Origin: Gordonia effusa NBRC 100432
GTDB lineage: Bacteria > Actinomycetota > Actinomycetes > Mycobacteriales > Mycobacteriaceae
NCBI RefSeq assembly: GCF_000241305.1
Contig: NZ_BAEH01000054.1
Location: forward strand, 1-64,000
Direction: 5' to 3'
Length of the DNA: 64,000 nt
A program made the position numbers and the translations under genes. Below are positions 1 to 64,000 of this stretch, piece after piece. The notes beneath the pieces are model-generated. The model saw only the letters and a list, made by a program, of their open reading frames with translations, did not search any database and was not told the origin of the DNA. How positions within the stretch are numbered: position 1 is the first letter of the stretch; each line of letters begins with the position of its first letter.

Positions 1-111
1 CACTGCCACGAGCGTGCCCACCAACACCGTCTGAAATGCCAGCGAGGCATGTTGATAAGTCAGGAATGTCAGGTTGGCGGCATGCTCCCGGACATAGGTC
101 CACAGTTGCAC
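1..111 (-). CDS. ABC transporter permease, osmoprotectant type (N-terminal fragment)
   Basis: Only the first 37 or so codons lie in the window; the gene continues off the left edge. Reading the minus strand from the GTG at 111, the product begins MQLWTYVREHAANLTFLTYQ and runs into a hydrophobic stretch (FQTVLVGTLVAV). This resembles the start of OpuBB/ProW-type inner-membrane permeases for glycine betaine or choline, where a short cytoplasmic segment with a conserved LTxQH pattern precedes the first membrane helix. An AAAGGGG ribosome binding site lies about 4 bases before the GTG, which decides the start. The family call is by resemblance over a short stretch and should be treated as tentative. 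Confidence 0.5.
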   Translation of the reverse strand, partial: MQLWTYVREHAANLTFLTYQHASLAFQTVLVGTLVAV

Positions 112-399
112 GATGCCCCTTTCTCTCGCCGGCCCGCGACTATCGGCCATCGAAATTCGCGTAGTGAACAGCTGCCGGACTGGGATGAGTCTAGTTGGAC
201 AGTTGTGAAGTTTTTGGGTGAATGCTCATTCCGTGGTTGTAAGGAGCGGAAGAGAGCAGACTCGATTGTGCGTCTCTGACTTGCGATTTCGCGGTGCGGC
301 TACCGGCAAAGCGAGTTTGACTCACCGTGGGTAGAAGTCGGCCACCATCCCGCGTGTTGCGCGGGAATAGGAAGATGCGAGCGTCGAGTTGTCCTGATT

Positions 400-834
400 A
401 TGACTTCAGCGAATTTTGATCCACGTGACCTGCTCGCCGAGGCGCGGTTGGGGGTCCTGGCCACAATCAAGTCCTCTGGCGTGCCTCAACTTTCGCCGGT
501 CACACCGTTTTACGACCGCGACGCCGACGTGATCTTGGTATCGATCGCCGAGGGCCGAGCGAAAACGTCGAATCTACGCCGCGACCCGCGCGCCGCGCTG
601 GAGGTGACCGATGCCTCTGGCTATAACTGGGCAACCGCCGAGGGAACCGTGACCCTCGTCGGGCCGGGGACCGACCCGAATGGGCCGGAGGTCGACGCGC
701 TGGTCGACTACTACCGCCAGGCGGCCGGTGAGCATCCGGATTGGGAGGAATACCGGACCGTCATGGTTGCCGACCGTCGAGTCCTGTTGAAACTTTCCGT
801 CGACCGGGTCTACGGGCAGCGGCTCCGCGGCTAG
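400..834 (+). CDS. PPOX-class F420-dependent oxidoreductase
   Basis: A 144-residue protein of the pyridoxamine-5'-phosphate-oxidase-like split beta-barrel fold. The N-terminal pattern (LLAEARLGVLATIKSSGVPQ, then SPVTPFYDRD) and the central KTSNLRRDPRAAL segment are typical of the small actinobacterial enzymes that use deazaflavin F420 or FMN as cofactor. The length matches the family. The substrate cannot be told from sequence. It converges on the P450 gene with only 10 bases between stop codons, so the two share a terminus but not a promoter. No strong ribosome binding site precedes the ATG. Confidence 0.85.
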   Translation: MTSANFDPRDLLAEARLGVLATIKSSGVPQLSPVTPFYDRDADVILVSIAEGRAKTSNLRRDPRAALEVTDASGYNWATAEGTVTLVGPGTDPNGPEVDALVDYYRQAAGEHPDWEEYRTVMVADRRVLLKLSVDRVYGQRLRG

Positions 835-844
835 GGGGTCCTGG

Positions 845-2182
845 CTACTTCCTGGTCACGACGACTTGCCCGCCATTGCGCGGTGCGTACGCAACCCCGC
901 GTGAGTGCCACCGTTCCGCCGAAGCGGTAGTGGTCTGAATTGTGTAGTGGCGCAGGAGTTCCCGCAGGACGATATCCATTTCCATATGCGCGAACGCCGC
1001 GCCGATACAACGGCGAGTGCCGCCGCCAAAAGGTAGCCACGCCTGGCCTGGCTTTGTCCCCACGAACCGGTGCGGATCGAACCGTTCTGGATCAGAGAAT
1101 TGGCGACTGTCGTCGTGGAGTGTCGAGATTGCCACAATTACGTTGTAGCCCTTGGGGATTCGGTAAGTGCCCAAGTCCAGGTGGTCGGCAACGACGTGCC
1201 GGCCGAATAGATCAATAACCGGTCGGCTGCGCTGGACCTCGTGGATTGTGGCCATCCGCAGGGTGTTCTCATCAGTGTCAGCCTCGAGTGCGAGTTCGGC
1301 GAGGACTTTGGGATGTCGGCTAAGACGTTCGACGGCCCAGGCCAGACTGGTCGCAGTGGTCTCGTGACCGGCGGCGAGAAGGGTGAGCAATTCATCGGCC
1401 ATGTCGCGGTCAGTCATCGCTGACCCGTCGTCGTAGCGGCTCTGCAGCATCAGCGCCAAAATATCGTCTCGCGCTTCGAGATCCGGGTCGATTCGGGCCT
1501 GCGAGATCAGTGCGGTGATCAGGGCGTCGTATTCGGCGCGCTGTTCGGTGAGCCGGTGTTGAAGGTTCAGCCGTTGCGCGAACTTGGGAAGATCGGGGAG
1601 CGTCGATCGTCGTGAACCAGTCTCAACCATCGCTGGCATGATCCGGCGCAAAGAGTCGAGTTGCGTGCCATCGGCTCCGAAGACTGCCCGCAGGATGACA
1701 TTGAGAGTGATTCGCATCATCGGTTCGAGGGTGGCAAAAGATTCACCGATCGGCCACGAGGCTGATTCGGTTGCGAATTCCTCGGCGACAATCGCCTCAT
1801 ATCCCTTGATGCGCTTACCGTGCAGTGGGGGCGTGAGGAGTTTGCGTCTACGCCGATGATCTTGTCCTTCGAGCGCGAACATCGACCCGGCACCCAGTGT
1901 GCGTCCGAGATTGGGCTGGATATTCGATGCGACGTCAGTTTTGGTCGAACACAACTGTTTCGCGAGAGCGGCATCGCTGACGAGCACAACATTTCCGAAA
2001 ATGGGTAGTCGCAGAACGGCCGCATCGCCGTACCTACGGGTCAACCACTGAATCATTCGGCGGCGACTGGCCAGGAAGGCAAGTCCCTGCACGTAGGTCG
2101 GAATCCGCGGGCCAGAAGGTAGGATGGCCCCGGACGGTTCGCCGTTCACCGGCACCGGGACATCAACACTGGACACGCTCAT
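845..2182 (-). CDS. cytochrome P450
   Basis: A 445-residue soluble bacterial P450. The I-helix oxygen-binding motif AGHETT, the K-helix ExxR (EVQRSRP) and the haem-ligand loop FGGGTRRCIGAAF (Cys near residue 392) are all present, so it should be a functional haem-thiolate monooxygenase. The start is placed at the ATG at 2182 because AAGGTGG lies 5 bases upstream; a GTG three codons earlier is also in frame. No ferredoxin or reductase gene is adjacent, so electrons must come from elsewhere. It is transcribed divergently from a TetR gene, with two matched palindromes between them, which suggests induction by a small lipophilic ligand. The substrate is unknown. Confidence 0.95.
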   Translation of the reverse strand: MSVSSVDVPVPVNGEPSGAILPSGPRIPTYVQGLAFLASRRRMIQWLTRRYGDAAVLRLPIFGNVVLVSDAALAKQLCSTKTDVASNIQPNLGRTLGAGSMFALEGQDHRRRRKLLTPPLHGKRIKGYEAIVAEEFATESASWPIGESFATLEPMMRITLNVILRAVFGADGTQLDSLRRIMPAMVETGSRRSTLPDLPKFAQRLNLQHRLTEQRAEYDALITALISQARIDPDLEARDDILALMLQSRYDDGSAMTDRDMADELLTLLAAGHETTATSLAWAVERLSRHPKVLAELALEADTDENTLRMATIHEVQRSRPVIDLFGRHVVADHLDLGTYRIPKGYNVIVAISTLHDDSRQFSDPERFDPHRFVGTKPGQAWLPFGGGTRRCIGAAFAHMEMDIVLRELLRHYTIQTTTASAERWHSRGVAYAPRNGGQVVVTRK

Positions 2183-2201
2183 GTGGACCACCTTCGACTG
2201 T

Positions 2202-2242
2202 TGGTACGTTTGCGTACCACTTCACGGTACGTCGATGTACCA
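2202..2242. promoter_or_regulatory. two tandem palindromic operators (TetR-type)
   Basis: Two 18-bp inverted repeats of the same design lie between the divergent P450 and TetR genes. Site 1 (2202-2219) is TGGTACG-tttg-CGTACCA, with perfect 7-bp arms. Site 2 (2225-2242) is CGGTACG-tcga-TGTACCA, with 5-bp perfect cores. Their centres are 23 bp apart. Repeated sites with a shared consensus and spacing are what a TetR dimer pair would occupy, so autoregulation together with P450 control is inferred. Confidence 0.75.
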
Positions 2243-2275
2243 CAGATGCCAAGGGGTGGTCGTAAAGTTGACCGC

Positions 2276-2899
2276 GTGACCGATACATCCGCCCAGGTTT
2301 CGATGACCACGTCGCCGCCCGATGCCGGCGACGTGCGTGAGCGTCTTCTCGATGCGATGGGTAGATGCCTGATGGAGCGGGGGTACCGCGATACGACGGT
2401 CGCCGATGTCGTACGAACCGCCCGTACATCGAGGCGATCGTTCTATCAGGAGTTTGACGACAAACAAGAATGCTTTGTCGAATTACTCAACAATGCGAAC
2501 ACCAGAATGATCGCCTCTATCGCCACCGGCGTGGACCGGAACGCAGAGTGGCGTACCCAGGTACGCCAGGCTGTTAGCGCTTATGTCGCGGCGTGCGAGG
2601 AGCACCCGGAGACCACGTGGAGCTGGATACGCGAACTGCCCGCGCTGGGTAAGTCGGCGCGTCTGGTTCAACGCGCATCCATCGAATCGTTCATAGCGCT
2701 GATGGACTCGTTGACCGATACCGAGCAGATGCGATCGGCCGGTATTGAACCGATGTCGCGCGAGAACGCACTTGTCATCTGGGGTGGAATTCGTGAACTC
2801 GCCGCGTCGACCCTCGAACAGGGAATTCCGCTGCGCACAATCGAAGAGCCTGCCACGACGGCATGTATCGCGCTCGTAGGAATTCATGCGCGCCAGTGA
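2276..2899 (+). CDS. TetR/AcrR family transcriptional regulator
   Basis: About 207 residues. The N-terminal helix-turn-helix is clear (RERLLDAMGRCLMERGYRDT, then VADVVRTARTSRRSFYQEFDDKQECF), and the rest is an all-helical ligand domain of normal length. The start is uncertain: ATG 2246, GTG 2276 and ATG 2303 are in frame, and none has a strong ribosome binding site. GTG 2276 keeps the gene clear of the two operators just upstream, which fits a repressor that controls itself and the divergent P450. The ligand is unknown. Confidence 0.85.
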   Translation: MTDTSAQVSMTTSPPDAGDVRERLLDAMGRCLMERGYRDTTVADVVRTARTSRRSFYQEFDDKQECFVELLNNANTRMIASIATGVDRNAEWRTQVRQAVSAYVAACEEHPETTWSWIRELPALGKSARLVQRASIESFIALMDSLTDTEQMRSAGIEPMSRENALVIWGGIRELAASTLEQGIPLRTIEEPATTACIALVGIHARQ

Positions 2900-2915
2900 G
2901 CTAAACTGGCGCGCA
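2887..2915. terminator. hairpin overlapping the TetR stop codon
   Basis: A perfect 11-bp inverted repeat, TGCGCGCCAGT-gagctaa-ACTGGCGCGCA. The TetR stop codon (TGA 2897-2899) sits at the loop edge. No T-run follows, as is common in high-GC actinobacteria. It is probably the transcription terminator of the TetR gene. Confidence 0.7.
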
Positions 2916-3085
2916 GTGCTACTCGCATAGCCACACCCGAGTCGTATCCGGCACCCGCGTTGCCGACAGCGACATTTGAGGGCAAGGTCCACCGGATCTG
3001 CGAAACAGTTGATTGACCTGTCACTTCGGCCGAGCAGCGCAGGACGCGGGATGTGTTGCACCGCATAGTGATTGGGTTCTTAACG

Positions 3086-3487
3086 ATGACCGAGAACTTC
3101 GCCGAGAAGCGTGCCGCACGCAGGTACGCACGTGAGTACGGCGTGTCGTATCGCGAGGCACTGGGGATTATCCGGACTGACACGCGCCGATATCGCGATC
3201 ATGCGACGCGGCTGCTGATCGAAGCCGTTGAAGGATGCGGCATCACCCATTGGTGTGGCGTCGAAAACTGGGACGGGATAGAGCGGGCGACGATCGTCGA
3301 CGTCGGCGGCGAAGAGTTCAGTCTCGATGCCAACCGGGTTGCCTTAGCGCTGGGCGCCTACTTCGCCGCGCACACCGAGGTCGAACCGCTCGATCTCGAT
3401 AGCTACATCGCCGACGAAGTGATCCAAACGATGCTCTTCGGTGGGGTAATTTATCGGAATCAGATCCGGCGCCGCACGGTGGCGTAG
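3086..3487 (+). CDS. hypothetical protein, HTH-like N-terminus
   Basis: A 133-residue protein starting MTENFAEKRAARRYAREYG; an upstream in-frame ATG at 3053 is less likely because it adds a non-matching hydrophobic stub. The first 35 residues are basic and carry RRYAREYGVSYREALGII, a pattern seen at the start of many actinobacterial accessory or plasmid-type small proteins. The acidic C-terminal half ends in a segment (DEVIQTMLFGGVIY) reminiscent of other small mobile-element proteins. I recognise no enzyme motif. It is followed 20 bases later by another orphan gene on the same strand, so the two probably form an operon. Function unknown. Confidence 0.6.
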   Translation: MTENFAEKRAARRYAREYGVSYREALGIIRTDTRRYRDHATRLLIEAVEGCGITHWCGVENWDGIERATIVDVGGEEFSLDANRVALALGAYFAAHTEVEPLDLDSYIADEVIQTMLFGGVIYRNQIRRRTVA

Positions 3488-3507
3488 ACAGAGATTGAGA
3501 GGGTCAA

Positions 3508-3816
3508 ATGGCGTGGCCGTATGGTCCTGATTCCACTGTTTCCATTCGTACAATCCTCGATCGAGTATCTAGTTCCGAATACGACGAAATTCCCGACCAA
3601 AGTATCTTCGTAGGCGATGCCGCGTACAAATCGCGCGATATTCGACTTGACTCTCCGGCGTGCGTGTCCGACTCCACCGTCACGCGGTTAGGGGAGTGGA
3701 CCTACTATCTGGAACTGGCAATTGTAAAGGAACTCCTTGATGGCTACGACGCCATCGATCAGGACGTTCTCGATAGGGTCACCCACTACGCTATTTACGA
3801 TGCCTTCCCCGAGTGA
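3508..3816 (+). CDS. hypothetical protein
   Basis: A 102-residue acidic protein (MAWPYGPDSTVSIRTILDRV...) with no signal peptide, no membrane segment and no motif I recognise. A GAGAGGG ribosome binding site lies about 6 bases before the ATG. It follows the 133-residue orphan by 20 bases on the same strand, which suggests co-transcription. Codon use here is less GC-biased than in the neighbouring metabolic genes, which would fit an acquired pair. No function is proposed. Confidence 0.55.
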   Translation: MAWPYGPDSTVSIRTILDRVSSSEYDEIPDQSIFVGDAAYKSRDIRLDSPACVSDSTVTRLGEWTYYLELAIVKELLDGYDAIDQDVLDRVTHYAIYDAFPE

Positions 3817-3923
3817 GGTCCTCGCCGAGATTCCTCCATTCCAGGTTCATGTAGAGAACCGCCGACGGTAGCGTGGGAGCCGCATCATTAACGAGCACCG
3901 GCATCGACGCGTAAGGAGAGCAC

Positions 3924-4346
3924 ATGAGCGCACCGAACGACTGGAATACGCAGATAATCAACGAGTTTCGGGCCAACGACGGCAAGGTCGGAGGCAACTT
4001 CGAGGGTGCGCCTATGGTGTTGGTGCACCACGTCGGCCGCAAAACCGGCAAGCAAAGCGTGACGCCGATGATGTACCTTGCCGATAATTCGGACCCGTCG
4101 ACGATATATGTCTTTGCCTCCAAGGCTGGCGCTCCGTCGAATCCAGCCTGGTACTACAACCTGACTACAGCGGGTACGGCACGAATCGAAGTGGGAACTG
4201 AAACATTTGACGTCGCAGTCACCGAGGTGACCGGCGCCGACCGTGACCGTATCTACGCCGAGCAGGCTCGCCGGTATCCCGGGTTCGCGGATTATGAGAA
4301 GAAGACCACGCGGGTTATTCCGGTGCTTGCCTTGCGTCGGGCCTAG
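3924..4346 (+). CDS. Ddn-like nitroreductase / F420H2-dependent quinone reductase family protein
   Basis: A 140-residue protein of the deazaflavin-dependent nitroreductase family, the group that includes mycobacterial Ddn. Hallmarks are the N-terminal NDWNTQIINEFRANDGKVGG segment, the VHHVGRKTGKQ loop and the SNPAWYYNLTT motif near the cofactor site. Family members reduce quinones with F420H2. AAGGAG lies 5 bases before the ATG. Its last 32 bases overlap, antiparallel, the end of the alpha/beta hydrolase gene. It fits the F420-using background suggested by the PPOX gene at the left. Confidence 0.9.
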   Translation: MSAPNDWNTQIINEFRANDGKVGGNFEGAPMVLVHHVGRKTGKQSVTPMMYLADNSDPSTIYVFASKAGAPSNPAWYYNLTTAGTARIEVGTETFDVAVTEVTGADRDRIYAEQARRYPGFADYEKKTTRVIPVLALRRA

Positions 4347-5259
4347 AGCGGCGTCGGCCGATCCAGTCGGCGATATCTGTGCGAGCGGCGGTCGCCACCG
4401 CTGTTCGATGCGCGGTAAAGCCATGCGGCGCTTGCGGATAGATACGCAGGTCGACATCATTTCCGGCGGCGGAAAGCCGCGCGGCGAGTGCGAGATTGTC
4501 CTCGAGAAGAACGTCGTTCTCGCCGACGACGATCAGCGTCGGAGGCAGACGGCCAAGGTCGGCGAATACGGGCGAGACGTCGGGGTCGGTCCGGTCGTCA
4601 ACGTGTCCAACGTAGGCGTCGAGGAAGTATTCGTCGGCGATGAGTCGTCCCGCCGGTGTCGTCGCGCTGAGGTCATAGGTGCCGAATTGTAGTGCGGCAC
4701 TTGCGAATGCTTCGCCGAGACCACGCGCGCGCAGACGAAGCAATGTGACCATCGCGAGGTTGGCTCCCGCGGAGAACCCGCCAATGACCAAGTTGCTTGT
4801 GCCGTAATGCTTCTGGGCGTACTCGATGAGCCAGAGCGCCGCGGTCTCGCAATCGTTGTGAGCTGCGGGCCAGGGGCATTCGGGAGCGAGGCGGTAGTCA
4901 ACACTTGCCACGACCATGTCGAGAGTCTCGGCGAGTTCCCGGTTGCGGGGATCGTCTCGCCCCGCCGAATCCAGGTAGAAGCCACCTCCGTGGATATGGA
5001 GGTATACGCCACTCGCCGTGCCGTCCGCGGGTTCGATAATGCGGACCCGAACTGCACGGCCGTCGGCCTTGGCTTCCAGCGTTATGGCGTCGGCGTCGAG
5101 CGGTGGCGACTGAGCTTCGCGTTGGGCTCGAACTTGTTTCAACTCCGCGTGCGAGGCCGGTCCGCGCCCGGAAGGCCTTGCGGCGTAGTAGATTCGACTC
5201 TCCTCGACGAGGGGAGTGAGTGTGTCGCCGATCAGGTCGTCTAGCCCAAATCGCATCAA
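4315..5259 (-). CDS. alpha/beta hydrolase (hormone-sensitive lipase family)
   Basis: A 314-residue esterase or lipase. The oxyanion-hole motif HIHGGGFYLDSAG, the nucleophile elbow GFSAGANLA (Ser), an Asp in the GENDVLLED region and a His in the C-terminal APHGF segment complete the catalytic triad of the HSL/arylesterase family. GGAGAG precedes the ATG. No signal peptide is present, so it is cytoplasmic. The gene lies 24 bases downstream of the transporter gene that starts at 6261 and is probably co-transcribed with it. The substrate is unknown; short acyl esters are typical for the family. Confidence 0.92.
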   Translation of the reverse strand: MMRFGLDDLIGDTLTPLVEESRIYYAARPSGRGPASHAELKQVRAQREAQSPPLDADAITLEAKADGRAVRVRIIEPADGTASGVYLHIHGGGFYLDSAGRDDPRNRELAETLDMVVASVDYRLAPECPWPAAHNDCETAALWLIEYAQKHYGTSNLVIGGFSAGANLAMVTLLRLRARGLGEAFASAALQFGTYDLSATTPAGRLIADEYFLDAYVGHVDDRTDPDVSPVFADLGRLPPTLIVVGENDVLLEDNLALAARLSAAGNDVDLRIYPQAPHGFTAHRTAVATAARTDIADWIGRRRSRPDARQAPE

Positions 5260-5283
5260 ACTCTCCGTTCGTCGTATGTGGTT

Positions 5284-6261
5284 CTAGCGGCGATCGTCCG
5301 CGGACGAAGGCACCAGCCGCGGGATAACCCGTACGTAGACCACCATGCCGATCACTTCGACAAGAGTTTGAGTGACTACTGCCGCAGCAGCCAATTCGAA
5401 ACCGACAGGCAACGCTAACGCGAGTGGGAGAACTACCAATGAGTTTCGTGTCGCGCAGGAGAAGATCACCGCTCGTCGTGCCGGCGTATCTAGTCGCAGG
5501 AGGCGGCCAACCCACGCTCCCGCGATGGCCATTACAACGAGGAAGATGACATATGTCGGCACCAGGGCGACTATCGAAGTCCAGCTCGATTCGATCTTAG
5601 GTACCTGTGTTGCCGTAACCAAGGCGAGGACGAGCATCATCAGTGGCACCATCGAAGTGGATATCTCAGCGGAAAAGCGTTGTGCTGAAGTGTATTTGGC
5701 GGCCAACCACTGGGTTGCCCACGCGCACGTGAGGGGTATGACGATCAAGACGATGAATGCGTTGACGAATGGACGTACGTCGACAACGGTGGCCAAGTCC
5801 GGATCCATAAAGGCCCATAACAGCGGCGGCAAGGCGATCATCTGCAGAAGTAGGAGTATCGGAGTGGCTGCCAGGAGTCGTCTCGCGTCGCCACCTGCTA
5901 GCCCACTGAACACGATCACGTAGTCGACGCATGGACACAGCAAGACCAATAGGACTCCGACTCGCAGCGCCTGGTCGTCGGGCAAGAAGGTAAACATCGC
6001 CGCCACCGCAATTGGCACCACAACAAAATTCACGACGAGGATCGCGGCCAGGAATCGTCCATCGCGCAGCGCCTCGACTAGCGAGGCAGCCGGAACCTGT
6101 AGAAAGGTCACATAAAGGAGCAGGCCAAGGGCAGGGTTGATGAGGTGTTCCAGTGTGGACCCAGTTCCCGACGTGCTGAGTCCGAGGCCGCAGCCGACGG
6201 TGATCGCACCAAGGTAGAGCGGTATCTGACGACGTTCCAGATGTGCAGCGAGGGTCGCCAT
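5284..6261 (-). CDS. ACR3-type arsenite transporter (bile acid:sodium symporter superfamily)
   Basis: A 325-residue membrane protein with about ten hydrophobic segments, the size of ACR3/BASS carriers. The segment LCPCVDYVIVFSGLAGGDAR (Cys 109 and 111) matches the conserved cysteine motif of ACR3 arsenite exporters, where the Cys is needed for transport. No arsR or arsC gene lies nearby, so arsenite specificity is inferred from this motif alone, and a different oxyanion or organic anion remains possible. It leads a two-gene minus-strand operon with the alpha/beta hydrolase. The upstream gene on the plus strand is a secreted protein. Confidence 0.8.
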   Translation of the reverse strand: MATLAAHLERRQIPLYLGAITVGCGLGLSTSGTGSTLEHLINPALGLLLYVTFLQVPAASLVEALRDGRFLAAILVVNFVVVPIAVAAMFTFLPDDQALRVGVLLVLLCPCVDYVIVFSGLAGGDARRLLAATPILLLLQMIALPPLLWAFMDPDLATVVDVRPFVNAFIVLIVIPLTCAWATQWLAAKYTSAQRFSAEISTSMVPLMMLVLALVTATQVPKIESSWTSIVALVPTYVIFLVVMAIAGAWVGRLLRLDTPARRAVIFSCATRNSLVVLPLALALPVGFELAAAAVVTQTLVEVIGMVVYVRVIPRLVPSSADDRR

Positions 6262-6432
6262 TGTCTCCGCTTGGCTAGGTTGCGATGTCAGAGGACAGCC
6301 TAGGCCAGTCTGCGATCGGCGCGGTAGCGAGCTGCCAGGCCAGTAATTTGCTAACCAAGGCTAACGATTCGGTTATGGTTCTCGATATAGCAGAGAGTTT
6401 GACCTTCAAATTTTGCGATCAGGGGAGTATGT

Positions 6433-6885
6433 ATGCGTACGAAAACTGCGGTACTGGCGGCGGGCGTTGCAACCGGCGCGATAGCGGCGACACTGCTCAG
6501 TGGCACGACCGCACAGGCGTATCCGCGAATACAGACCATCGGATTGCACTGCTTCGGCGCCAATCCGAATATCGTCGGTTTTCCATTCTTCGGCGGAGCA
6601 AACGTGACCACGAATTCCCCGGTGCGTGGGCAGATTTCCATCAACAGCGACAGCAAGGATGTGCTGCCGTACACAACCTACTCGACCGTGCGTGTGACCA
6701 GCCTGCGAACAAACAAGACGCAGACGTTCCGCCGCACCTGGCAGCACAGCATGGGCGATATCGGTGGATACCGAATCGACGGTATACGTGCGAGTGGACG
6801 AGTCAAAGTGACGGTGAGCTCAGTCAATCGCGGACTATTCCAAACGCTGACTGGCCCGACGTGCAGCGGGATCGTGACGGTCTAG
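6433..6885 (+). CDS. small secreted protein
   Basis: A 150-residue exported protein. A basic n-region (MRTKT), a hydrophobic core and an Ala-x-Ala cleavage site (AQAYP) give a clear Sec signal peptide of about 30 residues. The mature part is beta-rich and polar with two Cys residues (HCFGAN near the start, PTCSG at the end) that could form one disulfide. This pattern occurs in many small mycobacterial and nocardial secreted proteins of unknown role. GGGGAG lies 6 bases before the ATG. A long hairpin ends the transcript. No enzyme motif is visible. Confidence 0.75.
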   Translation: MRTKTAVLAAGVATGAIAATLLSGTTAQAYPRIQTIGLHCFGANPNIVGFPFFGGANVTTNSPVRGQISINSDSKDVLPYTTYSTVRVTSLRTNKTQTFRRTWQHSMGDIGGYRIDGIRASGRVKVTVSSVNRGLFQTLTGPTCSGIVTV

Positions 6886-6902
6886 GTTTAACGGCGCCAG
6901 CG

Positions 6903-6973
6903 AAATCCACCTCGTCTACCCGGATCCACCTTGTCGTATTCCCAAGGTAGATCCCGGTAGACGAGGTGGATTT
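6903..6973. terminator. long bidirectional hairpin between convergent genes
   Basis: Two 30-nt arms (6903-6932 and 6944-6973) pair with only 2 mismatches around an 11-nt loop. The arms begin AAATCCACCTCG and end CGAGGTGGATTT, so each strand ends in a short T-run. It lies between the convergent secreted-protein and HAD genes and should terminate both. It is longer than usual for a terminator and belongs to the group of long hairpins discussed in the findings. Confidence 0.8.
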
Positions 6974-6998
6974 GTGTGGCCTGAGCCGAGCGTGCAAT

Positions 6999-7631
6999 TC
7001 ACCCGCGGGCTAGCGCGGAAACAAGGTCGGTGAGCGAATCTAGTTGCAGGTCAGCGGTTTTCACACTTTGGTCGCTAGCGTGTAGGTGACCCCACGGTCC
7101 GCGTTTGATGAAAGCGGTACGCAACCCCGCGGCATTGGCGGGGAGGATGTCATTGTCGAGTCGATCACCGATGTACATGATCTGACGGGGCTGAAAACCA
7201 GAAACGGCAATGAGTTTGGCGAAAAACTCCGGTGCGGGCTTCGCGATACCCCACTCTGCCGAAGAGGCAACGTAATCCGCGTCAAAGCCGAGAGCACTGA
7301 GTTGGGTTACCGCCGCCGCCGGTTGATTCCCGGCTATCCCGACGGCGAAGCCGGCCTTCTTCGCCGCCCGCAGACATTCGAGCGCGTCGGGATAGAGATC
7401 CGCCGTAGTGATTGTCTCCGAAGTGCTGGGTCGAGGACATCCGAGGAGATCCCACGCCACTCGATGGTCTTCACCCCGTTCGATCATTGCGCCGATGAGC
7501 CCCATCAACGCGAACGGGGTCACGCCAGCGCGGTCGGCCTGCACCGACCAGAGGCGGGATTCGTCGACCAGAGTCTCACCGACGTCGAACACGAGCGCGC
7601 GCAGGTGTGGTGGAAGTCGAAGATTGCCCAT
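6999..7631 (-). CDS. HAD-superfamily hydrolase
   Basis: A 210-residue haloacid-dehalogenase-like hydrolase. Motif I is FDVGETLV (nucleophile Asp; Gly replaces the usual acid/base Asp two residues on, although variants with T after E are known). Motif III is AKPAPEFF (Lys) and motif IV is GDRLDND. The missing second Asp argues against a standard phosphatase; a dehalogenase-like or altered activity is possible. It starts 26 bases after the amidohydrolase gene on the same strand, so the two form an operon. The substrate is unknown. Confidence 0.85.
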   Translation of the reverse strand: MGNLRLPPHLRALVFDVGETLVDESRLWSVQADRAGVTPFALMGLIGAMIERGEDHRVAWDLLGCPRPSTSETITTADLYPDALECLRAAKKAGFAVGIAGNQPAAAVTQLSALGFDADYVASSAEWGIAKPAPEFFAKLIAVSGFQPRQIMYIGDRLDNDILPANAAGLRTAFIKRGPWGHLHASDQSVKTADLQLDSLTDLVSALARG

Positions 7632-7657
7632 CGCGTGATTCTCTCACGTTTGTTGTG

Positions 7658-8470
7658 TCAAAGATCAAACACGCGAATCGCGTTGCCGCCCAAGAACAAT
7701 TCAGTTGCTTCCTCATCGAGATCGAGCTCGTCGAGCCTAGCCAGACTCTGTTGCGGAGTCATCATCGGCCAGTTGGTTCCGAACATCACGCGGGTCCGGC
7801 CTTTGCCACGTAAGTACTCGACAAAGTCGGTGGGGAGTCGGTGCACCGCATAGGCGGAAGTATCGAGATAGAAGTTGGGATATTTGTGCGCCAACGACAG
7901 GACTTCGTTGATCCACGGGTAGCCGACGTGTCCGCCGATGACGACGAGGTCGGGGAAGTCCAGCAGAACCTCGTCGAGGTAGGGGATTGGGCGTCCCGGT
8001 TCAGAGGGACAGAGAGGGCCGGTGTGGCCGACCTGTGTGCACAGCGGCACTCCGAGCTCAACGCAGGCGACGTAAATCGGATAGAAGCGGCGGTCGTTAG
8101 GGGGCAAATTCCACAACCAGGGGACAATACGAACTCCGATGAAGCCCAATTCAGTTACGCAACGCCGTATTTCACGTACGGCCGCAACAGGATTCGTGAT
8201 GTCGACCGCGGCAAGGCCACGGTAACCGTCGGGCAATGCCGCGAGGTAACTGGCGACTTCATCGTTCGAGATCAGCGACCCTCGCGGGCCCTCCCATGCG
8301 GACAACAACGCTCTGTTGACACCACCGGCGGCCATGACACTTTCGGTCAGCTCAATAGGGAACTCGGCGGTCGTGACATCTTGTCGAGTCCAGCGGGCCA
8401 ACGTCGAAAGGAAGGGCTGCTCGATGAGTCGGCGTGTTGGGTGTTGGGCCCAAACATCGATGATTTCCAT
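7658..8470 (-). CDS. amidohydrolase family protein (ACMSD-like)
   Basis: A 270-residue TIM-barrel protein of the amidohydrolase-2 group, which includes ACMSD-type decarboxylases. Visible metal or active-site candidates are QVGHTG, GGHVGYPW and a late GTNWPMM (in place of the usual GSDxP Asp). The first-strand HxH is replaced by DVWAQHP, leaving only one His, so the metal site may be altered or occupied by a single metal. It is the first gene of an operon with the HAD hydrolase and diverges from a MarR gene across a perfect palindrome, so it is probably under MarR control. The substrate is unknown; aromatic-ring catabolism is the family norm. Confidence 0.88.
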   Translation of the reverse strand: MEIIDVWAQHPTRRLIEQPFLSTLARWTRQDVTTAEFPIELTESVMAAGGVNRALLSAWEGPRGSLISNDEVASYLAALPDGYRGLAAVDITNPVAAVREIRRCVTELGFIGVRIVPWLWNLPPNDRRFYPIYVACVELGVPLCTQVGHTGPLCPSEPGRPIPYLDEVLLDFPDLVVIGGHVGYPWINEVLSLAHKYPNFYLDTSAYAVHRLPTDFVEYLRGKGRTRVMFGTNWPMMTPQQSLARLDELDLDEEATELFLGGNAIRVFDL

Positions 8471-8478
8471 GACAATTC

Positions 8479-8500
8479 CTCACTTCGTGTACGAAGTGAG
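8479..8500. promoter_or_regulatory. perfect palindrome, probable MarR operator
   Basis: CTCACTTCGT-gt-ACGAAGTGAG, a perfect 10-bp inverted repeat with a 2-bp spacer, starts 8 bases upstream of the amidohydrolase start codon and 36 bases upstream of the MarR start codon. Size and symmetry fit a MarR dimer site that would repress both divergent genes. Confidence 0.75.
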
Positions 8501-8536
8501 CATGTCGTGGCGGCCCAGTGTTGTCAAGATCTAGGG

Positions 8537-8962
8537 ATGACTACCGGCGATCCCAGGGTGTACTTTCTGCTCCAGCGCAGTGCCCACCGACTAAAGTTGG
8601 CGGCAGACCGGGTGAGTATCGCCGCCGCCGACGTGACCACCGCGCAGTTCGCGGTACTCATGGTCATTGATCAGGCTCCTGGGTGTACCCAGCGTCATGT
8701 AGCGTCAATACTCGAGCAGGGGGAGCCGACCGTCGCCGCGATGGTCACCCGCCTCCAGACGTCGGGGCTGGTCAATAAGGAGCCGCACCCGACCGAACAT
8801 CGGGCCGCAAGCTTGACCGTCACCGACGCAGGCCGTACCGCGCTACGTGTCGCGGGCGATGAACTCAAAGCGTTTAACAATCAGATTCGAGAGGCACTTG
8901 GCCCCGATATGGAGACAGTCGCGGGGGCGCTGGGACGCCTTATGTCGATTGATTTCCGGTAG
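8537..8962 (+). CDS. MarR family transcriptional regulator
   Basis: A 141-residue winged-helix regulator. The recognition region (TQRHVASILEQGEPTVAAMV) and the wing with its basic tip (KEPHPTEHRAASLTVTDAG) are standard, and length matches the family. The ATG at 8537 is chosen, with a GGG shortly upstream; longer in-frame extensions read antisense through the amidohydrolase and are not plausible. It should bind the palindrome at 8479-8500 and release DNA on binding a phenolic or other small ligand, derepressing the amidohydrolase/HAD operon. Confidence 0.9.
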   Translation: MTTGDPRVYFLLQRSAHRLKLAADRVSIAAADVTTAQFAVLMVIDQAPGCTQRHVASILEQGEPTVAAMVTRLQTSGLVNKEPHPTEHRAASLTVTDAGRTALRVAGDELKAFNNQIREALGPDMETVAGALGRLMSIDFR

Positions 8963-8977
8963 CTGATCGCTTCGCCT

Positions 8978-9048
8978 CCGAAAACCGCACCTAATCGCGT
9001 GCCCGAGGGCAACCTGCCCTCGGGCCGGTCTTCTCGTGCGGTTTCCGG
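8978..9048. terminator. nested double hairpin after the MarR gene
   Basis: Outer arms CCGAAAACCGCAC (8978-8990) and GTGCGGTTTCCGG (9036-9048) pair with one mismatch. They enclose a perfect inner hairpin CCCGAGGGCA-acc-TGCCCTCGGG (9002-9024). It lies just after the MarR stop codon and 45 bases before the next gene, so it should terminate MarR transcription. The inner core recurs elsewhere in the window (35550-35622, 63926-63982). Confidence 0.75.
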
Positions 9049-9092
9049 CGACTCCGGCTCTGTTCAACACCAACCTAAAGGAGTGAAAGACT

Positions 9093-9584
9093 ATGAACAC
9101 CAACGGAACTGAGCGCGCTGTGGTCGAAAGCGTCCTCGACGCCAATCGTCGAGCGCTCATTGAGTGCGTGCGTGGCCTTTCCGACGAGAACGCACGTAGG
9201 CGGCTCGTCATATCGCTGAGCACGCCGATCTCGTTGATCAAACACGCTGCGGCAGCGGAGCGGATCTGGTTCCAGCGCTTCTGGGCGGGACTCGATGAGT
9301 CCGAGTGTGACGGCTACTCGCGACGGGACGAGGGGACGTTCTTCGTTAGCGACGACGAAACGCTTGAGGACGTTATTGCCGAGTTCGAGCGTGCGAGTGT
9401 GCGATCACGCGACATCGCGTCGCGCTTCGCGCTGGACGACACGAAGCTCAATCCTCGGGAGGGGACCGTCAGCATGAGGTGGACGCTGCTGGCAATGATT
9501 CAGGAGTTCGCCAGGCATGCGGGGCACGCCGATATTTTGCGGGAGCAGATTGATGCTGAAGTTTCGGAACCGCCTAGGGGCTGA
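9093..9584 (+). CDS. DinB/DUF664 family protein
   Basis: A 163-residue four-helix-bundle protein of the DinB-like superfamily. The pattern LIKHAAAAERIWFQRFWAG carries the first metal-binding His, and EFARHAGHADILREQIDAE near the C-terminus carries the HxxH pair, giving the usual three-His site. Members include bacillithiol- and mycothiol-dependent enzymes (DinB/MDMPI); in an actinobacterium a mycothiol-dependent transferase is the likeliest role. AAGGAG lies about 10 bases before the ATG. The gene stands alone between two terminator-like regions. Confidence 0.88.
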   Translation: MNTNGTERAVVESVLDANRRALIECVRGLSDENARRRLVISLSTPISLIKHAAAAERIWFQRFWAGLDESECDGYSRRDEGTFFVSDDETLEDVIAEFERASVRSRDIASRFALDDTKLNPREGTVSMRWTLLAMIQEFARHAGHADILREQIDAEVSEPPRG

Positions 9585-9797
9585 ACGAGAGGACTGGGCT
9601 CTGCAAGATTCCCTCGGTTCAGCGACTGCTTCGGTGGCCTCGCCTTTAGAGCAACTCCGAACTTGGTTTGGCGCACAATCGCTTTCGGTCAATGGCGTTC
9701 TTTCCTTGTGATCTACATTCGGTCAGTTAAGCGATCATTCGGCCGGCTGTAACTTTCACTTTGGTTATCCGTGACATGCGCATGTTCACATCGGTGA

Positions 9798-10688
9798 ATG
9801 TTCGCAACCCTAACCTCTGCACCTTCCCGGCCCGCACGCTCGCGCCAGTCCTGGTTCCGCTCGGTTGCGGTGGCCGCTGCGGCCAGCTTCGCGATTACCG
9901 TCGCCCCGCTTACCGCCGGTACTGCCGAAGCCGCAGCAAATGCAACGCCGAGTTTCGAGGTCAAACTGAACCTCAATGCCACTGCGTTGTCGTCGAATGC
10001 GCCGTCATCCGCCGTGCGGTCGAAGTTCGGGCTGGGTGCCAACGGCTCGGCACGCGCCTACGAGTATCTAGACACCGACGCTCTCGACCTCAACGGTGAG
10101 GGCTGGAGTGTGCGACTGCGCAACAAAGACGGCGACCCACTTGAGTTGAACTACAAGAAGCGTTTTGCCGTGTCGGGAACTGATCTCAACGGCAGTCTGA
10201 CGACGGCGAACCAGGCAGGGTTCGACGCTAACGAAACGAGCTACGACGCCGAGGTCGACTGGGGGCTGACCCGCATGACCCTCAGCTTTAGTAACGACAA
10301 AGATCCCGGAATCAATGTCGACGGCATCGGAATGCCGTCGAGCCAAAACGCTATCGCAGCTGCGGTGAACAAGATCCCCGGGAAACTGAAAGACTGGCGC
10401 TCATCCAACTGGGGTAAAACAACCCTGCAGGCTAGCCGGGTTCATGGCCCGGTTACCTCCACCGAATGGAGTGGAACTTTTGAGGGCGCCAAGTCCGCGC
10501 TGGAGATACTCCCGATCCACGCTTCGGGTGGCCAACCGGCCGAAACCGTCGTCGAGTTGTCTTTTAAGGCAGCCGATTTCGCGACCGCCAAGCTGTTGCG
10601 CGACCACGCCATCGCGATCGCCCAGGCCAATGGCTGGCTCCTTGGCAGCGACGTTCTCAAGACAAACCTCATCTTGACCCGCTACTGA
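9798..10688 (+). CDS. secreted CYTH-like protein
   Basis: A 296-residue protein with a long N-region rich in Arg/Ser (residues 1-23), a hydrophobic core (SVAVAAAASFAITVAPL) and cleavage near AEAAA at about residue 46, so it is exported. The mature part starts with FEVKLNLNATAL and has YEYLDTDALDLNGEGWSVRL followed by NKDGDPLELNYKKRF. Those are features of the CYTH tunnel fold (ExK start, DT/W region, RxR, Lys strand) known from adenylate cyclase CyaB and triphosphatases. CYTH enzymes are normally cytoplasmic. The usual EXEXK signature is only partly kept, so catalytic activity is uncertain. No obvious partner gene is adjacent. Confidence 0.7.
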   Translation: MFATLTSAPSRPARSRQSWFRSVAVAAAASFAITVAPLTAGTAEAAANATPSFEVKLNLNATALSSNAPSSAVRSKFGLGANGSARAYEYLDTDALDLNGEGWSVRLRNKDGDPLELNYKKRFAVSGTDLNGSLTTANQAGFDANETSYDAEVDWGLTRMTLSFSNDKDPGINVDGIGMPSSQNAIAAAVNKIPGKLKDWRSSNWGKTTLQASRVHGPVTSTEWSGTFEGAKSALEILPIHASGGQPAETVVELSFKAADFATAKLLRDHAIAIAQANGWLLGSDVLKTNLILTRY

Positions 10689-10788
10689 CCGGACGCGGGT
10701 GCCTGAACACGTCCGCGCTCGATCAGATTGCCTGTGGTATCAAGCGAACTGATCGAAGGAACGCATCAGTACGCCTATTCGGTCAGCT

Positions 10789-11412
10789 CTATGCGATAGC
10801 GATTGCGCTTGCTTGGCGCGGGGGCCGCGAAACTGTTCCGGGACCTAAGAAGTCTCGACCGATCCATACGGTCGGTGTCAGTTGGCGGTACTCATGGGTG
10901 CTCACGGGCAGACCGGCGAAATCACGGACGAAGTCGGCAGACCAGGCCGGCTTGTGGTCGACAAACGATTGAGGTGCGTAGACCAGCGGACCGCCCGCGT
11001 CGAGTCCGGTGATGTAATTCTTATATACCCAGGGCTGCCCTTGTGGGCCAACGCCGAAGGTGAGCGCATCGCCAAGATTGCTTTGTAGATCGCCGAATTG
11101 CTTAGCGTCGCGGTAGTCGCCCAAGCGACCGTTACGCTCGGAGACCGGCAGCAAGTAGAGCCGGTGCTTACCGGCCGTCGGTGGCGTGCCGAGTGGGGCA
11201 TTCTTGTAGAGTTCGACGATTTGCCTACTGGTGCAATGGAAACGCAACGAATTCACGGTGCGATCACGGCTATGAGCGTCGATCACACAGTGGCCATCGG
11301 GCAATGCTGGACGCGCGGACGCGGGTGTGATTCCTGCCGATGTCGTTACCGCCGCAGCTATGGCAACTAGTGCCGCCGCTATCGAATAGTGTTTGGCGCC
11401 TTGAGTTTTCAT
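10789..11412 (-). CDS. secreted protein of unknown function
   Basis: A 207-residue exported protein: signal peptide MKTQGAKHYSIAAALVAIAA... with cleavage near ASARP at about residue 34. The mature part has two Cys (HCVIDA and HCTSRQ) that could pair, and no catalytic motif I recognise. It overlaps the upstream gene by 4 bases (11409-11412), so the two are translationally coupled and likely act together outside the membrane. Both products begin with signal peptides, which supports a paired surface or secreted role. Confidence 0.7.
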   Translation of the reverse strand: MKTQGAKHYSIAAALVAIAAAVTTSAGITPASARPALPDGHCVIDAHSRDRTVNSLRFHCTSRQIVELYKNAPLGTPPTAGKHRLYLLPVSERNGRLGDYRDAKQFGDLQSNLGDALTFGVGPQGQPWVYKNYITGLDAGGPLVYAPQSFVDHKPAWSADFVRDFAGLPVSTHEYRQLTPTVWIGRDFLGPGTVSRPPRQASAIAIA

Positions 11413-12656
11413 TTGACAGTCACTTTCGTTTCGTTCGCCATACTCGAGATCAGTGGCGCAAGGTTGAACAGGACTCGATGCTGCTGAAGTTGCTGCTCAT
11501 ACGGGGTGGACATATAGCTGACCAGTTGCTTCCAGCGGTACTGAGCCTGATACGCGTACTTCGGCAACAACTCACTGTTGATGTAGGCCCACCGAGCGGG
11601 GAATACTGACCAGTTCCAGGAGGGTAGCGGCGCGGTTAGGGTAACAGTCCGACCGTTGACTTCAGTGGAGATGTCGAGCGGACGATACGCCCGCATCGGC
11701 GACACTCCGGCCACGGAGGGGGACCCAACGATGGTGGACGCGTATGTCAGTGCTTCGCCGATGGGGGCCTTGTAGTGCCGCGTCGAATCCCACTGTCGTC
11801 CAACCACTTCGCTCTGTTCCCGACGAAGAAGACGGCCGTTCGCGGCAGTGATACGCGACGAGTCGCCAGAGGCGATGTCGTCGAAGGCGGTCCCGATGTC
11901 AGTGGGGTAGAGCCCGGTGTTGACGAGCTCGTGCACCGCGGGAAGGCCGCCCTGGACATAGGCGGTGTGGACCGGCATCAGGTCGCCGAAGATATTCTTC
12001 TGCATCACTAGGATTTGTCCGATGACGGCCGAGATGTCGGCGGCAGAGATAGTCTTGCCAACTGTCGCCAGCGCCCGAAGGCCGGATGGCAGGCGGTTGG
12101 CCAGTGCCGGGCCGCCGGCCGAATTGGCTTGGCGCACAACCTCTGCCACCGCCGGCTGCAGATTGGCTAGCTGATAGATCTGACCGGCGAGTTCTAGATC
12201 GAGTAGTCCGCCTCCGAAGTCGGCGCCGACCTGCCCAGCCATGCCAGCCCAGCGAAGTTCCCGATGACCAATTTGGAGGTCCTCGTAGTACCGGTATGAA
12301 CGGACCAGGTTTTGCAGGTTGGCATTTACCCCAGCGCGAGGATTCCACCGACTCAGTTCGATGTGCGCGGCTTCGGTCGAACGCTGTAACCAGTAGGTGT
12401 ATAGCAGAGCGCCATAGCGTCGGGGCGAAAGTCCTTGTGCCCGTGCTTGCCTGACCAGGCGACCGGTCTGGGCACTGTCTGATGGCAGGCCCGGGTTTGG
12501 TGCACCAATACCGTGTGACGCATCTCGATTCGGTAGGCCGACATCGAGGTACTTAGTGAGGCCTTGCGTGGCGGACGGAGCCGCGTGCACGGCGCAGGGC
12601 GTTAGCAGACCGCTGATTGCGACTGTCACCGCGATAACTATCGAACGTCTAATCAC
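11409..12656 (-). CDS. large secreted protein of unknown function
   Basis: A protein of about 415 residues. The start is taken as the GTG at 12656 (VIRRSIVIAVTVAISGLL), which gives a clean signal peptide with cleavage near VHAAP; a longer frame back to 12770 would bury it. The mature chain is helix-rich (ARAQGLSPRRYGALLYTYWL and similar), with no Cys pairs or known catalytic motifs. It is the first gene of a translationally coupled pair with the 207-residue secreted protein. I do not recognise the family. Confidence 0.65.
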   Translation of the reverse strand: MIRRSIVIAVTVAISGLLTPCAVHAAPSATQGLTKYLDVGLPNRDASHGIGAPNPGLPSDSAQTGRLVRQARAQGLSPRRYGALLYTYWLQRSTEAAHIELSRWNPRAGVNANLQNLVRSYRYYEDLQIGHRELRWAGMAGQVGADFGGGLLDLELAGQIYQLANLQPAVAEVVRQANSAGGPALANRLPSGLRALATVGKTISAADISAVIGQILVMQKNIFGDLMPVHTAYVQGGLPAVHELVNTGLYPTDIGTAFDDIASGDSSRITAANGRLLRREQSEVVGRQWDSTRHYKAPIGEALTYASTIVGSPSVAGVSPMRAYRPLDISTEVNGRTVTLTAPLPSWNWSVFPARWAYINSELLPKYAYQAQYRWKQLVSYMSTPYEQQLQQHRVLFNLAPLISSMANETKVTVK

Positions 12657-12981
12657 TAGCAATACACCCGACTTTAGAACTTTTGTATTGCTAATGACAC
12701 TAGTGGAAGGTAGCGCAACCGCGACCGTGATGTCAGTCTCGTTTGATCGGGGGTGTGACCGGGTGCGCAAGGTTGCCGGTTCTGGTCAGCGACGGGCCAA
12801 CAATGCGTTAGCCGAACCTTCGGGTTCCGGCTTGAGGCGTGCCGGGATCCCGACGTCAAATCAATTGGGCTGCAAGGGAAGTGGCGAGTGGATCGGACTA
12901 GTTGAGCTATCGACCGAGGCCCGGCTGCGAAGATCTCGGCGAACCGAGAAGGTGGCTAGCGTCGGACGCAGACGCTATCGG
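12657..12981. other. intergenic stretch, no gene seen
   Basis: These 325 bases lie upstream of the secreted-protein pair and downstream of the serine hydrolase gene. They should hold the promoter of the pair. Possible frames on both strands are Arg/Ser-rich with no start-site support, so I see no gene and no clear palindrome. Confidence 0.6.
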
Positions 12982-14265
12982 TCAACGAATTCGGCGCCCA
13001 CGAGCCGCACGCACGATCAGCGGCCACAGTGTGGCGAAGAATGCGCTCTGATCGGCGAAACCCGTCGTAGGCAGACGATTGTGAACGAATCCCGCAGCGA
13101 GTCCGCGAGATGGATCGGCCCAGCCCGTTGAGCCGCCAAGGCCGACGTGCCCGAAGCTGCCAGACATGCTTCGCAGCGGCGGACCGCTGTGATAACCCAG
13201 TTGGAACTTGACCGGCACGCCCAGGGTGCGATCGAAGTATGTGCCGCGGATGGGCGCGAGCTGCCTGGCCGTCGCCGACGAAAGCAGCCGTCGGCCGTCG
13301 ACGCTGCCGTTCCCGGCAAGTGCGGCATACAGTTTCGCCAGTTCATGCGCTGGGACCATCGCATTGCCGGCAGGCAGTTCGACGTCGTAGATGGGGCTGA
13401 TCGGAGTGCCATCGTCGGCAAGCCACCATTCGAGACCGGGCACGTGAAGGGTGCGTAGGGTGCCCCCGATTCCGCGCATTCGTTTGGCTCGCTCGAGCGT
13501 TGCTGGCAGTCGGGTCTCCAGCGATGGGCGGTGCATTATCGGTGCGAGGGCCGGAACGAAAGCGGCGTGTTGGGCGCCTGGGTTAGTTGGGCGACCCAGC
13601 GACAGACTCTGTAGGCCGAGTGGTTGCGCGATCTCCGACTGATACAGGGCCGCCATCGATTCTCCGGTGATTCGGCGCGCGATCCCCGACATGATTGCGC
13701 CGATGGTTAGCGAGTGATAGGCCTGTCGGCCGAAATGTTCCCCAATCGGCGCGGCTGCCAGACGTCGTTCGAATTCTTCCAGGTCACCAAAATGAGCGAG
13801 AGCGTCGACGATTCCATCGAGCCGTGACAATCCAGCGCGATGTGCCAGGGCATCGCGAACGGTGATGCGTCCCTTGCCATTCGCCGAGAATTCCGGCCAG
13901 TATTCGGAGATCGGCGCGTCGTAGTCGAGCAAGCCGCGGTCGGCGAGCCGGTGCAGCACCGCCGCGGAGATGCCCTTGGATGCGGAGAAGATCAGCCCAG
14001 CGGTGTCGTGGGTCCAGTCGGCGTCGGCGGTTGCCTTGCCCGCCCAGATGTCCATCACGGGCTTACCGTCGGCATAAACGCACAGCGCGCCGCCGCCGAA
14101 TTTCAGCCGACTAAACAGCACGGCGAACGCCCTGGCCGGCAAGGTGAAGTCGGGACTCACCCATCCGTGCACGCCACGCGGCGGAGAAATCGCCCCTGCG
14201 GGTGTCGGGTTCACGTCGGGAACGTCGGGGACTTCAGGTACGAAAGCCGGTTCTGGGGATGCCAT
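12982..14265 (-). CDS. serine hydrolase of the class C beta-lactamase fold (EstB/LipE-like)
   Basis: A 427-residue esterase-type member of the beta-lactamase superfamily. The SxxK motif is FSASKGISAAV, with the Ser nucleophile and general-base Lys. A later YHSLTIG supplies the Tyr of the YxS/YxN motif, and a glycine-rich HVGLGGSTGW block near the C-terminus corresponds to the KTG/HxG region. This pattern marks carboxylesterases and lipases rather than true beta-lactamases. There is no signal peptide, so it is cytoplasmic. It is apparently monocistronic. The physiological ester is unknown. Confidence 0.92.
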   Translation of the reverse strand: MASPEPAFVPEVPDVPDVNPTPAGAISPPRGVHGWVSPDFTLPARAFAVLFSRLKFGGGALCVYADGKPVMDIWAGKATADADWTHDTAGLIFSASKGISAAVLHRLADRGLLDYDAPISEYWPEFSANGKGRITVRDALAHRAGLSRLDGIVDALAHFGDLEEFERRLAAAPIGEHFGRQAYHSLTIGAIMSGIARRITGESMAALYQSEIAQPLGLQSLSLGRPTNPGAQHAAFVPALAPIMHRPSLETRLPATLERAKRMRGIGGTLRTLHVPGLEWWLADDGTPISPIYDVELPAGNAMVPAHELAKLYAALAGNGSVDGRRLLSSATARQLAPIRGTYFDRTLGVPVKFQLGYHSGPPLRSMSGSFGHVGLGGSTGWADPSRGLAAGFVHNRLPTTGFADQSAFFATLWPLIVRAARGRRIR

Positions 14266-14322
14266 GAAGTGAAATTAGCAGTACTGAAAGTACCGCCTAC
14301 TTGGAATAGCCTGTGAATCAGA

Positions 14323-14633
14323 TCACAATTCGTACCTCACTTGCCCTGCTGTGTTCTTACGTCGACTGAAGTCGTCGCAGGTCCAGTGCGTGGCTACGAG
14401 ATCTTGGCTGTCGTAGGCCTGAAGTCGAATCTCGCCAGGCTGCGGAGCGGCCACACGTTTCACCACCACCACGCGCACCGCCGCGGAGTCGTCGACGAGC
14501 ACCGCAGTGTCCTCATCGCCTTCGCTGTTGTTCTGGACAGTGCGAGCGCTTCGGCCCAGAATTCTGAGGCGCGGTCGAGATCGGCAGCGGCCAATGTGGC
14601 GGGTTGCTCATTTCCTGGAGCGAGCGAAAGCAT
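14323..14633 (-). pseudogene. frameshifted small gene downstream of phosphoketolase
   Basis: Minus-strand reading from the ATG at 14633, which has a perfect AGGAGG 5 bases upstream, gives MLSLAPGNEQPATLAAADLD and on to EFWAEALAL, then derails into a Trp/Arg-rich tail. Dropping into the next frame near 14540 gives a sensible continuation (QNNSEGDEDTAVLVDDSAAV, later PQPGEIRLQAYDSQDLVATH) to a stop at 14323. Together they make a protein of about 100 residues. One missing G in a CTGGTC context would explain the break. It follows the phosphoketolase stop codon by 24 bases, so it belongs to that operon. The family is not recognised; a real mutation and a sequencing error cannot be told apart here. 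Confidence 0.6.
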
Positions 14634-14657
14634 GAATACCTCCTCGATATGTGGCCG

Positions 14658-17015
14658 TTAGGACCATGTCCAGTCGCGAACCTCTGGCATATCCTCGAAA
14701 TTCTCGCGGACATAGTGGTAGTGACGTTCGAGTTGCGAACGGCAATGATCAGCGAGTCGACGAGCAGCAGGGTCGTCTCGGCCGATCCATGTCAATGCCT
14801 CGGAAACCAGGTGGTATCGACTCATTCGATTCAGCACCACCATGTCGAAAGGCGTTGTGGTGGTGCCTTGTTCGGAGAATCCGCGGACATGGAACCGGTT
14901 GGCGGCCGGCCTGCCGTGCAACAACTGATGAACCGCGCGCGGGTAGCCGTGAAAAGCGAACACGACATCGGTAGTAGCGGCGAATAGGTCGATGAAGTGG
15001 CTATCTGGCATACCGTGCGGATGGGCTGATTCCGGCAGGAGGGCCATCAAGTCGATCACGTTGACGACTCGGAAACATATCTCCGGAGTCCATTCGCGCA
15101 ATAACTGTGCCGCGGCCAGAATCTCTTGTGTCGGTACGTCGCCAGCGGCGGCCAGAACGACGTCGGGCTGCGTTGTGTCACTCTCGTTGCCGGCCCAATC
15201 CCACGTCGATGCGCCTGCGGCACACTGACGTTCGGCGTCGTCGATCGAAAGGTATTGCAGGTGAGGCTGCTTGTCGGCCACGATGACGTTGACGTGATCC
15301 CGGCTGCGGAAACAGTGTTCGGCGATCGAGAGGAGAGTGTTGGCGTCAGGCGGCAGCCAAACGCGTACGACGTCGGGAGACAGCGACAGTACGGCGTCGA
15401 TGAGGCCTGGACCCTGGTGACTGAATCCATTGTGGTCGTTTCGCCAGCACGTCGATGTAAGCAGAATGTTCAGCGACGCGACCGGAATTCGCCAGTCGAG
15501 CCGAGTCGCGTGTTGCAGCCATTTGGTGTGCTGAACCAGCATGGAGGCACTGATCATTGCGAAGGCTTCATAGCTCGCGAACAGGCCGTGCCGTCCGGAC
15601 AGCAGATAGCCCTCGAGCCATCCTTGGCACAGATGTTCACTGAGCACCTCCATCACACGTCCCTTGGGTGCGAGGTTGTCGTCCTCCGGGACCAGGGGGA
15701 GTTGCCAGCACCGATCTGTTGCTTCGAATACGGCGTCGAGGCGATTGCTCGCAGTCTCGTCCGGGCAGAAGAGTCGGAAGGTGCCACCGCCATCAGCGCT
15801 TTGGTCGGCGAAGTAGATATCGCGCAGGTATTCGCCGAGTACTCGCGTGGTCGGGTGATTGGTAGCACCGGGACGAGTGATGTCGAGTGCGTACCGGTCT
15901 GTTGAAGGCAGGGGGAGAGGCTTCAGTATGCGCCCGCCGTTAGCGTATGGCGTCGCACCCATCCGACGGTCGCCGATCGGTGCGAGCGCCGCGACCTCGC
16001 TAACAATCCGCCCGTCGTCGTCAAATAGCTCCTCTGGGCGATATGAGCGCAGCCAGTTTTCCAGCAGGCGTAGGTGTTCGGGATTCTCGCGGACCCCGGA
16101 CAGCGGCACTTGGTGCGCCCGGTGTGTCCCTTCGACGAGTCGTCCGTCGACTTCGTGTGGACCGGTCCAGCCTTTCGGCGTGCGCAGCACGATGGCTGGC
16201 CGACGGTTACTGGAATTCCCGGCGCGAAAGGCATTGTAGGACTGTGTGATTGCCGAAATCAACGCACGAAAGACGATCCGGGGATCATCTCCTTCGACGA
16301 AGATCGGCTCCCACCCTTGTCCCCGCAAGGTATTCGCGACTTGGTCATCACTGCGGCGGCCCATGACTGTTGGACCGGATATCTTGGCTCCGTTGAGATG
16401 CAAGATAGGTAGTACCGCGCCGTCGCGCGTTGGATCGAGAAACGAAGACACATTCCACGAGGCGGCAAGGGGGCCAGTCTCCGCTTCACCGTCACCGATC
16501 ACGCAGGCTACTAGCAGCTCGGGATGATCGAAGGCTGCTCCAGCGGCATGGGCCAGCGCGTAGCCCAGTTCACCCCCTTCATGGATGCTTCCGGGAGTCT
16601 GCACACTGACGTGGCTGGGAATGCCTCCGGGAGTTGAGAATTGGCGGCACAGACGGTGGATTCCGCGTGCGTCGGTCGAGACATCCGGATAGATCTCGCT
16701 GTAGGTGCCCTCCAGGTAAACATTGGCCACGAGTGCCGGCCCGCCGTGGCCCGGCCCAGTCACAAACAACCAGTCTGAATCTGTTTGCCGGATAACACGA
16801 TTGAGCACGGTGTAGATCGCCGAGAGTCCGGGGCTGGTGCCCCAGTGACCGAGCAGCCTCGGCTTGATGTGCTCAGCTCGCAGTGGTTCACGCAGTAATG
16901 TGTTGTCCTGCAAGTAGATCTGCGCCACCGTAAGGTAATTGGCGGCCGACCACCAGCGCAGATCCGCCTCCAGGTCTTCATCGGAATAGGGGGAGAACGT
17001 TCGAGATTCGGACAA
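14658..17015 (-). CDS. xfp: phosphoketolase (xylulose-5-phosphate/fructose-6-phosphate)
   Basis: A 785-residue thiamine-diphosphate enzyme, full length for the family. It splits xylulose 5-phosphate (and usually fructose 6-phosphate) with phosphate to acetyl phosphate plus an aldose phosphate in the cytoplasm. Visible signatures are VTGPGHGGPALVANVYLEG, the ThDP/Mg motif GDGEAETGPLAASWN, ILHLNGAKISGPTVMGR and SNRLDAVFEATDR in the second domain. No acetate kinase or phosphotransacetylase gene is adjacent, although these often accompany xfp. The only linked gene is the frameshifted small ORF just downstream. The upstream gene diverges across 250 bases that should hold its promoter. Confidence 0.97.
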   Translation of the reverse strand: MSESRTFSPYSDEDLEADLRWWSAANYLTVAQIYLQDNTLLREPLRAEHIKPRLLGHWGTSPGLSAIYTVLNRVIRQTDSDWLFVTGPGHGGPALVANVYLEGTYSEIYPDVSTDARGIHRLCRQFSTPGGIPSHVSVQTPGSIHEGGELGYALAHAAGAAFDHPELLVACVIGDGEAETGPLAASWNVSSFLDPTRDGAVLPILHLNGAKISGPTVMGRRSDDQVANTLRGQGWEPIFVEGDDPRIVFRALISAITQSYNAFRAGNSSNRRPAIVLRTPKGWTGPHEVDGRLVEGTHRAHQVPLSGVRENPEHLRLLENWLRSYRPEELFDDDGRIVSEVAALAPIGDRRMGATPYANGGRILKPLPLPSTDRYALDITRPGATNHPTTRVLGEYLRDIYFADQSADGGGTFRLFCPDETASNRLDAVFEATDRCWQLPLVPEDDNLAPKGRVMEVLSEHLCQGWLEGYLLSGRHGLFASYEAFAMISASMLVQHTKWLQHATRLDWRIPVASLNILLTSTCWRNDHNGFSHQGPGLIDAVLSLSPDVVRVWLPPDANTLLSIAEHCFRSRDHVNVIVADKQPHLQYLSIDDAERQCAAGASTWDWAGNESDTTQPDVVLAAAGDVPTQEILAAAQLLREWTPEICFRVVNVIDLMALLPESAHPHGMPDSHFIDLFAATTDVVFAFHGYPRAVHQLLHGRPAANRFHVRGFSEQGTTTTPFDMVVLNRMSRYHLVSEALTWIGRDDPAARRLADHCRSQLERHYHYVRENFEDMPEVRDWTWS

Positions 17016-17263
17016 TGTCGGCTCCTAGCGGTTACTCGGACTCAGACGTAAGTGGTGCGAATCGAAGTAGTGCGATCCGGCGAATCCTCTGACCGCTTTG
17101 TTCGGTGAGTGGCCGCATTCGCCGAGAGTCCGTCTTGTTCCTCCAAGTTCGCGATGTCTGGACTCTTGGGTGCCACGGTACGACGGAGACTAAACATGCG
17201 CGATCTAGATCGCCGTTCCTACCGCGCGGTGGCAATTTCCCGTTCATCTGCGACGATGAGCGC

Positions 17264-17677
17264 ATGACCCGACCTGCATTGCCCGACGCATCCGTGTTGA
17301 TCCGTACCGATTACACCGACGATGTCGCGTGGACTGAACTCGCCACCGCTGCCCAAGCCCCTAGTGAACCGGATGAATTCACCGCGAATCTCGTCCTCGT
17401 CGAGGGGCCGGCTTGGGATTCGATTTCGGTCGACGAGCTCCTCGATCAACTCGGAAATTCGAGCACAACCTACGTCTTCTTGGCCGACGCCGAATCGATT
17501 GCCCACCCGGACCATCCGATATTGGCAGTCGAGACAAGTGTGGTTGGGCGCGGCCAGACTGTCCGTGTCATTGCCAGCAGGATGTCGTCTATTGAGAACA
17601 ATCTGTCGCTCGCGAATATGGACTTCGTCGAGTTCGTGGAGGGTGCTGACGCTGATGGTGTTTTTCGGGGCTTTTGA
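17264..17677 (+). CDS. small protein, DUF6924-like
   Basis: A 137-residue acidic cytosolic protein beginning MTRPALPDASVLIRTDYTDD. The pattern (IRTDYTDDVAW, then a central ANLVLVEGPAWDSISVDEL and TYVFLADAESI) matches the small actinobacterial family now grouped as DUF6924, of unknown role. The ATG at 17264 is chosen over an upstream in-frame ATG at 17105 because the extension is Arg-rich and lacks family resemblance. It diverges from xfp. No motif for catalysis is visible. Confidence 0.7.
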   Translation: MTRPALPDASVLIRTDYTDDVAWTELATAAQAPSEPDEFTANLVLVEGPAWDSISVDELLDQLGNSSTTYVFLADAESIAHPDHPILAVETSVVGRGQTVRVIASRMSSIENNLSLANMDFVEFVEGADADGVFRGF

Positions 17678-17745
17678 GGGGTGGGGAGTGGCCGTTATTG
17701 GAGTGGGGGACTGAGCGGTAGAGACTCGCCCTATTACGCAGACGG

Positions 17746-18558
17746 TCAGCCTATGCTGATGCGCTCTGTTCCGTCGTCGATGGGCAGGTCTCCACGCACC
17801 ACCGCGGTCACCTGGCACGAGTCGAGGTTGATCGAACCGCCATGATTGTCGAGAAACGCGGTGTCGGCGGCATCGCGGCCGGTCGAGATCCGGACCAGCC
17901 CCTGACGAGGAGCGAGGCGTGTGGCATCGACTACCACCCAAACGCCGTCGATGAGCGCCTCGGCAACCGCGTGGAAGTCCATCGGATCGCAGCCGGGGGC
18001 ATATACCGCGACTAGCCGGGCCGGGATGTTCAACGCACGTAACAACGCCACCACCAGGTGCGCGTAGTCGCGGCAGACGCCTGCAGCGGCAAGCAGGGTG
18101 TCGGCGGCGCCGTCGATCGAGTCGCTCGCGCCGGGAATGTAGTCGAGCCGGTCCGCCACGAACGCCGTCACCTGGTCGAGGAGTTCACCCTTCGGCAAGG
18201 AATTGTCGAACTGGCCCGCGGCAAATCCGAAGAACTTGTCGGCCTCGGCATATCGGCTCGGGCGCAAGTAGATCGAGTGGTCGGTTGCGGCGACCTGGGC
18301 CGGGTCGGCCGGCGTAGTCACCGCGGCCCGATAGTCGACGTCGAGCTGACCAGACTCCACTGACAACCGGTGGATGCGGCCGCCGTAGTTGTCCACGATC
18401 TCATCCACCGAGACTGGCTTGCCGTCGAGCGTCACCTCGAGCGTCTCATCGAGGGATAACCCGGGCATGTGCGCCACCGCGATCTGCATCTCGATCTCGG
18501 TGGGGGCCGTGACGGCAATGGACATGGTTGCCGCAACATCGCGAGGTGGGATTGTCAT
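17746..18558 (-). CDS. transglutaminase-like domain protein
   Basis: A 270-residue protein with a transglutaminase/protease-like core. The Cys is in AAGVCRDYAHL, the His in MDFHAV and the Asp in VVVDATRLAP, a complete Cys-His-Asp triad in the right order. The N-terminal 110 residues form a beta-rich domain, as in bacterial transglutaminase-like proteins with an N-terminal accessory domain. The start is placed at the ATG at 18558 (MTIPPRDVAA); upstream extension to 18693 lacks similarity and adds unpaired Cys residues. No signal peptide is seen. Likely a cysteine peptidase or amidase; the substrate is unknown. Confidence 0.85.
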   Translation of the reverse strand: MTIPPRDVAATMSIAVTAPTEIEMQIAVAHMPGLSLDETLEVTLDGKPVSVDEIVDNYGGRIHRLSVESGQLDVDYRAAVTTPADPAQVAATDHSIYLRPSRYAEADKFFGFAAGQFDNSLPKGELLDQVTAFVADRLDYIPGASDSIDGAADTLLAAAGVCRDYAHLVVALLRALNIPARLVAVYAPGCDPMDFHAVAEALIDGVWVVVDATRLAPRQGLVRISTGRDAADTAFLDNHGGSINLDSCQVTAVVRGDLPIDDGTERISIG

Positions 18559-18666
18559 GACCGCCACGTTAGGGCAAAACGCCGCGACGCACCGGTCGGG
18601 GTTGCCCGACAGCGGACTGGGCAATGGTGAACTACACGCGGGCTGACCTTGATTGGAAATTCGGTT

Positions 18667-18704
18667 GACATGGCTTTGGTCGTCATCCGACATGGCTTTG
18701 ATCG
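18667..18704. repeat. tandem 16-bp repeat upstream of tRNA-Ala
   Basis: GACATGGCTTTGGTCG (18667-18682) and GACATGGCTTTGATCG (18689-18704) differ at one base and repeat with a 22-bp period. The junction contains GTCATCCGACAT (18682-18693), which recurs exactly at 23627-23638. Period and layout resemble transposase-binding repeats at the ends of Tn7- or IS21-like elements. The rest of the 300-base gap upstream of the tRNA shows no gene. Confidence 0.55.
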
Positions 18705-18858
18705 ATCGCGGAGGCGGAGTAGGTAGCAGGTTCGCGAGTACTGGATACCCTGAGTATCATTTTGGTGCGTATTGCTGAGTTCACAGCGGGCTACCTTGCT
18801 CAGTCGAGCTTCGTGCCAACGCCTGTTAGGTCTTATTTCGGACTGTTGTACCGAATAC

Positions 18859-18931
18859 GGGGGCTTAGCTCAGTTGGTAGAGCATCGCCTTTGCAAGGCG
18901 AGGGTCAGGGTTTCGAATCCCCTAGCCTCCA
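18859..18931 (+). tRNA. tRNA-Ala (anticodon TGC)
   Basis: A 73-nt cloverleaf. The acceptor arms GGGGGCT and AGCCTCC pair (one G-T), followed by discriminator A. D arm GCTC...GAGC; anticodon stem TCGCC/GGCGA around loop TTTGCAA, so anticodon TGC reads Ala codons GCN. T loop TTCGAAT is canonical. The last T-stem pair is a T-C mismatch (AGGGT against CCCCT), a small oddity. CCA is not encoded. The gene sits at the left boundary of the accessory region, a common integration spot. Confidence 0.93.
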
Positions 18932-19358
18932 CGGGTGTGTTTGTCTCGGTGTTCGCTTCGGCGACCTGAGTGGCACTATTCGAACCCCGGGCATCATCGA
19001 TGTCCGGGGTTTCGCGCATCCGGGTTCCCTGCCTGGGGTAGTCGAGAGTCTCGACACTTTGAGATCCCGAGCGAGCGGTGCGGAGGTGGCCGCTCTGAGC
19101 GAGTTGCGGAGACCGACTTCTGGAGATTCGGTAGGGTTTGCTGGGCGAAGCGAGGTGCCGGGCGCGGTAACGCCGGTGGTGGATCACGAGGGCGAGATGC
19201 GACTCAACTAGGCGTACTGGCTAGGGGCCACGTCGGCACGCTCGTTGGTCTTCCCTTTCACGCGCACGGTGAACCCAAGCCTCGCCATACGGGTGCCACG
19301 CTCTTGGCGGAGCAGGCGCCGTTCCATACACCAGCCAACTGAAGGGTGTCACCGGGCA
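18932..19358. other. intergenic stretch between tRNA-Ala and the OLD-like gene
   Basis: The 427 bases hold the tRNA hairpin terminator (18981-19014) and the promoter region of the next gene. Frames here are low-quality Arg/Ser/Gly-rich readings on both strands with no ribosome binding sites. I see no gene and no second copy of the tRNA 3' end. Confidence 0.55.
18981..19014 (+). terminator. tRNA-Ala terminator hairpin
   Basis: CGAACCCCGGGCAT and ATGTCCGGGGTTTCG pair with a single mismatch and a small bulge, 49 bases after the tRNA. The right arm contains TTTCG, so the T-run is short. Probable rho-independent terminator. Confidence 0.6.
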
Positions 19359-20405
19359 ATGAGGGTTCGTCGGCTTTGGATCGAGAACTTCAGAGGGATA
19401 CGGCAGCTGGACTGGGTGATTCCAATTGAGCAGCGGCTCATTGCGCTTGTCGGCCCTGGCGACAGCGGTAAGTCGACCATCCTCGACGCCATCCACTATC
19501 TGCTCGGTGACCGCTGGAGCATTCCGTTCGCGGACACAGACTTCTTCGGGGCGAACGTCGACGATCCGATTGTGATCAAGGCACTGCTCATCAACATTCC
19601 GGCGTCGTTGCGGAAAGACAACGTCTTCGGCCTTTGGCTGAGCGGCGTCGACGCGGAGGGCGAGCCACAACAGGATCCCGAGGACGAGTTCGAGCCCGCG
19701 TTGATCGTCCAGCTCACGGTGGATGCCGGCCTGGAGCCACGCTGGTCAGTCGTCCGCTTAGACAGCTCTGAGCAGTTCCTCACCTCGTCCCAACGACGTT
19801 CCTTCTCGACGTTCAAGGTGGACGACAGGACCGACGCTCAGCTCCGTTGGAGCCGTAACTCGCCGCTCGGCCGAATGTCGTCCGAAGATCGCGGCGAGCG
19901 AGATGCACTTGCGGCGGCGTCACGCGCCGCGCGAGAGGCGCTGGTCGATCACGAAAACTCGTCGCTCGCCGACCTCGCTGCTAGAGTCCAAGATCGCGCC
20001 AATCAGATCGGTGGCGGAAGTTTCGCCGGCATCAGACCGGGACTCGACACCTCGCGTTCAGCCATGGGCGCGGCGCTGGCCCTCTACGAGGACGTCATCC
20101 CGCTCACTAGCTTCGGGCTAGGTAGCCGTCGCCTGACAAGCCTTGCAGTCCAGCAACTCGCGGCCGGGAATCGCTCCTTGGCGGTGGTCGACGAGCTCGA
20201 GTCCGGGCTGGAGCCGCATCGTGCCGTGCGCCTGCTGAACTATTTGCTGTCTGACGACGGCTACTCGCAAGTGCTCGTTACCACTCACTCGCCGGTCATC
20301 GTCGAGCAGGCCCAAATCGAGAATCTGGCGACCGTACGGAGCGCCCGCGGTGCTCGGGGGAGTTGCCAACGTAGCTGTCGATCCGGGATAGGAAGAGGCT
20401 GTTGA
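19359..20405 (+). CDS. OLD-family-like ATPase, C-terminally truncated
   Basis: An ABC-type ATPase of the overcoming-lysogenization-defect (OLD) nuclease class. It begins MRVRRLWIENFRGIRQLDWV and has a degenerate Walker A GPGDSGKSTIL (near residue 33), then late ABC elements GSRRLTSLAVQQLA, LAVVDELESGLEPHRA (Walker B) and LVTTHSPVIVEQAQ (His switch). About 330 residues match; OLD proteins normally continue into a Toprim nuclease domain of 200 residues or more, which is missing. The reading frame runs into unrelated Arg/Ser/Cys-rich sequence after IENLATVRSA (about 20345), exactly where the antisense tnsB remnant begins. Probably an inactive remnant of a defence-type nuclease. Confidence 0.8.
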   Translation: MRVRRLWIENFRGIRQLDWVIPIEQRLIALVGPGDSGKSTILDAIHYLLGDRWSIPFADTDFFGANVDDPIVIKALLINIPASLRKDNVFGLWLSGVDAEGEPQQDPEDEFEPALIVQLTVDAGLEPRWSVVRLDSSEQFLTSSQRRSFSTFKVDDRTDAQLRWSRNSPLGRMSSEDRGERDALAAASRAAREALVDHENSSLADLAARVQDRANQIGGGSFAGIRPGLDTSRSAMGAALALYEDVIPLTSFGLGSRRLTSLAVQQLAAGNRSLAVVDELESGLEPHRAVRLLNYLLSDDGYSQVLVTTHSPVIVEQAQIENLATVRSARGARGSCQRSCRSGIGRGC

Positions 20406-21431
20406 CGCTCTTCAAGAACCGCTCGACGTGGGGCTTTGCAGTGGGGGAATGAGGTGGGGCGTCGATGACGCTCCACCCCAGTGCTTCTGCTGCCGCTCGG
20501 CTGGCGAGGAAATCCTTTCCCCGGTCCATCGTCAGCGTTTCGACTGCAATGAACGGCATCGCGGGAGCCTCTGGGGTTGCCTGACCCATGGCAATCATTG
20601 CGGAACCAGGCAGTGCCCTCGATTTGCTCAGCGACAGTTCGTGGTCGATCCGTTCAACCGCGCGACGCGGGCTGACCATGCGAGCGAACAGGATTGCATG
20701 GTCTGTCGATGATGGTGCGCCGCCATGGATGTGGAATCCAACGACGCTGTCGGTAAACACGTCGATCGCCGCTGTCATGTACGGGCGGATGACCTTGCCG
20801 TCGGGCATGACAGCCTCGACGTCAAGGGTGTTCGAGTCAATCTCGACGAACTGTCCCGGAAAGGTCGCGAGTATCGGCTGAAATGCGCGTTTAGGACGGT
20901 TGCCTTCGCTTCTTCTGTGCTGTGCTGACTTCGTAAGCCCGGCCGCGTCGAGAAGGGGAGTCAGCCACCGCCGCAGGGTGCGTGAGCACGGTACTGAGCG
21001 TCCTTGCGGAACAGGCTCGTTCGCGAGGTCTTGATCCCCGCTGCGCTGAGTTCCTGCGCCTTGTGTTCCATCCGACCTTCGATAGTCGTCTCTGGCCCGT
21101 ATCCATCGCGTGGCACAGCATCGGGATCATGCGGGTCGACCACGCCGAAGCGGGCCTCGGTCAGGTGTTGTAGCCAGAAGAGTGCGTCAGCTCGAGTCTG
21201 TGGATCGAGCATGGCGAACTGAATGCGGTCTGTTGCCGCGTCGATCCGACCGTCGGTGCCACCGTGGTACTCAAACGACTCGTCGTCGGAAATTGTCGCC
21301 AGGTCAACCCATCTGGGTGTGCCATCCGTGATCGGGTTCAGTCTGGAGCCGTTGCTTCCGTGAGCGTCAATGATCCAGTCGCGTCCGTCCCACGAAATGA
21401 CATCTCCCAGGTTCACGCGCCGCAGTTGCAT
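20341..21431 (-). pseudogene. tnsB: TnsB-like DDE transposase, frameshifted and truncated
   Basis: An integrase-fold transposase subunit of the Tn7 TnsB/TniA/Mu type. The first frame (from ATG 21431, MQLRRVNLGDVISWDGRDWI) runs to about 20980; the chain then continues in the next frame (RRWLTPLLDAAGLTKSA) into the catalytic core. The triad is visible: Asp in VEIDSNTLD, Asp in TMDRGKDF, Glu in PHVERFLKS. The C-terminus stops at the junction with the truncated OLD gene near 20345, well short of the usual 600-700 residues. It overlaps the end of tnsA by 19 bases, the usual Tn7-like gene order. It is non-functional as it stands. Confidence 0.75.
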
Positions 21432-22212
21432 GGTTTCTCGTTCCGAATCGTGTGAAGCACCGATGTGGGGGAGACAGGCACAGTGAGGTCGGCATCGAGA
21501 TGCCTGTGCCAGAGCAGGTGGCGCACGTGAGCGGCTGCGCGGTAGGGATGTTGGCGGTCGGCCATGATTGTTCCGTCGCCGAACGGGACGCCGCTCGCGA
21601 AGACTTCGCGGATCCGCCTGAACTCTTTGGGTGACGGGTGATAGTGATCGTGTCTAGCTGGCCGGATGAAATGAAGATTCTGGAGGGTCGTCGGATGGGG
21701 TTCGTTCAGTACCTGGTGGCTTCCAGCCGATCGATGCACACAGTTCAGCAGTCTTGCGGAACTGGTCTGTGGCTTTCGCGGTCATTCGTCCTGACGGCTT
21801 GACGTCGTACACAAGCTGATCGCCGGATCTGAGCAGCGCGAAGAAGTCGGGTACGTGGTCCGTTCCGTCGGCGAAAACAAGCTTCATCGGCTGGGACGCA
21901 ATCTGTTGGGTATCTCCTTCGAACTCAAGGACAAGAAGGGCGTCTGCCTCCAGCGCAGATTCACACCAAACGTGCGACCGTTGCGGGATCACGAATTGCC
22001 GCGAGTGCCGGTTGCGCCGATTCTGGTACTGGACGCCGGATCGGAAAGCGCGCGCAGTTTCGAGGTGTTTGTGGAGCAGGCCAGGTGAGGGCGATCTCGG
22101 AGCGAAATTGGCCGTCAAGATCACGCCACGAGACCCTCGGAGTGGTTGTCCCCGTGAGCGGTTCGCTCGTGGGCTTTAGCCCTGTCGGTACTGTCATTGG
22201 TCGCCGTTTCAT
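21413..22212 (-). pseudogene. tnsA: TnsA-like transposase endonuclease, frameshifted
   Basis: A TnsA-like restriction-fold endonuclease of heteromeric Tn7-like transposases. Three consecutive frames are needed to read it. The start (MKRRPMTVPTGLKP, then VSWRDLDGQFRSE) is in one frame to about 22065. The nuclease core follows in a second (HVWCESALEADALLVLEFEG, HVPDFFALL, VYDVKPSGR with candidate Glu, Asp and Lys) to about 21725. The C-terminal winged domain is in a third (QVLNEPHPTTLQ...). Two frameshifts therefore separate the parts. It precedes and overlaps tnsB. No tnsC, tnsD or tniQ gene remains nearby. Confidence 0.72.
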
Positions 22213-22322
22213 TGGGGCTTGCAGGTGGTCTCGACGATACGAGGCGGGTACGACAAAGTGCCGAGCCGAATCGTGGTCGCGAACCGGGGGCGTGCCGCGC
22301 ACCACGGCGAAGCGAGGGCTGG

Positions 22323-23075
22323 TCAGGGTCGCGCTGCTGAGACAGTCGCGAGATAGTCGCTGCCGCCGACGAACACGGTGCGCGGGCTGAGGTCTGATCG
22401 AACAGCCTCATTTGCGATGGCTTCGGCGAACTCCTCGACTGAGGGCAAATCGACTGCCTGGCGGCGCACCTCAACAGCCGCGGGGTCGCGACGTTCGAGC
22501 AGCCGGACGATGATCGTTCCTTCGATCATGTCCCCGGACACAACCGATAAGCCGACTTCAGCGCGAACCAAGTCCGGCAGCGTTGCGCGTATCGCGTCCT
22601 CGCCTGCGCGCTTGCTCACGGCGACGGGGTAGTAGTCCTGGGGTACGGGGTGCGTCTTGACGAAGTGTGCTTGATGGCTGGTTACGAAGACGACCCGCGA
22701 GTTCGTGCCCATGATGGGTAGGGCCATTTCCAGCATGCGCACTTGTGCGTCTCGGTTGATCGCCATCGGGTAGTCAGCGGTCGCGTTGCGTTCGAGACCT
22801 CCGGAAGCGTTGAGTACAAGGCCATCGAGTTGGCCGAATCGTTCGCCCAGCTCGAAGACCATTGCTTTAACGGACGTCGCGTCGCTGAGGTCGGCACAGA
22901 TGGCGGTGGCTGATCCGCCGGCATCGTGAAGTTCTGCAACCAGTTGTTCGGCACGTTTGCGCTTCTCGCGGTAGTTGATCGCGATCGTGTGCCCGTCCTG
23001 AGCGAGTCTGTGTGCGACGGCTGCTCCGATACCTCTGGATGCTCCGGTGACTAGCACAGTCTTGGGTTGTGCCAC
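22323..23075 (-). CDS. SDR family oxidoreductase, atypical active site
   Basis: A 250-residue short-chain dehydrogenase. The cofactor loop TGASRGIGAAVA and the NASGG motif (in place of NNAG) are present. At the catalytic YxxxK position the sequence is VAVSKRAGED: Lys is kept but the Tyr is Val, with tyrosines displaced a few residues upstream. I know related actinobacterial SDRs with the same SKRAGED signature, so this is likely a subfamily trait. The GTG at 23075 is chosen (GGAG upstream). It diverges from an HxlR regulator with palindromic sequence between, so it is probably the regulated target. Confidence 0.85.
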   Translation of the reverse strand: MAQPKTVLVTGASRGIGAAVAHRLAQDGHTIAINYREKRKRAEQLVAELHDAGGSATAICADLSDATSVKAMVFELGERFGQLDGLVLNASGGLERNATADYPMAINRDAQVRMLEMALPIMGTNSRVVFVTSHQAHFVKTHPVPQDYYPVAVSKRAGEDAIRATLPDLVRAEVGLSVVSGDMIEGTIIVRLLERRDPAAVEVRRQAVDLPSVEEFAEAIANEAVRSDLSPRTVFVGGSDYLATVSAARP

Positions 23076-23104
23076 TATTTGGCTCCGATCCGTATGCTTC
23101 TGAT

Positions 23105-23148
23105 TTCGAACTACTTCTGAATTCGAAGTATGAGTATGATGGTTCGAA
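23105..23148. promoter_or_regulatory. TTCGAA repeats, probable HxlR operator
   Basis: Three TTCGAA palindromes (23105-23110, 23122-23127, 23143-23148) lie in the SDR/HxlR intergenic region, with an inverted repeat TACTTC-tgaattc-GAAGTA (23112-23130) across the middle one. HxlR regulators are activated or released by aldehydes or oxidants and bind such sites between divergent genes. Confidence 0.6.
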
Positions 23149-23532
23149 ATGAGAAGTGCAAGAGACTCCACTGAGGAAGAAGCCTCGGCAGAGGCGGGCA
23201 TCTACGCTGCAATGGACCTTCTGGGGCAGCGCTGGGTCCTGCGTGTCATCTGGGAGCTTGAGCCCGGGCCGCTAGGATTTCTCGAGCTCCGCCGCCGGAT
23301 GGGGAACTGTTCGTCGAGTGTGCTTGCTGATCGCCTCAACGTGCTAAGTCGTGCGGGCATTGTCGAGAAGCTGCCGGACAAGGCCTATGAGCTGACGGCG
23401 CACCGTGGTGGCGCATTGGGTGCTGCACTTGAGGGCGTGTGGCGATGGGCCGACGTCAATGCCGAGGCATTGACGGGCGGTCCTCGCCGGCAGGAACCTG
23501 GAGGCGCGCAGAACGCGCGCCGACGAAGTTAG
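23149..23532 (+). CDS. HxlR family transcriptional regulator
   Basis: A 127-residue winged-helix regulator with the HxlR signature: AAMDLLGQRWVLRVIWELEP followed by FLELRRRMGNCSSSVLADRL and LTAHRGGALGAAL. Length is normal for the family. There is no Cys at the usual redox-sensing position near the N-terminus; the only Cys is in GNCSSS. It diverges from the SDR gene and should control it from the TTCGAA sites. The tail beyond residue 105 is low-complexity and variable. Confidence 0.9.
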   Translation: MRSARDSTEEEASAEAGIYAAMDLLGQRWVLRVIWELEPGPLGFLELRRRMGNCSSSVLADRLNVLSRAGIVEKLPDKAYELTAHRGGALGAALEGVWRWADVNAEALTGGPRRQEPGGAQNARRRS

Positions 23533-23571
23533 TTGAACCGCCGAGTGTCGCAGTTGGCGAGCGCCTTCGGA

Positions 23572-23637
23572 CTCCCATGTATCTGTCACCAACGCCCAAT
23601 TTGCCTGTCAAGCTCCCAAGTGTGCTGTCATCCGACA
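23572..23637. repeat. three tandem 17-18 bp repeats, possible transposon end
   Basis: CTCCCATGTATCTGTCA (23572), CGCCCAATTTGCCTGTCA (23593) and CTCCCAAGTGTGCTGTCA (23613) share the consensus CKCCCAWNTNTNCTGTCA with 20-21 bp spacing. Read inward from 23637 on the minus strand, the terminus would be TGTCGGATGACAGC, starting with TGT as Tn7-family ends do. These features fit the TnsB-site array of a Tn7-like right end, upstream of the tnsA/tnsB remnants. Confidence 0.55.
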
Positions 23638-23950
23638 TCCTCCGGGTGAAGCGGTCGAACGGCACTGACGAGATACGCGCGACCAACGACGGTGCACACT
23701 TAACATAATGTATGTTATCGGCAGTTATCCTACCTTCAGACTTAAGAGGAATTTGCCTGGCGCGCTGTCCGATTCGGGAAAAGTTGAGAGTAATCCAGGA
23801 ATACCTGAGGGCTGACCGGACTGAACGCGAAATCCCGAAAGACTTGCGAGTCGCCCGTTGATTGCGCTCGGCGGCTCCCGCGCCCGCAGCAGTCTGACGA
23901 GCCAGCGCCACGCAATGCGATTCGGGCGACTTCCTACCCGCCCATCCTGA

Positions 23951-23983
23951 ACGTACATTACGTCACTGTGACGTAATGTACGT
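23951..23983. repeat. perfect 33-bp palindrome
   Basis: Two 16-bp arms (ACGTACATTACGTCAC and its exact complement) flank a single T. It lies 95 bases beyond the stop codon of the HEPN-like gene. A related 19-bp core (ACGTCAC-a-GTGACGT plus AAT) occurs at 25900-25916, on the far side of the two-gene operon. It could be a terminator, an operator or a recombination site. Confidence 0.75.
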
Positions 23984-24078
23984 CGCCTCTATCGTTGCAA
24001 TGCCCCAAGATGCGCCGAGTCTTAGACAATATATGGAAAATGACGATTATCCACATATTTGGGCTAGTCCGATTGGGA

Positions 24079-24996
24079 TCACTCGTCCATGTATTCCGGA
24101 CCGTCGTAGTTGGATTCGACCTGGTATCTCTCGTCCAATGACTCGTGCTCTTGCTCGGTCACCTGCTGGGGAACCTGTGCTGCGACAAGTTCAGGTGCGC
24201 CCAGAAGCTCAAGTCCGCAAACCGGGCATTTGAGTTCGTCGAGGAGATAGATGTCGTCGCGGATCACTGTATCGCCGTCCAGATGCTCACGGGCACTTCG
24301 GACATAGGTCTTCGGCGCATAGACTGTATGCTCGCAGACCGGGCACTTCACGGCTGCAGTTGTACGCTGCCGCGCAAGCAACTCCAACCCAGTTGGCTCG
24401 GCCGCGGCGACGCGTGCAGCGATTTCGTCCTGGCTCAGTTTCTCCAGGAAGCTTAGGCACGCTTGGATCTTCAATTCGACTCCGCGAGCAACCTTCTTGT
24501 CGGCCTCATCAAGAAGGATTTCTCCGAGCTTCACAACGGCGTCATCGAGGACATCTTGCGGATCAATCGCCAAGTGTTGACAGATGATCTTGGCGACCCG
24601 CACAAGCTTAGGCAGCCAAAGGTCGTTCGGTACCTCACTCACAGCGGCGTTGGACGCATGCAGTTCCGCGTTTCTCAGGTTCATAAGAAACAAAGAATCG
24701 CTAACTGCGTCGCCGGCAAACTCTGGGACAATTCGCGCTAAGCGGTCGATCACTACTCCGCTCGCAACGCTTTTTGGGTCCTTGGGGGTCGTGACGCCGT
24801 TTGCGGCGAGCAAACTGTCGCTGTCGTTTGTCGCAGCCAGGAGACTTGGATGCAGATTTGCCAAAGGCGTCCGTAACAGGAACTCGAATCCAAGAAGGTG
24901 CCAGATCGCGAACTCGTCGTCATCGGAGTGCTCGTGTTCCGCCCCACGTGTGAAGTAGAGCCGGGCCTTGCCGATGAATCCGTCGTAATCCCACAC
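24079..24996 (-). CDS. HEPN-like protein with zinc ribbon
   Basis: A 305-residue cytosolic protein. The N-terminal half is helical and contains LRNAELHAS at residues 107-115, which fits the RNxxxH (Rx4-6H) motif of HEPN ribonucleases. The C-terminal third has two CPVC knuckles (Cys 218/221 and 257/260) forming one zinc ribbon, then an acidic tail. HEPN domains supply the RNase of many toxin and anti-phage systems, so an RNA-cleaving effector is a reasonable inference but not shown. It is the second gene of an operon, 10 bases after a 2OG-Fe(II) oxygenase gene, inside the accessory region. I do not know this domain combination as a named system. Confidence 0.7.
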   Translation of the reverse strand: MWDYDGFIGKARLYFTRGAEHEHSDDDEFAIWHLLGFEFLLRTPLANLHPSLLAATNDSDSLLAANGVTTPKDPKSVASGVVIDRLARIVPEFAGDAVSDSLFLMNLRNAELHASNAAVSEVPNDLWLPKLVRVAKIICQHLAIDPQDVLDDAVVKLGEILLDEADKKVARGVELKIQACLSFLEKLSQDEIAARVAAAEPTGLELLARQRTTAAVKCPVCEHTVYAPKTYVRSAREHLDGDTVIRDDIYLLDELKCPVCGLELLGAPELVAAQVPQQVTEQEHESLDERYQVESNYDGPEYMDE

Positions 24997-25006
24997 CTAA
25001 AGATCC

Positions 25007-25705
25007 TTACTTAGTAATGAAAGTTCGAAGAAGAGCACGCCCAGTAGCAGCGGGTACCGATGGCCGCCGGTGCATTACACGATGATTATCCAGGATGAGG
25101 ATCCGGCCCGGTTGCCAGGCAACCTCATCAGTCGGCTGGGCACTCTCCACAGCTGCGCGCGCGTCGTCCGGGCCAATGACTATTGCGCGCGGATCCCAAC
25201 GCAGTCGCCATTCTTTTGGGCCCGAGTTGACGAACGCTGGGAGGTAAGCTTTTCGCCCAGACTCTTGGCGGATAAGCAGAGTCAGGCGGCGCAGCGCCCG
25301 CCTTAGATCACCAGTAGGAATACAAATCTGAGTCGATGTCGGTTGATTTGCCTCAATGCACCTTAAGACCATCCACTGTGGTGGGTTCAGCGCGATTGCG
25401 CCATCAGTGTGCCACGGAAACTCACCTAGTCCGACAGTGGCAGAGTGCGTGCCTTTTCGGGCATCATCGACCACCGTAGGACGAAGTATTTGGCCACGCA
25501 CCTCTGTAGTGCCCAGTCTGGCTGCCAACGTGCTGAAAACATGTTCTTCATCAGTCCACGTCCAACCCCTGAGGCTTAGGAGCGCTAGGTGCCTCGCTTC
25601 ATTCACAGCATTAATGCTCGCACATGCGAACAGCAGCTTGGGCGAACTGCGTGATGTCTGTGGCACCTCTCGCCGCGATTGCAGCGTGGCGAGCCGTACC
25701 GTCAT
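25007..25705 (-). CDS. 2OG-Fe(II) oxygenase, TauD/TfdA-like
   Basis: A 232-residue non-haem iron oxygenase. The iron facial triad is visible as H99-T-D101 (FPWHTDGAIAL) and H212 (DNHRVMHRRPSV). The 2-oxoglutarate-binding Arg lies in GRALLRTFI (about R227). It is shorter than TauD itself (about 280), closer to clavaminate-synthase-like members acting on amino acids, peptides or bases. The product starts MTVRLATLQSRREV, with no signal peptide. It leads the operon with the HEPN-like gene (10-base gap), so hydroxylation of the same target, partner or a nucleotide signal is possible. The substrate is unknown. Confidence 0.82.
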   Translation of the reverse strand: MTVRLATLQSRREVPQTSRSSPKLLFACASINAVNEARHLALLSLRGWTWTDEEHVFSTLAARLGTTEVRGQILRPTVVDDARKGTHSATVGLGEFPWHTDGAIALNPPQWMVLRCIEANQPTSTQICIPTGDLRRALRRLTLLIRQESGRKAYLPAFVNSGPKEWRLRWDPRAIVIGPDDARAAVESAQPTDEVAWQPGRILILDNHRVMHRRPSVPAATGRALLRTFITK

Positions 25706-26299
25706 GACCTTCCACTTTTGTGCCAGGCGCGGCTATCCCAGCCGCGGCACCGTGACTCGATCCGACACTCTCAGGGTCAGTTCACGCACGTCCTACGACG
25801 CCGTCTTCCCTGCCGCTGAAGAGCTTTCCTTGACAGCGGCGCGGGTTTCGGCAAGGTCCTCTGGCGTCCGTCCCCGCGCTCCGAGCCGCGGGAGTGGTAA
25901 CGTCACAGTGACGTAATTAGGGCTGAATGGGATGTTTCGTGGAAATGATCTCGCTGATATTCCAGGGCGTGACGAAGCTTTTGCTGGCTGGTTCGGATGA
26001 ATTGGGCGGCACGACCTGACCCAGTGTGTCAATATAGTAATTAGAAGACCCTTCGCCAAAGGCTGGCTAGTTCTGCGATCTGCTCTCGGTCAGTAGCGAC
26101 AATGTATTGATAACTCTGTGCGTTGCCGCCGTTTGGTGCCCCAGGTCGCGGCGCGAATCAATTTAGTAAGGAGTTGCGGAGAAACCGGGCCGGGTTTGAG
26201 ACGACGCATCGCGCGCTTTGTCGGCATTGTCTCGAATAATGCGGGGTCTACGGACCGCGGTTGTGCAGCTATATTCGTCGCATAGTTTTGGCTCGCCGA
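25706..26299. other. intergenic stretch upstream of the oxygenase operon
   Basis: 594 bases with no supported gene. It contains the second palindrome (25898-25916) about 195 bases upstream of the oxygenase start codon, so the operon promoter probably lies here. The only long minus-strand frame (25793-26059) is Ser/Arg-rich, runs across the palindrome and has no ribosome binding site. Confidence 0.55.
25898..25916. repeat. palindrome related to the one at 23951
   Basis: ACGTCAC-a-GTGACGT (25900-25914) is a perfect 7-bp-arm palindrome. Together with the following AAT it is identical to the core of the 23951-23983 palindrome except for the central base. The two copies enclose exactly the oxygenase/HEPN-like operon (about 1.9 kb). 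Confidence 0.7.
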
Positions 26300-27793
26300 T
26301 TAACCCCGCAATCCCTGCGGCATTGCCACGCGAGACGTGAACGTGCCATGGAAGCCTACCGGTACGTGGTGTTTTAGATATAGCGTGCAGATTGGACCGA
26401 CCTCGACGTCGCGTGCGTCAAAGATCGATAATTGTGAGCGATGAGTCAACAGGTTTTGACTCAACGTGAGCAGCCAACCGTCATCTTCGGCCCCTATTTT
26501 CGACCGTGGCACGAATAGCGGCTCACCGAAAGCCCAATCGTCGCGGTGCCAGAATGTTGCTGTCTCCTTGGCGTGGTCGAATTTGCCGATCCCGTCGTAA
26601 TGCGAGACGTCTTTGACTCGGCTTGCGGTCGAGTAGGTCACTGTGTGGCGGAGATTTGACCGCCGCCAATCAAATTGCGGAAATTCAATGGCGTTGTCGG
26701 GAGTGAGGACTTCTTCGGTCACCCGTCCGCTCGGGCTGACCCGCAACCGTACTAGATGGCTAGTTGGCCAGCGCATGATGTTCGCGAGTGGACCGCCTTG
26801 CGTCGGACCAGTTGTTGTGAGTCTAATACTGGAGAAAGAATCGACATCGGTATAGCGGGGGAACTCAAAAACCGTGTCGGATCCATCTTCGTACGCATTA
26901 GTCATGTGGATATGTAGTTGCGCGTCATAATCGATTATTCTCGGCCTCGAGCCATCACGAGGTACGAGGACGATCTTGCTGTATGTGTCTTCGAACTGAT
27001 ACTTCAAAGCTTTGGCGAGCGATCCGGTTCGCGCTAGTTTGATAGGATTGGGGATCCTGAATGGGTCTAGCAAGAAGACTAGGTACTTTTTCGTCAAGGC
27101 GAAGTCGTGATTCCACCCCATGTCCCATAGCGTTACTGAATTGATCTGTTCGACCTTGCCGGTGGGTGTTTTCCGATAGCAGCGAAGACGTGGCGTAGGC
27201 AGGAAATCTAGGCCGAAGTTGAACATCTCCCCTGTCTCGGCATCCCACTTCGGATGGGCGGAGAACGCCCCCAGATATCCGAGCGCTCCGTCGAAATCCT
27301 CGGCGCCGAGTGTCTCTAGGGTATCCGGGTCCATTCGGTGCGGGTTGCCGAATTCCCAACAGGCCAGCATTTCTCCGGCGAGCGGGATGATGTTGGTGTT
27401 AGCTACATTTCGCAATCGCGTAAGCGTTTGAAGCTTCCGCCCTTTTACTGGATTCTCGGGCCCATGCTCGGGTAATCTTCCGTTGCTCAAGCCCTTTCTG
27501 AACTGATCGGTCCGGACGTATCTATTCGTATATCGAATATTCTGGGTGCCGTCGAAGATGAAGCGTGACACCATTCCATCGCCCTCGAAAATAGTGTGCA
27601 ACCGCGATTCGCCCATCTCGAACTTTCCTGGGCCGATCCTAAACAGGGTGCCCAGCAAACCTTCGGGTACAGCGCCATCCATTTCGTCAACGATGTAGTC
27701 ATACTCTCGCTCTAGTGAAACGTACTGTCGCAACGCTGCTTGTGAACTCAGCGCGGCGGTACGCGGGGTCGACGCTAGATTGCCGATGGTCAT
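26300..27793 (-). CDS. carotenoid oxygenase family protein
   Basis: A 497-residue seven-bladed beta-propeller enzyme of the RPE65/carotenoid cleavage oxygenase family. The non-haem iron is held by four His; candidates are AHPKWD (SAHPKW), the WNHDFALTKKYLV segment, LHIHMTNAYE and the C-terminal VGFHGTFTSRV. The FEGDGMVSRFIFDG segment near residue 70 is also family-typical. Substrates range from carotenoids to stilbenes and lignin-derived alkenes and cannot be chosen here. It diverges from a TetR gene across a 60-bp region with nested inverted repeats, so it is probably the repressed target. Full length. Confidence 0.93.
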   Translation of the reverse strand: MTIGNLASTPRTAALSSQAALRQYVSLEREYDYIVDEMDGAVPEGLLGTLFRIGPGKFEMGESRLHTIFEGDGMVSRFIFDGTQNIRYTNRYVRTDQFRKGLSNGRLPEHGPENPVKGRKLQTLTRLRNVANTNIIPLAGEMLACWEFGNPHRMDPDTLETLGAEDFDGALGYLGAFSAHPKWDAETGEMFNFGLDFLPTPRLRCYRKTPTGKVEQINSVTLWDMGWNHDFALTKKYLVFLLDPFRIPNPIKLARTGSLAKALKYQFEDTYSKIVLVPRDGSRPRIIDYDAQLHIHMTNAYEDGSDTVFEFPRYTDVDSFSSIRLTTTGPTQGGPLANIMRWPTSHLVRLRVSPSGRVTEEVLTPDNAIEFPQFDWRRSNLRHTVTYSTASRVKDVSHYDGIGKFDHAKETATFWHRDDWAFGEPLFVPRSKIGAEDDGWLLTLSQNLLTHRSQLSIFDARDVEVGPICTLYLKHHVPVGFHGTFTSRVAMPQGLRG

Positions 27794-27803
27794 ATTCGCT
27801 GCT

Positions 27804-27838
27804 CCAATCTGAGGACGACCGTCCTAAGAAGTGATTGG
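27804..27838. promoter_or_regulatory. nested inverted repeats, probable TetR operator
   Basis: An inner palindrome AGGAC-gacc-GTCCT (27812-27825) is enclosed by outer arms CCAATC (27804-27809) and GATTGG (27833-27838). It lies between the divergent carotenoid oxygenase and TetR genes, overlapping where both promoters must be. Probable binding site of the TetR product. Confidence 0.6.
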
Positions 27839-27854
27839 GGCTAATCTATAAGCA

Positions 27855-28487
27855 ATGTCTCAAAAGGTCAACAACGACGAACAGCGCCTCGCGCAACGCA
27901 ACTACCGCGGTGAATCTGCCGCAAGCAGACGGGCACACCGCCGTCGAGCGCTACTGGAAGCCGGCCGGGGGTTGTGGGCGTCCGATGGTCTGGACAAGGT
28001 CAGTGTCCGCAAGGTTTGTGCCGCAGCGGGTGTTGCCGACAGATACTTCTACGAAGAATTTAACGGAATAGAGGCGTTCACCGCGCAGGTAGCGCGAGCC
28101 GCCTACCAGCAGCTCTTGGAGCGCATGACAGCTGAGGCAACAGCCGTCACCGGACCGGTAAAGGCACAGCTACGCGCCGGCATGGCCGGCTTCATTCTTG
28201 GTGCTGTCGCGGACCCTTCGGTTGTTGCGGTGTTGGCGACTGAGACTCCCCGACGCCCTGACCTGCGAGCTGAACGGCACGCAGCTCAGGAAGCGATCGC
28301 TCAGTACATCCAGGCGTCACTAGGTATCACCGAGCCAACTCCACAAAGCGCCAGCCGAGCACTGTTCGCCGTCGTCGGTATCACGGGACTCATTGAGCGC
28401 TGGTACGACAATCAAGATCCACAGCACCTCGACGAACTAACCGAGTTCGGAGTATCCGTGTGCCTCGACCTAATCAGCTCAACATAA
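27855..28487 (+). CDS. TetR family transcriptional regulator
   Basis: A 210-residue TetR regulator. A basic N-terminal extension (SAASRRAHRRRALLEAGRGL) leads into the helix-turn-helix VSVRKVCAAAGVADRYFYEE. The ligand domain is helical and of normal length. It diverges from the carotenoid oxygenase gene and should repress it from the site at 27804-27838; the inducer may be the oxygenase substrate. The start has no strong ribosome binding site, and the short leader suggests a near-leaderless mRNA. Confidence 0.9.
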   Translation: MSQKVNNDEQRLAQRNYRGESAASRRAHRRRALLEAGRGLWASDGLDKVSVRKVCAAAGVADRYFYEEFNGIEAFTAQVARAAYQQLLERMTAEATAVTGPVKAQLRAGMAGFILGAVADPSVVAVLATETPRRPDLRAERHAAQEAIAQYIQASLGITEPTPQSASRALFAVVGITGLIERWYDNQDPQHLDELTEFGVSVCLDLISST

Positions 28488-28598
28488 GCGCGCATCCAGA
28501 TATAAGTATGTCGGCGATGACCGCACGTCCGTGGCGTGCGGGGTGGGCGATGTGATGCCCGCGCTGATCTACTCCGCCGTCCGCCTCCGCCTGCTACC

Positions 28599-28907
28599 TC
28601 ACCACAACCGCCAGCCGTCCACCGCGCACTGTCCATCATCATTGTTTCCGGCCGCGAGTACATGGCCGTCGACGCGCAGTCCGAGGGTGTGTGTTGACCC
28701 GGCCGCGATGGCTACGACGTCACGCCATGATTCGACGTCGCACTGTCCTCGATCGTTGTTGCCGACGGCGCGGACGCGCCCTCCTGATTCAATTCCGACT
28801 GTGTGATAACTGCCCGCGGCAATGGCGACCATGCCACGCCACAGACCGACGTCCGCTGTTCCCGCATTGCGATTGCCGCTCGCTAGGACTCGGCCGTCGC
28901 CGGTCAA
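28599..28907 (-). pseudogene. RCC1-like repeat fragment
   Basis: A 102-residue piece consisting of two to three RCC1-type beta-propeller repeats: VAIAAGSYHTVGIESGGRVR, then VAIAAGSTHTLGLRVDGHVL, each followed by an AxGNNDxGQC turn. Full RCC1 proteins need seven repeats, so this is a fragment. It has no signal or start support at its upstream end and stops against the 5'-truncated epoxide hydrolase at about 28908. Both lost their 5' portions at the same point, so a deletion joined them. Probably not expressed as a working protein. Confidence 0.6.
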
Positions 28908-28909
28908 AG

Positions 28910-29983
28910 CGGCCCGTCTATCGTCCCGCCCCCGATCCGCGCCGATGGGATCAAGGCGTTCCCCGTGCTGACCTTGCCGATATCGTGAATTACTGGCGCA
29001 CCGGGTACGACTGGCGATTGTTCGAAACGCGGCTCAACGAGATCGGTCAGTTCCGGACAACGATTGACGGCTTGGGGATCCACTTTCTGCATCGCCGATC
29101 GACGCGCGCTGATGCCACCCCGCTGATCCTGACCCACGGCTGGCCGGGCAGCATTGCTGAGTTCATCGATGTGATTGCCGAACTGACCGAACCCAAGGAT
29201 GCGGGCGCACCAGCGTTTCACGTCGTCGTTCCGTCCTTGCCGGGCTTCGGCTACAGCGACAAACCAACCAGCACCGGTTGGGGGACCGAGAAGATCGCAG
29301 CCGCCTGGGTAAAACTCATGGAAAGGCTCGGCTACCGCAGATTCTTAGCCCACGGCGGTGACTGGGGAGGCGTGATCACGACGATCCTCGCGGGCAGGTT
29401 CCCGACGCATGTTCTCGGGATCCATTCGGCACTTGCGCAAGCGCCGCCAGGATTGACGACCGACGGGCTAACTCCGATCGAGCGGAGATGGACCGAAGAG
29501 ACCCGCGACTTTTGGCGACTGCGCGCGGCATATGCGAAGCAGCAAGCCACTCGGCCGCAAACCATCGGCTACTCCCTCGTCGACTCACCGGTTGGTCTGC
29601 TCGCCTGGATCCTCGACAAATTCGCGGAGTGGACGGACACCGACGATAGCCCGTTCGAATTGATTTCCAGAGACCGAATTTTGGACGATGTCACGTTGTA
29701 CTGGTTGACACGAAGCGGCGCGTCGGCAGCGCGTATCTATTACGAAAGCCACGACTCGCTTGATCCCGACCTTCGGGTTGATGTTCCGTCGGCAATCACG
29801 ATGTATCCCCGGGACATCGAGAAGTGTCCGCTCCCCTGGGCTCGGGAGCGTTATCGACAAATAGTCCGCTGGACCACGCCCGAAACCGGTGGACACTTCC
29901 CATCGCTCGAAGTACCCGAATTCTTCGTCAAGGATCTTCAGGAGGGGTTTGCGGCAGTGCTGGACTCACATACCGCCGAGTGA
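28910..29983 (+). CDS. epoxide hydrolase, N-terminal domain truncated
   Basis: An alpha/beta-fold epoxide hydrolase of the microsomal (EHN-domain) type. The match begins inside the EHN domain (ADLADIVNYWRTGYDWRLFE) and includes the oxyanion motif LTHGWPGSIAEF, the nucleophile region AHGGDWGGVITT (Asp) and the late His in TGGHFPSLE; paired Tyr lid residues are likely in IYYESHD. About 35 residues that normally open the EHN domain are missing. Upstream sequence in frame is antisense to the RCC1 fragment, and no good start with a ribosome binding site exists near the junction. It could be translated from an upstream ATG (28727) with a spurious leader, but a 5'-truncated relic is more likely. Confidence 0.72.
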   Translation, partial: RPVYRPAPDPRRWDQGVPRADLADIVNYWRTGYDWRLFETRLNEIGQFRTTIDGLGIHFLHRRSTRADATPLILTHGWPGSIAEFIDVIAELTEPKDAGAPAFHVVVPSLPGFGYSDKPTSTGWGTEKIAAAWVKLMERLGYRRFLAHGGDWGGVITTILAGRFPTHVLGIHSALAQAPPGLTTDGLTPIERRWTEETRDFWRLRAAYAKQQATRPQTIGYSLVDSPVGLLAWILDKFAEWTDTDDSPFELISRDRILDDVTLYWLTRSGASAARIYYESHDSLDPDLRVDVPSAITMYPRDIEKCPLPWARERYRQIVRWTTPETGGHFPSLEVPEFFVKDLQEGFAAVLDSHTAE

Positions 29984-30598
29984 CCCCGACGATGAACCCC
30001 AGTCGAGCGAACCGTTGCCAGGCGACTTGGTCTTACAACCGGTAACAACGAGTTTGACTGGGTTCGGTAGCCGATCGGCTGTCTGCGGTCCGGTCTTCAC
30101 GCGGTAGTAGATGGTTTGGGTGCCCGACGTCGACGGGGTCGGAGGCGCAGGATTCTCCACAGTCTTGAGATTGACCGTCGTTGTGCTGACAAAACCGTCA
30201 GGCTGGGCGGCACTGTTGTACGGCACGCCACTACCCCAATGAGTCACGCCCGCACCAAGTTCCGAATGGAGCGCCGGCGTGCCGACCCACCTTGCGATCG
30301 GCCACGGCACGCCACTGGTATACCGCCAGGGCGGAGTGACCGGTAGGCCCGTGTCGCTCGCGCCGGCGTTAATCCAGGTGTCGTTGGCTTCTTGTTCAAA
30401 CCACCAATCCGGTTGGAAATACGAGGAATTGGTGTAATTGGTGAGAGTGAAGGTCGCCGTACAGTCCGCATTGTCCTTCGCGGTCAACGTGATTCCGCGT
30501 CCAGCGGCGTCAGCGCTAACGCCGGAGGCGAACACGGCGGCTGTGACTCCCGCAATCGCAATACCGGTCACCATGCTTCGCAGGATTGTGCGCCTCAT
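29966..30598 (-). CDS. secreted protein of unknown function
   Basis: A 210-residue exported protein. From the ATG at 30598 (AGGAG 6 bases upstream) it reads MRRTILRSMVTGIAIAGVTA and on to a cleavage site near SADAAG. The mature part is beta-rich with one Cys pair (NADCTATF and VTGCKTK) and several Trp in a WWFEQEANDTW segment, ending in a Gly/Ser tail. This suggests a small extracellular beta-sandwich. No catalytic motif is seen. The last 18 bases overlap the end of the convergent epoxide hydrolase frame. Confidence 0.7.
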   Translation of the reverse strand: MRRTILRSMVTGIAIAGVTAAVFASGVSADAAGRGITLTAKDNADCTATFTLTNYTNSSYFQPDWWFEQEANDTWINAGASDTGLPVTPPWRYTSGVPWPIARWVGTPALHSELGAGVTHWGSGVPYNSAAQPDGFVSTTTVNLKTVENPAPPTPSTSGTQTIYYRVKTGPQTADRLPNPVKLVVTGCKTKSPGNGSLDWGSSSGSLGGM

Positions 30599-30860
30599 CT
30601 TCGTCTCCTTCTCGCGCCGACCCGTAGTCGCCGCCACGCTAACGCTGTGTGACGTACACCATAGTTTGCCCGTCTCGCTCATGGTCGCCAGATCACGAAA
30701 CTGCCAACCGGATTTCGACCTTCACCACGCGAATTTCTTGCAGTACACCGATCGGTCTACTACTCTCGGCGGTGCAGGTTACCGACCAGTAGTCCGACTC
30801 GGAGGCGGCCGACTCCTCCAGTTCAGAGCCATACGGACGACCAAACAAAAGGATCTTGGT

Positions 30861-31826
30861 ATGGGCAATCGACCGAACGCTGCGGATCTCGAACTCAACA
30901 CCCTCACACTCCGTCAGGACGGACGAGTTCTCACCGCTTACTTCAATCAACCACCACACCATTTCGTGACCATCGACTTCGTGCGCGACCTCGACGCCCT
31001 AACTCGTGCGGTTGATAAGGACCCCAGCATTGGTGCGTTAGTGCTCACCGGAACCGATAAGAACTTCTTGACGCACGCCGACCCGGACGGGATTCAACCG
31101 CTGACTCGACTTCCGCATTTGCCAGGGCGGTTGCTCACCCCAGCGATCACCGCACAGGATTTCATCGCCCGATTGCCCGGAATAGTCGCACTACTCGAGA
31201 AGCTCGGTACCACTGCCTCGACAATCGCGTGGGGTGTGCGGTGGAAACGAACAATCCTGCGAATGAATCGCTCTCGCGTCGTTTACATCGCGGCGATCAA
31301 TGGGCCAACGACAGGTGGTGGCCAGGAGATCGCATTGGCTTGCGATCTGCGTTATGCCGAGAATGCCGAACACGTTCGGATGGGACAGATCGAACTTCTC
31401 GCGGGTCTGATCCCAGGCGGCGGCGGCACACAACGGCTGCCGAGCATTATCGGCTTGGGCAAGGCTGTCGAGTACATACTCGAAGGGGCCACATTCTCCG
31501 CGCAGGAGGCATTCGACCTGGGGATTGTCCATCATCTCGCCACGCCGGGCGCCGTCCTCGCCGCTGCCCAAGAGACCGCGACACGACTGGCGCGCAGGTC
31601 GCCGACCGCTATCGCCGAAGCAAAGCGAGCACTGTATTTCGCATCCCGAAAACCCCTGTCGATCGGTTTGGACATGGAACTGGCTGGATTCGTATCGGCG
31701 GGTTCCACCAAAGCGTCGAAGCATATTCACAAAGCGTTCGACGAGGATCTACGACGACTCGGTGCATCTCCGCTCCTCGAAGTGGAATCCGAATGGCGAA
31801 CAGGGACACGAGTCGATCAAACCTGA
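30861..31826 (+). CDS. enoyl-CoA hydratase/isomerase family protein
   Basis: A 321-residue crotonase-fold protein, somewhat longer than the 260-residue norm. The oxyanion-hole region is IAAINGPTTGGGQEIALACD, and a second signature GLIPGGGGTQRLPSIIGLGK holds the position of the usual catalytic Glu, which is not obvious (LIPGGG where hydratases have xPExG). Catalysis may therefore be a different crotonase reaction. Extra residues after position 75 (TRLPHLPGRLLTPAITAQDF) make an insert. The start at 30861 has AAAGGA 7 bases upstream. It stands alone with no linked fatty-acid genes. Confidence 0.85.
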   Translation: MGNRPNAADLELNTLTLRQDGRVLTAYFNQPPHHFVTIDFVRDLDALTRAVDKDPSIGALVLTGTDKNFLTHADPDGIQPLTRLPHLPGRLLTPAITAQDFIARLPGIVALLEKLGTTASTIAWGVRWKRTILRMNRSRVVYIAAINGPTTGGGQEIALACDLRYAENAEHVRMGQIELLAGLIPGGGGTQRLPSIIGLGKAVEYILEGATFSAQEAFDLGIVHHLATPGAVLAAAQETATRLARRSPTAIAEAKRALYFASRKPLSIGLDMELAGFVSAGSTKASKHIHKAFDEDLRRLGASPLLEVESEWRTGTRVDQT

Positions 31827-32160
31827 GCCGACTAGTGCTCGCCAATGCAGCAGACCCCCGGCGATCGGCCTTGAATAAGGGTGCGAAGACAGCCAACACA
31901 TCCCGGCTCGGTACAACGAATTGGTAACGAATGCCCAGTCCGCTCAGTTGCTCCACAGAGTGCTCTCCGCTGGTAAACAGCTTGCGGCAGATGTCGAACC
32001 AGGGCGTAATGTCCGTTACGTCCTTTAATGTGCCGCTTATTCGATGCTTCGCTGCTTTCGAAAGCCGCATCTCCAACCGAGATTCCTGGTTAGCTCAAGG
32101 CGGTGCGCGTTTCCGTGCCACCGTGTGCGTTTAGTTGCTCTCAGAAACCGAAAGGGAATC
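31827..32160. other. intergenic stretch with one weak minus-strand frame
   Basis: 334 bases between the enoyl-CoA hydratase and the LGFP lipoprotein. Minus-strand frame 32076 down to about 31840 gives roughly 80 residues of protein-like sequence (HRISGTLKDVTDITPWFDIC) before running antisense into the hydratase. It may be a gene relic; I do not recognise it. Nothing else is seen besides the lipoprotein promoter region. Confidence 0.4.
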
Positions 32161-32790
32161 ATGAAGCAGATCATTCGACGGACAGTCGGCGCCGCTGCTG
32201 CCGCCTCCATCGCCGTCCTCGTCGTCGCAGGTTGTAGCGATGACAACGACAGCTCGGCTGAATCGTCGGCATCGTCGGCAGTCGCATCGGCCACCGACTC
32301 GGCAACGTCCTCCGGATCCGCGGATGCGTCGGGCGAGAAGTCGTCGGTGGAACTCACCGCCGCCGACGGCACCAAAGTGACGCTGTCCGGCGCGGTCGCC
32401 GCAAAGTACAGCGCGGCAACCGATAAGCAGAAGACCGACCTGGGCAAGCCGAAGACCGGCGATGACGCATCAGGTACCAGTGATAGCGGCGTAGTGTTCC
32501 AGCAATTCGACGGTGGTGTCATCACCGCGAAGAATGCTGACGCTGGCACCCCGGCCTACATCACGTGGGGCAAGATCCGGGACGCGTGGAACGTCAAGCG
32601 TGACGAGACCGGTAAGCCTTCCGAAGAGGGCAAGGGTGGCTCGAACGGCCCGCTCGGCACCGCCACCAGTGATGAGACCGAAGAAGGCACCGTCAAGACG
32701 TCGACCTTCGAACACGGCAAGATCACCTGGGACTCCAAGACCGACAAGGTCGAGGTGACCGTAAACGACAAGGTCGTGCCGGCTAAGTAG
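32161..32790 (+). CDS. LGFP-repeat lipoprotein
   Basis: A 209-residue lipoprotein. The signal peptide ends in the lipobox VVAGC (Cys near residue 25), followed by a Ser/Ala/Asp-rich linker to about residue 65. Two LGFP-type repeats follow: LGKPKTGDDA with VFQQFDGGVIT, then NGPLGTATSD with STFEHGKITWDS. LGFP repeats are known from mycolate-bearing bacteria, where they are thought to anchor proteins to the envelope, so this is one of the better taxonomic markers in the window. AAAGGGA precedes the ATG. A strong hairpin terminator follows. Confidence 0.88.
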   Translation: MKQIIRRTVGAAAAASIAVLVVAGCSDDNDSSAESSASSAVASATDSATSSGSADASGEKSSVELTAADGTKVTLSGAVAAKYSAATDKQKTDLGKPKTGDDASGTSDSGVVFQQFDGGVITAKNADAGTPAYITWGKIRDAWNVKRDETGKPSEEGKGGSNGPLGTATSDETEEGTVKTSTFEHGKITWDSKTDKVEVTVNDKVVPAK

Positions 32791-32807
32791 CGGCTCGTTC
32801 CTACATC

Positions 32808-32843
32808 ATCGCGCCCCACTCGCCTCGGCGGGTGGGGCGCGAT
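32808..32843 (+). terminator. rho-independent terminator of the lipoprotein gene
   Basis: ATCGCGCCCCAC and GTGGGGCGCGAT are perfectly complementary and enclose a small inner GCC/GGC pair. TGTTGGT follows. A stable stem located 18 bases after the lipoprotein stop codon. Confidence 0.85.
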
Positions 32844-32964
32844 TGTTGGTACCCGTCGCAGACCGGAACGAATCTCTCTGCTGCTATGCGGCTGCTACCG
32901 GATAGCGATCGAAACCCGCACTGTCGCAATATCGTTCAAATTTGCCCACGTGCTCTTGCGAGAA

Positions 32965-33756
32965 TCAGGCGCCCTGCCACACGGTATCGAATGGTGTATT
33001 CGCTGAGATTCGCCCGACGATTCCCGCCGTGGTCAGATCTTTCGCCCGCGACACGGCGTCGAGCACTTCGGCGCCCTTTGTCAACTCTGCTGTGATCGCC
33101 GCCGCGAGAGTGCAACCAGCACCCGAGACTCGTTCCTCGCCTACTTTTGGTGAGCGGAATATGGTGATATCGTTTCCGTCGAATACGACGTCGACGGCGT
33201 CGTCACCAGGCAGTTCCACTCCCCCTTTCGCCACGACGTAGCGAGGGCCCAGATCCGCGATTCGCCGAGCTGCCTGCGCCAGATCATCAACGCTCGCAAT
33301 CGAATCCATGCCCGACAGGGTGCGCGCTTCAAACAGGTTTGGTGTGACGACGGTGGCCAGCGGCAAGATCTGGGTGCGCAGCGCGTTGTCAGTGTCTAGC
33401 GCGGCGCCGGGCTCCTGCCCTTTGCAGATCAAGACGGGATCAACGACGACATGGCGCCAGGACTGCTGTGCGAGCGATTGCGCAACTGTATCGATCGTCG
33501 CCGGCGTTCCCAGCATGCCGATCTTCACGACGTCGAGCGTGTGTGCCGCGGTAGCTGCCTCGATTTGATCGGCGATAACCTCGGGAGCGATCGGCACGAA
33601 CCGGTGTCCCCAGCCGTTTTTAGGATCGAAGGACACAATGCAGGTGATCGTGCCGACGCCGTATACGCCCAACTGTTGAAAGGTCTTCAGATCGGCTTGG
33701 AGTCCGGCGCCGCCCGTCGCTTCCGAACCGGCGATGACATACGCGAGATTAACCAT
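32965..33756 (-). CDS. pdxK: pyridoxal/pyridoxine kinase, ThiD-like type
   Basis: A 263-residue ribokinase-fold vitamin kinase. IAGSEATGGAGLQADLKTFQ is the substrate-binding start; VVVDPVLICKGQ, VVTPNLFEARTLSGM and the anion-hole VSGAGCTLAAA with its Gly-Ala-Gly-Cys loop follow. The CKG and TPNLFEA segments closely match the ThiD-like pyridoxal kinase PdxK of Bacillus rather than true ThiD. It phosphorylates B6 vitamers to feed the PLP pool; residual hydroxymethylpyrimidine kinase activity cannot be excluded. It is separated from the MarR gene, same strand, by 21 bases, so it may be transcribed with it. Confidence 0.85.
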   Translation of the reverse strand: MVNLAYVIAGSEATGGAGLQADLKTFQQLGVYGVGTITCIVSFDPKNGWGHRFVPIAPEVIADQIEAATAAHTLDVVKIGMLGTPATIDTVAQSLAQQSWRHVVVDPVLICKGQEPGAALDTDNALRTQILPLATVVTPNLFEARTLSGMDSIASVDDLAQAARRIADLGPRYVVAKGGVELPGDDAVDVVFDGNDITIFRSPKVGEERVSGAGCTLAAAITAELTKGAEVLDAVSRAKDLTTAGIVGRISANTPFDTVWQGA

Positions 33757-33777
33757 GCTTCCCAGGCTATCGGCCGT

Positions 33778-34239
33778 CTACTTCGCGGAGGTTGCTACCG
33801 TCGGCAACTCATGCAATGCCCGTACCAGCGGCGCCAATTCGGGTGTGCCGCAAGCTGAATCCAAGGCGGCTTCCAACGTCGCGTCATGTGTTGGCCGGGA
33901 CTGTTCCAACAACTCGCGCCCCTCATCGGTCAGTTCGGTGTAAATCCCCCGCCGGTCATCGGCACACAGGTAGCGCCTGGCGAGGTGACGCTCTTCCAGC
34001 CGGTTGACCAATCGTGTTGTGGCACTTGAACTCAACGCTGCGGCGCGGGCCAATTGCGCCATCCGCATATGCCACCCGTCCTGCCGGTTCAACGCATCGA
34101 GAACGGTGTATTCGACGACGGACAGTCGATGCTCACGCTGCAGAGCGCGTTCAAGCTCAGTGTCCAAAAAGCCGTGCAAGGCCGCGAGCGTGCGCCAGCC
34201 CTGGGACCGAATCTCCACTGCATCGTCGGCAATACTCAT
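33778..34239 (-). CDS. MarR family transcriptional regulator
   Basis: A 153-residue winged-helix regulator: HTH region MAQLARAAALSSSATTRLVN and wing RRYLCADDRRGIYTELTDEG are clear. It diverges from an MFS drug-exporter-like gene across about 100 bases containing a perfect 10-bp inverted repeat, the classic arrangement of a MarR repressor controlling an efflux pump. It may also drive pdxK downstream by read-through. The inducer is unknown. Confidence 0.9.
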   Translation of the reverse strand: MSIADDAVEIRSQGWRTLAALHGFLDTELERALQREHRLSVVEYTVLDALNRQDGWHMRMAQLARAAALSSSATTRLVNRLEERHLARRYLCADDRRGIYTELTDEGRELLEQSRPTHDATLEAALDSACGTPELAPLVRALHELPTVATSAK

Positions 34240-34291
34240 GCGTCAATGCTACCAGCTTGCGCTTCTAGCCAGCGCGTGCAAGTATTTACAA

Positions 34292-34316
34292 CGCGTCTGC
34301 AACTAATGCAGACGCG
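34292..34316. promoter_or_regulatory. probable MarR operator for the MFS gene
   Basis: CGCGTCTGCA-actaa-TGCAGACGCG, a perfect 10-bp inverted repeat, lies 27 bases before the MFS start codon and 53 bases before the MarR start codon. A partial copy (GCGCGTGCAAGTATTTACA) lies just to the left. It fits a MarR dimer site that blocks both promoters. Confidence 0.75.
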
Positions 34317-34343
34317 CTATATCTTGTCACGAAAGGATGAGCA

Positions 34344-35537
34344 ATGCCTATCGGCCTCCTCGCCCTCGCCCTCGGCGGCTTTGGGATCGGACTCACCGAG
34401 TTCGTCATCATGGGTCTACTACCGGAGGTCGCCGCGGACTTCGGCGTCACCGAATCGGTTGCCGGGTACTTGATTTCGGGATACGCGCTGTCCGTAGCGA
34501 TCGGCGGAGTCGCCCTCACCGCGGCCGTCATCCGCTTTGACCGCAAACGTGTGTTGATGGCGCTGATGGTCCTGTTCATCGGCGGCAATCTGCTGTCAGC
34601 CTTGTCGGTGAACTATGAGATGTTGCTCGGCGGTCGTATCCTGGCCGCGCTATGCCACGGCGCGTTCTTCGGCATTGGTGCAGTGGTCGCGGCGGACATG
34701 GTCGCCCCCGCTAAGCGCGCCGGTGCGATAGCCATGATGTTCGCCGGATTGACCATCGCCAACGTCCTCGGTGTTCCCTTCGGGACTTTCCTCGGCCAGC
34801 AACTGGGCTGGCGTTCGACGTTCTGGGCGATCACAGTTATCGGCGTGATCGCTCTCGTCGGTATTGCGATCCTGGTGCCCGACACCAGAACTGGCGACGA
34901 TGCCGCGACGCCGAGTCTGCGGACCGAGATCACCGCGTTCCGTTCGCCGCAGGTCTGGTTCTCCATCGTCATCACGATCCTAGGCTTCGGTGGGATGTTC
35001 GGCGCCTTCACCTATATCGCCTATACCCTCACCGATGTCTCCGGATTCGCCTCGTCTACCGTGCCGTGGCTACTCGTCCTGTTTGGTGCGGGCCTGTTCA
35101 TCGGCAACTACTTCGGAGGCAAGGCGGCTGACCGCGCGTTGTCGACGACACTGATCGCAATCCTCGCCACGTTGACGGTAGTACTGGTCGTCTTCGCGAT
35201 CACCGCAGGCAGCCAGATCATGACCATCATGTCGCTAATTCTTATGGGCGCCTTCGGATTTGCCACTGTCCCTGGCCTGCAAATGCGAATCATGAACTAC
35301 GCATCGACCGCCCCCACCCTCGCGTCAGGTGCCAACATCGCAGCGTTCAACGTCGGAAACGCGTTGGGTGCGTGGGTCGGTGGCCTGACCATCGGCGCTG
35401 GCCTTGGTTATACCTCACCGATCTGGGCCGGTGCCGCAATCACCCTGTTGGGTCTGTTGGTGCTGCTGTTCGCGACCAGCCGTCGTCAGCAAAACGCCCA
35501 TATCGACGACGACAGCACTGCACTCGCGCTCCACTGA
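34344..35537 (+). CDS. MFS transporter, DHA1 drug:H+ antiporter type
   Basis: A 397-residue 12-helix carrier. The motifs LPEVAADFGVTESVAGYLIS (end of TM1), ALTAAVIRFDRKRVLM (loop 2-3) and GVPFGTFLGQQLGWRSTFW (motif C/TM5 region) place it with AraJ/CmlR-like exporters of sugars or antibiotics. Length is typical. AAAGGAT lies about 8 bases before the ATG. It is paired with a divergent MarR gene and operator, so it should be induced by its substrate. It is followed by a nested hairpin shared with the convergent acyl-CoA ligase gene. Confidence 0.93.
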   Translation: MPIGLLALALGGFGIGLTEFVIMGLLPEVAADFGVTESVAGYLISGYALSVAIGGVALTAAVIRFDRKRVLMALMVLFIGGNLLSALSVNYEMLLGGRILAALCHGAFFGIGAVVAADMVAPAKRAGAIAMMFAGLTIANVLGVPFGTFLGQQLGWRSTFWAITVIGVIALVGIAILVPDTRTGDDAATPSLRTEITAFRSPQVWFSIVITILGFGGMFGAFTYIAYTLTDVSGFASSTVPWLLVLFGAGLFIGNYFGGKAADRALSTTLIAILATLTVVLVVFAITAGSQIMTIMSLILMGAFGFATVPGLQMRIMNYASTAPTLASGANIAAFNVGNALGAWVGGLTIGAGLGYTSPIWAGAAITLLGLLVLLFATSRRQQNAHIDDDSTALALH

Positions 35538-35549
35538 CATCGGGCCAAC

Positions 35550-35622
35550 CCAAAATTCTGGCAACTGTTCTCCCCGCGAGGGCAACTTGCCCTTGAGGAG
35601 AGGGCAAAATCCAGAATTTTGG
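35550..35622. terminator. nested double hairpin between convergent genes
   Basis: Outer arms CCAAAATTCTGG (35550-35561) and CCAGAATTTTGG (35611-35622) are exact complements, with an A-run on the left and T-run on the right. The inner stem is GAGGGCAA-c-TTGCCCTT, flanked by CTCC/GGAG. It sits between the MFS gene and the convergent ligase gene, so it should terminate both. Confidence 0.8.
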
Positions 35623-35673
35623 TAGTACGGGCGGCCGAACTACCGGAAAGGTAAGCCGCGCAACGGATTGGGT

Positions 35674-37278
35674 TCAGTCGGACAGGCCGGCATCCTTGCT
35701 TCCGTACGCATCTCGCAGCCGCGGCTTGACCACTTTGCCGCCGGCATTGCGCGGCAACTCGTCGATGATGATCAGCTCCTTCGGCTGCTTGAACCGAGCC
35801 AGATTCTCGTCGAGGTACGGTTTCAGATCCTCGAGGGACAGTGTGTCAACACCGTCGAGCACGACTATCGCGACCGGTACCTCACCCCACTTATGGTGTG
35901 CGCGACCAATAATCGCGGCCTCTTTGATCGCCGGATGCCCGAACAGGACATTCTCTACCTCGGCGCTGTAGATATTCTCTCCGCCGGAGATGATCATGTC
36001 CTTCGCGCGGTCGACGACGTAGAGGAATCCCTCGTCATCTTCTCGAACCAAGTCCCCCGAATGAAACCATCCGCCACGGAACGCATCCGCGGTCTCCTGC
36101 GGTTTGCGCCAGTACCCTTTCATCAGATTCGGTCCGCGATAGACGATTTCACCGATCTCGCCGGGCTTCACGTCGTTCATTAACGGGTCGACGATGCGGG
36201 CGGTAACCGACGGCACGACTTTTCCGATCGAACCCATCTTGCGCTGTGCGTCACGCCCGTCGAGCAAGCAGGTCACTGGCGACATTTCGGTCTGTCCGAA
36301 CGCGGTCATATTCGACGCCGTCGGAAAGTTCTCATTCATCGCGCTTAGCACCGAATGAGACGCCGGCGCTGCTCCCCAACTTATGTTGCGCAACTTGAGA
36401 TTTCGAGGTCGCCGTTGCGCGGCCGCACATACCGCCTGCCATTGGGCCGGCACCATGAACACCGACGTCGTACCTTCTCGCTCCAAGGTGTCGAGCATGG
36501 TGTCTGCGTCGAAAGCGCCCAGTGGATGGATCACCGCGGATGCTCCGAGATAGAAGACCGGCGCGAACGCCGCGATCCCCGCGATATGAAAAAGCGGCGG
36601 AACAACCGAAGCGACGTCGCCGCGGCGGTGTTCGGTCGCGCTGATCGTGGTCATCGCCTGAGCTTGCACATTCGTGTGAGTGAGCATGGCGCCCTTGGGG
36701 TTTCCGGTTGTCCCAGAGGTGTACATGATGAGGGCGACTGTCTCTTCGGGAACATCTATTTCCGGTAGGTCCGAACTGTCTTCGGTGACTAGGCTCTGGT
36801 AGTCGAGGTGCGCGGGGTCATCGGTGCCGCCGTCTACGACGATGATCGTCTCGATTGTTCCCGTTGATGCCGCAACCGCGTCGGCGAGCGGCGTCAGCAG
36901 TTGCTCGGTCAATAGCACCCTCGCCCCACTATCGGCGACCAGATAGGCCACTTCAGCCGGACTCATGCGGATGTTGACCGGCACCGGGATGGCGCCGATG
37001 AGATTGGCCCCCAGTACTGCTTCGATATATTCGGTCCGGTTGAGTAACGCCATCAACACCCGGTCGCCGAATCTGACTCCCCGGCGATGTAGTGCCGCTG
37101 CGAAGCCGCGCGACCGCGTATCGAGCTCGCGCCACGACGTCGCGTGGTCTAGATATTTGATGGCAACTTCGTCGGGCTTCATGAACGAATGCCTACGTAC
37201 CTGGTTGTTCCAATGATTGCGGCGCGAACGGAGCGGTTCGGTTGCCAGGTCATTCGTCGAGTCGATGGGAGCGGTCAT
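35674..37278 (-). CDS. fatty acyl-CoA synthetase (AMP-forming)
   Basis: A 534-residue adenylate-forming ligase of the FadD group. It carries the P-loop-like motif YTSGTTGNPKGAMLTH, the AFGQTEMSPVTC adenine motif (A8-type), the HSGDLVREDDEGF motif and the late catalytic Lys in NAGGKVVKPRL. It activates a carboxylic acid, probably a medium- or long-chain fatty acid, with ATP to acyl-AMP and then acyl-CoA in the cytoplasm. Chain-length specificity cannot be read. It diverges from the rhodanese gene and stands alone otherwise. Confidence 0.95.
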   Translation of the reverse strand: MTAPIDSTNDLATEPLRSRRNHWNNQVRRHSFMKPDEVAIKYLDHATSWRELDTRSRGFAAALHRRGVRFGDRVLMALLNRTEYIEAVLGANLIGAIPVPVNIRMSPAEVAYLVADSGARVLLTEQLLTPLADAVAASTGTIETIIVVDGGTDDPAHLDYQSLVTEDSSDLPEIDVPEETVALIMYTSGTTGNPKGAMLTHTNVQAQAMTTISATEHRRGDVASVVPPLFHIAGIAAFAPVFYLGASAVIHPLGAFDADTMLDTLEREGTTSVFMVPAQWQAVCAAAQRRPRNLKLRNISWGAAPASHSVLSAMNENFPTASNMTAFGQTEMSPVTCLLDGRDAQRKMGSIGKVVPSVTARIVDPLMNDVKPGEIGEIVYRGPNLMKGYWRKPQETADAFRGGWFHSGDLVREDDEGFLYVVDRAKDMIISGGENIYSAEVENVLFGHPAIKEAAIIGRAHHKWGEVPVAIVVLDGVDTLSLEDLKPYLDENLARFKQPKELIIIDELPRNAGGKVVKPRLRDAYGSKDAGLSD

Positions 37279-37431
37279 CGAAGATTCTCCTTCACGTCGT
37301 TCGCGAGGTATCTAACCGGAGCGGCTACGGTTGCGAGGGTAGTCTGCGAGCATGTCCGACAGGCCGCCTTTCAGTCCAACGGTGGCTTTGCTCGCGATCG
37401 CACTCCCCCAGCGTCTCGCACCGGCAGCCTC

Positions 37432-37761
37432 ATGAGTTTTCGCCACTACCTCCGTCGGCCACCGGCGGTGAGCGCAGCCGACGCTCTTGCGCTGGTAGCG
37501 CAGGGAGCGCTCGTCATCGACGTACGCCGTGACTTCGAATGGAATCGAGTCCATATTCCGGGCGCCGTACATATGCCACTGGAGGTACTGCCCACCCGGT
37601 GCCTCGAGCTGCCCGACGATCGGCTTCTCATCGCGTTCTGTACTGGCGGCATCCGATCCGCGGGCGCCGCGAACTTGTTGGTGGAGAACGGATTCGATGC
37701 AGTGAATATGAGCGGCGGGCTGATCCATTGGCGATCGGCGGGCGGGTCGCTCACCGACTGA
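37432..37761 (+). CDS. rhodanese-like protein
   Basis: A 109-residue single-domain rhodanese. LVIDVRRDFEWNRVHIPGAV is the family entry motif and FCTGGIRSAGAANLL the active-site loop, with Cys in CTGGIRS. It would move sulfane sulfur between thiols or act as a sulfur carrier in the cytoplasm. The ATG at 37432 is chosen, as upstream in-frame extension is Arg-rich and lacks similarity. It is followed on the same strand, 54 bases later, by a small ORF and the DUF4189 gene. Confidence 0.88.
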   Translation: MSFRHYLRRPPAVSAADALALVAQGALVIDVRRDFEWNRVHIPGAVHMPLEVLPTRCLELPDDRLLIAFCTGGIRSAGAANLLVENGFDAVNMSGGLIHWRSAGGSLTD

Positions 37762-37815
37762 CTCAGCGCGGCAATATCGTTGGACTAATCTAGCGTTGGG
37801 CCCGAAGGAGCAACT

Positions 37816-37902
37816 GTGATCGATCACGAAGTGAAGCTGGTCTTGTCGACCAGGATGAATCTAAAACTCCGCGCGGCGGCGCTCGACAGCCGGGACCACT
37901 GA
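37816..37902 (+). CDS. short upstream ORF (28 codons), possible leader peptide
   Basis: GTG at 37816 has AAGGAG 5 bases upstream, the best ribosome binding site in this stretch. It encodes VIDHEVKLVLSTRMNLKLRA plus eight more residues and stops at TGA 37900-37902, two bases before the ATG of the DUF4189 gene (37905). The downstream ATG has no clear ribosome binding site of its own, so its translation may depend on this ORF. Function as a peptide is unknown. Confidence 0.45.
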   Translation: MIDHEVKLVLSTRMNLKLRAAALDSRDH

Positions 37903-37904
37903 CG

Positions 37905-38627
37905 ATGTCGTATTACCCCGGGCAGTCGCCCTCCCCCGACAATCAGCCGAACAGTCAATGGCCGGGAAATCCGGGCAATCAACCCCAGCAGCCGGGCCCT
38001 CAGTTCGGCACCAATCCCTATGGAGCGCCCCAATACCCCGGTGGGCCCCAATATCCAGGCGCGCCACAGTTTCCGGGCGGGCCGGGCAATCCGCCGCCGC
38101 GCCCCGGAATGTCCACCGGCGTCATCATCGCTATCGCAGCGGTGGTGGTCGTGGTGGTACTGGGGATCGTTGGCGCAATCGCCGTACTCGTGAACCGGGG
38201 CCATGACGACGACGCCACGCCGTTGGCATCGGGATCATCGACGTCGACGACAACGACCACGGACTATTCGAGCTACTCGACTACCGAAACCACAACAAGC
38301 ACGACCACCACCGTTGCCCCGCCGATAACCTATTTCGGCGCGATCGCGATCTCGCGTGATACCGGAAGCGTCGGCTACTCGATAAACAATCGGAGCCAGG
38401 GCGCAGCTGACACCGCAGCACTTGGCCAATGCGCGGACGCCACATGCCAGGTGGTGAGCCGCTTCTACAACGGGTGTGGCGCGGTTGCCCAATCGCAGGC
38501 AAATCTCTACTGGGGCTGGGGGTGGGCGTCGACCCGGCAAGAGGCGATCAACCAAGCGATTTCACATGTACAAGGCGCACAACCGAAGTTGTTGACTGTC
38601 CAATGCACCCTCAACGCGGGCGGCTGA
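37905..38627 (+). CDS. membrane-anchored DUF4189 protein with Pro/Gly-rich N-terminus
   Basis: A 240-residue protein: an N-terminal 65 residues of Pro/Gly/Gln/Tyr repeats (QYPGGPQYPGAPQFPGG), one transmembrane helix (about residues 70-95, rich in Val/Ile/Ala), a Ser/Thr-only linker of about 40 residues, then a C-terminal DUF4189 domain (about 145-235) with YFGAIAISRDTGSVGYSIN and several Cys. The topology is Pro-rich cytoplasmic tail inside, DUF4189 outside. Such proteins are common in Mycobacteriales with unknown role. Translation seems coupled to the short ORF just upstream. Confidence 0.82.
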   Translation: MSYYPGQSPSPDNQPNSQWPGNPGNQPQQPGPQFGTNPYGAPQYPGGPQYPGAPQFPGGPGNPPPRPGMSTGVIIAIAAVVVVVVLGIVGAIAVLVNRGHDDDATPLASGSSTSTTTTTDYSSYSTTETTTSTTTTVAPPITYFGAIAISRDTGSVGYSINNRSQGAADTAALGQCADATCQVVSRFYNGCGAVAQSQANLYWGWGWASTRQEAINQAISHVQGAQPKLLTVQCTLNAGG

Positions 38628-38633
38628 CAGACG

Positions 38634-39707
38634 TCAGTAGACACGCACGGCACTGGCTTTGACGGCCAGCCACACGTGAGAACCTACTCCGATTCGCAAC
38701 TGCGCCAATGCTTCCCGTGTCAATTCGGCGCTCATTTCCTGATCGGCGAATTCGGCACGGAGCAAGAATCGATCCCCCTGCGGAACGACCTGCGAGACGG
38801 TGGTGCGGTAGACGTTGCGGAAACTCGCATCGGTCGGTTCCGACGTAGCCACCACCACGGCGTCGGGTCCGAATACGGCGGTCGCACTCGTGTTGACGCG
38901 CACCGGTTCGGCCGCGAACCCGGCGACTGAGACTCCCGGCCCGACCACCGCCGCGCCGTCCCAGACTCCGGACACCAGATTCAGCCCGGCCAGACTTGCG
39001 GCAAACGAGTTCGCCGGTCGATGTAGTACATCTGGTACCGGCCCGCGGTCGGCCACCCGGCCGTTGTCGAATACCAGAGCGTCGTCGGCGAGTGTTACCA
39101 CGTCAACGACGTCATGCGTAACCATGATTGTCGTCTGCTCACGCGCGGCGAGGAGGTCGCGCAATAGGGCTCGCAGCCGCCCCGCGACGTCCACGTCGAG
39201 CGCACGGAATGGTTCGTCCAACAACAAGATTCGTGGCTGCGCGGCCAACGCCCGCGCGATCGCGACACGCTGGGCCTGCCCGCCGGACAGCTGGGAGGGC
39301 TTGCGGTCGGCGAGGTCTGCCACTTCACAGGCATGTAGCCAGCTGGCTATAAGATCGTTCACCTGTGTTTTCGATAGTCGCTGAGCGCGGGGCGCGAACG
39401 CCACGTTGTCCGCGACGCTCAGATGCGGGAAGAGGCGTGCGTCCTGGCTCAGCAGGGCAACATTTCGGCGATGCGGGGGCACTGCCAGTCCAGGGCCCGA
39501 CAGAATGTCGTCGCCGACAGCCACGCTGGCGACATCCGCGCGCAATAGCCCGGCCAGCGCGCGCAGCAGCGTCGTCTTTCCCGCACCATTTGGGCCAACA
39601 ACGGCCGTCGTCCGGCCGCCAGCGAAGGTGTGCTCCAAGTGGAGCCGCGGCAGGCGATTCTCAATCCGCACAACCACATCCGCGGTATCGGTGGTGGTGA
39701 CCGTCAT
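38634..39707 (-). CDS. modC: molybdate ABC transporter ATP-binding protein
   Basis: A 357-residue ABC ATPase: Walker A GPNGAGKTT (near residue 38), signature LSGGQAQRVAIARAL, Walker B ILLLDEPF and the H-loop MVTHD. The C-terminal 130 residues carry a Mop/TOBE-type domain (VSGVWDGAAVVGPG to VWLAVKASAVRVY), typical of ModC, which binds molybdate and can inhibit transport. It is the last gene of the mod operon and overlaps modB by 4 bases (ATGA). Confidence 0.92.
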   Translation of the reverse strand: MTVTTTDTADVVVRIENRLPRLHLEHTFAGGRTTAVVGPNGAGKTTLLRALAGLLRADVASVAVGDDILSGPGLAVPPHRRNVALLSQDARLFPHLSVADNVAFAPRAQRLSKTQVNDLIASWLHACEVADLADRKPSQLSGGQAQRVAIARALAAQPRILLLDEPFRALDVDVAGRLRALLRDLLAAREQTTIMVTHDVVDVVTLADDALVFDNGRVADRGPVPDVLHRPANSFAASLAGLNLVSGVWDGAAVVGPGVSVAGFAAEPVRVNTSATAVFGPDAVVVATSEPTDASFRNVYRTTVSQVVPQGDRFLLRAEFADQEMSAELTREALAQLRIGVGSHVWLAVKASAVRVY

Positions 39708-40525
39708 AGCATTCCCCGGCCGATGCGGCGGCGAGTATGAACCGCGACCACGACGATCAGCGACAGCAGGACAAGCACTAACGACAGTGGAATGGCCGAC
39801 TGCGGATCGTCGATCTCCGCCATGTAGATCGCCAGCGGGGCGGTCTGAGTGGTGCCCGGCGCATTACCGGCGAACGTGATCGTGGCGCCGAACTCTCCCA
39901 ACGCTCGCGCGAATGCCAGCACAACGCCCGCGAGCAACGATGGCGCGATCAACGGAATCGTCACGCGCGCCAACGTACGCGACGGGCTGGCACCCAATGT
40001 CGCCGAGACCTCCTCATACTTGGTCCCGGCGACTCGCAGCGCACCTTCAACGCTGATCACCAAAAACGGAAGTGCCACAAAGGTTTGCGCGAGCACGACG
40101 GCCGTCGAAGTGAACGCGATGTCGATGCCCGCTGAGCGCAGCGGCTGGCCGATCATCCCCATCCGGCCGAAGGTGTAGAGCAACGCGATACCGCCGACAA
40201 CCGGCGGTAATACCAACGGCAGCAACACAAGTGAGCGAAGCACACGCGTGATCACTCCGTCGTGGCGGGCGAAGGTCACCGCCATCGGCACACCGAGCAC
40301 CACGCAGAGAATCGTCGACAACGTGGCGGTACGTAGCGACAACAGGAGCGCCTCACGCGATGACTCCGACCACACCTGACTGAGAAACTGGTCCCACGGC
40401 GTCTGCGACACCAGTGCGATCGGCGGCACGACAATGAGCGCCACCCCTGCCGCCGCTGGTAGATACAACCATCCGGGCAGGCCCGTGGCAGAGCGAAATC
40501 GCAACCCGCCCAGGGCTTTCGGCAT
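39704..40525 (-). CDS. modB: molybdate ABC transporter permease
   Basis: A 273-residue inner-membrane permease with about six hydrophobic segments. The EAA loop region is seen in YEEVSATLGASPSRTLARVTIP, which contacts ModC. FLVISVEGALRVAG and LGEFGATITFAGNAPG are also typical of ModB. It carries molybdate inward from ModA. It overlaps modC by 4 bases and shares one base with modA (40525), so the genes are translationally coupled. Confidence 0.93.
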   Translation of the reverse strand: MPKALGGLRFRSATGLPGWLYLPAAAGVALIVVPPIALVSQTPWDQFLSQVWSESSREALLLSLRTATLSTILCVVLGVPMAVTFARHDGVITRVLRSLVLLPLVLPPVVGGIALLYTFGRMGMIGQPLRSAGIDIAFTSTAVVLAQTFVALPFLVISVEGALRVAGTKYEEVSATLGASPSRTLARVTIPLIAPSLLAGVVLAFARALGEFGATITFAGNAPGTTQTAPLAIYMAEIDDPQSAIPLSLVLVLLSLIVVVAVHTRRRIGRGML

Positions 40526-41286
40526 CAGGGCTTGCCGAAACCGGCGTCTTGCAGGACCTTCTGGCCGGCCGGACTCAGTACCGCGTCGACGAACTCTTTG
40601 CCCACTCCGTCATTGGCGCTGCCTTGCGTAACGGCGATCGGATAGGTGTTGACCACCTTCGCGAACGCGGGATCCACCACGGTAGCCACCTTGTTCCCGG
40701 CGCCCTTGGCGTCAGTCACATACACCAGCCCGGCATCGGCTTGGCCCGACGTCACCTTGGTCAGCACGGCGGTCACCGACTGCTCCTGCGAGGCGGCGCG
40801 GATGGTGATGCCGGTGTTCTTTTCGACCGTGTCGGTCGCATTGCCGCATGGCTGCGCCGACTGACACACGACTGTCGTCACGCCTACCTTGTTGAGATCG
40901 CCAATCGAGTGAATTCCCTTGGGATTTCCGGGCGCGGTAACGATGACCAGGGTGTTCGTCGCGAAGACCTTCGGATCGTTCGCCTTGTCGCCGAGCTTGG
41001 CCATATTCTTCTGATCCGCACTGGCGAACACATCGGCGGGGGCACCCTGCTTGATTTGATTGACCAGGGTCGATGAGCCGTCGAATGACAAGGTCACCTT
41101 GACACCCTGGTGAGCCTTCTCGAAATCGGCGGCAATGGTGGTGAAAGTCTTCTTCAGCGATGCCGCCGCATAGACGTTGAGGGTCGTCGGTGGGGCCGAC
41201 TCCGTCGATGCGGCGTCGTCGGTTGACGAGCATCCTGCCAGCAACAGAGCGGCCGCCACGATCGCCAAGGCGAACAGCTTTTTCAT
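40525..41286 (-). CDS. modA: molybdate ABC transporter substrate-binding lipoprotein
   Basis: A 253-residue periplasmic-type binding protein anchored as a lipoprotein. The signal ends in LLLAGCSS (lipobox Cys about residue 19). The mature part shows NVYAAASLKKTFTTIA, FSASADQKNM-like and FDGSSTLVNQIKQGAPADVF, characteristic of ModA and its molybdate-binding cleft. It captures molybdate outside the membrane and delivers it to ModBC. It overlaps the upstream regulator by 4 bases. Confidence 0.95.
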   Translation of the reverse strand: MKKLFALAIVAAALLLAGCSSTDDAASTESAPPTTLNVYAAASLKKTFTTIAADFEKAHQGVKVTLSFDGSSTLVNQIKQGAPADVFASADQKNMAKLGDKANDPKVFATNTLVIVTAPGNPKGIHSIGDLNKVGVTTVVCQSAQPCGNATDTVEKNTGITIRAASQEQSVTAVLTKVTSGQADAGLVYVTDAKGAGNKVATVVDPAFAKVVNTYPIAVTQGSANDGVGKEFVDAVLSPAGQKVLQDAGFGKP

Positions 41287-41684
41287 TTCTCGTCTCGTTT
41301 CGTCTCAACGATGACGGTTGTGGCCTTCACAACCGCTGTGGCGACCGACCCCGGTCGCAGAGACAACTCAGTTACTGCTTCGGCACTCATCAACGACGTG
41401 ATCTCGAAAGGACCACACTGCATCCGAACCTGTGCCATCACGCCGTCGACCCGAACCTCGGTAACCAACCCGGTGAACCGATTGCGCGCCGACCGCAGTA
41501 TTCCGTCGTCATCCTCCGGTGCCGCCGCGCGTTCTCGTGCCAAGTTCGCGAGTTCCGCCCCGTCGACTGATGCCGCGCCATCTTGTCCCGTCGTGGCCAG
41601 CCGCCCACTGGCGATCCATCGTCGGACAGTGTCATCACTGACACCGAGAAGTTTGGCGGCGTCTCGCACCTTGATCGCACCCAC
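41283..41684 (-). CDS. molybdate-responsive regulator, HTH plus Mop domain
   Basis: A 133-residue protein. An N-terminal excisionase/MerR-type helix-turn-helix (IKVRDAAKLLGVSDDTVRRW) is joined to a C-terminal Mop/TOBE domain (NRFTGLVTEVRVDGVMAQVR, later SLMSAEAVTELSLRPG) that should bind molybdate. This compact arrangement replaces classic ModE in actinobacteria. The start is taken as the GTG at 41684; upstream codons read antisense-like sequence. First gene of the mod operon, so it likely controls it in response to molybdate. Confidence 0.82.
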   Translation of the reverse strand: MGAIKVRDAAKLLGVSDDTVRRWIASGRLATTGQDGAASVDGAELANLARERAAAPEDDDGILRSARNRFTGLVTEVRVDGVMAQVRMQCGPFEITSLMSAEAVTELSLRPGSVATAVVKATTVIVETKRDEK

Positions 41685-41754
41685 GCGTACATGATGACCT
41701 ATGACCAGCGATTGCGTGCAATCAGGACCGAATAAACCGCGTTTGCGACTGAGG

Positions 41755-42759
41755 TTACTTCTCTGAGGTGACCAACCCATGTACAAAACGGATCTTGGTG
41801 ATCACTGCGTCGGCAAGCACAAAGGGGTACAGATCGGGTTGCCCCATCGACCTGTTGATCTGATTGAGCGACCAACTCAGTGGCAGCCACCAGTCGATGA
41901 TCTGGTCGAATCCGACGTCGCCGGAGAGGTCGCTGTCCAGTGTGGAATCTGCCGGTGCGAGCGCGAAAGCCGCGGCGGTATCGAGGGTGTCGCGGATGTG
42001 GAGGTAGTGCGCGAAAGTCTCGGCGAAGTCTTCGGCGGGATGCATCGTGGCATAGGAGGACACAAATCGGTCCTGCCATCCGGCCGGGGCGCCCTCCGAA
42101 TAGTGCCGATCAAGTGCGGCCTGATAGTCCTGCGTGGCATCGCCGAAGAGTTCGGTGAACAGTTCCTGGTCGGCATCACCGACGAGCACGGTCTGGTAGT
42201 AATGCCCGATCTCGTGTCGAAAGTGACCGAGAACCGTTCGGTAGGGCTCGGCCAATTCGACACGCATCTGTTCCCGGTGAACATCGTCGCCCTCGGCGAG
42301 GTCGAGTGTGATGAGGCCGTTCGCATGACCGGTGACGACGGGCTCCGTACCGCTCGACAGCAGGTCGAATGCGAGACCCGCGTCAGGGTCGGTATGTCGC
42401 GAGACAATCGGCAGTCCGAGTTCGACCAGTTCGAAGATCAGGCGACGCTTAGCCGTCTCGGCTTCGCCGAATTCCGCCAGCGCAACGGTGTCTTCATCGG
42501 ACGGCCGGGTTCGAGTGAGCGTGCACGATTCACACAGGCCGCCGAAATTCGACTCGTCAACCAGCCAATTGCATTGCGCTACCAGGAAATTCGCGCAGCG
42601 GACAAATGTGCGTCCGTCCACCAGAGCTTTACCGTCATCGTCGAGCACGACGATGCTCCGATCATCGAGCGACACTCCCAATGAACTCTGACAGTGCAGA
42701 CACAGACTGTTTTCAAAGACGAGTCGCTGGCCGCAGGATTTACATCGGAAGTCGCGCAT
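41755..42759 (-). CDS. putative zinc-binding metallopeptidase
   Basis: A 334-residue protein. It starts with a zinc ribbon (CKSCGQRLVFENSLCLHCQS, Cys pairs at about residues 6/9 and 20/23) and has a second Cys group in CANFLVAQCNWLVDESNFGG. In the middle lies HEIGHYYQTVL, the HExxH metalloprotease motif; downstream Glu/Asp-rich HPAEDFAETFAHYLH supplies further ligands. This matches the actinobacterial zinc-ribbon metallopeptidase (Mx) family. Cytoplasmic, no signal peptide. The target is unknown. It lies 70 bases upstream of the mod operon on the same strand. Confidence 0.85.
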   Translation of the reverse strand: MRDFRCKSCGQRLVFENSLCLHCQSSLGVSLDDRSIVVLDDDGKALVDGRTFVRCANFLVAQCNWLVDESNFGGLCESCTLTRTRPSDEDTVALAEFGEAETAKRRLIFELVELGLPIVSRHTDPDAGLAFDLLSSGTEPVVTGHANGLITLDLAEGDDVHREQMRVELAEPYRTVLGHFRHEIGHYYQTVLVGDADQELFTELFGDATQDYQAALDRHYSEGAPAGWQDRFVSSYATMHPAEDFAETFAHYLHIRDTLDTAAAFALAPADSTLDSDLSGDVGFDQIIDWWLPLSWSLNQINRSMGQPDLYPFVLADAVITKIRFVHGLVTSEK

Positions 42760-42806
42760 CGACTACAGCTTAGCGAGTTAGCGCCGGCTCGCCAGTCGAG
42801 GTGTGG

Positions 42807-45404
42807 TTACGACAGCGTCGACCCCTGCCAGGTGCCTAGCACGATATCCACGACATTCGGCTCTCCGGCAACGATTCTCACCGATACCGCCTTGGGCTGC
42901 GAAACGCTCGCGACGATCGTGAAAGTATCGTCGGTCAGACCTTCGATTCGATAGCGACCATCCTCGTCGGTGCTCACCGAAGCCACAATTGTTTGGTCGG
43001 GCCCGAGCGCCGACACGGTGGCGCCCGCCAATGGTGTACCGCCCGGTCCGCGCACATATCCTTGCACGCCACCGATCGCGGACAGCACGATCTCGATATT
43101 CGCCGATGAATCGTCAACTGTCACAAGATGACTCGACGGCTGATAACCCGGCGCCGACGCCGTTACCGCCAAAACCGCACCAGACACCAACCCGTTGATG
43201 GTGAACAGTCCATCGGAATCGGCGTGTGACGAGGTTACGACCGCGCCTGATTGGTCGGTGACAATGAGATTCGCCGACAATGGCCGCTGCGCGTCACGGA
43301 CCCGTCCGCGAATCGTCGCGCCACCACTTAGTTCGAAGTCACGTCGCGCCACGGCCTCCCCGGTCAGCGACACCCCGATGGCGCGGGGCTGATGCCCGGG
43401 AGCGGTCGCGATCACGGTGTAGGTGCCGTCCTCGAGGTCTCGCACAGCATAGGAGCCGTCGGAGTACACGCGTGCCGTTCCGGTCTGACGTCCACGCAGG
43501 TCGGTGACGGTAATCGCGACACCCTCGATCATTTGGCCGTCGACGGCTGTGAGGCTGCCGACGATCCGAGCTCCATCTCCCGGCTGCGCCAACGGAACCT
43601 CGTCAACCAGGGATGCCGGGGTGCCTATGCCGGCGTCGGATGCCACTGCGGCGAGTTCGGCGCCAACCGTCTCTGGAACAAGAGCCCGACGTCTCGGACC
43701 ACCGGTGAAGAGCGACGCGATTGCGCCCAGAACACAGCAGATCAGGGCAAAGGTGAACGCGGCGCTCAGGCCGTCGGCAAATGGGTCGCTGATCAGATGT
43801 GGAAAGAAGTCCAGACCGGTCAGATGATCGATGCTGCTCTGCGGCAATCCCTGTAGTGCCTGCCCGCCGACCTGTTGTATCGGGTTGTAGCCGAGGAAAG
43901 CAGCGAACAAGATGCCGACGGTCGGCAGATGTGCGATGCCGTCCGCGGGTGCGGCGGGCATGCCGTTGGTAGTCAATCCGTCGTACATCGCGGTTGGCAA
44001 CGTCGAACTGAGACCGGCGATCATCAGCGAGAAGAACACGCCGATAGACAGCACCATCGCGGCGTTCTGGAATGTCGTCATCATGCCGGCGCCCGATCCG
44101 CGTGAGCTGATCGGCAGCGAGTTCATCACCTCGGCACGGTTCGGCGAGGCGAACAGACCCATCCCAATACCGTTGATTAACAAGATGATTGCGAAGACGA
44201 CATAGTTGAAGTCGACTGGGATGGCGATCAGCGCGGCGAAGGTTCCCGCGGTGATGAGCATGCCCAGCGTGGTGAACCATTTGGTGCCCAACCGGTCGGA
44301 CAACGCGCCAGAAACCGGTGCGCTGAGCAGGAAGCCGATTGTCATGGGCACCATGTAGATACCGGCCCAGAGCGGTGTGCGCGAATAGTCGTATCCGTGC
44401 TGCGGCAACCAGATTCCCTGCAGCCAGATGATCAGGATGAATTGCAAGCCACCGCGGCCGATCGACGCCATCAGGTTCGCGATATTGCCGTATGCGAACG
44501 ACCGGTTCTTGAACAGCGACAACTCGAAAAGCGGGCTGTCGACCTTGGTCTCGATGAACACGAAGATCGCCAGCATGATCACGCCGCCGATAAGCCCGGC
44601 CATCACCCAGGGGTTGGTCCATCCCATATTCGACGAACCGTACGGCTGGATGCCATAGGTGATCGCGATCAAGATGGCGATAAGCCCGACGGCGAACGTC
44701 AGATTGCCCCACCAGTCCATCTTCGCGTGCCGGCGTTCGCCGATGTCATGGAGTTTGAGATAGGCCCAGATAGTGCCGACGACACCGAATGGCACGGACA
44801 CCAGGAAAATGTAGTGCCACTGGATCGGCGCCAGCACGCCGCCGATGAGCAGGCCGAGGAACGATCCGGCAATCGCGGCGACGCCATTGATACCCATAGC
44901 GAGGCCGCGCTGGTTCGCCGGGAAAGCATCGGTCAGGATCGCCGAGGAATTGGCCATCAGGAAGGCACCACCGATGCCTTGGATAACACGCCAGAAGATC
45001 AGCCAAATGGCGGCCTCGGCGCCGTCGAACCACGTTATGGCCAGAAAGATCGACGAGATCGTGAAGACCGCGAAACCCATGTTGTACATTCGGGCGCGGC
45101 CGAACATATCGCCGAGGCGACCAAAGCTGACGACCAGAACAGCGGTGACCACCAGAAAGCCCATCATCATCCACAGCAGATAGCTGGTGTTCTGCGGTTC
45201 GAGTGGGTTGAGGTTGATGCCTTTGAAGATGTCCGGCAGCGCGATAAGCACGATCGACGAGTTGATCGTGGCGATCAGCATGCCCAAGGTGGTGTTGGAC
45301 AACGCGATCCATTTGTAGTGGGGACCGAGTTCAGTCAATGAAGTCTGGCGTGACCGTTTTACGCGGGCACCGCCCGCGGTCTCGCCCGCTGTGTCAGTCG
45401 ACAT
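42807..45404 (-). CDS. MFS transporter (DHA2 type) fused to carboxypeptidase-regulatory repeats
   Basis: An 865-residue fusion. Residues 1-590 form a 14-helix DHA2/EmrB-QacA drug:H+ antiporter (SFGRLGDMFGRARMYNMGFA after TM2, RVIQGIGGAFLMANSSAILT motif C region). Residues from about 620 on hold three carboxypeptidase-regulatory-like (CNA-B/transthyretin-like) beta domains: repeats centred on YSDGSYAVRDLEDGTYTVIA, DGLFTINGLVSG and DGRYRIEGLTDDTFTIVAS. The repeat domains follow the last membrane helix and could scaffold partner proteins. The two genes upstream in the same operon carry the same repeats, so the three products probably assemble. Confidence 0.9.
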   Translation of the reverse strand: MSTDTAGETAGGARVKRSRQTSLTELGPHYKWIALSNTTLGMLIATINSSIVLIALPDIFKGINLNPLEPQNTSYLLWMMMGFLVVTAVLVVSFGRLGDMFGRARMYNMGFAVFTISSIFLAITWFDGAEAAIWLIFWRVIQGIGGAFLMANSSAILTDAFPANQRGLAMGINGVAAIAGSFLGLLIGGVLAPIQWHYIFLVSVPFGVVGTIWAYLKLHDIGERRHAKMDWWGNLTFAVGLIAILIAITYGIQPYGSSNMGWTNPWVMAGLIGGVIMLAIFVFIETKVDSPLFELSLFKNRSFAYGNIANLMASIGRGGLQFILIIWLQGIWLPQHGYDYSRTPLWAGIYMVPMTIGFLLSAPVSGALSDRLGTKWFTTLGMLITAGTFAALIAIPVDFNYVVFAIILLINGIGMGLFASPNRAEVMNSLPISSRGSGAGMMTTFQNAAMVLSIGVFFSLMIAGLSSTLPTAMYDGLTTNGMPAAPADGIAHLPTVGILFAAFLGYNPIQQVGGQALQGLPQSSIDHLTGLDFFPHLISDPFADGLSAAFTFALICCVLGAIASLFTGGPRRRALVPETVGAELAAVASDAGIGTPASLVDEVPLAQPGDGARIVGSLTAVDGQMIEGVAITVTDLRGRQTGTARVYSDGSYAVRDLEDGTYTVIATAPGHQPRAIGVSLTGEAVARRDFELSGGATIRGRVRDAQRPLSANLIVTDQSGAVVTSSHADSDGLFTINGLVSGAVLAVTASAPGYQPSSHLVTVDDSSANIEIVLSAIGGVQGYVRGPGGTPLAGATVSALGPDQTIVASVSTDEDGRYRIEGLTDDTFTIVASVSQPKAVSVRIVAGEPNVVDIVLGTWQGSTLS

Positions 45405-45445
45405 ATTCGCCTCTCAAAACTATTGCTGCTTAATACTTTTGGCGC

Positions 45446-46252
45446 TCAGTCAGCCACGCGGACCGCTTGGATATCCAGATTCACTCGCGCCGTGCCACCG
45501 ATCTGTGCGACGCCGGACAGGAGCTTGTCGTCGAAGCTGATCCCAAAGTCGTTGCGGTGCAGCGAACCTGTTGCCCGGAATCCGACCCGGCGACCACCCC
45601 ACGGATCGTCGACCTGACCCAAGTAGCTCAGTTCCAACTCGACCGGCACCGTCGTGCCACGCAGCGTGAGTGTTCCCGACAGTGTCCATCCCTCGTCGGT
45701 CGCGGGATGAATATCGCCGGCGTGAAACTGAGCCGTCGGAAACCCCTCGACGTCGAAGAACGCCTTCGACCGCAAGATGTCGTCGCGCATGCTGTTGTCG
45801 GTATCGATACTGCCGGTGGCGATCTCGGCGGTCACCGACGATCGCGTGACGTTGTCGGCCACATCGATCGATCCACGGAAATCGCCGAAACGTCCACGCA
45901 CAGTAGAGATTCCGAGGTGACGGACACTGATCTCGATGGTCGAGTGACCGGCATCGATCTCCCATCGCCCGGCCTCCGGTGCGGGCGCTCCGCCCGCTCG
46001 CACCAATGCGATCTGTCCCAGCGTCACCGGATTTCCGTTCACTATCGCCACCCGTGCGGTCGGCTGATATCCGGGTGAGGTCGCGACGACGGTGTAGGTG
46101 CCGGAATCGAGATCGCTGACGGCGATCGCACCGTCTACGTCGGTGCGAGAAATGCTGTGCTGCAATCCGGCCGCGGACATGACCGTTACTATGGCGTCGG
46201 TCAGCGGGTCCCCACCAGAGGTCGTGATCCGCGCCGCGAGATGTGTTGACAT
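45446..46252 (-). CDS. YceI-like protein with N-terminal carboxypeptidase-regulatory domain
   Basis: A 268-residue protein. Residues 1-85 are one carboxypeptidase-regulatory repeat (GTYTVVATSPGYQPTARVAI), and residues 95-268 are a YceI domain (GRWEIDAGHSTIEISVRHLG, then GRFGDFRGSIDVADN, and the closing HRNDFGISF). YceI domains form a lipocalin-like barrel that binds isoprenoid or lipid chains. There is no signal peptide, unusual for the family. It lies 8 bases after the three-repeat gene and 41 bases before the MFS fusion gene, on the same strand. A lipid carrier associated with the transporter is a plausible inference. Confidence 0.9.
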   Translation of the reverse strand: MSTHLAARITTSGGDPLTDAIVTVMSAAGLQHSISRTDVDGAIAVSDLDSGTYTVVATSPGYQPTARVAIVNGNPVTLGQIALVRAGGAPAPEAGRWEIDAGHSTIEISVRHLGISTVRGRFGDFRGSIDVADNVTRSSVTAEIATGSIDTDNSMRDDILRSKAFFDVEGFPTAQFHAGDIHPATDEGWTLSGTLTLRGTTVPVELELSYLGQVDDPWGGRRVGFRATGSLHRNDFGISFDDKLLSGVAQIGGTARVNLDIQAVRVAD

Positions 46253-46260
46253 ATCGACTC

Positions 46261-47088
46261 CTATTCCGCCGCGCCGAGGGTGAACTCGTAATTGACGAAT
46301 CGCCCCGGCTCGATGTCGATGGTCGTCGCCGACGGTGCGTAGCCGCTAGCGATCACGGTGTAGTCACCAGGTTCGACATTGGTGAAGATGAAGCGTCCGG
46401 AAGCATTGGTTACCGCGTTTGCGGTCATCGTGCCGCTGCTGTCAACCAGACTGACCTGGCTGTGCGGCACCGGCGCCGCGCTCGGCGACCCGTCTGTTAC
46501 CTGACCGGATAGTTCGGCCGCGGTCTGGAGCGCGGTCTCGACGACGGCCCCTGACGCCGCCGCATAGGAAACCGACTCGGCGGCCGGATCGAATCCGTCG
46601 GCAGTGACGATGAGTGTGTAGGCACCATCGACAATGCCGCCCACCGCCCACTGTCCGGTCGCGTCGGTGGCGGTAGTCGCGACAACCTGTCCCCGGTGAT
46701 CGACGATTGTGATCGCGGCTCCGGAGATCGGTCGCATGGACGCGCCGTTGGTTACCTGCCCGGCGAGGCCGGCCGAACCCGACAACACGATCTCGATCGG
46801 AAGGGCGCTCGCGGCCGCGAGCACGGTGGCGGCGGCTGGCTGGTGGCCGTCGGCGGAAACGACCAGTACGTACTGTCCTTCGACGAGCGCGTGGACGGTA
46901 AAGGTGCCCTCTGTCGAGGTGACGGTGTGCGCAGCTTGCCGTCCGTCGACATCGATCACGGTGACAGTCGCCGCAGCGACTACGCAGCTATCCGCGCGGC
47001 GGACCACTCCGGTGATCTCGGCGTATGCGCCGGTTGGCGTCACGTTGTCACCAAGATGGCCGTTGTGCCCGTTCACGCCCGGTGTCAT
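46261..47088 (-). CDS. carboxypeptidase-regulatory-like repeat protein
   Basis: A 275-residue protein built from three to four transthyretin-like beta repeats: TFTVHALVEGQYVLVVSADG, QWAVGGIVDGAYTLIVTADG and FIFTNVEPGDYTVIASGYAP. Each is about 85 residues with the same GxYTVxAxA core. The start is the ATG at 47088, with GAGGAG 6 bases upstream; an upstream in-frame ATG (47109) would put that ribosome binding site inside the gene. No signal peptide or membrane helix is visible, so it is cytoplasmic or exported by another route. First gene of the three-gene cluster. Confidence 0.85.
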   Translation of the reverse strand: MTPGVNGHNGHLGDNVTPTGAYAEITGVVRRADSCVVAAATVTVIDVDGRQAAHTVTSTEGTFTVHALVEGQYVLVVSADGHQPAAATVLAAASALPIEIVLSGSAGLAGQVTNGASMRPISGAAITIVDHRGQVVATTATDATGQWAVGGIVDGAYTLIVTADGFDPAAESVSYAAASGAVVETALQTAAELSGQVTDGSPSAAPVPHSQVSLVDSSGTMTANAVTNASGRFIFTNVEPGDYTVIASGYAPSATTIDIEPGRFVNYEFTLGAAE

Positions 47089-47392
47089 GCTGCGCTCCTC
47101 TTGAATCAATTGCGGCCGCCGATCACGACTCGACTATCTAGCCGTAACAGAAATATAGTTGCTAGTAGCTAACTGATTACTTCGATACTCTAAGCGCCTT
47201 GCGGCGCGACGTCTTCACCGGGGTGCTGTGATGCTCACGACAGCGAGTGTGAAAAGCGTTGCAAATAGGGCGAATTCGGTCGTTCATCGACCGAATTGCG
47301 CGTTATGACTTAATCGAATCAGGTCGAGACCTCGTCTGCGTGGGCGCTCGCCGACTCCCCCGCCTCAGCGTCGAGCCATTATTCTGGGCAGC
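47089..47392. other. intergenic stretch between divergent genes
   Basis: 304 bases between the repeat-protein cluster (minus) and the esterase gene (plus). It should hold both promoters. AT-rich patches (for example TAACTGATTACTTCG) are seen near 47165-47190. No gene and no convincing palindrome are recognised. Confidence 0.5.
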
Positions 47393-48508
47393 ATGGTGAT
47401 GGCCGATCGACCCGAAGTTCAGACCGCATCCGCGCCAGTGACCGCGCTTACCGTTGTCGGGCTCGGCCAGAGCCTCCTTAACGGACTCGCGCGAGTGCCG
47501 TTCCGGCAACCGTGGCGCGGTCCGGCTGGGCTACTGGACAATGTCGGACAGTCGGTGACGCGCCAGGTAATTCGATCATTGATGGGCTATTCGATGGGGC
47601 TTCCCATCGAGGAGTTTCGGTCGATGGAGAAGATCCTCGACGAAATCTGCCGCCTCGTCATTCCGCCGTTCGTGAATATCACCGACGATGTTGAGATCAC
47701 CGATGACGTCGTGGGCGGGGTCCCCGGTATTTGGTGCCGCGCCAAAGCGAGTTCGGACGCCCACGTCGACGACAACGCCGACAAAGCCACCATCAACGCG
47801 ACCGTTCTGTACCTGCACGGCGGGGGTTACATCGGAACCTCGCCAATCATGTACTCGGCCTTTGCCGCTTCGCTGGTCAGAATCACCGGCTACGAGGTGT
47901 TCATCGCCGATTACCGAATGGCGCCGGAGTTTCCGTTTCCCGCAGGCGTCGTCGATGCGGCCGATGCCTACCAGGGATTGATCGACCGAGGCGTCGACGC
48001 TGACCATCTGGTCGTCGCCGGCGACTCCGGTGGCGGCGGGCTGGCGACTTCTCTGATCTCCTTCCTGCACGCGCGCGATATCCCAGCTCCCGCCGCGCTC
48101 GCATTGTTCTCCCCCGAAGTAGACCTGGCGCTCAACCAGCCGTCGGTGCTCGACAATGCCCCGCACGACATTTTGCCGTGGAGTGTTCCGGTGACTCCGT
48201 ACTTGCAGGGCGTCTCACCCAACGACGCGCGCGTGTCGGCTGCCTACGCCGATCCCGATCCCGACTGGTTTCCACCGACCTTCGTTTGTTGGGGCTCCGA
48301 TGAAATGTTCCGCGACGGCATCCGAGAATTCGTCGAGCGCCTGGAGAAGGCCGGCGTACAAGTCCACGCGATGGAAGAGTTCGGAATGTTCCACGTCTTC
48401 CCCATCCTGATGCCGTGGGCCGAGTCGTCGAAGCGGGTTTTTCGGGCGCTACACGAGCTTTCGTCGGACCATGTTGAGCCGGACGAGGACGCGCAAGCGA
48501 CGCACTAG
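47393..48508 (+). CDS. alpha/beta hydrolase (HSL family esterase)
   Basis: A 371-residue esterase. Oxyanion motif LYLHGGGYIGTSPIM, nucleophile elbow VVAGDSGGGGLATSL (Ser), an Asp in WGSDEMFRDG and a His in FGMFHVFPIL give the triad. The N-terminal 100 residues are helical and could cap the active site; helical N-terminal lids are common in actinobacterial acetyl-hydrolases. No signal peptide. It stands as a single gene, separated from the next by about 80 bases. The substrate is unknown. Confidence 0.92.
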   Translation: MVMADRPEVQTASAPVTALTVVGLGQSLLNGLARVPFRQPWRGPAGLLDNVGQSVTRQVIRSLMGYSMGLPIEEFRSMEKILDEICRLVIPPFVNITDDVEITDDVVGGVPGIWCRAKASSDAHVDDNADKATINATVLYLHGGGYIGTSPIMYSAFAASLVRITGYEVFIADYRMAPEFPFPAGVVDAADAYQGLIDRGVDADHLVVAGDSGGGGLATSLISFLHARDIPAPAALALFSPEVDLALNQPSVLDNAPHDILPWSVPVTPYLQGVSPNDARVSAAYADPDPDWFPPTFVCWGSDEMFRDGIREFVERLEKAGVQVHAMEEFGMFHVFPILMPWAESSKRVFRALHELSSDHVEPDEDAQATH

Positions 48509-48589
48509 GGCGTCATCTATCTACGAGATCGTATCCACGAGATCGGCCATTCGCGGTAGCAAGCCCTCAGTTCGCTACGATAACTTCTC

Positions 48590-49600
48590 ATGACAGAACC
48601 CGACGTTCCGCCACTACCGGAGGAATCGGAAACCTCGCCCTATCGTCCGTCAAATCAACAGTGGGTGCTCGTGGGCTTCATCATCGCCTTCGGTGCTGGC
48701 TTCCTGCTTTATCACGTTTTGAAAGACAACGGCCTCGGGCAATCAGCGGCGCTGTACGTCGGGATACCGGTGGTGATCGCCGTCGTGGTGACACTGACCG
48801 CGCCAGCGAAAAGACCGGTCGGCACAGCGATGAAAGTTACGACCATCCTCCTGCTGCTCTCCGTTCCGGTATTGGGCGAAGGAGCCTGCTGTGTCCTATT
48901 GGCCGCTCCGCTGTTCTATCTATTCGCCTTCCTCGCCGTCGAGGTCGTCACCGCGTGCCGCCGGGGGCGTGGAAAGCCCCTCGGACCGTCGGCATTCGTG
49001 ATGCCGGTCCTGCTGGGACTGCTGATTTTGGAGGGGACTACTCCGGCACTGACCCCACCTGCCGATTCGGCCTCCACGGCGACTCGGATCATCGACCTAC
49101 CGGCGTCGAAAGTCGCTGCCGCACTATCGCTTCCGATGAACTTCGATGGTATTCCGCGCACCGGGGTGTTGGCGATCGGGTTCCCCACCCCACGGCACGA
49201 CAGCGGCGGCCTTGACCTCGGTACGGTGCGCGTCATCGATTTCGACGGAGCGCATCACCGCAATGGCCCAGTTGCTCAACATCATTGGGGCACAGACCAG
49301 AGTGCGCTTAGCTTACGAATCGCCCACCGGACCGCGGACTCGGTAACCTTCATGCTGGCGTCCGATACTAGCCCGCTGGCATCGTGGCTACGCTGGAATC
49401 AGATCAACGTCAGCTGGAAACCGATAGATCAGGGTCGTAGCGAAATACGTTGGCAGGTCCACTACACCCGACTACTTTCGCCGTCGTGGTACTTCGGTCC
49501 GATCGAACGCCTCGTCACGTGGCGTGCCGCCGACTATCTGATCCGCAGCATCAATGTTGCCGGTGTCGATGGCCATCCCCATCACATACCTGCCCAATGA
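48590..49600 (+). CDS. membrane protein with C-terminal soluble domain
   Basis: A 336-residue protein: a short acidic/Pro-rich N-terminus, about five hydrophobic helices (residues 25-150, e.g. WVLVGFIIAFGAGFLLYHVL), then a soluble region of about 180 residues with IIDLPASKVAAALSLPMNFD and TFMLASDTSPLASWLRWNQI. The soluble part looks beta-rich and may be a START/SRPBCC-like or polyketide-cyclase-like fold, but that is a guess. The stop codon overlaps the start of the next gene by 4 bases (49597-49600), so the pair is translationally coupled. Function unknown. Confidence 0.75.
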   Translation: MTEPDVPPLPEESETSPYRPSNQQWVLVGFIIAFGAGFLLYHVLKDNGLGQSAALYVGIPVVIAVVVTLTAPAKRPVGTAMKVTTILLLLSVPVLGEGACCVLLAAPLFYLFAFLAVEVVTACRRGRGKPLGPSAFVMPVLLGLLILEGTTPALTPPADSASTATRIIDLPASKVAAALSLPMNFDGIPRTGVLAIGFPTPRHDSGGLDLGTVRVIDFDGAHHRNGPVAQHHWGTDQSALSLRIAHRTADSVTFMLASDTSPLASWLRWNQINVSWKPIDQGRSEIRWQVHYTRLLSPSWYFGPIERLVTWRAADYLIRSINVAGVDGHPHHIPAQ

Positions 49601-50892
49601 CACCGGACGTCGGCGCGCTACGTCCGCTGCTGGTCGTCATCCCACTCGTGCTCGCGGGCGGATTGTGGTTGGTAGTCAACGATATTCGACGTCGTTCGGC
49701 GGCGATTCTCGCGCTGCTCTGGAACCTGATCGGGCTGACCGGGTTGAACGTGTTGGCGACCTCGGTCGGGTGGTGGAGTTTCGATGCGGCATCGCCGAAT
49801 CTTCTCGGCACACCCGTCGATCTCTTACTGGCGTGGGCGATCCTGTGGTCAGTGATCCCGGTCTTGGCGACGCGGTGGGTGCCGCTGACGTACGCCGTTG
49901 TCGCTCTGATTGTGCTGGATGTCTACGCGATGCCGGCTATGCATCCCGTCGTCGAACTTCGCGGCGACTGGTGGTGGGGTGAGTTGATCGCCGTCGTCAC
50001 GTGTCTTCTCCCTTCGTCAATCCTGGGCGCGCTGACGATCCGGCGAGAGGTGTTGGCGGTGCGTGTCGGGCTTCAGGTGGTGTTGTTCACCGCGCTGCTA
50101 GTGGTGGCTATCCCGGCGTTGTGCTACGAACTACGTTCTCGCAGTGGGTTTCTCGCACCGCCGTCGGATTGGCAGCTCCACATCGGCGGAGTCTGGGATA
50201 TCGTGGCGATCCAGGTCGCGGGGGTCATCGCCCTGGCAGCACTGGCCGCGGTCGCCGAATTCGCTCGAGCCGGCGGAACCCCGTGGCCGTGGGATCCGCC
50301 ATCGCGGGTGGTGACCGTGGGACCCTACGCCTACCTGACCAACCCGATGCAGTTGTGCGCGACACTTCTCATCGCGATAGCCGGTCTGGTGCTGTGGATT
50401 CCACTGATGTTCATCGCGGCAGTGGGCGCGGCGGCATTCTCCGCGGGCGTCGCGGCTTACGTAGAAGACGAAGCGTTGGACCGCCGGTTCGGTGATGACT
50501 GGTCAAGTTATCGCAACGCGGTGCCCACCTGGCTCCCACGCTGGCGGCCGGCACCCAGCAAAGAACCGGCCAAGGTGTACATCGCGCGCGGATGCGACCC
50601 GTGTAGCGACCTGGCTGCCTGGATCATCGCTCGACGGCCAGTGGGTCTGGAAGTTCTTGCCGCCGAGGGCTATCCGCAACCGCTCCGGCGTATCCGCTAC
50701 CTGCACGCGACCGGCGTGAAACTAGACGGTGTCCGAGCGGTCGCCGCCGTCATGGCACATCTCAACCTGGCATGGGCGATGACTGGATGGGTGATCGGTA
50801 CGCCGGGGATCTCACATCTGGTCCAGTTACTCATCGACGCGTCCGGCGGGCAGGCACGCGATATACCGACGACCAAGACCGAAACTGAGTAG
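49597..50892 (+). CDS. membrane PEMT/ICMT-like methyltransferase fused to a DCC-like thiol domain
   Basis: A 431-residue membrane protein. After about seven hydrophobic segments comes the ICMT/PEMT-type catalytic block: VVTVGPYAYLTNPMQLCATL, then EDEALDRRFGDDWSSYRNAV and PTWLPRWRP, which use S-adenosylmethionine to methylate lipids or isoprenylated thiols. The C-terminal 110 residues start with KVYIARGCDPCSDLAAWI (a CxxC-like CDPC) and resemble DCC/DUF393 thiol-disulfide domains, with DGVRAVAAVMAHLNLAW. The start (ATG 49597) overlaps the preceding gene by 4 bases. The fusion suggests joint lipid methylation and thiol handling; the substrate is unknown. Confidence 0.8.
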   Translation: MTPDVGALRPLLVVIPLVLAGGLWLVVNDIRRRSAAILALLWNLIGLTGLNVLATSVGWWSFDAASPNLLGTPVDLLLAWAILWSVIPVLATRWVPLTYAVVALIVLDVYAMPAMHPVVELRGDWWWGELIAVVTCLLPSSILGALTIRREVLAVRVGLQVVLFTALLVVAIPALCYELRSRSGFLAPPSDWQLHIGGVWDIVAIQVAGVIALAALAAVAEFARAGGTPWPWDPPSRVVTVGPYAYLTNPMQLCATLLIAIAGLVLWIPLMFIAAVGAAAFSAGVAAYVEDEALDRRFGDDWSSYRNAVPTWLPRWRPAPSKEPAKVYIARGCDPCSDLAAWIIARRPVGLEVLAAEGYPQPLRRIRYLHATGVKLDGVRAVAAVMAHLNLAWAMTGWVIGTPGISHLVQLLIDASGGQARDIPTTKTETE

Positions 50893-50897
50893 CCAAC

Positions 50898-53800
50898 CTA
50901 CACCGGCAGCCGTGCCCCACTTGTTCGCCGTAGATCTGAGAAATCCTGGATCGAGGTCGATAGCGCCGTCGCCATTGGCCGGGAGTCTTCTGCCGCCTCT
51001 GTCTTGGACACCATGATGACATTGTCGATATAGGGCTGGATCGTGCTCGTATTCTGCACTGTCGCAACGATAATTAACTGAAATCCGAACTTGCGGAACG
51101 CACTGAGCGCCTGTTGCGCGAACTGCGGGTCAGACTTCGAGAATGCTTCATCGAGCATTAGCTGGGCGAAGATCGGCCGGTTGTCATCGCCGTGTGGGCT
51201 GGCCAGGTTGAAGCTCAACGCTCCGGCCAGACAGAAAGCCATCAGCTTCTCCTGCTCGCCACCGGAGTTATCGCCAGCATTGCTGTAGGTGCGAATCACC
51301 TCGCCACTGCTCGCCTCGTGTTCCTCACAGTAGAAGTCGAACCGGTTACGCACATCCAGAGCGTCGCGAGTCCAAGCACGGTCCTCCGGTGTTGCTCCGG
51401 CCAGCCGCTCGCGCAACATCAGAATATCCGCGTACTGCTCGAGGATCGCCTGTTCGTCGCCGAAGCTCACCGCAGTTGTTCGCGCGGAGATCAGTTTGGC
51501 ACGCTCGGTCAATTCCGACACTGCGGCAAGGTGTTTGCGTCCTGGAACCAACCGCAACCGGGTACCGCGATTGAACGCCACCGCCGCGAGACCGGTGTTG
51601 ACGCGCTCGATCTGCTCGACGATGCGGCGTTCCTCCGCATCGGCCGCCATATGCAAACCAAGGATCGCTCCGGGGGCCTGCTCAGTGATGAGTCGCCGCA
51701 TTCGTTCATATGCGGCGGGCAGTTCGCGTTCGTCGATCCGACGGCTCACCGCGACGTAGTCATGCACCCGCTCATCGAAATCGTCACTGTCGTTCGGGAT
51801 GGCGTCGGGGAATTCCTCGTCATAGGTGTCGATGATCCGCGCCAATTCGTCCCGAGACCTGCGCGCATCCGATCGCATCCGATCACGGTCCTTCGCAACG
51901 ACTTTGAGCAGCTCCTGCCGGTACGGTTCAGGCGCGAGGACGTCGAGCGGCACGGCGGATTCCTCGCGAAATCCGTCCAGGGTGTTTTGCGCTTGCGCAA
52001 GGATCTCGTCCGGTGTGATCCGGTCGATCAGATCGAGCAGTTGAGTCCTACGGTCGTCATGCCGAGAAATCTTGTCGCGTACCAACGCCGCCTGGGAAAT
52101 GGCCGTGCGAACCTGCTCCCAGATCTCTTCGGCCTTGCGCTGCAACGCTTCTACATCGGGATTGTCAACCATCAGCAGCTCGTACTGCTCGGTCAGTTGG
52201 TCGAGCCGCTCATCGGCGGCGTCGGTATCGATCGCACTCCACTGTGTGAACTGTTCACACACGCGTCGGTACGAATCGCGGCGCTGTTGCTTCTCGGTCC
52301 GCTCGGCATCGATCTCCGCGGTTGCCTCCCGGGCGATGTCGTACTCGTTCTGCTCGGCCGAAAGTTCCTCGCGCAGAGCGCTGATCTTCGCCTCGACGTT
52401 GCCGACGAAGATGTACTGCGACGGCCGCAACGGCTGGCGATCATCCTTCACCGCAAGTTTTGCGGAGTCTTTTCGCAGCCCCTGATCGGTGACGGCCTTG
52501 TTGTGTGCGCCGAAATCGGCCGGCGAGTCAACGCACATATAGTTGCCGAGTTTCGTCAGGACTGTCAAAGCTTCTGCGGCACAAGGATGGTCAGGATCGA
52601 CGGCACGTAACGTCGCGCCCAACGTACCCGGTTCGGGGGTAGGCATTGGTCGCTGCTCGGCATGGTGAATCTGAATCCGGCCGCGCATGTCGTGACTGTT
52701 GACATACCGCAGCGCCGCACGAAAGTGCTTGTCGGGTACCAACAGTCGAAGTCCGGCGCCGCGCAGAACCTTCTCCACGGCTAAGCGCCAACGCTCCTCG
52801 TCGGGCGCCAATTCAACGAGTTCTGCCACGTATCGCAATTCCGACTCGTCGACCTGCAGCGCATTCGCCAGGATGCGTCGCATCTCGTGTTCGGCGCGCG
52901 GCAGCGCCGAACCAGCCTGCTGCACTCGACTCAGCTCGTCGACTGCGGCATCGCGGCGGGTGCGTGCCGCCACTTCGGCGGCCAGCAACTCGGCGAAGTG
53001 TCCTTTCCCAGCGGCAAGTTGGCCGTCTATGCGAGTCGCCTCGCCGATCATGTGCTCACGCAGCGACCAGAAATCCTCCGCGTCATTCGGTGCGGAGAAA
53101 CCTAGGCCGGTGACCTTGTCTTCGTAGGTAGAGCGCCGGGCGGCCGCCTCGTCACCGGTCTTCTGCGCGGTTGCCAGCTGTTCTTGGAGTGGCGCCAGAT
53201 CGCCGGTCGAGGTCGCGATCCTCGACAGCAGGTGGCTGTGGTCCGAACGCAATTGGTCGTGTTGCGACGTTAATGCCGCCAAATCTCCGTCCAGCCGGGC
53301 GATTTGGTCGTCGAGGTCGGCGACTTCGGGCACCGCATTGTGTAGTCGGAGGTTGTTGATATACGAACGCACCGTGGCGGTATCGATGGTGTCGAGCACC
53401 GTGAAAGTCGCTGCCTCGGTGGCATACCGTTCCTGGACGGCTTCGATATTGCCGAGGATCGCGCGTTTGCGGCGCGCGGAATCGAGCAACTCCCGCGCGT
53501 CGACGAGGGGGTCGATCTGCTCGAGTGCGTCTTTGATGCCGACGATACTCGTCGGGGCGTCGAGCATGAATTCGCGTACGAACTGTGCCAAACCGCCAAC
53601 GCTTTTGAGCGACTTGGCTTTTCCGAGCAACTGCTGTGCCGCGTCCGAACCTCGGATACCGATGAGCGAGTACAGCGTCGCCAGGTACTTCCCCTCGCCG
53701 GGGCCTCCGCGCCACCCCTCTTCGCGGAAGGTCGACGGATTGTAATTGCTTGCGGCCCAGGCGTTGCAGACCTCCACGATATCCGCGTCGCCGTCGCAGA

Positions 53801-54254
53801 TGAAATACGAGCTGTGGGCGTCGGTCATCTTGCCGGCGGCCAGCCATTTCAATACCAGGCCGGTGATCGCCGTGCCCGACGTCGAGGTGTAGGTAACCGA
53901 GATGGCCGCCCAAGCCGGTCCGGTGCCCCGCAAGTACATCACTTCGCGCTGCGCATTGGTGCCATCACGCCGTTCGCCCCACGCGCCGCGAACATATTTG
54001 CCGACCGTGCGTTTACCGCTCGACGCGCCAGCCGCGGTCGCATCACCCGAGGCGTTGAAATTACGTCGATGATCCGGGAGGAATGCCAGCGAAATCGCAT
54101 CCAGCAGTGAGGATTTGCCGCTGCCCGACGATCCGGTGATCAGCGAGCCGTTGGGGCTGAACGGAATTGAGTGGTAGCCGTCGAAGACCCCCCAGTTGAT
54201 CAATTGCAGACGCGACAGGCGGTATTGGTCGACGTCGCTGACCGAGCTATTCAC
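50898..54254 (-). CDS. jetC: JetC/MksB SMC-like ATPase
   Basis: An 1118-residue SMC/MukB-class ATPase: Walker [10 protein letters not shown] at residues 41-49, two long coiled-coil arms with a central hinge-like region around residues 480-640 (charged, Gln/Glu-rich), and a C-terminal head with the signature NSGGEQEK and Walker [15 protein letters not shown]. It matches JetC of Wadjet, also called MksB, which loops and tests DNA as part of JetABC. GTG start overlaps jetB by 4 bases. Its stop lies 5 bases from the convergent methyltransferase gene, so no jetD follows. Confidence 0.93.
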
Positions 54255-55069
54255 CAGTCGCCTCCATCGAGTTCGTCTTCGTCGTCTTCGTCATCGTCGG
54301 AATTCTCGTCCTCGCTGGTCTCGAGACCCGCGGGCGGTAGTTCGCCTTCGTCACCCGAGCCGATGAACTGCTCGAACTGGCGCTGGAGATCGGTGATGAC
54401 CGACGCCGTCATTACTGCCGAAATCACCGGGCTGACGGTAAACATGTCAGGGTCGTCGCGGTGCGCGCGCAGAAACGCCAACTCGGTCATCTTGTCGATG
54501 GCGTGGTCGATGCGCTTGTCGAACTGAGCCAGGTCACGGTCGATCGTATTGGTCACGCCGGCGAACATCTCGTGAATGTCCTCGCGGGTGATCAATACGT
54601 GCTCATTACGCGAGGCTCGGAGGTATTTGGCGAGATGCAATGCCAAGATGGCGTCGTAGGTATGGATCGTCTCACGTTTGAGAATCCTTCTGCCCCAACG
54701 TGAGTCGTAGCCAGCCTGCTCGACGAACGCCACTTCCAGTTCGTCCACGATTCGTAGGCGAAGGTCAAGTTCGGACAGTCGCGTACGCAACTCGTCGCGA
54801 TACTCGCTCACCCACGTCCACAACTGCGGTTGACGCTCGCCGCTGATGTGCCGCCGGGTCAGCAGGTTTTGCAGTGCCCAGCATGCTCGATCGGGCAATG
54901 CCGAGACATCGCCGTCAAAGCGAGGCAATCGTGGACCGGTGGTGCCGCCCCCTTTGACGACTGTCGGTAGATCGTCATATCCGGCGAACTCGTCCGGCGT
55001 GGGCGGCACCTCGGTTCCGGGATCGTCGGGTCCGTCGTCGGTGGTTGTGGCGTCGAGGTCGGTGGTCAC
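54251..55069 (-). CDS. jetB: JetB/MksE (DUF4194) kite-like subunit
   Basis: A 272-residue DUF4194 protein. The conserved region [39 protein letters not shown] and [20 protein letters not shown] covers the kite (wHTH) fold that links the kleisin JetA to the ATPase JetC. The N-terminal 60 residues are acidic and disordered, and so is the last stretch ([15 protein letters not shown]). GTG 55069 overlaps the end of jetA by 4 bases. Cytoplasmic. Usually found as part of Wadjet/MksBEFG. Confidence 0.92.
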
Positions 55070-56526
55070 AGTGCGTCGGCCTCCGCGGTCGGAATGGGTT
55101 CGGTGAACATAAGTGCTGGTATTTCGATGGCGCGATCGGCGCCCTCCATCGAGCGGAACCGCACATGTGTCGCGGCGGCGGTCGTAGGGGTGGTCTGTTT
55201 CAGAGCCCACGACCACAGCACGATGACATGCGCGAGATACGGCTCGTCGAGACGCTCGATGACCTCGGACAGTGCGATCGGCCCGGTTGCTACCGCTGTA
55301 TTGACGAATTCAGTCAGCGCCACCGTATCGACCTGACCGGCGAGTGACGCGAACGAGGAGAAGTCAGCGTTGGCGGAAGCTGACAATGCCGGTGCCGGTG
55401 GCGCGGGATTTCGTATTTCGAAGGCGAGCCGCCCGACCGAGTTTATCGCCGGTTTGGCAAGTGGCAGTTCATATCCGATGCGTCGATCGGCCAGCGAGGT
55501 CTTCAGCATCTCGTTGGCGGTGGTGAGAGCGTCGTTCAATTGTCGTGCGACGCCGCGACTCTGTTCGAGAGTTCCCGCCGCGACGAAGCGCCGGATTCGG
55601 CGGGCGCATCGCTGACGAGTGCGGCCGACCTCACTCATCTGTTCGGTGACGAGGGCGAAGAAGTTGTCCATCACCGATCGCAGTCCCGGATCGATGTCAC
55701 TGAGCTGGCGGGTCACCGTCGTGATGTCGCTCATCAGTCTGCCGCGCTGTGTGGGGTCCTGAATCATCTGGCTGAACGCGTGATACGAGGCGCTCTGCGG
55801 TGATTCCAACAGTGCTTCGTAGTCGTCGAACATCTGCCGCTGGCGGTCCCGATAGGCAAGGTCGGAGTCATTGGGGTCATCAAGCAGTTGCGTCGTGATG
55901 CGATCAAGCATCGCACCGTACTGCCCGATGTCGGAGATAATCTGTTCCATCTGGTAGGCGATCGCGCGTGCCTCGTCCTGAGCCGCGGCGAGGTCGGGCT
56001 CGGGCCGCACGCCGGCTTCGAGGTCGGCCAGTTCGACGTCGAGGTCATGTATTTGACTCTCGATCTCGTCCCGAATCTGCTGTGGGTCGCTGGTGACCTG
56101 CCCGGCCACCCGACGCAGTCCCGCGGCCACCCCGTTGATGGACCCGCCGGTCGCGACGCTATCCTCGCGCCGCAATCGGCGCATATAGTCCAGGACCGAG
56201 CGGGCCTCGGTACTCAGATAGCAGGTGATCTGCGTCGATGAGCTCGCGGTGTCGGTGATCCGATGCAGCCAGCCCTGCCGCGCCCATAGCTTTACGAGGT
56301 CGGCGCCACCGGTTTGGTCGGGAGCACCAAGTTCGACGAGGTCACGTTCGAGTCTGATGGCGAGTTCGGTTTCGTTGAGCCGCGTACCAAAGTCGAGGTG
56401 GCGCTCCATCAAGGTGACGTAGAGCGCCGAGTTGGTGGCGGCGAATAGCCGCACTGCCGCCGACTTCTGTATGGACCGATTGGCGTCCCATGCCTCGGCC
56501 AGGGTCGACTGCGCCGCATTCTGCAT
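55066..56526 (-). CDS. jetA: JetA/MksF (DUF3375) kleisin-like subunit
   Basis: A 486-residue DUF3375 protein, first gene of the jet operon. The N-terminal wHTH ([20 protein letters not shown] to [14 protein letters not shown]) is followed by a long helical neck region (residues 130-260, heptad-like Leu/Glu patterns) and a C-terminal domain ([20 protein letters not shown]). It is the kleisin that bridges the JetC heads. The ATG at 56526 is chosen, with AGGAGG 5 bases upstream. Cytoplasmic. Confidence 0.92.
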
Positions 56527-56703
56527 CGCCGCCTCCTGAGGGTTCGATTCACACGGGACCCGACGATTTTGCCATGTTCGACGGTGCGCGCTCCCGCCGC
56601 CATCGACGCCGAGCGGAGTGAAGAACATTCATGCTGGTCACGAGGTGTTCATTTCGCGACATCGAAAGACATATGCGTTGCCTTCACCAGACCGCGCCGG
56701 CGA

Positions 56704-57327
56704 TCAGTCCAACGGCAGGCCGGCCTCGAGCAAGTCGACGGCACTGAGCAACGTCTCAAGTGACTGTTGATCTCCCGGATCGTCGGTGTCTTCGGACACG
56801 TGGAACAGCACCCCGGCCACCGCCCACGTGAACACCTTCAGTCGTAAGTCGTCAGCCGGGACTCCGGTGTATTCGGAAAGCGTCTCGCGGGCATTCGAGA
56901 TGGCCCTGTCTGACTCCAGTTGGAAGTGCCGGTGCAGGGCCGGTTCGGACCGGATCAGCCGCAGTCGGTCGGGGTTGCTAGCCCAATCGTCGTCGGCTGC
57001 CAGCGCGTACATCAAGGTGAGCATCCGCCGAACAAAGTCGAATGCCGAGAGGCCCGATTCGATGCTGGCGATTTCCGCGTCGAAGCGCTCCTCCATTCCA
57101 TCGTCGATGACGACTTGCTCCTTGGAGCCGAAGTAACGAAAGAACGTCGTATGTGAGACGCCGGCGGCCTCGGCTATCTGTTCCACCGTCGTTTTCGAAT
57201 ACCCCTGCGCTGCAAATAGTTTCATTGCCTGCTGGCGGATCGCGTCGCGGGTGCGTTCCTTACGCTTCGCGCGCAAACCCGTCCGAGGATTAGCAGAGTC
57301 CTCCGGGACTATCGGTTGGACTGCCAT
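56704..57327 (-). CDS. TetR family transcriptional regulator
   Basis: A 207-residue TetR regulator with the HTH EQIAEAAGVSHTTFFRYFGS after AMKLFAAQGYSKTTV, and a normal-length helical ligand domain. The ATG at 57327 has AGGAG 5 bases upstream. It diverges from a CYP136-like P450 gene. In Mycobacterium tuberculosis the gene order Rv3058c (TetR)/Rv3059 (cyp136) is the same, so conserved regulation of the P450 is likely. The inducer is unknown. Confidence 0.9.
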   Translation of the reverse strand: MAVQPIVPEDSANPRTGLRAKRKERTRDAIRQQAMKLFAAQGYSKTTVEQIAEAAGVSHTTFFRYFGSKEQVVIDDGMEERFDAEIASIESGLSAFDFVRRMLTLMYALAADDDWASNPDRLRLIRSEPALHRHFQLESDRAISNARETLSEYTGVPADDLRLKVFTWAVAGVLFHVSEDTDDPGDQQSLETLLSAVDLLEAGLPLD

Positions 57328-57624
57328 TAGTTCTCCTGCCCCTGGCCGTGTGCCGCCACCCACTCAAGGTTCGTCGGCACCGTCGGCGTCACTTCGTCCG
57401 CGGTTGCGAACTGTCTCGCCCTTGACGTCCAGACTAGGCATTCGACCAGTCGACTGGCACGGTGCACCTCTACACGGGACCTATCGGCCAACACGGCGAG
57501 TTCTGCTTGAGCTGTCGTTTTCCACCGCCGTGGCCATAGTGCAGACACACCGTCCTTGGATGGGTATCGTTCCGGGCAAAGACACAAGTTACACAATTTG
57601 TTCCAACATTGTCTAGGAGCCCAC

Positions 57625-59034
57625 ATGCCCCCGTTGAAGAAGAGTTTTCAAACTGGACTGGCCGCCGTAGCAGCGCGTTATCCGTCGTCGGAACAACCAC
57701 TTGCCCAGCCGCCAGCTGGATCCGACCTCAAGCCGGTGCGGGGCGATTTCGGGATCCCGTTGCTGGGCCACACCCTCGAGGCGCTTGCCGATCCCCTTGG
57801 CTCGACGATGGAGCGCTACGAGCGCTTCGGTCCGGTGTCGTGGTCCGGTTCACTGGGACTCAAGATCGTGCAACTCGTGTCACCGACGGCGATCGAAGCG
57901 GCGTGGATGAATCGCGACCGCGCGTTCTCCAGCGAGCAGGGCTGGGAACCCATGATCGGTCCGTTCTTCCGTCGCGGCATCATGCTGATGGATTTCGATG
58001 AGCACATGTCCCACCGCCGAATTCTGCAACAGGCATTCAACCGGCCGCGACTACTCGCGTATTTGGACATCATGAATCCGCGTATCGAAGCTACGCTCGC
58101 GAATTGGCAAGTGGGTCAAGACTTTCCAATCTACACGCGCTCCAAGGAGATGTTGCTGTCGGTCGCCAACGAAGTCTTCATGGGTATCGAACTGGGCGAC
58201 GAGGCGGCTGAGTTGGGAGAAGCTTTCGAGGCGGCTGTCCGCGGCGGTCAGGCGATCATCCGCGCCGACGTCAAATATGGCACCTGGGCTCGGGGCTTGC
58301 GTGGCCGCGAGCGGCTGCAGGCGTTCTTCCGGTCCGAGATCGCGTCGCGCCGTACCGAACCCGGTGACGATCTATTCAGCGTGCTCTGTCACAGCGAGAG
58401 TGAGGAAGGTGAGACTTTCACCGACGAGGACATCGTTAACCACATGATCTTCGCGATGATGGCCGCGCATGACACCAGTTCGATCGCCGTGTCGATGATG
58501 ACCTACTTCCTCGGTCGGCATCCCGAATGGCAAGAGCGGCTACGCGCGGAATCATTGGCCTTGGGCAAAGACACCCTGGAGTACGACGACCTCGACGCGC
58601 TGCCCAGCCTTGACCTCGCCTTCAAAGAAACGCTGCGGTACAACGCCCCGGTCGGCATGCTGTTCCGCAAGGCGATCAAAGACACCGAGGTCGACGGATA
58701 TTTCATTCCGAAAGGCACGCTAGTCGCAATTAATCCTTGGGCCACAATGAAACTCGCGGAATGGTGGCCGAACGCGACCCGCTGGGACCCCGAACGCTTC
58801 GCTCCGGATCGTCGCGAAGACAAGGTGCATCGCTTCGCATGGGCGCCCTTTGGCGGGGGTGCGCATAAGTGCATCGGCCTGTACTTCGGCGGGATGGAAG
58901 TCAAAGCCATCATGCACCAGATGCTGCAGCGCTTCGAATGGACTGTCCCCCACGGCTACTTCCCGGAGATGACGTACGGCACCGGCCCGACGCCCGCCGA
59001 CGGCCTGCCGGTCAACATCACGCGGCGCGGCTGA
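57625..59034 (+). CDS. cytochrome P450, CYP136-like
   Basis: A 469-residue P450. The I-helix motif is MAAHDTSSIAVSM (AxxDT with His before Asp, as in CYP51- and CYP136-like enzymes), the ExxR is FKETLRYNAP, and the haem loop is FGGGAHKCIGLYFGGMEVK. The start is at 57625 (AGGAG 6 bases upstream). A divergent TetR gene and the I-helix variant suggest the CYP136 family known from mycobacteria; that assignment is from pattern and synteny and needs a family search. Redox partners are not adjacent. The substrate is unknown. Confidence 0.93.
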   Translation: MPPLKKSFQTGLAAVAARYPSSEQPLAQPPAGSDLKPVRGDFGIPLLGHTLEALADPLGSTMERYERFGPVSWSGSLGLKIVQLVSPTAIEAAWMNRDRAFSSEQGWEPMIGPFFRRGIMLMDFDEHMSHRRILQQAFNRPRLLAYLDIMNPRIEATLANWQVGQDFPIYTRSKEMLLSVANEVFMGIELGDEAAELGEAFEAAVRGGQAIIRADVKYGTWARGLRGRERLQAFFRSEIASRRTEPGDDLFSVLCHSESEEGETFTDEDIVNHMIFAMMAAHDTSSIAVSMMTYFLGRHPEWQERLRAESLALGKDTLEYDDLDALPSLDLAFKETLRYNAPVGMLFRKAIKDTEVDGYFIPKGTLVAINPWATMKLAEWWPNATRWDPERFAPDRREDKVHRFAWAPFGGGAHKCIGLYFGGMEVKAIMHQMLQRFEWTVPHGYFPEMTYGTGPTPADGLPVNITRRG

Positions 59035-59037
59035 AAC

Positions 59038-59092
59038 CTGCGACGTAGCGCCGGGCGAGGGAGAGATCCCCTCGCTTGCGCTGACGTCGCAG
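59038..59092. terminator. nested double hairpin between convergent genes
   Basis: Outer arms CTGCGACGTAGCGC (59038-59051) and GCGCTGACGTCGCAG (59078-59092) pair with a one-base bulge. The inner stem is GCGAGGG-agagatc-CCCTCGC. It begins right after the P450 stop codon and precedes the convergent YeiH gene by 80 bases. A further, less regular copy lies at about 59108-59162. Confidence 0.65.
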
Positions 59093-59172
59093 ACTGCAGT
59101 CTGCAGTATGAGGCCGCGCGGAGCAGCGTAGCCCTCGCCGGTGCTGACGACGCAGACTTGAGCCGACGATGT

Positions 59173-60210
59173 CTAGTGCCCGGTGAGCAGCACGCCGACC
59201 AAAGCGACACCCGCGACCCACACCGTCGAGAAGGTCGCCAGGACTACCGGCCGGATACCTACCGATCGCATCGCCGTCAGTCGCACCCCCAAACCGAGCG
59301 CGAACATCGAGGTGGTCAGCAGTGCGGTCTGCACGACTTTGCCCGCGTCGACCAGTTGATCCGGGAGCACCGACGACGACCGCAACAACATCAATCCGAT
59401 GAACCCGACGACGAACAGCGGCACCAACGGCGGGCGCGTCGTCGGCGAATCCGGGGCATCGGCCAGTTGCCGACGCTGACGGACAGCAAGCACCGCCATC
59501 ATCGGCGCGAGCAAAAGCACCCTCGCCAATTTGACGACGACAGCGACGCTCAACGCGGTGGCCCCAATCGCGCCACCGGCGGCGACCACCTGCGCTACTT
59601 CATGGATTGCCCCACCCGCCCACATCCCGGCAGCGGTCTCCGATAGCCCAAGCGTGTGCGACATCAATGGCAGAAGGGGAATCATCAAGGTGCCGAACAC
59701 AACTACGAGCGCCACCGACGTCGCCACCTCTTCTTCCTTCGCATCGATGACGCCGTCGGTCGCGGCGATCGCAGCGGCGCCGCAAATTGAGAATCCGCAG
59801 GCGATGAGCACCCGCTGATGCCAACTGAGGCCGAGGAGTTTTCCGACGTACATCGTGCCCGCCACTCCCAAGCCCACAATCGCCACAACCACGACGATCA
59901 TTCCCCAGCCCAGTCGGGCTACGTCACCGAGCACTAGCTGAAGACCTAGTAGCGCGACACCGCATCGTAGTAATCGCTTGGCGGAGAACGCAATACCCGG
60001 TTGCAAGCGGGTCGGAATCGACCAGACATTCGCCGCGACCGCTCCGAGGAGTATCGCGACCAGCAACGGACTCACTGCCGGAACGAGCCGACTCGCACCT
60101 AACGCCGCTCCGGCACCCAGAGCGCTGAATATCAATCCCGACGTGAGCCCGGCAACCGGATGATTGGGGCGGTGTCCGGTTGAGGTCGGAAGGGCCAGCG
60201 ATTTGGTCAT
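59173..60210 (-). CDS. YeiH family putative exporter
   Basis: A 345-residue membrane protein of the YeiH (putative sulfate exporter) family with about ten hydrophobic segments. Family blocks are LLRCGVALLGLQLVLGDVAR, ACGFSICGAAAIAATDGVID and GGAIHEVAQVVAAGGAIGA. A LysR gene diverges upstream, as for the E. coli yeiH/yeiE pair, so LysR control is likely. What it exports here is unknown; sulfur oxyanions or related compounds are suggested only by family name. Confidence 0.92.
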   Translation of the reverse strand: MTKSLALPTSTGHRPNHPVAGLTSGLIFSALGAGAALGASRLVPAVSPLLVAILLGAVAANVWSIPTRLQPGIAFSAKRLLRCGVALLGLQLVLGDVARLGWGMIVVVVAIVGLGVAGTMYVGKLLGLSWHQRVLIACGFSICGAAAIAATDGVIDAKEEEVATSVALVVVFGTLMIPLLPLMSHTLGLSETAAGMWAGGAIHEVAQVVAAGGAIGATALSVAVVVKLARVLLLAPMMAVLAVRQRRQLADAPDSPTTRPPLVPLFVVGFIGLMLLRSSSVLPDQLVDAGKVVQTALLTTSMFALGLGVRLTAMRSVGIRPVVLATFSTVWVAGVALVGVLLTGH

Positions 60211-60240
60211 ATACCCACTCTTGCTGCGTTCGCTGGCCCG

Positions 60241-60272
60241 CAGAAGACGTCTTCTGGATATGAGCCCATATC
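60241..60272. promoter_or_regulatory. palindromes between YeiH and LysR genes
   Basis: CAGAAGACGTCTTCTG (60241-60256) is a perfect 16-bp palindrome, immediately followed by GATATG-agcc-CATATC (60257-60272), a perfect 6-bp inverted repeat. Both lie in the 107-base divergent promoter region. The second resembles a LysR-type T-N11-A site in size, and is a good candidate operator. Confidence 0.6.
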
Positions 60273-60317
60273 AGTTGTGCATACCTGGGGCATGCGGATC
60301 AGATATATCGTTGGTGA

Positions 60318-61235
60318 ATGTCGTTGCGCTCGCTAGATCTTTCCGCATTGGAACTACTCGTCGGCGTCGACGACTACGGCAGCCTGAGTGCCGCCGCGCG
60401 CCATCTGCGGATGGCCCAGCCCAATGCGAGTCGTTCGGTCGCGCGACTGGAACGTCAGCTCGGTGTGCCACTATTAGCCCGCACGACGGCAGGATCAAAG
60501 CTCACTGCGCAGGGCACAATGATCGTGCACTGGGCGCGTCAGATCGTTTCCGATGCCGAGAATCTCCTCCGAGTGGCCGACGGCCTGCAGTCAAGCCGCG
60601 TCGCCGAGTTGACTGTCGCGGCATCATTGACCGTGGCCGAACATCTAATGCCCAGATGGCTCGGTGAGTTCCGCTCCGAACACCCCGACGTCACCATTCA
60701 TCTACAAGTGCACAATTCCGCGGAAGTCTTCACCCGACTCCAGGCCGGCGAGTGCGACATCGGCTTTGTCGAGGCGCCAACTGTGTCAAAACCGTTGCAC
60801 AGCACCACTGTTGCGCGCGACGAGCTGGTGGTCGTGGTTAGCCCAGACCATCGGCTCGCCCGACGGCGCCGACCTGTCGATGCCGCCGAGTTGGCGGCAA
60901 CCCCGCTGTTGGTCCGCGAACCGGGGTCGGGTACCCGCACCACCCTCGACGTCGCGCTAAAGCCCTACAGGCGAGCCGACCCGCTACTGGAACTCGGCAG
61001 TAGCGCGGCGATTCGTACCGCCGTCGAATCAGGAATGGGGCCGGCGGTACTGAGCTCGTTGGCAGTCGCCGACCAGATAGCAGCCGGTTCGTTGCGGCTC
61101 ATCACCGTCGACGGACTGGACCTACATCGATCTCTGCGTGCGGTGTGGCGTCCACCGCGACATCTCACCGGCATGGCTGGTGACCTGGTCCGACTCGCCC
61201 GTCGTGACGGCGCTGTGCACGGTGACACCCGATGA
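60318..61235 (+). CDS. LysR family transcriptional regulator
   Basis: A 305-residue LysR-type regulator. The HTH is SLSAAARHLRMAQPNASRSV (residues 23-42), with the linker helix RQLGVPLLARTTAGSKLTAQ after it; the two-lobe effector domain fills the rest. It diverges from the YeiH exporter and should control it. Its last 114 bases overlap, antiparallel, the end of the membrane-protein gene at 61122-62153. The effector is unknown. Confidence 0.93.
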   Translation: MSLRSLDLSALELLVGVDDYGSLSAAARHLRMAQPNASRSVARLERQLGVPLLARTTAGSKLTAQGTMIVHWARQIVSDAENLLRVADGLQSSRVAELTVAASLTVAEHLMPRWLGEFRSEHPDVTIHLQVHNSAEVFTRLQAGECDIGFVEAPTVSKPLHSTTVARDELVVVVSPDHRLARRRRPVDAAELAATPLLVREPGSGTRTTLDVALKPYRRADPLLELGSSAAIRTAVESGMGPAVLSSLAVADQIAAGSLRLITVDGLDLHRSLRAVWRPPRHLTGMAGDLVRLARRDGAVHGDTR

Positions 61236-62153
61236 CGGTGTCGCCGGCCACCACCAGATCAGCGCGCCGACCGCGAATGCGATAACCGTGCCCGCCGCGA
61301 GGAGGGTAAGCATGTCTGGGTGCACCAACGACTGGCCGCGCAATGCCTGCCAGAGGGTGATCGCCAGTAGTCCCGCATAGGCGGAACCGAAGACCGTGAC
61401 GATCAGCGAACGCACCCGCTCATCGCGTAACACCGTAATTCGCGGCGAGAGTGCCGTCATCGCAATAGTCACGACTATCAACACCTGCATCCCGTGAATA
61501 CCGAGAAAATGCGGTATCCGAAGGTCACCCGCGACGGTGCTCCAACCGGCGATCGGAATTCCCGGACCACCGTCCACGCCGCCAAAGGTATGCCGTGCGT
61601 TGAGTTCGACGAGACCGCCGTTAGCGTCGCGGGCGACCTGGGTACCGGCCCAACCGACCAGGTAGCCCAGACCCATCCCGATCACGCTAATCATCAACCC
61701 GGCTCGCATGGCGATCGTCGTTGCCCGGTCACCGACCTTCTGCCAGATGAGAATCCCGGAGATCGCGAGATTCGCGATGAAGAGCCCGGGAACACCGGAC
61801 ATGAATACGATCTGGCCGATGGAGTTGACCTGATCCTCCGCGGTATTGAAATGGCTGAAGGTTCCGCGAGACGCCTGTAGGACGATGAACCCCACGTCGA
61901 TTATCGCCGTGATCGCGAACAGCAGCGCCAGCTTCTTTGTCCAGCGCTGCCCCCGATGTGGGTGGTATAGCAACCACGCCAAGGTAAACGAATACAAGGC
62001 GAAGGCGACCGCGAACTTGAGCGGCTTGGTCCACACATTGACGCCGAGCAGCATTCGATCGTCGAATACCATTGCAATTAAACAGAATACGGCAAGCATC
62101 ACCATCGCGGAGGCGGTCGCGAGCAACGGTTTCTGGGCACGCAGTAGATCCAT
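61122..62153 (-). CDS. multi-pass membrane protein of unknown function
   Basis: A 343-residue protein with about eight hydrophobic helices (for example LLATASAMVMLAVFCLIAMV and VIGMGLGYLVGWAGTQVARD). Between helices 5 and 6 lies a conserved-looking HTFGGVDGGPGIPIAGWSTV loop and LRIPHFLGIHGMQVLIVVTI, with a His pair that could hold a ligand. The C-terminal 35 residues are soluble and overlap the LysR gene. I do not recognise the family. Confidence 0.75.
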   Translation of the reverse strand: MDLLRAQKPLLATASAMVMLAVFCLIAMVFDDRMLLGVNVWTKPLKFAVAFALYSFTLAWLLYHPHRGQRWTKKLALLFAITAIIDVGFIVLQASRGTFSHFNTAEDQVNSIGQIVFMSGVPGLFIANLAISGILIWQKVGDRATTIAMRAGLMISVIGMGLGYLVGWAGTQVARDANGGLVELNARHTFGGVDGGPGIPIAGWSTVAGDLRIPHFLGIHGMQVLIVVTIAMTALSPRITVLRDERVRSLIVTVFGSAYAGLLAITLWQALRGQSLVHPDMLTLLAAGTVIAFAVGALIWWWPATPSSGVTVHSAVTTGESDQVTSHAGEMSRWTPHRTQRSM

Positions 62154-62242
62154 ACCCCGACGCTAAGATGCCGGGGCGGCCGGCCACCTCCCCCTAGCGA
62201 ACTGTATGCGGATAGTCCTTATGGGTGAAATCGTGCCAGCGG

Positions 62243-63010
62243 TCAGAAGCCGCCATCGAATCCGCCGCCATCAAAGCCGCCGCCATCGAACCCACCGCCG
62301 TCGAACCCACCGCCGTCGAACCCGCCGGCATCACCGACGTCGCCTCCTGCTCCGGCATCGTAGAACCCAGCGCCATAATCGTCACCGGCTGAAATCGATG
62401 GGTCGACGCCAGACATTCCGCCGAACAGCGAGCCGAACAATAGTGCCGAGCCGACGCCCCAAGCGCCGCCGATCAACGCGGGACGCCACCACGGCTCCGA
62501 ATACCAGCCCGCGGGGACGCTGCGGCCCGCGACTCGACCGCCGGGATAGTAATTCGGTGTCTGCGCCGACGGATCGGGTGATGCGGTCAATTCTCGACCG
62601 TCGACGTCCACGCTGCGCTTCTCGGTCACCGCACCGGCCGCGCGCTGCCCGTCGAGTTCTGCGATCGGTGGTCCTGGGTCGATACCCATCGCGGTCCGTG
62701 CTGCGCGAACGTAGTAAAGCCCTTCCAACGCAGTCTGTTTCGCCAATCGGGCCTGCGCCGGGGTTGACGCCGAACCAATCGCGCCGCCTGCGGCGTTATG
62801 CCGCTCGGCCGCGTCGGCCAGCGCCTGCCGAGACGCATCGTCAGTACCCGTCAGACTGTAGACCTGGCCGCCGAGCCGTTCGATAACCTGGCGAGCGTCT
62901 GCCGTCGCATCTGCTAGATCCTGTTGTGTGCGAGCCTGACTCGTGCGGAGCCACCAGACGATCGCGCCGGCCGCGATCAAGATCAGAACGAGGATGAGAA
63001 GTATCTTCAC
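62243..63010 (-). CDS. DUF1542-like membrane protein with Gly/Asp repeat tail
   Basis: A 255-residue protein: one N-terminal transmembrane helix (LLILVLILIAAGAIVWWL), a helical region with a QQDLADATADARQVIERLGG segment, a hydrophobic stretch near residue 180 (GGAWGVGSALLFGSLFGGMS), and a C-terminal tail of FDGGG repeats (about seven). The tail is low-complexity and its DNA is a 15-bp tandem repeat (62249-62331), prone to length change. Similar proteins occur widely in Mycobacteriales; their role is unknown. Membrane anchored, with most of the chain on one side. Confidence 0.78.
   Translation of the reverse strand: MKILLILVLILIAAGAIVWWLRTSQARTQQDLADATADARQVIERLGGQVYSLTGTDDASRQALADAAERHNAAGGAIGSASTPAQARLAKQTALEGLYYVRAARTAMGIDPGPPIAELDGQRAAGAVTEKRSVDVDGRELTASPDPSAQTPNYYPGGRVAGRSVPAGWYSEPWWRPALIGGAWGVGSALLFGSLFGGMSGVDPSISAGDDYGAGFYDAGAGGDVGDAGGFDGGGFDGGGFDGGGFDGGGFDGGF
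62249..62331. repeat. 15-bp tandem repeat inside the FDGGG tail
   Basis: Units of the form CCGCCATCGAACCCA (15 bp, with variants such as CCGCCGTCGAACCCA) repeat about five times, encoding FDGGG. The unit length keeps the frame, so copy number may differ between strains without breaking the protein. Confidence 0.75.
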
Positions 63011-63034
63011 ACCACCACGCTACGCGCGAGAGGC

Positions 63035-63784
63035 TCAGACGGTCACCGAACTCCGACCCGCGCCGAGGTCGACGGTTGCTTGCAGATCGGCGGCGATATG
63101 ACGGGTCACCGCCGCGGGGGTGCGAAGTCCGGCGTCGGACATGCGGACCGCCGTGTTGATTACTGACAGGGGCCGCGTCCCAACGCCGTCCACGTCACGA
63201 TAGGTGATGCTGATGCTGAGCAGCCAGGGCGAAACACCCAATTTCGTTGCGCGCGTTGCTATATGCCCCACACCACTGCCCAACTTCTGAATGCGGGCCG
63301 GATCGTCCGGATTGCAGGTGCCCTCGGGGAAGACTGCCATATAGTCCCCCTGCGCCATCCGCTGCGCACAGATATCGATCATCCGTTGTCCGGCCGACAT
63401 GGCAGCGCGAACCCCGTGGTCTTTCGAGCGAAAAACTGGGATTCCGCCGAGTGCGTCGATCTTCCGGCGCTGGTCGGGGTCCTCGAATAACTCGTCTTTG
63501 GCGAGCACCCGCATCCGGCCGACATGCGATCTCAATGGCGAGAGGATTCCGGTGGCCGCCAGGATGAACGGGTCGGTCTCTCGAACGTGATTGGCGCTGA
63601 TGAGAATCGGATCGCCACTACGCAATGCCGATCGCAACACGTCGCGCGCCCCGTCGGCGTAGGTCACTTGCGGTTTATGCCGCCACGCGAGGATCCCGTA
63701 CATCAGCCGGGCCTTTGCTATCGGCTGCTGATGCGCCAGGTAGAAGTCGTAGACCTCAGATGCCCGCTCCATCGTCACGTCCAT
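63035..63784 (-). CDS. PlsC-type acyltransferase
   Basis: A 249-residue lysophospholipid/glycerolipid acyltransferase-like protein. The catalytic NHxxxxD-type motif reads NHVRETD, and FPEGTCNPDD is the conserved substrate-binding motif. The start is the ATG at 63784 (MDVTMERASEVYDF); the longer frame to 63904 adds a basic non-matching leader. One membrane-associated N-terminal helix is possible. It acylates a lysolipid or similar alcohol at the inner face of the membrane. Neighbouring genes give no clue to the acceptor. Confidence 0.9.
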   Translation of the reverse strand: MDVTMERASEVYDFYLAHQQPIAKARLMYGILAWRHKPQVTYADGARDVLRSALRSGDPILISANHVRETDPFILAATGILSPLRSHVGRMRVLAKDELFEDPDQRRKIDALGGIPVFRSKDHGVRAAMSAGQRMIDICAQRMAQGDYMAVFPEGTCNPDDPARIQKLGSGVGHIATRATKLGVSPWLLSISITYRDVDGVGTRPLSVINTAVRMSDAGLRTPAAVTRHIAADLQATVDLGAGRSSVTV

Positions 63785-63925
63785 GAAGCTACGGTAGCGT
63801 AACTTAGCCTGGCACGCAGCCGCCCGACTGCGGCCCTCGAGCCGGTCTCCGGGTCGGTACTCAAACCGGATCGTGCACTTCGTAGCGACCCTCCCGGCAT
63901 CCACTAGTGATGAGACGAGAAGTTT

Positions 63926-63982
63926 CGTCCCCTTGAGGGCACTCGGAGGGCAATATGCCCTCGGAAGCTAGTGAGGGGGACG
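63926..63982. terminator. nested hairpin upstream of the acyltransferase gene
   Basis: Outer arms CGTCCCC (63926-63932) and GGGGACG (63976-63982), inner stem GAGGGCA-ata-TGCCCTC (63946-63962). Same inner core as at 8978-9048 and 35550-35622. It lies about 140 bases upstream of the acyltransferase start, at the right edge of the window, so it may end the next gene beyond the window. Confidence 0.65.
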
Positions 63983-64000
63983 ATATTTCGACCCGAAGGC

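Follow-up and report, generated by a model that had tools for sequence, protein, structure and literature searches.

A small TauD-type 2-oxoglutarate (2OG)-Fe(II) oxygenase gene and a downstream gene for a protein with a predicted HEPN fold and a zinc ribbon form a genuine, mobile two-gene module. We describe it from Gordonia effusa NBRC 100432, where it lies within the first 64,000 nucleotides of contig NZ_BAEH01000054.1 (assembly GCF_000241305.1), the stretch of DNA analyzed here and referred to below as the window. The pair is probably a toxin-control or anti-phage module. We assign a probability of about one-half to the reading in which the mobile module consists of a HEPN RNase effector controlled by its regular oxygenase partner, most likely via a conserved C-terminal tail. 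The pairing, its conservation, the co-variation of the two proteins, their spread, both active-site motifs and the tail are all read directly from sequence.

The locus in Gordonia effusa

A sequence-only reading of this DNA had described an oxygenase gene and a gene for a HEPN-like protein lying close together between Tn7-like remnants and a chromosomal gene. Both open reading frames (ORFs) are present at that place, on the minus strand with 10 nt between them, and both sets of motifs picked out in that reading were recovered, namely, H99-T-D101 and H212 in the oxygenase and R108-N-A-E-L-H113 and CPVC...CPVC in the second protein. The features of the locus are as follows.

25007..25705, minus strand: TauD/TfdA-type 2OG-Fe(II) oxygenase gene, first of the pair (232 aa; Pfam PF02668, E = 1.2e-13)
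25403..25411, minus strand: H99-T-D101, two of the three iron ligands (alignment A4)
25070..25072, minus strand: H212, third iron ligand (invariant in 24/24), followed by conserved R214, R223 and R227
24079..24996, minus strand: HEPN and zinc-ribbon gene, second of the pair (305 aa, GTG start)
24553..24996, minus strand: HEPN helical domain, residues 1-148 (AlphaFold2 model)
24658..24675, minus strand: R108-NAEL-H113, the R-x4-H motif of HEPN proteins (H113 in 26/26, R108 in 25/26)
24217..24345, minus strand: zinc ribbon C218-P-V-C221 ... C257-P-V-C260 (four Cys in 26/26)
24082..24093, minus strand: tail Y302-M-D-E305, the counterpart of the YGND that ends most relatives and the place where the oxygenase is proposed to act or dock
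23951..23983, no strand assigned: 33-bp palindrome ACGTACATTACGTCAC-T-GTGACGTAATGTACGT, downstream of the pair
25900..25914, no strand assigned: second copy of the palindrome core, ACGTCACNGTGACGT, upstream of the pair

The flanks agree with the earlier description as well. Positions 21654-22124 match NCBIfam TnsA_like_Actin (5.6e-23), which fits a Tn7-like remnant; the score of 81.5 bits is under the cut-off of 110, as expected of a fragment. The chromosomal neighbor is a gene for an RPE65-type carotenoid oxygenase at 26300-27793. Beside the TnsA-like remnants we also observed an ORF for a GajA-like (Gabija) ATPase (19245-20405, plus strand, 386 aa), which covers only the first 339 of the 570 positions of its PADLOC profile (E = 1.7e-114) and is apparently a truncated copy. 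A tRNA-Ala (TGC) gene lies at 18859-18932, a short way ahead of the region containing the GajA fragment, the TnsA remnants and the pair.

Comparison of the window with Williamsia sterculiae, using our own script, indicated purifying selection on both genes, with dN/dS values of 0.12 for the HEPN gene and 0.25 for the oxygenase gene. Scans of the locus for promoters and terminators gave nothing clearly above shuffled sequences, and no clean empty site was seen in the SDR/HxlR loci of three genus mates. The 15-base palindrome core begins at 23960 and 25900, on either side of the pair, and these two places are its only exact matches in the 4.7-Mb assembly. It is absent from the Williamsia locus, in which the best matches have three mismatches. 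The flanking palindromes could be operators or element ends.

Conservation and distribution of the pair

The sequence-only reading had proposed looking for conserved pairing in other genomes, and such a search uncovered 26 loci in which both frames are intact and the oxygenase gene always comes first (13 genome loci, 12 plasmid loci and 1 viral contig). Removal of near-copies left 22 non-redundant pairs, and beyond the 26 there are three further pairs on viral contigs (L130-L132). The hosts are Actinomycetota and Alpha-, Gamma- and Betaproteobacteria, the last being represented by a single record (L046) labeled UNVERIFIED_ORG. Throughout the 26 pairs the genes overlap or are separated by at most about 10 nt, a spacing that depends on start codons partly chosen by us; some alignment rows start at the start of the match rather than at a checked start codon.

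The pair is rare. Profile A1 matched in 18 of 394 class-level genomes, 7 of which carry an intact pair, the other matches being unpaired, broken or weak. The HEPN query matched in 9 of 298 order-level genomes, with the pair intact in five, cut by the end of the contig in one (L003) and the oxygenase absent in three. HEPN matches were present in 32 of 72,556 plasmid records, and we examined 22 plasmid regions. In 11 of the first 13, the gene immediately upstream is annotated as TauD/TfdA, and in the others the oxygenase is unannotated with its start out of frame (L045) or is absent (L047). Three of the next nine have an oxygenase, namely, L050, in which it is unannotated, and L051 and L052, in which the HEPN gene is broken. 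Two queries gave no HEPN match in phage GenBank records, and a first scan of IMG/VR with A1 was also without a match; later scans of IMG/VR gave L049 (found again as L133) and L130-L132.

Searches in the reverse direction, with the oxygenase as the query, led back to the HEPN gene. In 388 class-level genomes, with at most seven candidates scored per genome, all seven strong matches (E <= 1.5e-48) adjoin a HEPN gene. A partial copy from the reverse search of the same genomes (G482:C101, 8e-27) has no HEPN gene in the flank fetched, and 22 weaker matches (3e-15 or weaker) have none in their flanks, which extended to at most 1.5 kb. All 33 plasmid records that matched the oxygenase, among the 72,556 searched, have a HEPN match beside it, as judged from the accessions and positions given by the HEPN searches; 19 of these records are near-copies of a single Agrobacterium tumefaciens plasmid, and one, JX469828, has a broken HEPN frame. 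Likewise, HEPN is present on all three viral contigs that the oxygenase query retrieved (3/3). Furthermore, the distance matrices of the HEPN proteins and the oxygenases are correlated (r = 0.90), and none of 2,000 label permutations gave a value as high. We found no support for a chance neighborhood of unrelated genes and rejected it as having a negligible probability, in view of the 26 loci with the same gene order and the pairing in the reverse searches.

Damage has affected both genes. The HEPN gene is broken in L023, L024, L051 and L052, the oxygenase is damaged or was not found in L045, L051, L024 and G482:C101, and comparison of these loci showed neither gene to have clearly been lost first. 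Two related Bradyrhizobium plasmids differ in this respect: in L044 (5950-6909) the motif Arg of the HEPN protein is Gln and the oxygenase is intact, and in L045 (5411-6909) the HEPN protein is intact and the start of the oxygenase is out of frame.

The oxygenase

The first protein belongs to the TauD family, scoring 52.1 bits with PF02668, for which the cut-off is 27. Across alignment A4, which contains 24 oxygenases including that of the window, H99, H212, R214, R223 and R227 are invariant (24/24), and Asp occupies position 101 in 22 rows, with Glu in L040 and L041; the ligands of a two-His-one-carboxylate iron site (H99, D/E101 and H212) are thereby conserved. R223 and R227 are candidates for the 2OG-binding Arg of the family. 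Other PF02668 matches in the same Gordonia genome lie on contigs C24, C121, C115 and C86. We considered and rejected the idea that the oxygenase is an ordinary metabolic TauD, as the subfamily found in pairs stands cleanly apart among 30 matches from the class-level genomes.

A family profile built from the 24 relatives has clavaminate synthase 1 as its nearest match (1.1e-15), and the next matches include L-lysine 3-hydroxylase (1.9e-10), asparagine oxygenase (5.4e-10) and arginine beta-hydroxylase (1.3e-9). The likeness to the clavaminate synthase/asparagine oxygenase/arginine beta-hydroxylase group thus takes the form of profile matches of 1.1e-15 to about 1e-9. The paired oxygenases are shorter than members of this group (195-238 aa, with starts as called) and, unlike them, regularly adjoin a HEPN gene. 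Neither the oxygenase nor the HEPN protein of the window matched any family of PADLOC-DB 2.0.0 at E <= 1.

The HEPN protein and its unpaired relatives

Structure prediction, suggested earlier as a check of the fold, supports a HEPN domain in the second protein. In an AlphaFold2 model (pLDDT 82.3, pTM 0.62), residues 1-148 form a compact helical bundle that falls among HEPN domains; Foldseek alone gave no matches with this model at E <= 0.001. The conserved residues were read from alignment A3, which comprises 26 HEPN rows, including the window, and differs from the set of 26 intact pairs in having L003 and L045 and in being without L049 and L050. All rows of A3 share N109, H113 and the four Cys; R108 is present in 25 of the 26, being Gln in L044.

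Matches in sequence databases were few. In Pfam and NCBIfam, every match of the HEPN protein fell below the cut-off, and most were to zinc ribbons; the protein had no PADLOC or PHROG family and no PDB match by sequence, the best E value of the family profile against the PDB being 0.067. The 26 HEPN rows matched five Pfam families at E <= 0.01, with no known HEPN model among them, although distant kinship is possible, and against PADLOC they matched DUF3644 alone, in two rows (best 0.0067). AbiV, AbiF and other HEPN abortive-infection proteins thus have no sequence match here in Pfam or PADLOC.

Its sequence suggests that the HEPN partner may be an RNase. In the Legionella HEPN toxin, according to PMC11586414, the motif Arg and His lie outside the active site, which is instead a metal site with Q44 and E47, so the R-x4-H motif alone is no proof of an RNase.

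We also observed an oxygenase-free family of HEPN and zinc-ribbon proteins in Actinomycetota (L007, L009, L010, L025-L029, L031 and L047, with further members L053-L058, L138 and L139). These are homologous to the paired proteins by profile and share with them the RN-x3-H motif (15/16) and, in the three aligned (L007, L009 and L010), the CxxC pairs. In contrast to the paired proteins, no oxygenase was found alongside them, their ends differ (Arg in 10 of 16, Gly-Arg in 7) and they form a separate clade.

A conserved tail in the paired HEPN proteins

Of the 26 HEPN proteins from intact pairs, 25 have the pattern Y-x-[ND]-[DE] within their last 10 residues, against none of 16 unpaired ones (Fisher test, 1e-10). 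The pattern is exactly terminal in 21, as YGND in 18, YMDE in the window and L001, and YQDE in L050; four plasmid rows have YEDD followed by NNER, and the exception, L042, ends in YHFSND. This count treats L044 as an intact pair despite the Gln in place of its motif Arg. It excludes L003 and L045, both of which have the tail YGND, because of the oxygenase (cut by the contig end, although its C-terminal end is readable, and with its start out of frame, respectively), as well as the four loci with a broken HEPN gene, L030, whose frame lacks the zinc ribbon, the weak partial matches L032 and L033, and duplicate retrievals of the same places. Among loci found later, the tail was present in three of three further pairs and in neither of two further unpaired proteins.

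The last four residues are 67% identical among the 22 non-redundant paired proteins and 85% identical among the 19 with Tyr at position -4; residues -27 to -8 are 11 to 12% identical. The corresponding values for the unpaired proteins are 22% for the last four residues versus 13% for the preceding stretch. A tip that is conserved while the disordered linker before it varies resembles a docking or modification site, and the occurrence of [ND]-[DE] on the partner of a relative of amino acid hydroxylases favors the tail as the contact or substrate. The absence of Asn from the window tail, YMDE, and the departure of L042 from the pattern both weigh against this reading. Because paired and unpaired proteins make up two clades in the tree (100/99), the association of tail and pairing is one evolutionary contrast rather than many, and the two could have arisen once and then simply been inherited.

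Genomic setting

The pair is found on conjugative plasmids, and in L049 it lies by peptidase and tail genes on a viral contig that is probably a prophage. Neighboring genes include Gabija-like AAA/OLD-TOPRIM and UvrD genes (L036), AbiV, AbiH and VapBC genes by annotation (L038), and genes for a DRT reverse transcriptase (L095), a type IIG restriction enzyme (L101) and a TIR protein (L001); plasmid neighbors carry the annotation names of their records, part of which were scanned. This setting is only suggestive of defense. A comparison of 116 ORFs around 13 actinobacterial pair loci (called by our own length and GC rule, without the called pair genes) with 133 control ORFs taken elsewhere in these genomes, from 13 regions, gave PADLOC matches at E <= 1e-15 in both sets, JetABC, GajB, mad3, MzaA and others being among the matches listed for the controls. 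As defense proteins also occur in the control regions, we claim no enrichment.

Two other neighbors recur. A gene annotated as a TrlF-family AAA ATPase is near the pair on three proteobacterial plasmids (L039:7106-9952, L040:2304-5279 and L041:2316-5279); in L040 and L041 it ends 9 nt before the oxygenase gene, perhaps as part of a larger operon. Just upstream of the pair, two viral contigs have a gene in common (L130:3050-3850 and L132:969-1736), the L132 copy of which has no PHROG or Pfam match.

Discussion

The sequence-only reading had suggested that the oxygenase might modify either the HEPN partner or an RNA or nucleotide signal. That interpretation holds in part: the HEPN/oxygenase pair is conserved, and we favor an oxygenase that acts on the HEPN protein. 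The second gene would encode a HEPN RNase effector with a zinc ribbon in its C-terminal half, followed by a floppy linker and the conserved tip, and the small oxygenase of the TauD/clavaminate synthase type encoded by the first gene would be the regular partner that controls it. In a healthy cell, the oxygenase would restrain the RNase through the tail, by docking on it or by hydroxylating its Asn/Asp. The RNase would be freed when the partner fails or when oxygen, iron or 2OG levels change, for example, during phage infection.

A more specific form of this proposal is an RNase switch gated by oxygen, iron and 2OG, in which a beta-hydroxylated Asn/Asp of the Y-x-[ND]-[DE] tail would hold the HEPN protein off until infection or the loss of oxygen or 2OG lifted the brake. 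Beta-hydroxylation is proposed since amino acid-hydroxylase relatives of the oxygenase carry it out, and we regard this version as tentative and somewhat unlikely. To our knowledge, the nearest solved oxygenases use free amino acids or other small molecules rather than proteins as substrates, which weighs against hydroxylation and control through the tail. A precedent for control by a partner enzyme comes from HEPN-MNT, in which, according to PMC11586414, the partner modifies the HEPN toxin, silencing it by AMPylating a Tyr two residues past the motif His. This type VII system (HepT-MntA) differs in that its partner is an MNT nucleotidyltransferase, whereas here it is a TauD-type 2OG oxygenase; the RX4HXY motif described in PMC11586414 has no counterpart here, there being no Tyr at His+2 in any of the 26 A3 rows; and the HEPN protein here has an additional zinc ribbon and conserved tail.

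The two proteins might instead be a two-part anti-phage effector, the oxygenase oxidizing a nucleotide or tRNA base and the HEPN protein cutting RNA with or without that mark and so killing infected cells. Such an arrangement would suit HEPN domains, most of which are regarded as RNases in PMC3710099, as well as the presence of the pair on viral contigs and on plasmids by annotated defense genes, and the zinc ribbon could bind RNA; we nevertheless consider it unlikely, as the nearest solved relatives of the oxygenase are amino acid hydroxylases and the conserved HEPN tail is left unexplained. The tail and the co-variation would be accounted for by contact alone if the oxygenase were a sensor subunit that binds the tail and frees or activates the RNase upon a change in iron, oxygen or 2OG, with no covalent mark. 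Against this, the iron ligands and the possible 2OG-holding Arg are conserved, which suggests turnover and makes a pure sensor decidedly unlikely. We give little credence to a metabolic operon that makes or modifies a small molecule with the HEPN-like protein as a non-nuclease scaffold: the oxygenase is close to clavaminate synthase and amino acid hydroxylases and metabolic genes occur in a few regions (L046 and L051), but R-x4-H is kept in 25 of 26 proteins and no biosynthetic gene common to the 22 plasmid regions was seen. The reading that we favor is one in which the oxygenase controls a HEPN RNase post-translationally, with the tail as the likely contact or substrate.

In the portions of text available, PMC3710099 contains none of the terms "oxygenase", "2OG" and "TauD", PMC10853773 mentions HEPN and no dioxygenase, and the matches in PMC6521030 are unrelated to the pair. 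More generally, in line with the sequence-only reading, whose author knew of no such system, no account of the pair was found in the literature searched, which covered few subscription papers and no preprints. The Y-x-[ND]-[DE] tail of the paired HEPN proteins is new here.

HEPN effectors are widespread in bacterial conflict, and for few of them is the mode of silencing known. Control of HIF in animals follows the same logic of oxygen and a 2OG oxygenase, and we know of no oxygenase-type control in toxin-antitoxin or phage defense modules. The conserved tail makes the proposed mechanism specific and directly testable. If it is correct, the 2OG oxygenase partner would tie control of an RNase to oxygen, iron and central metabolism, and, in the hydroxylation reading, the module would represent a type of toxin-antitoxin or defense system whose partner acts by protein hydroxylation.
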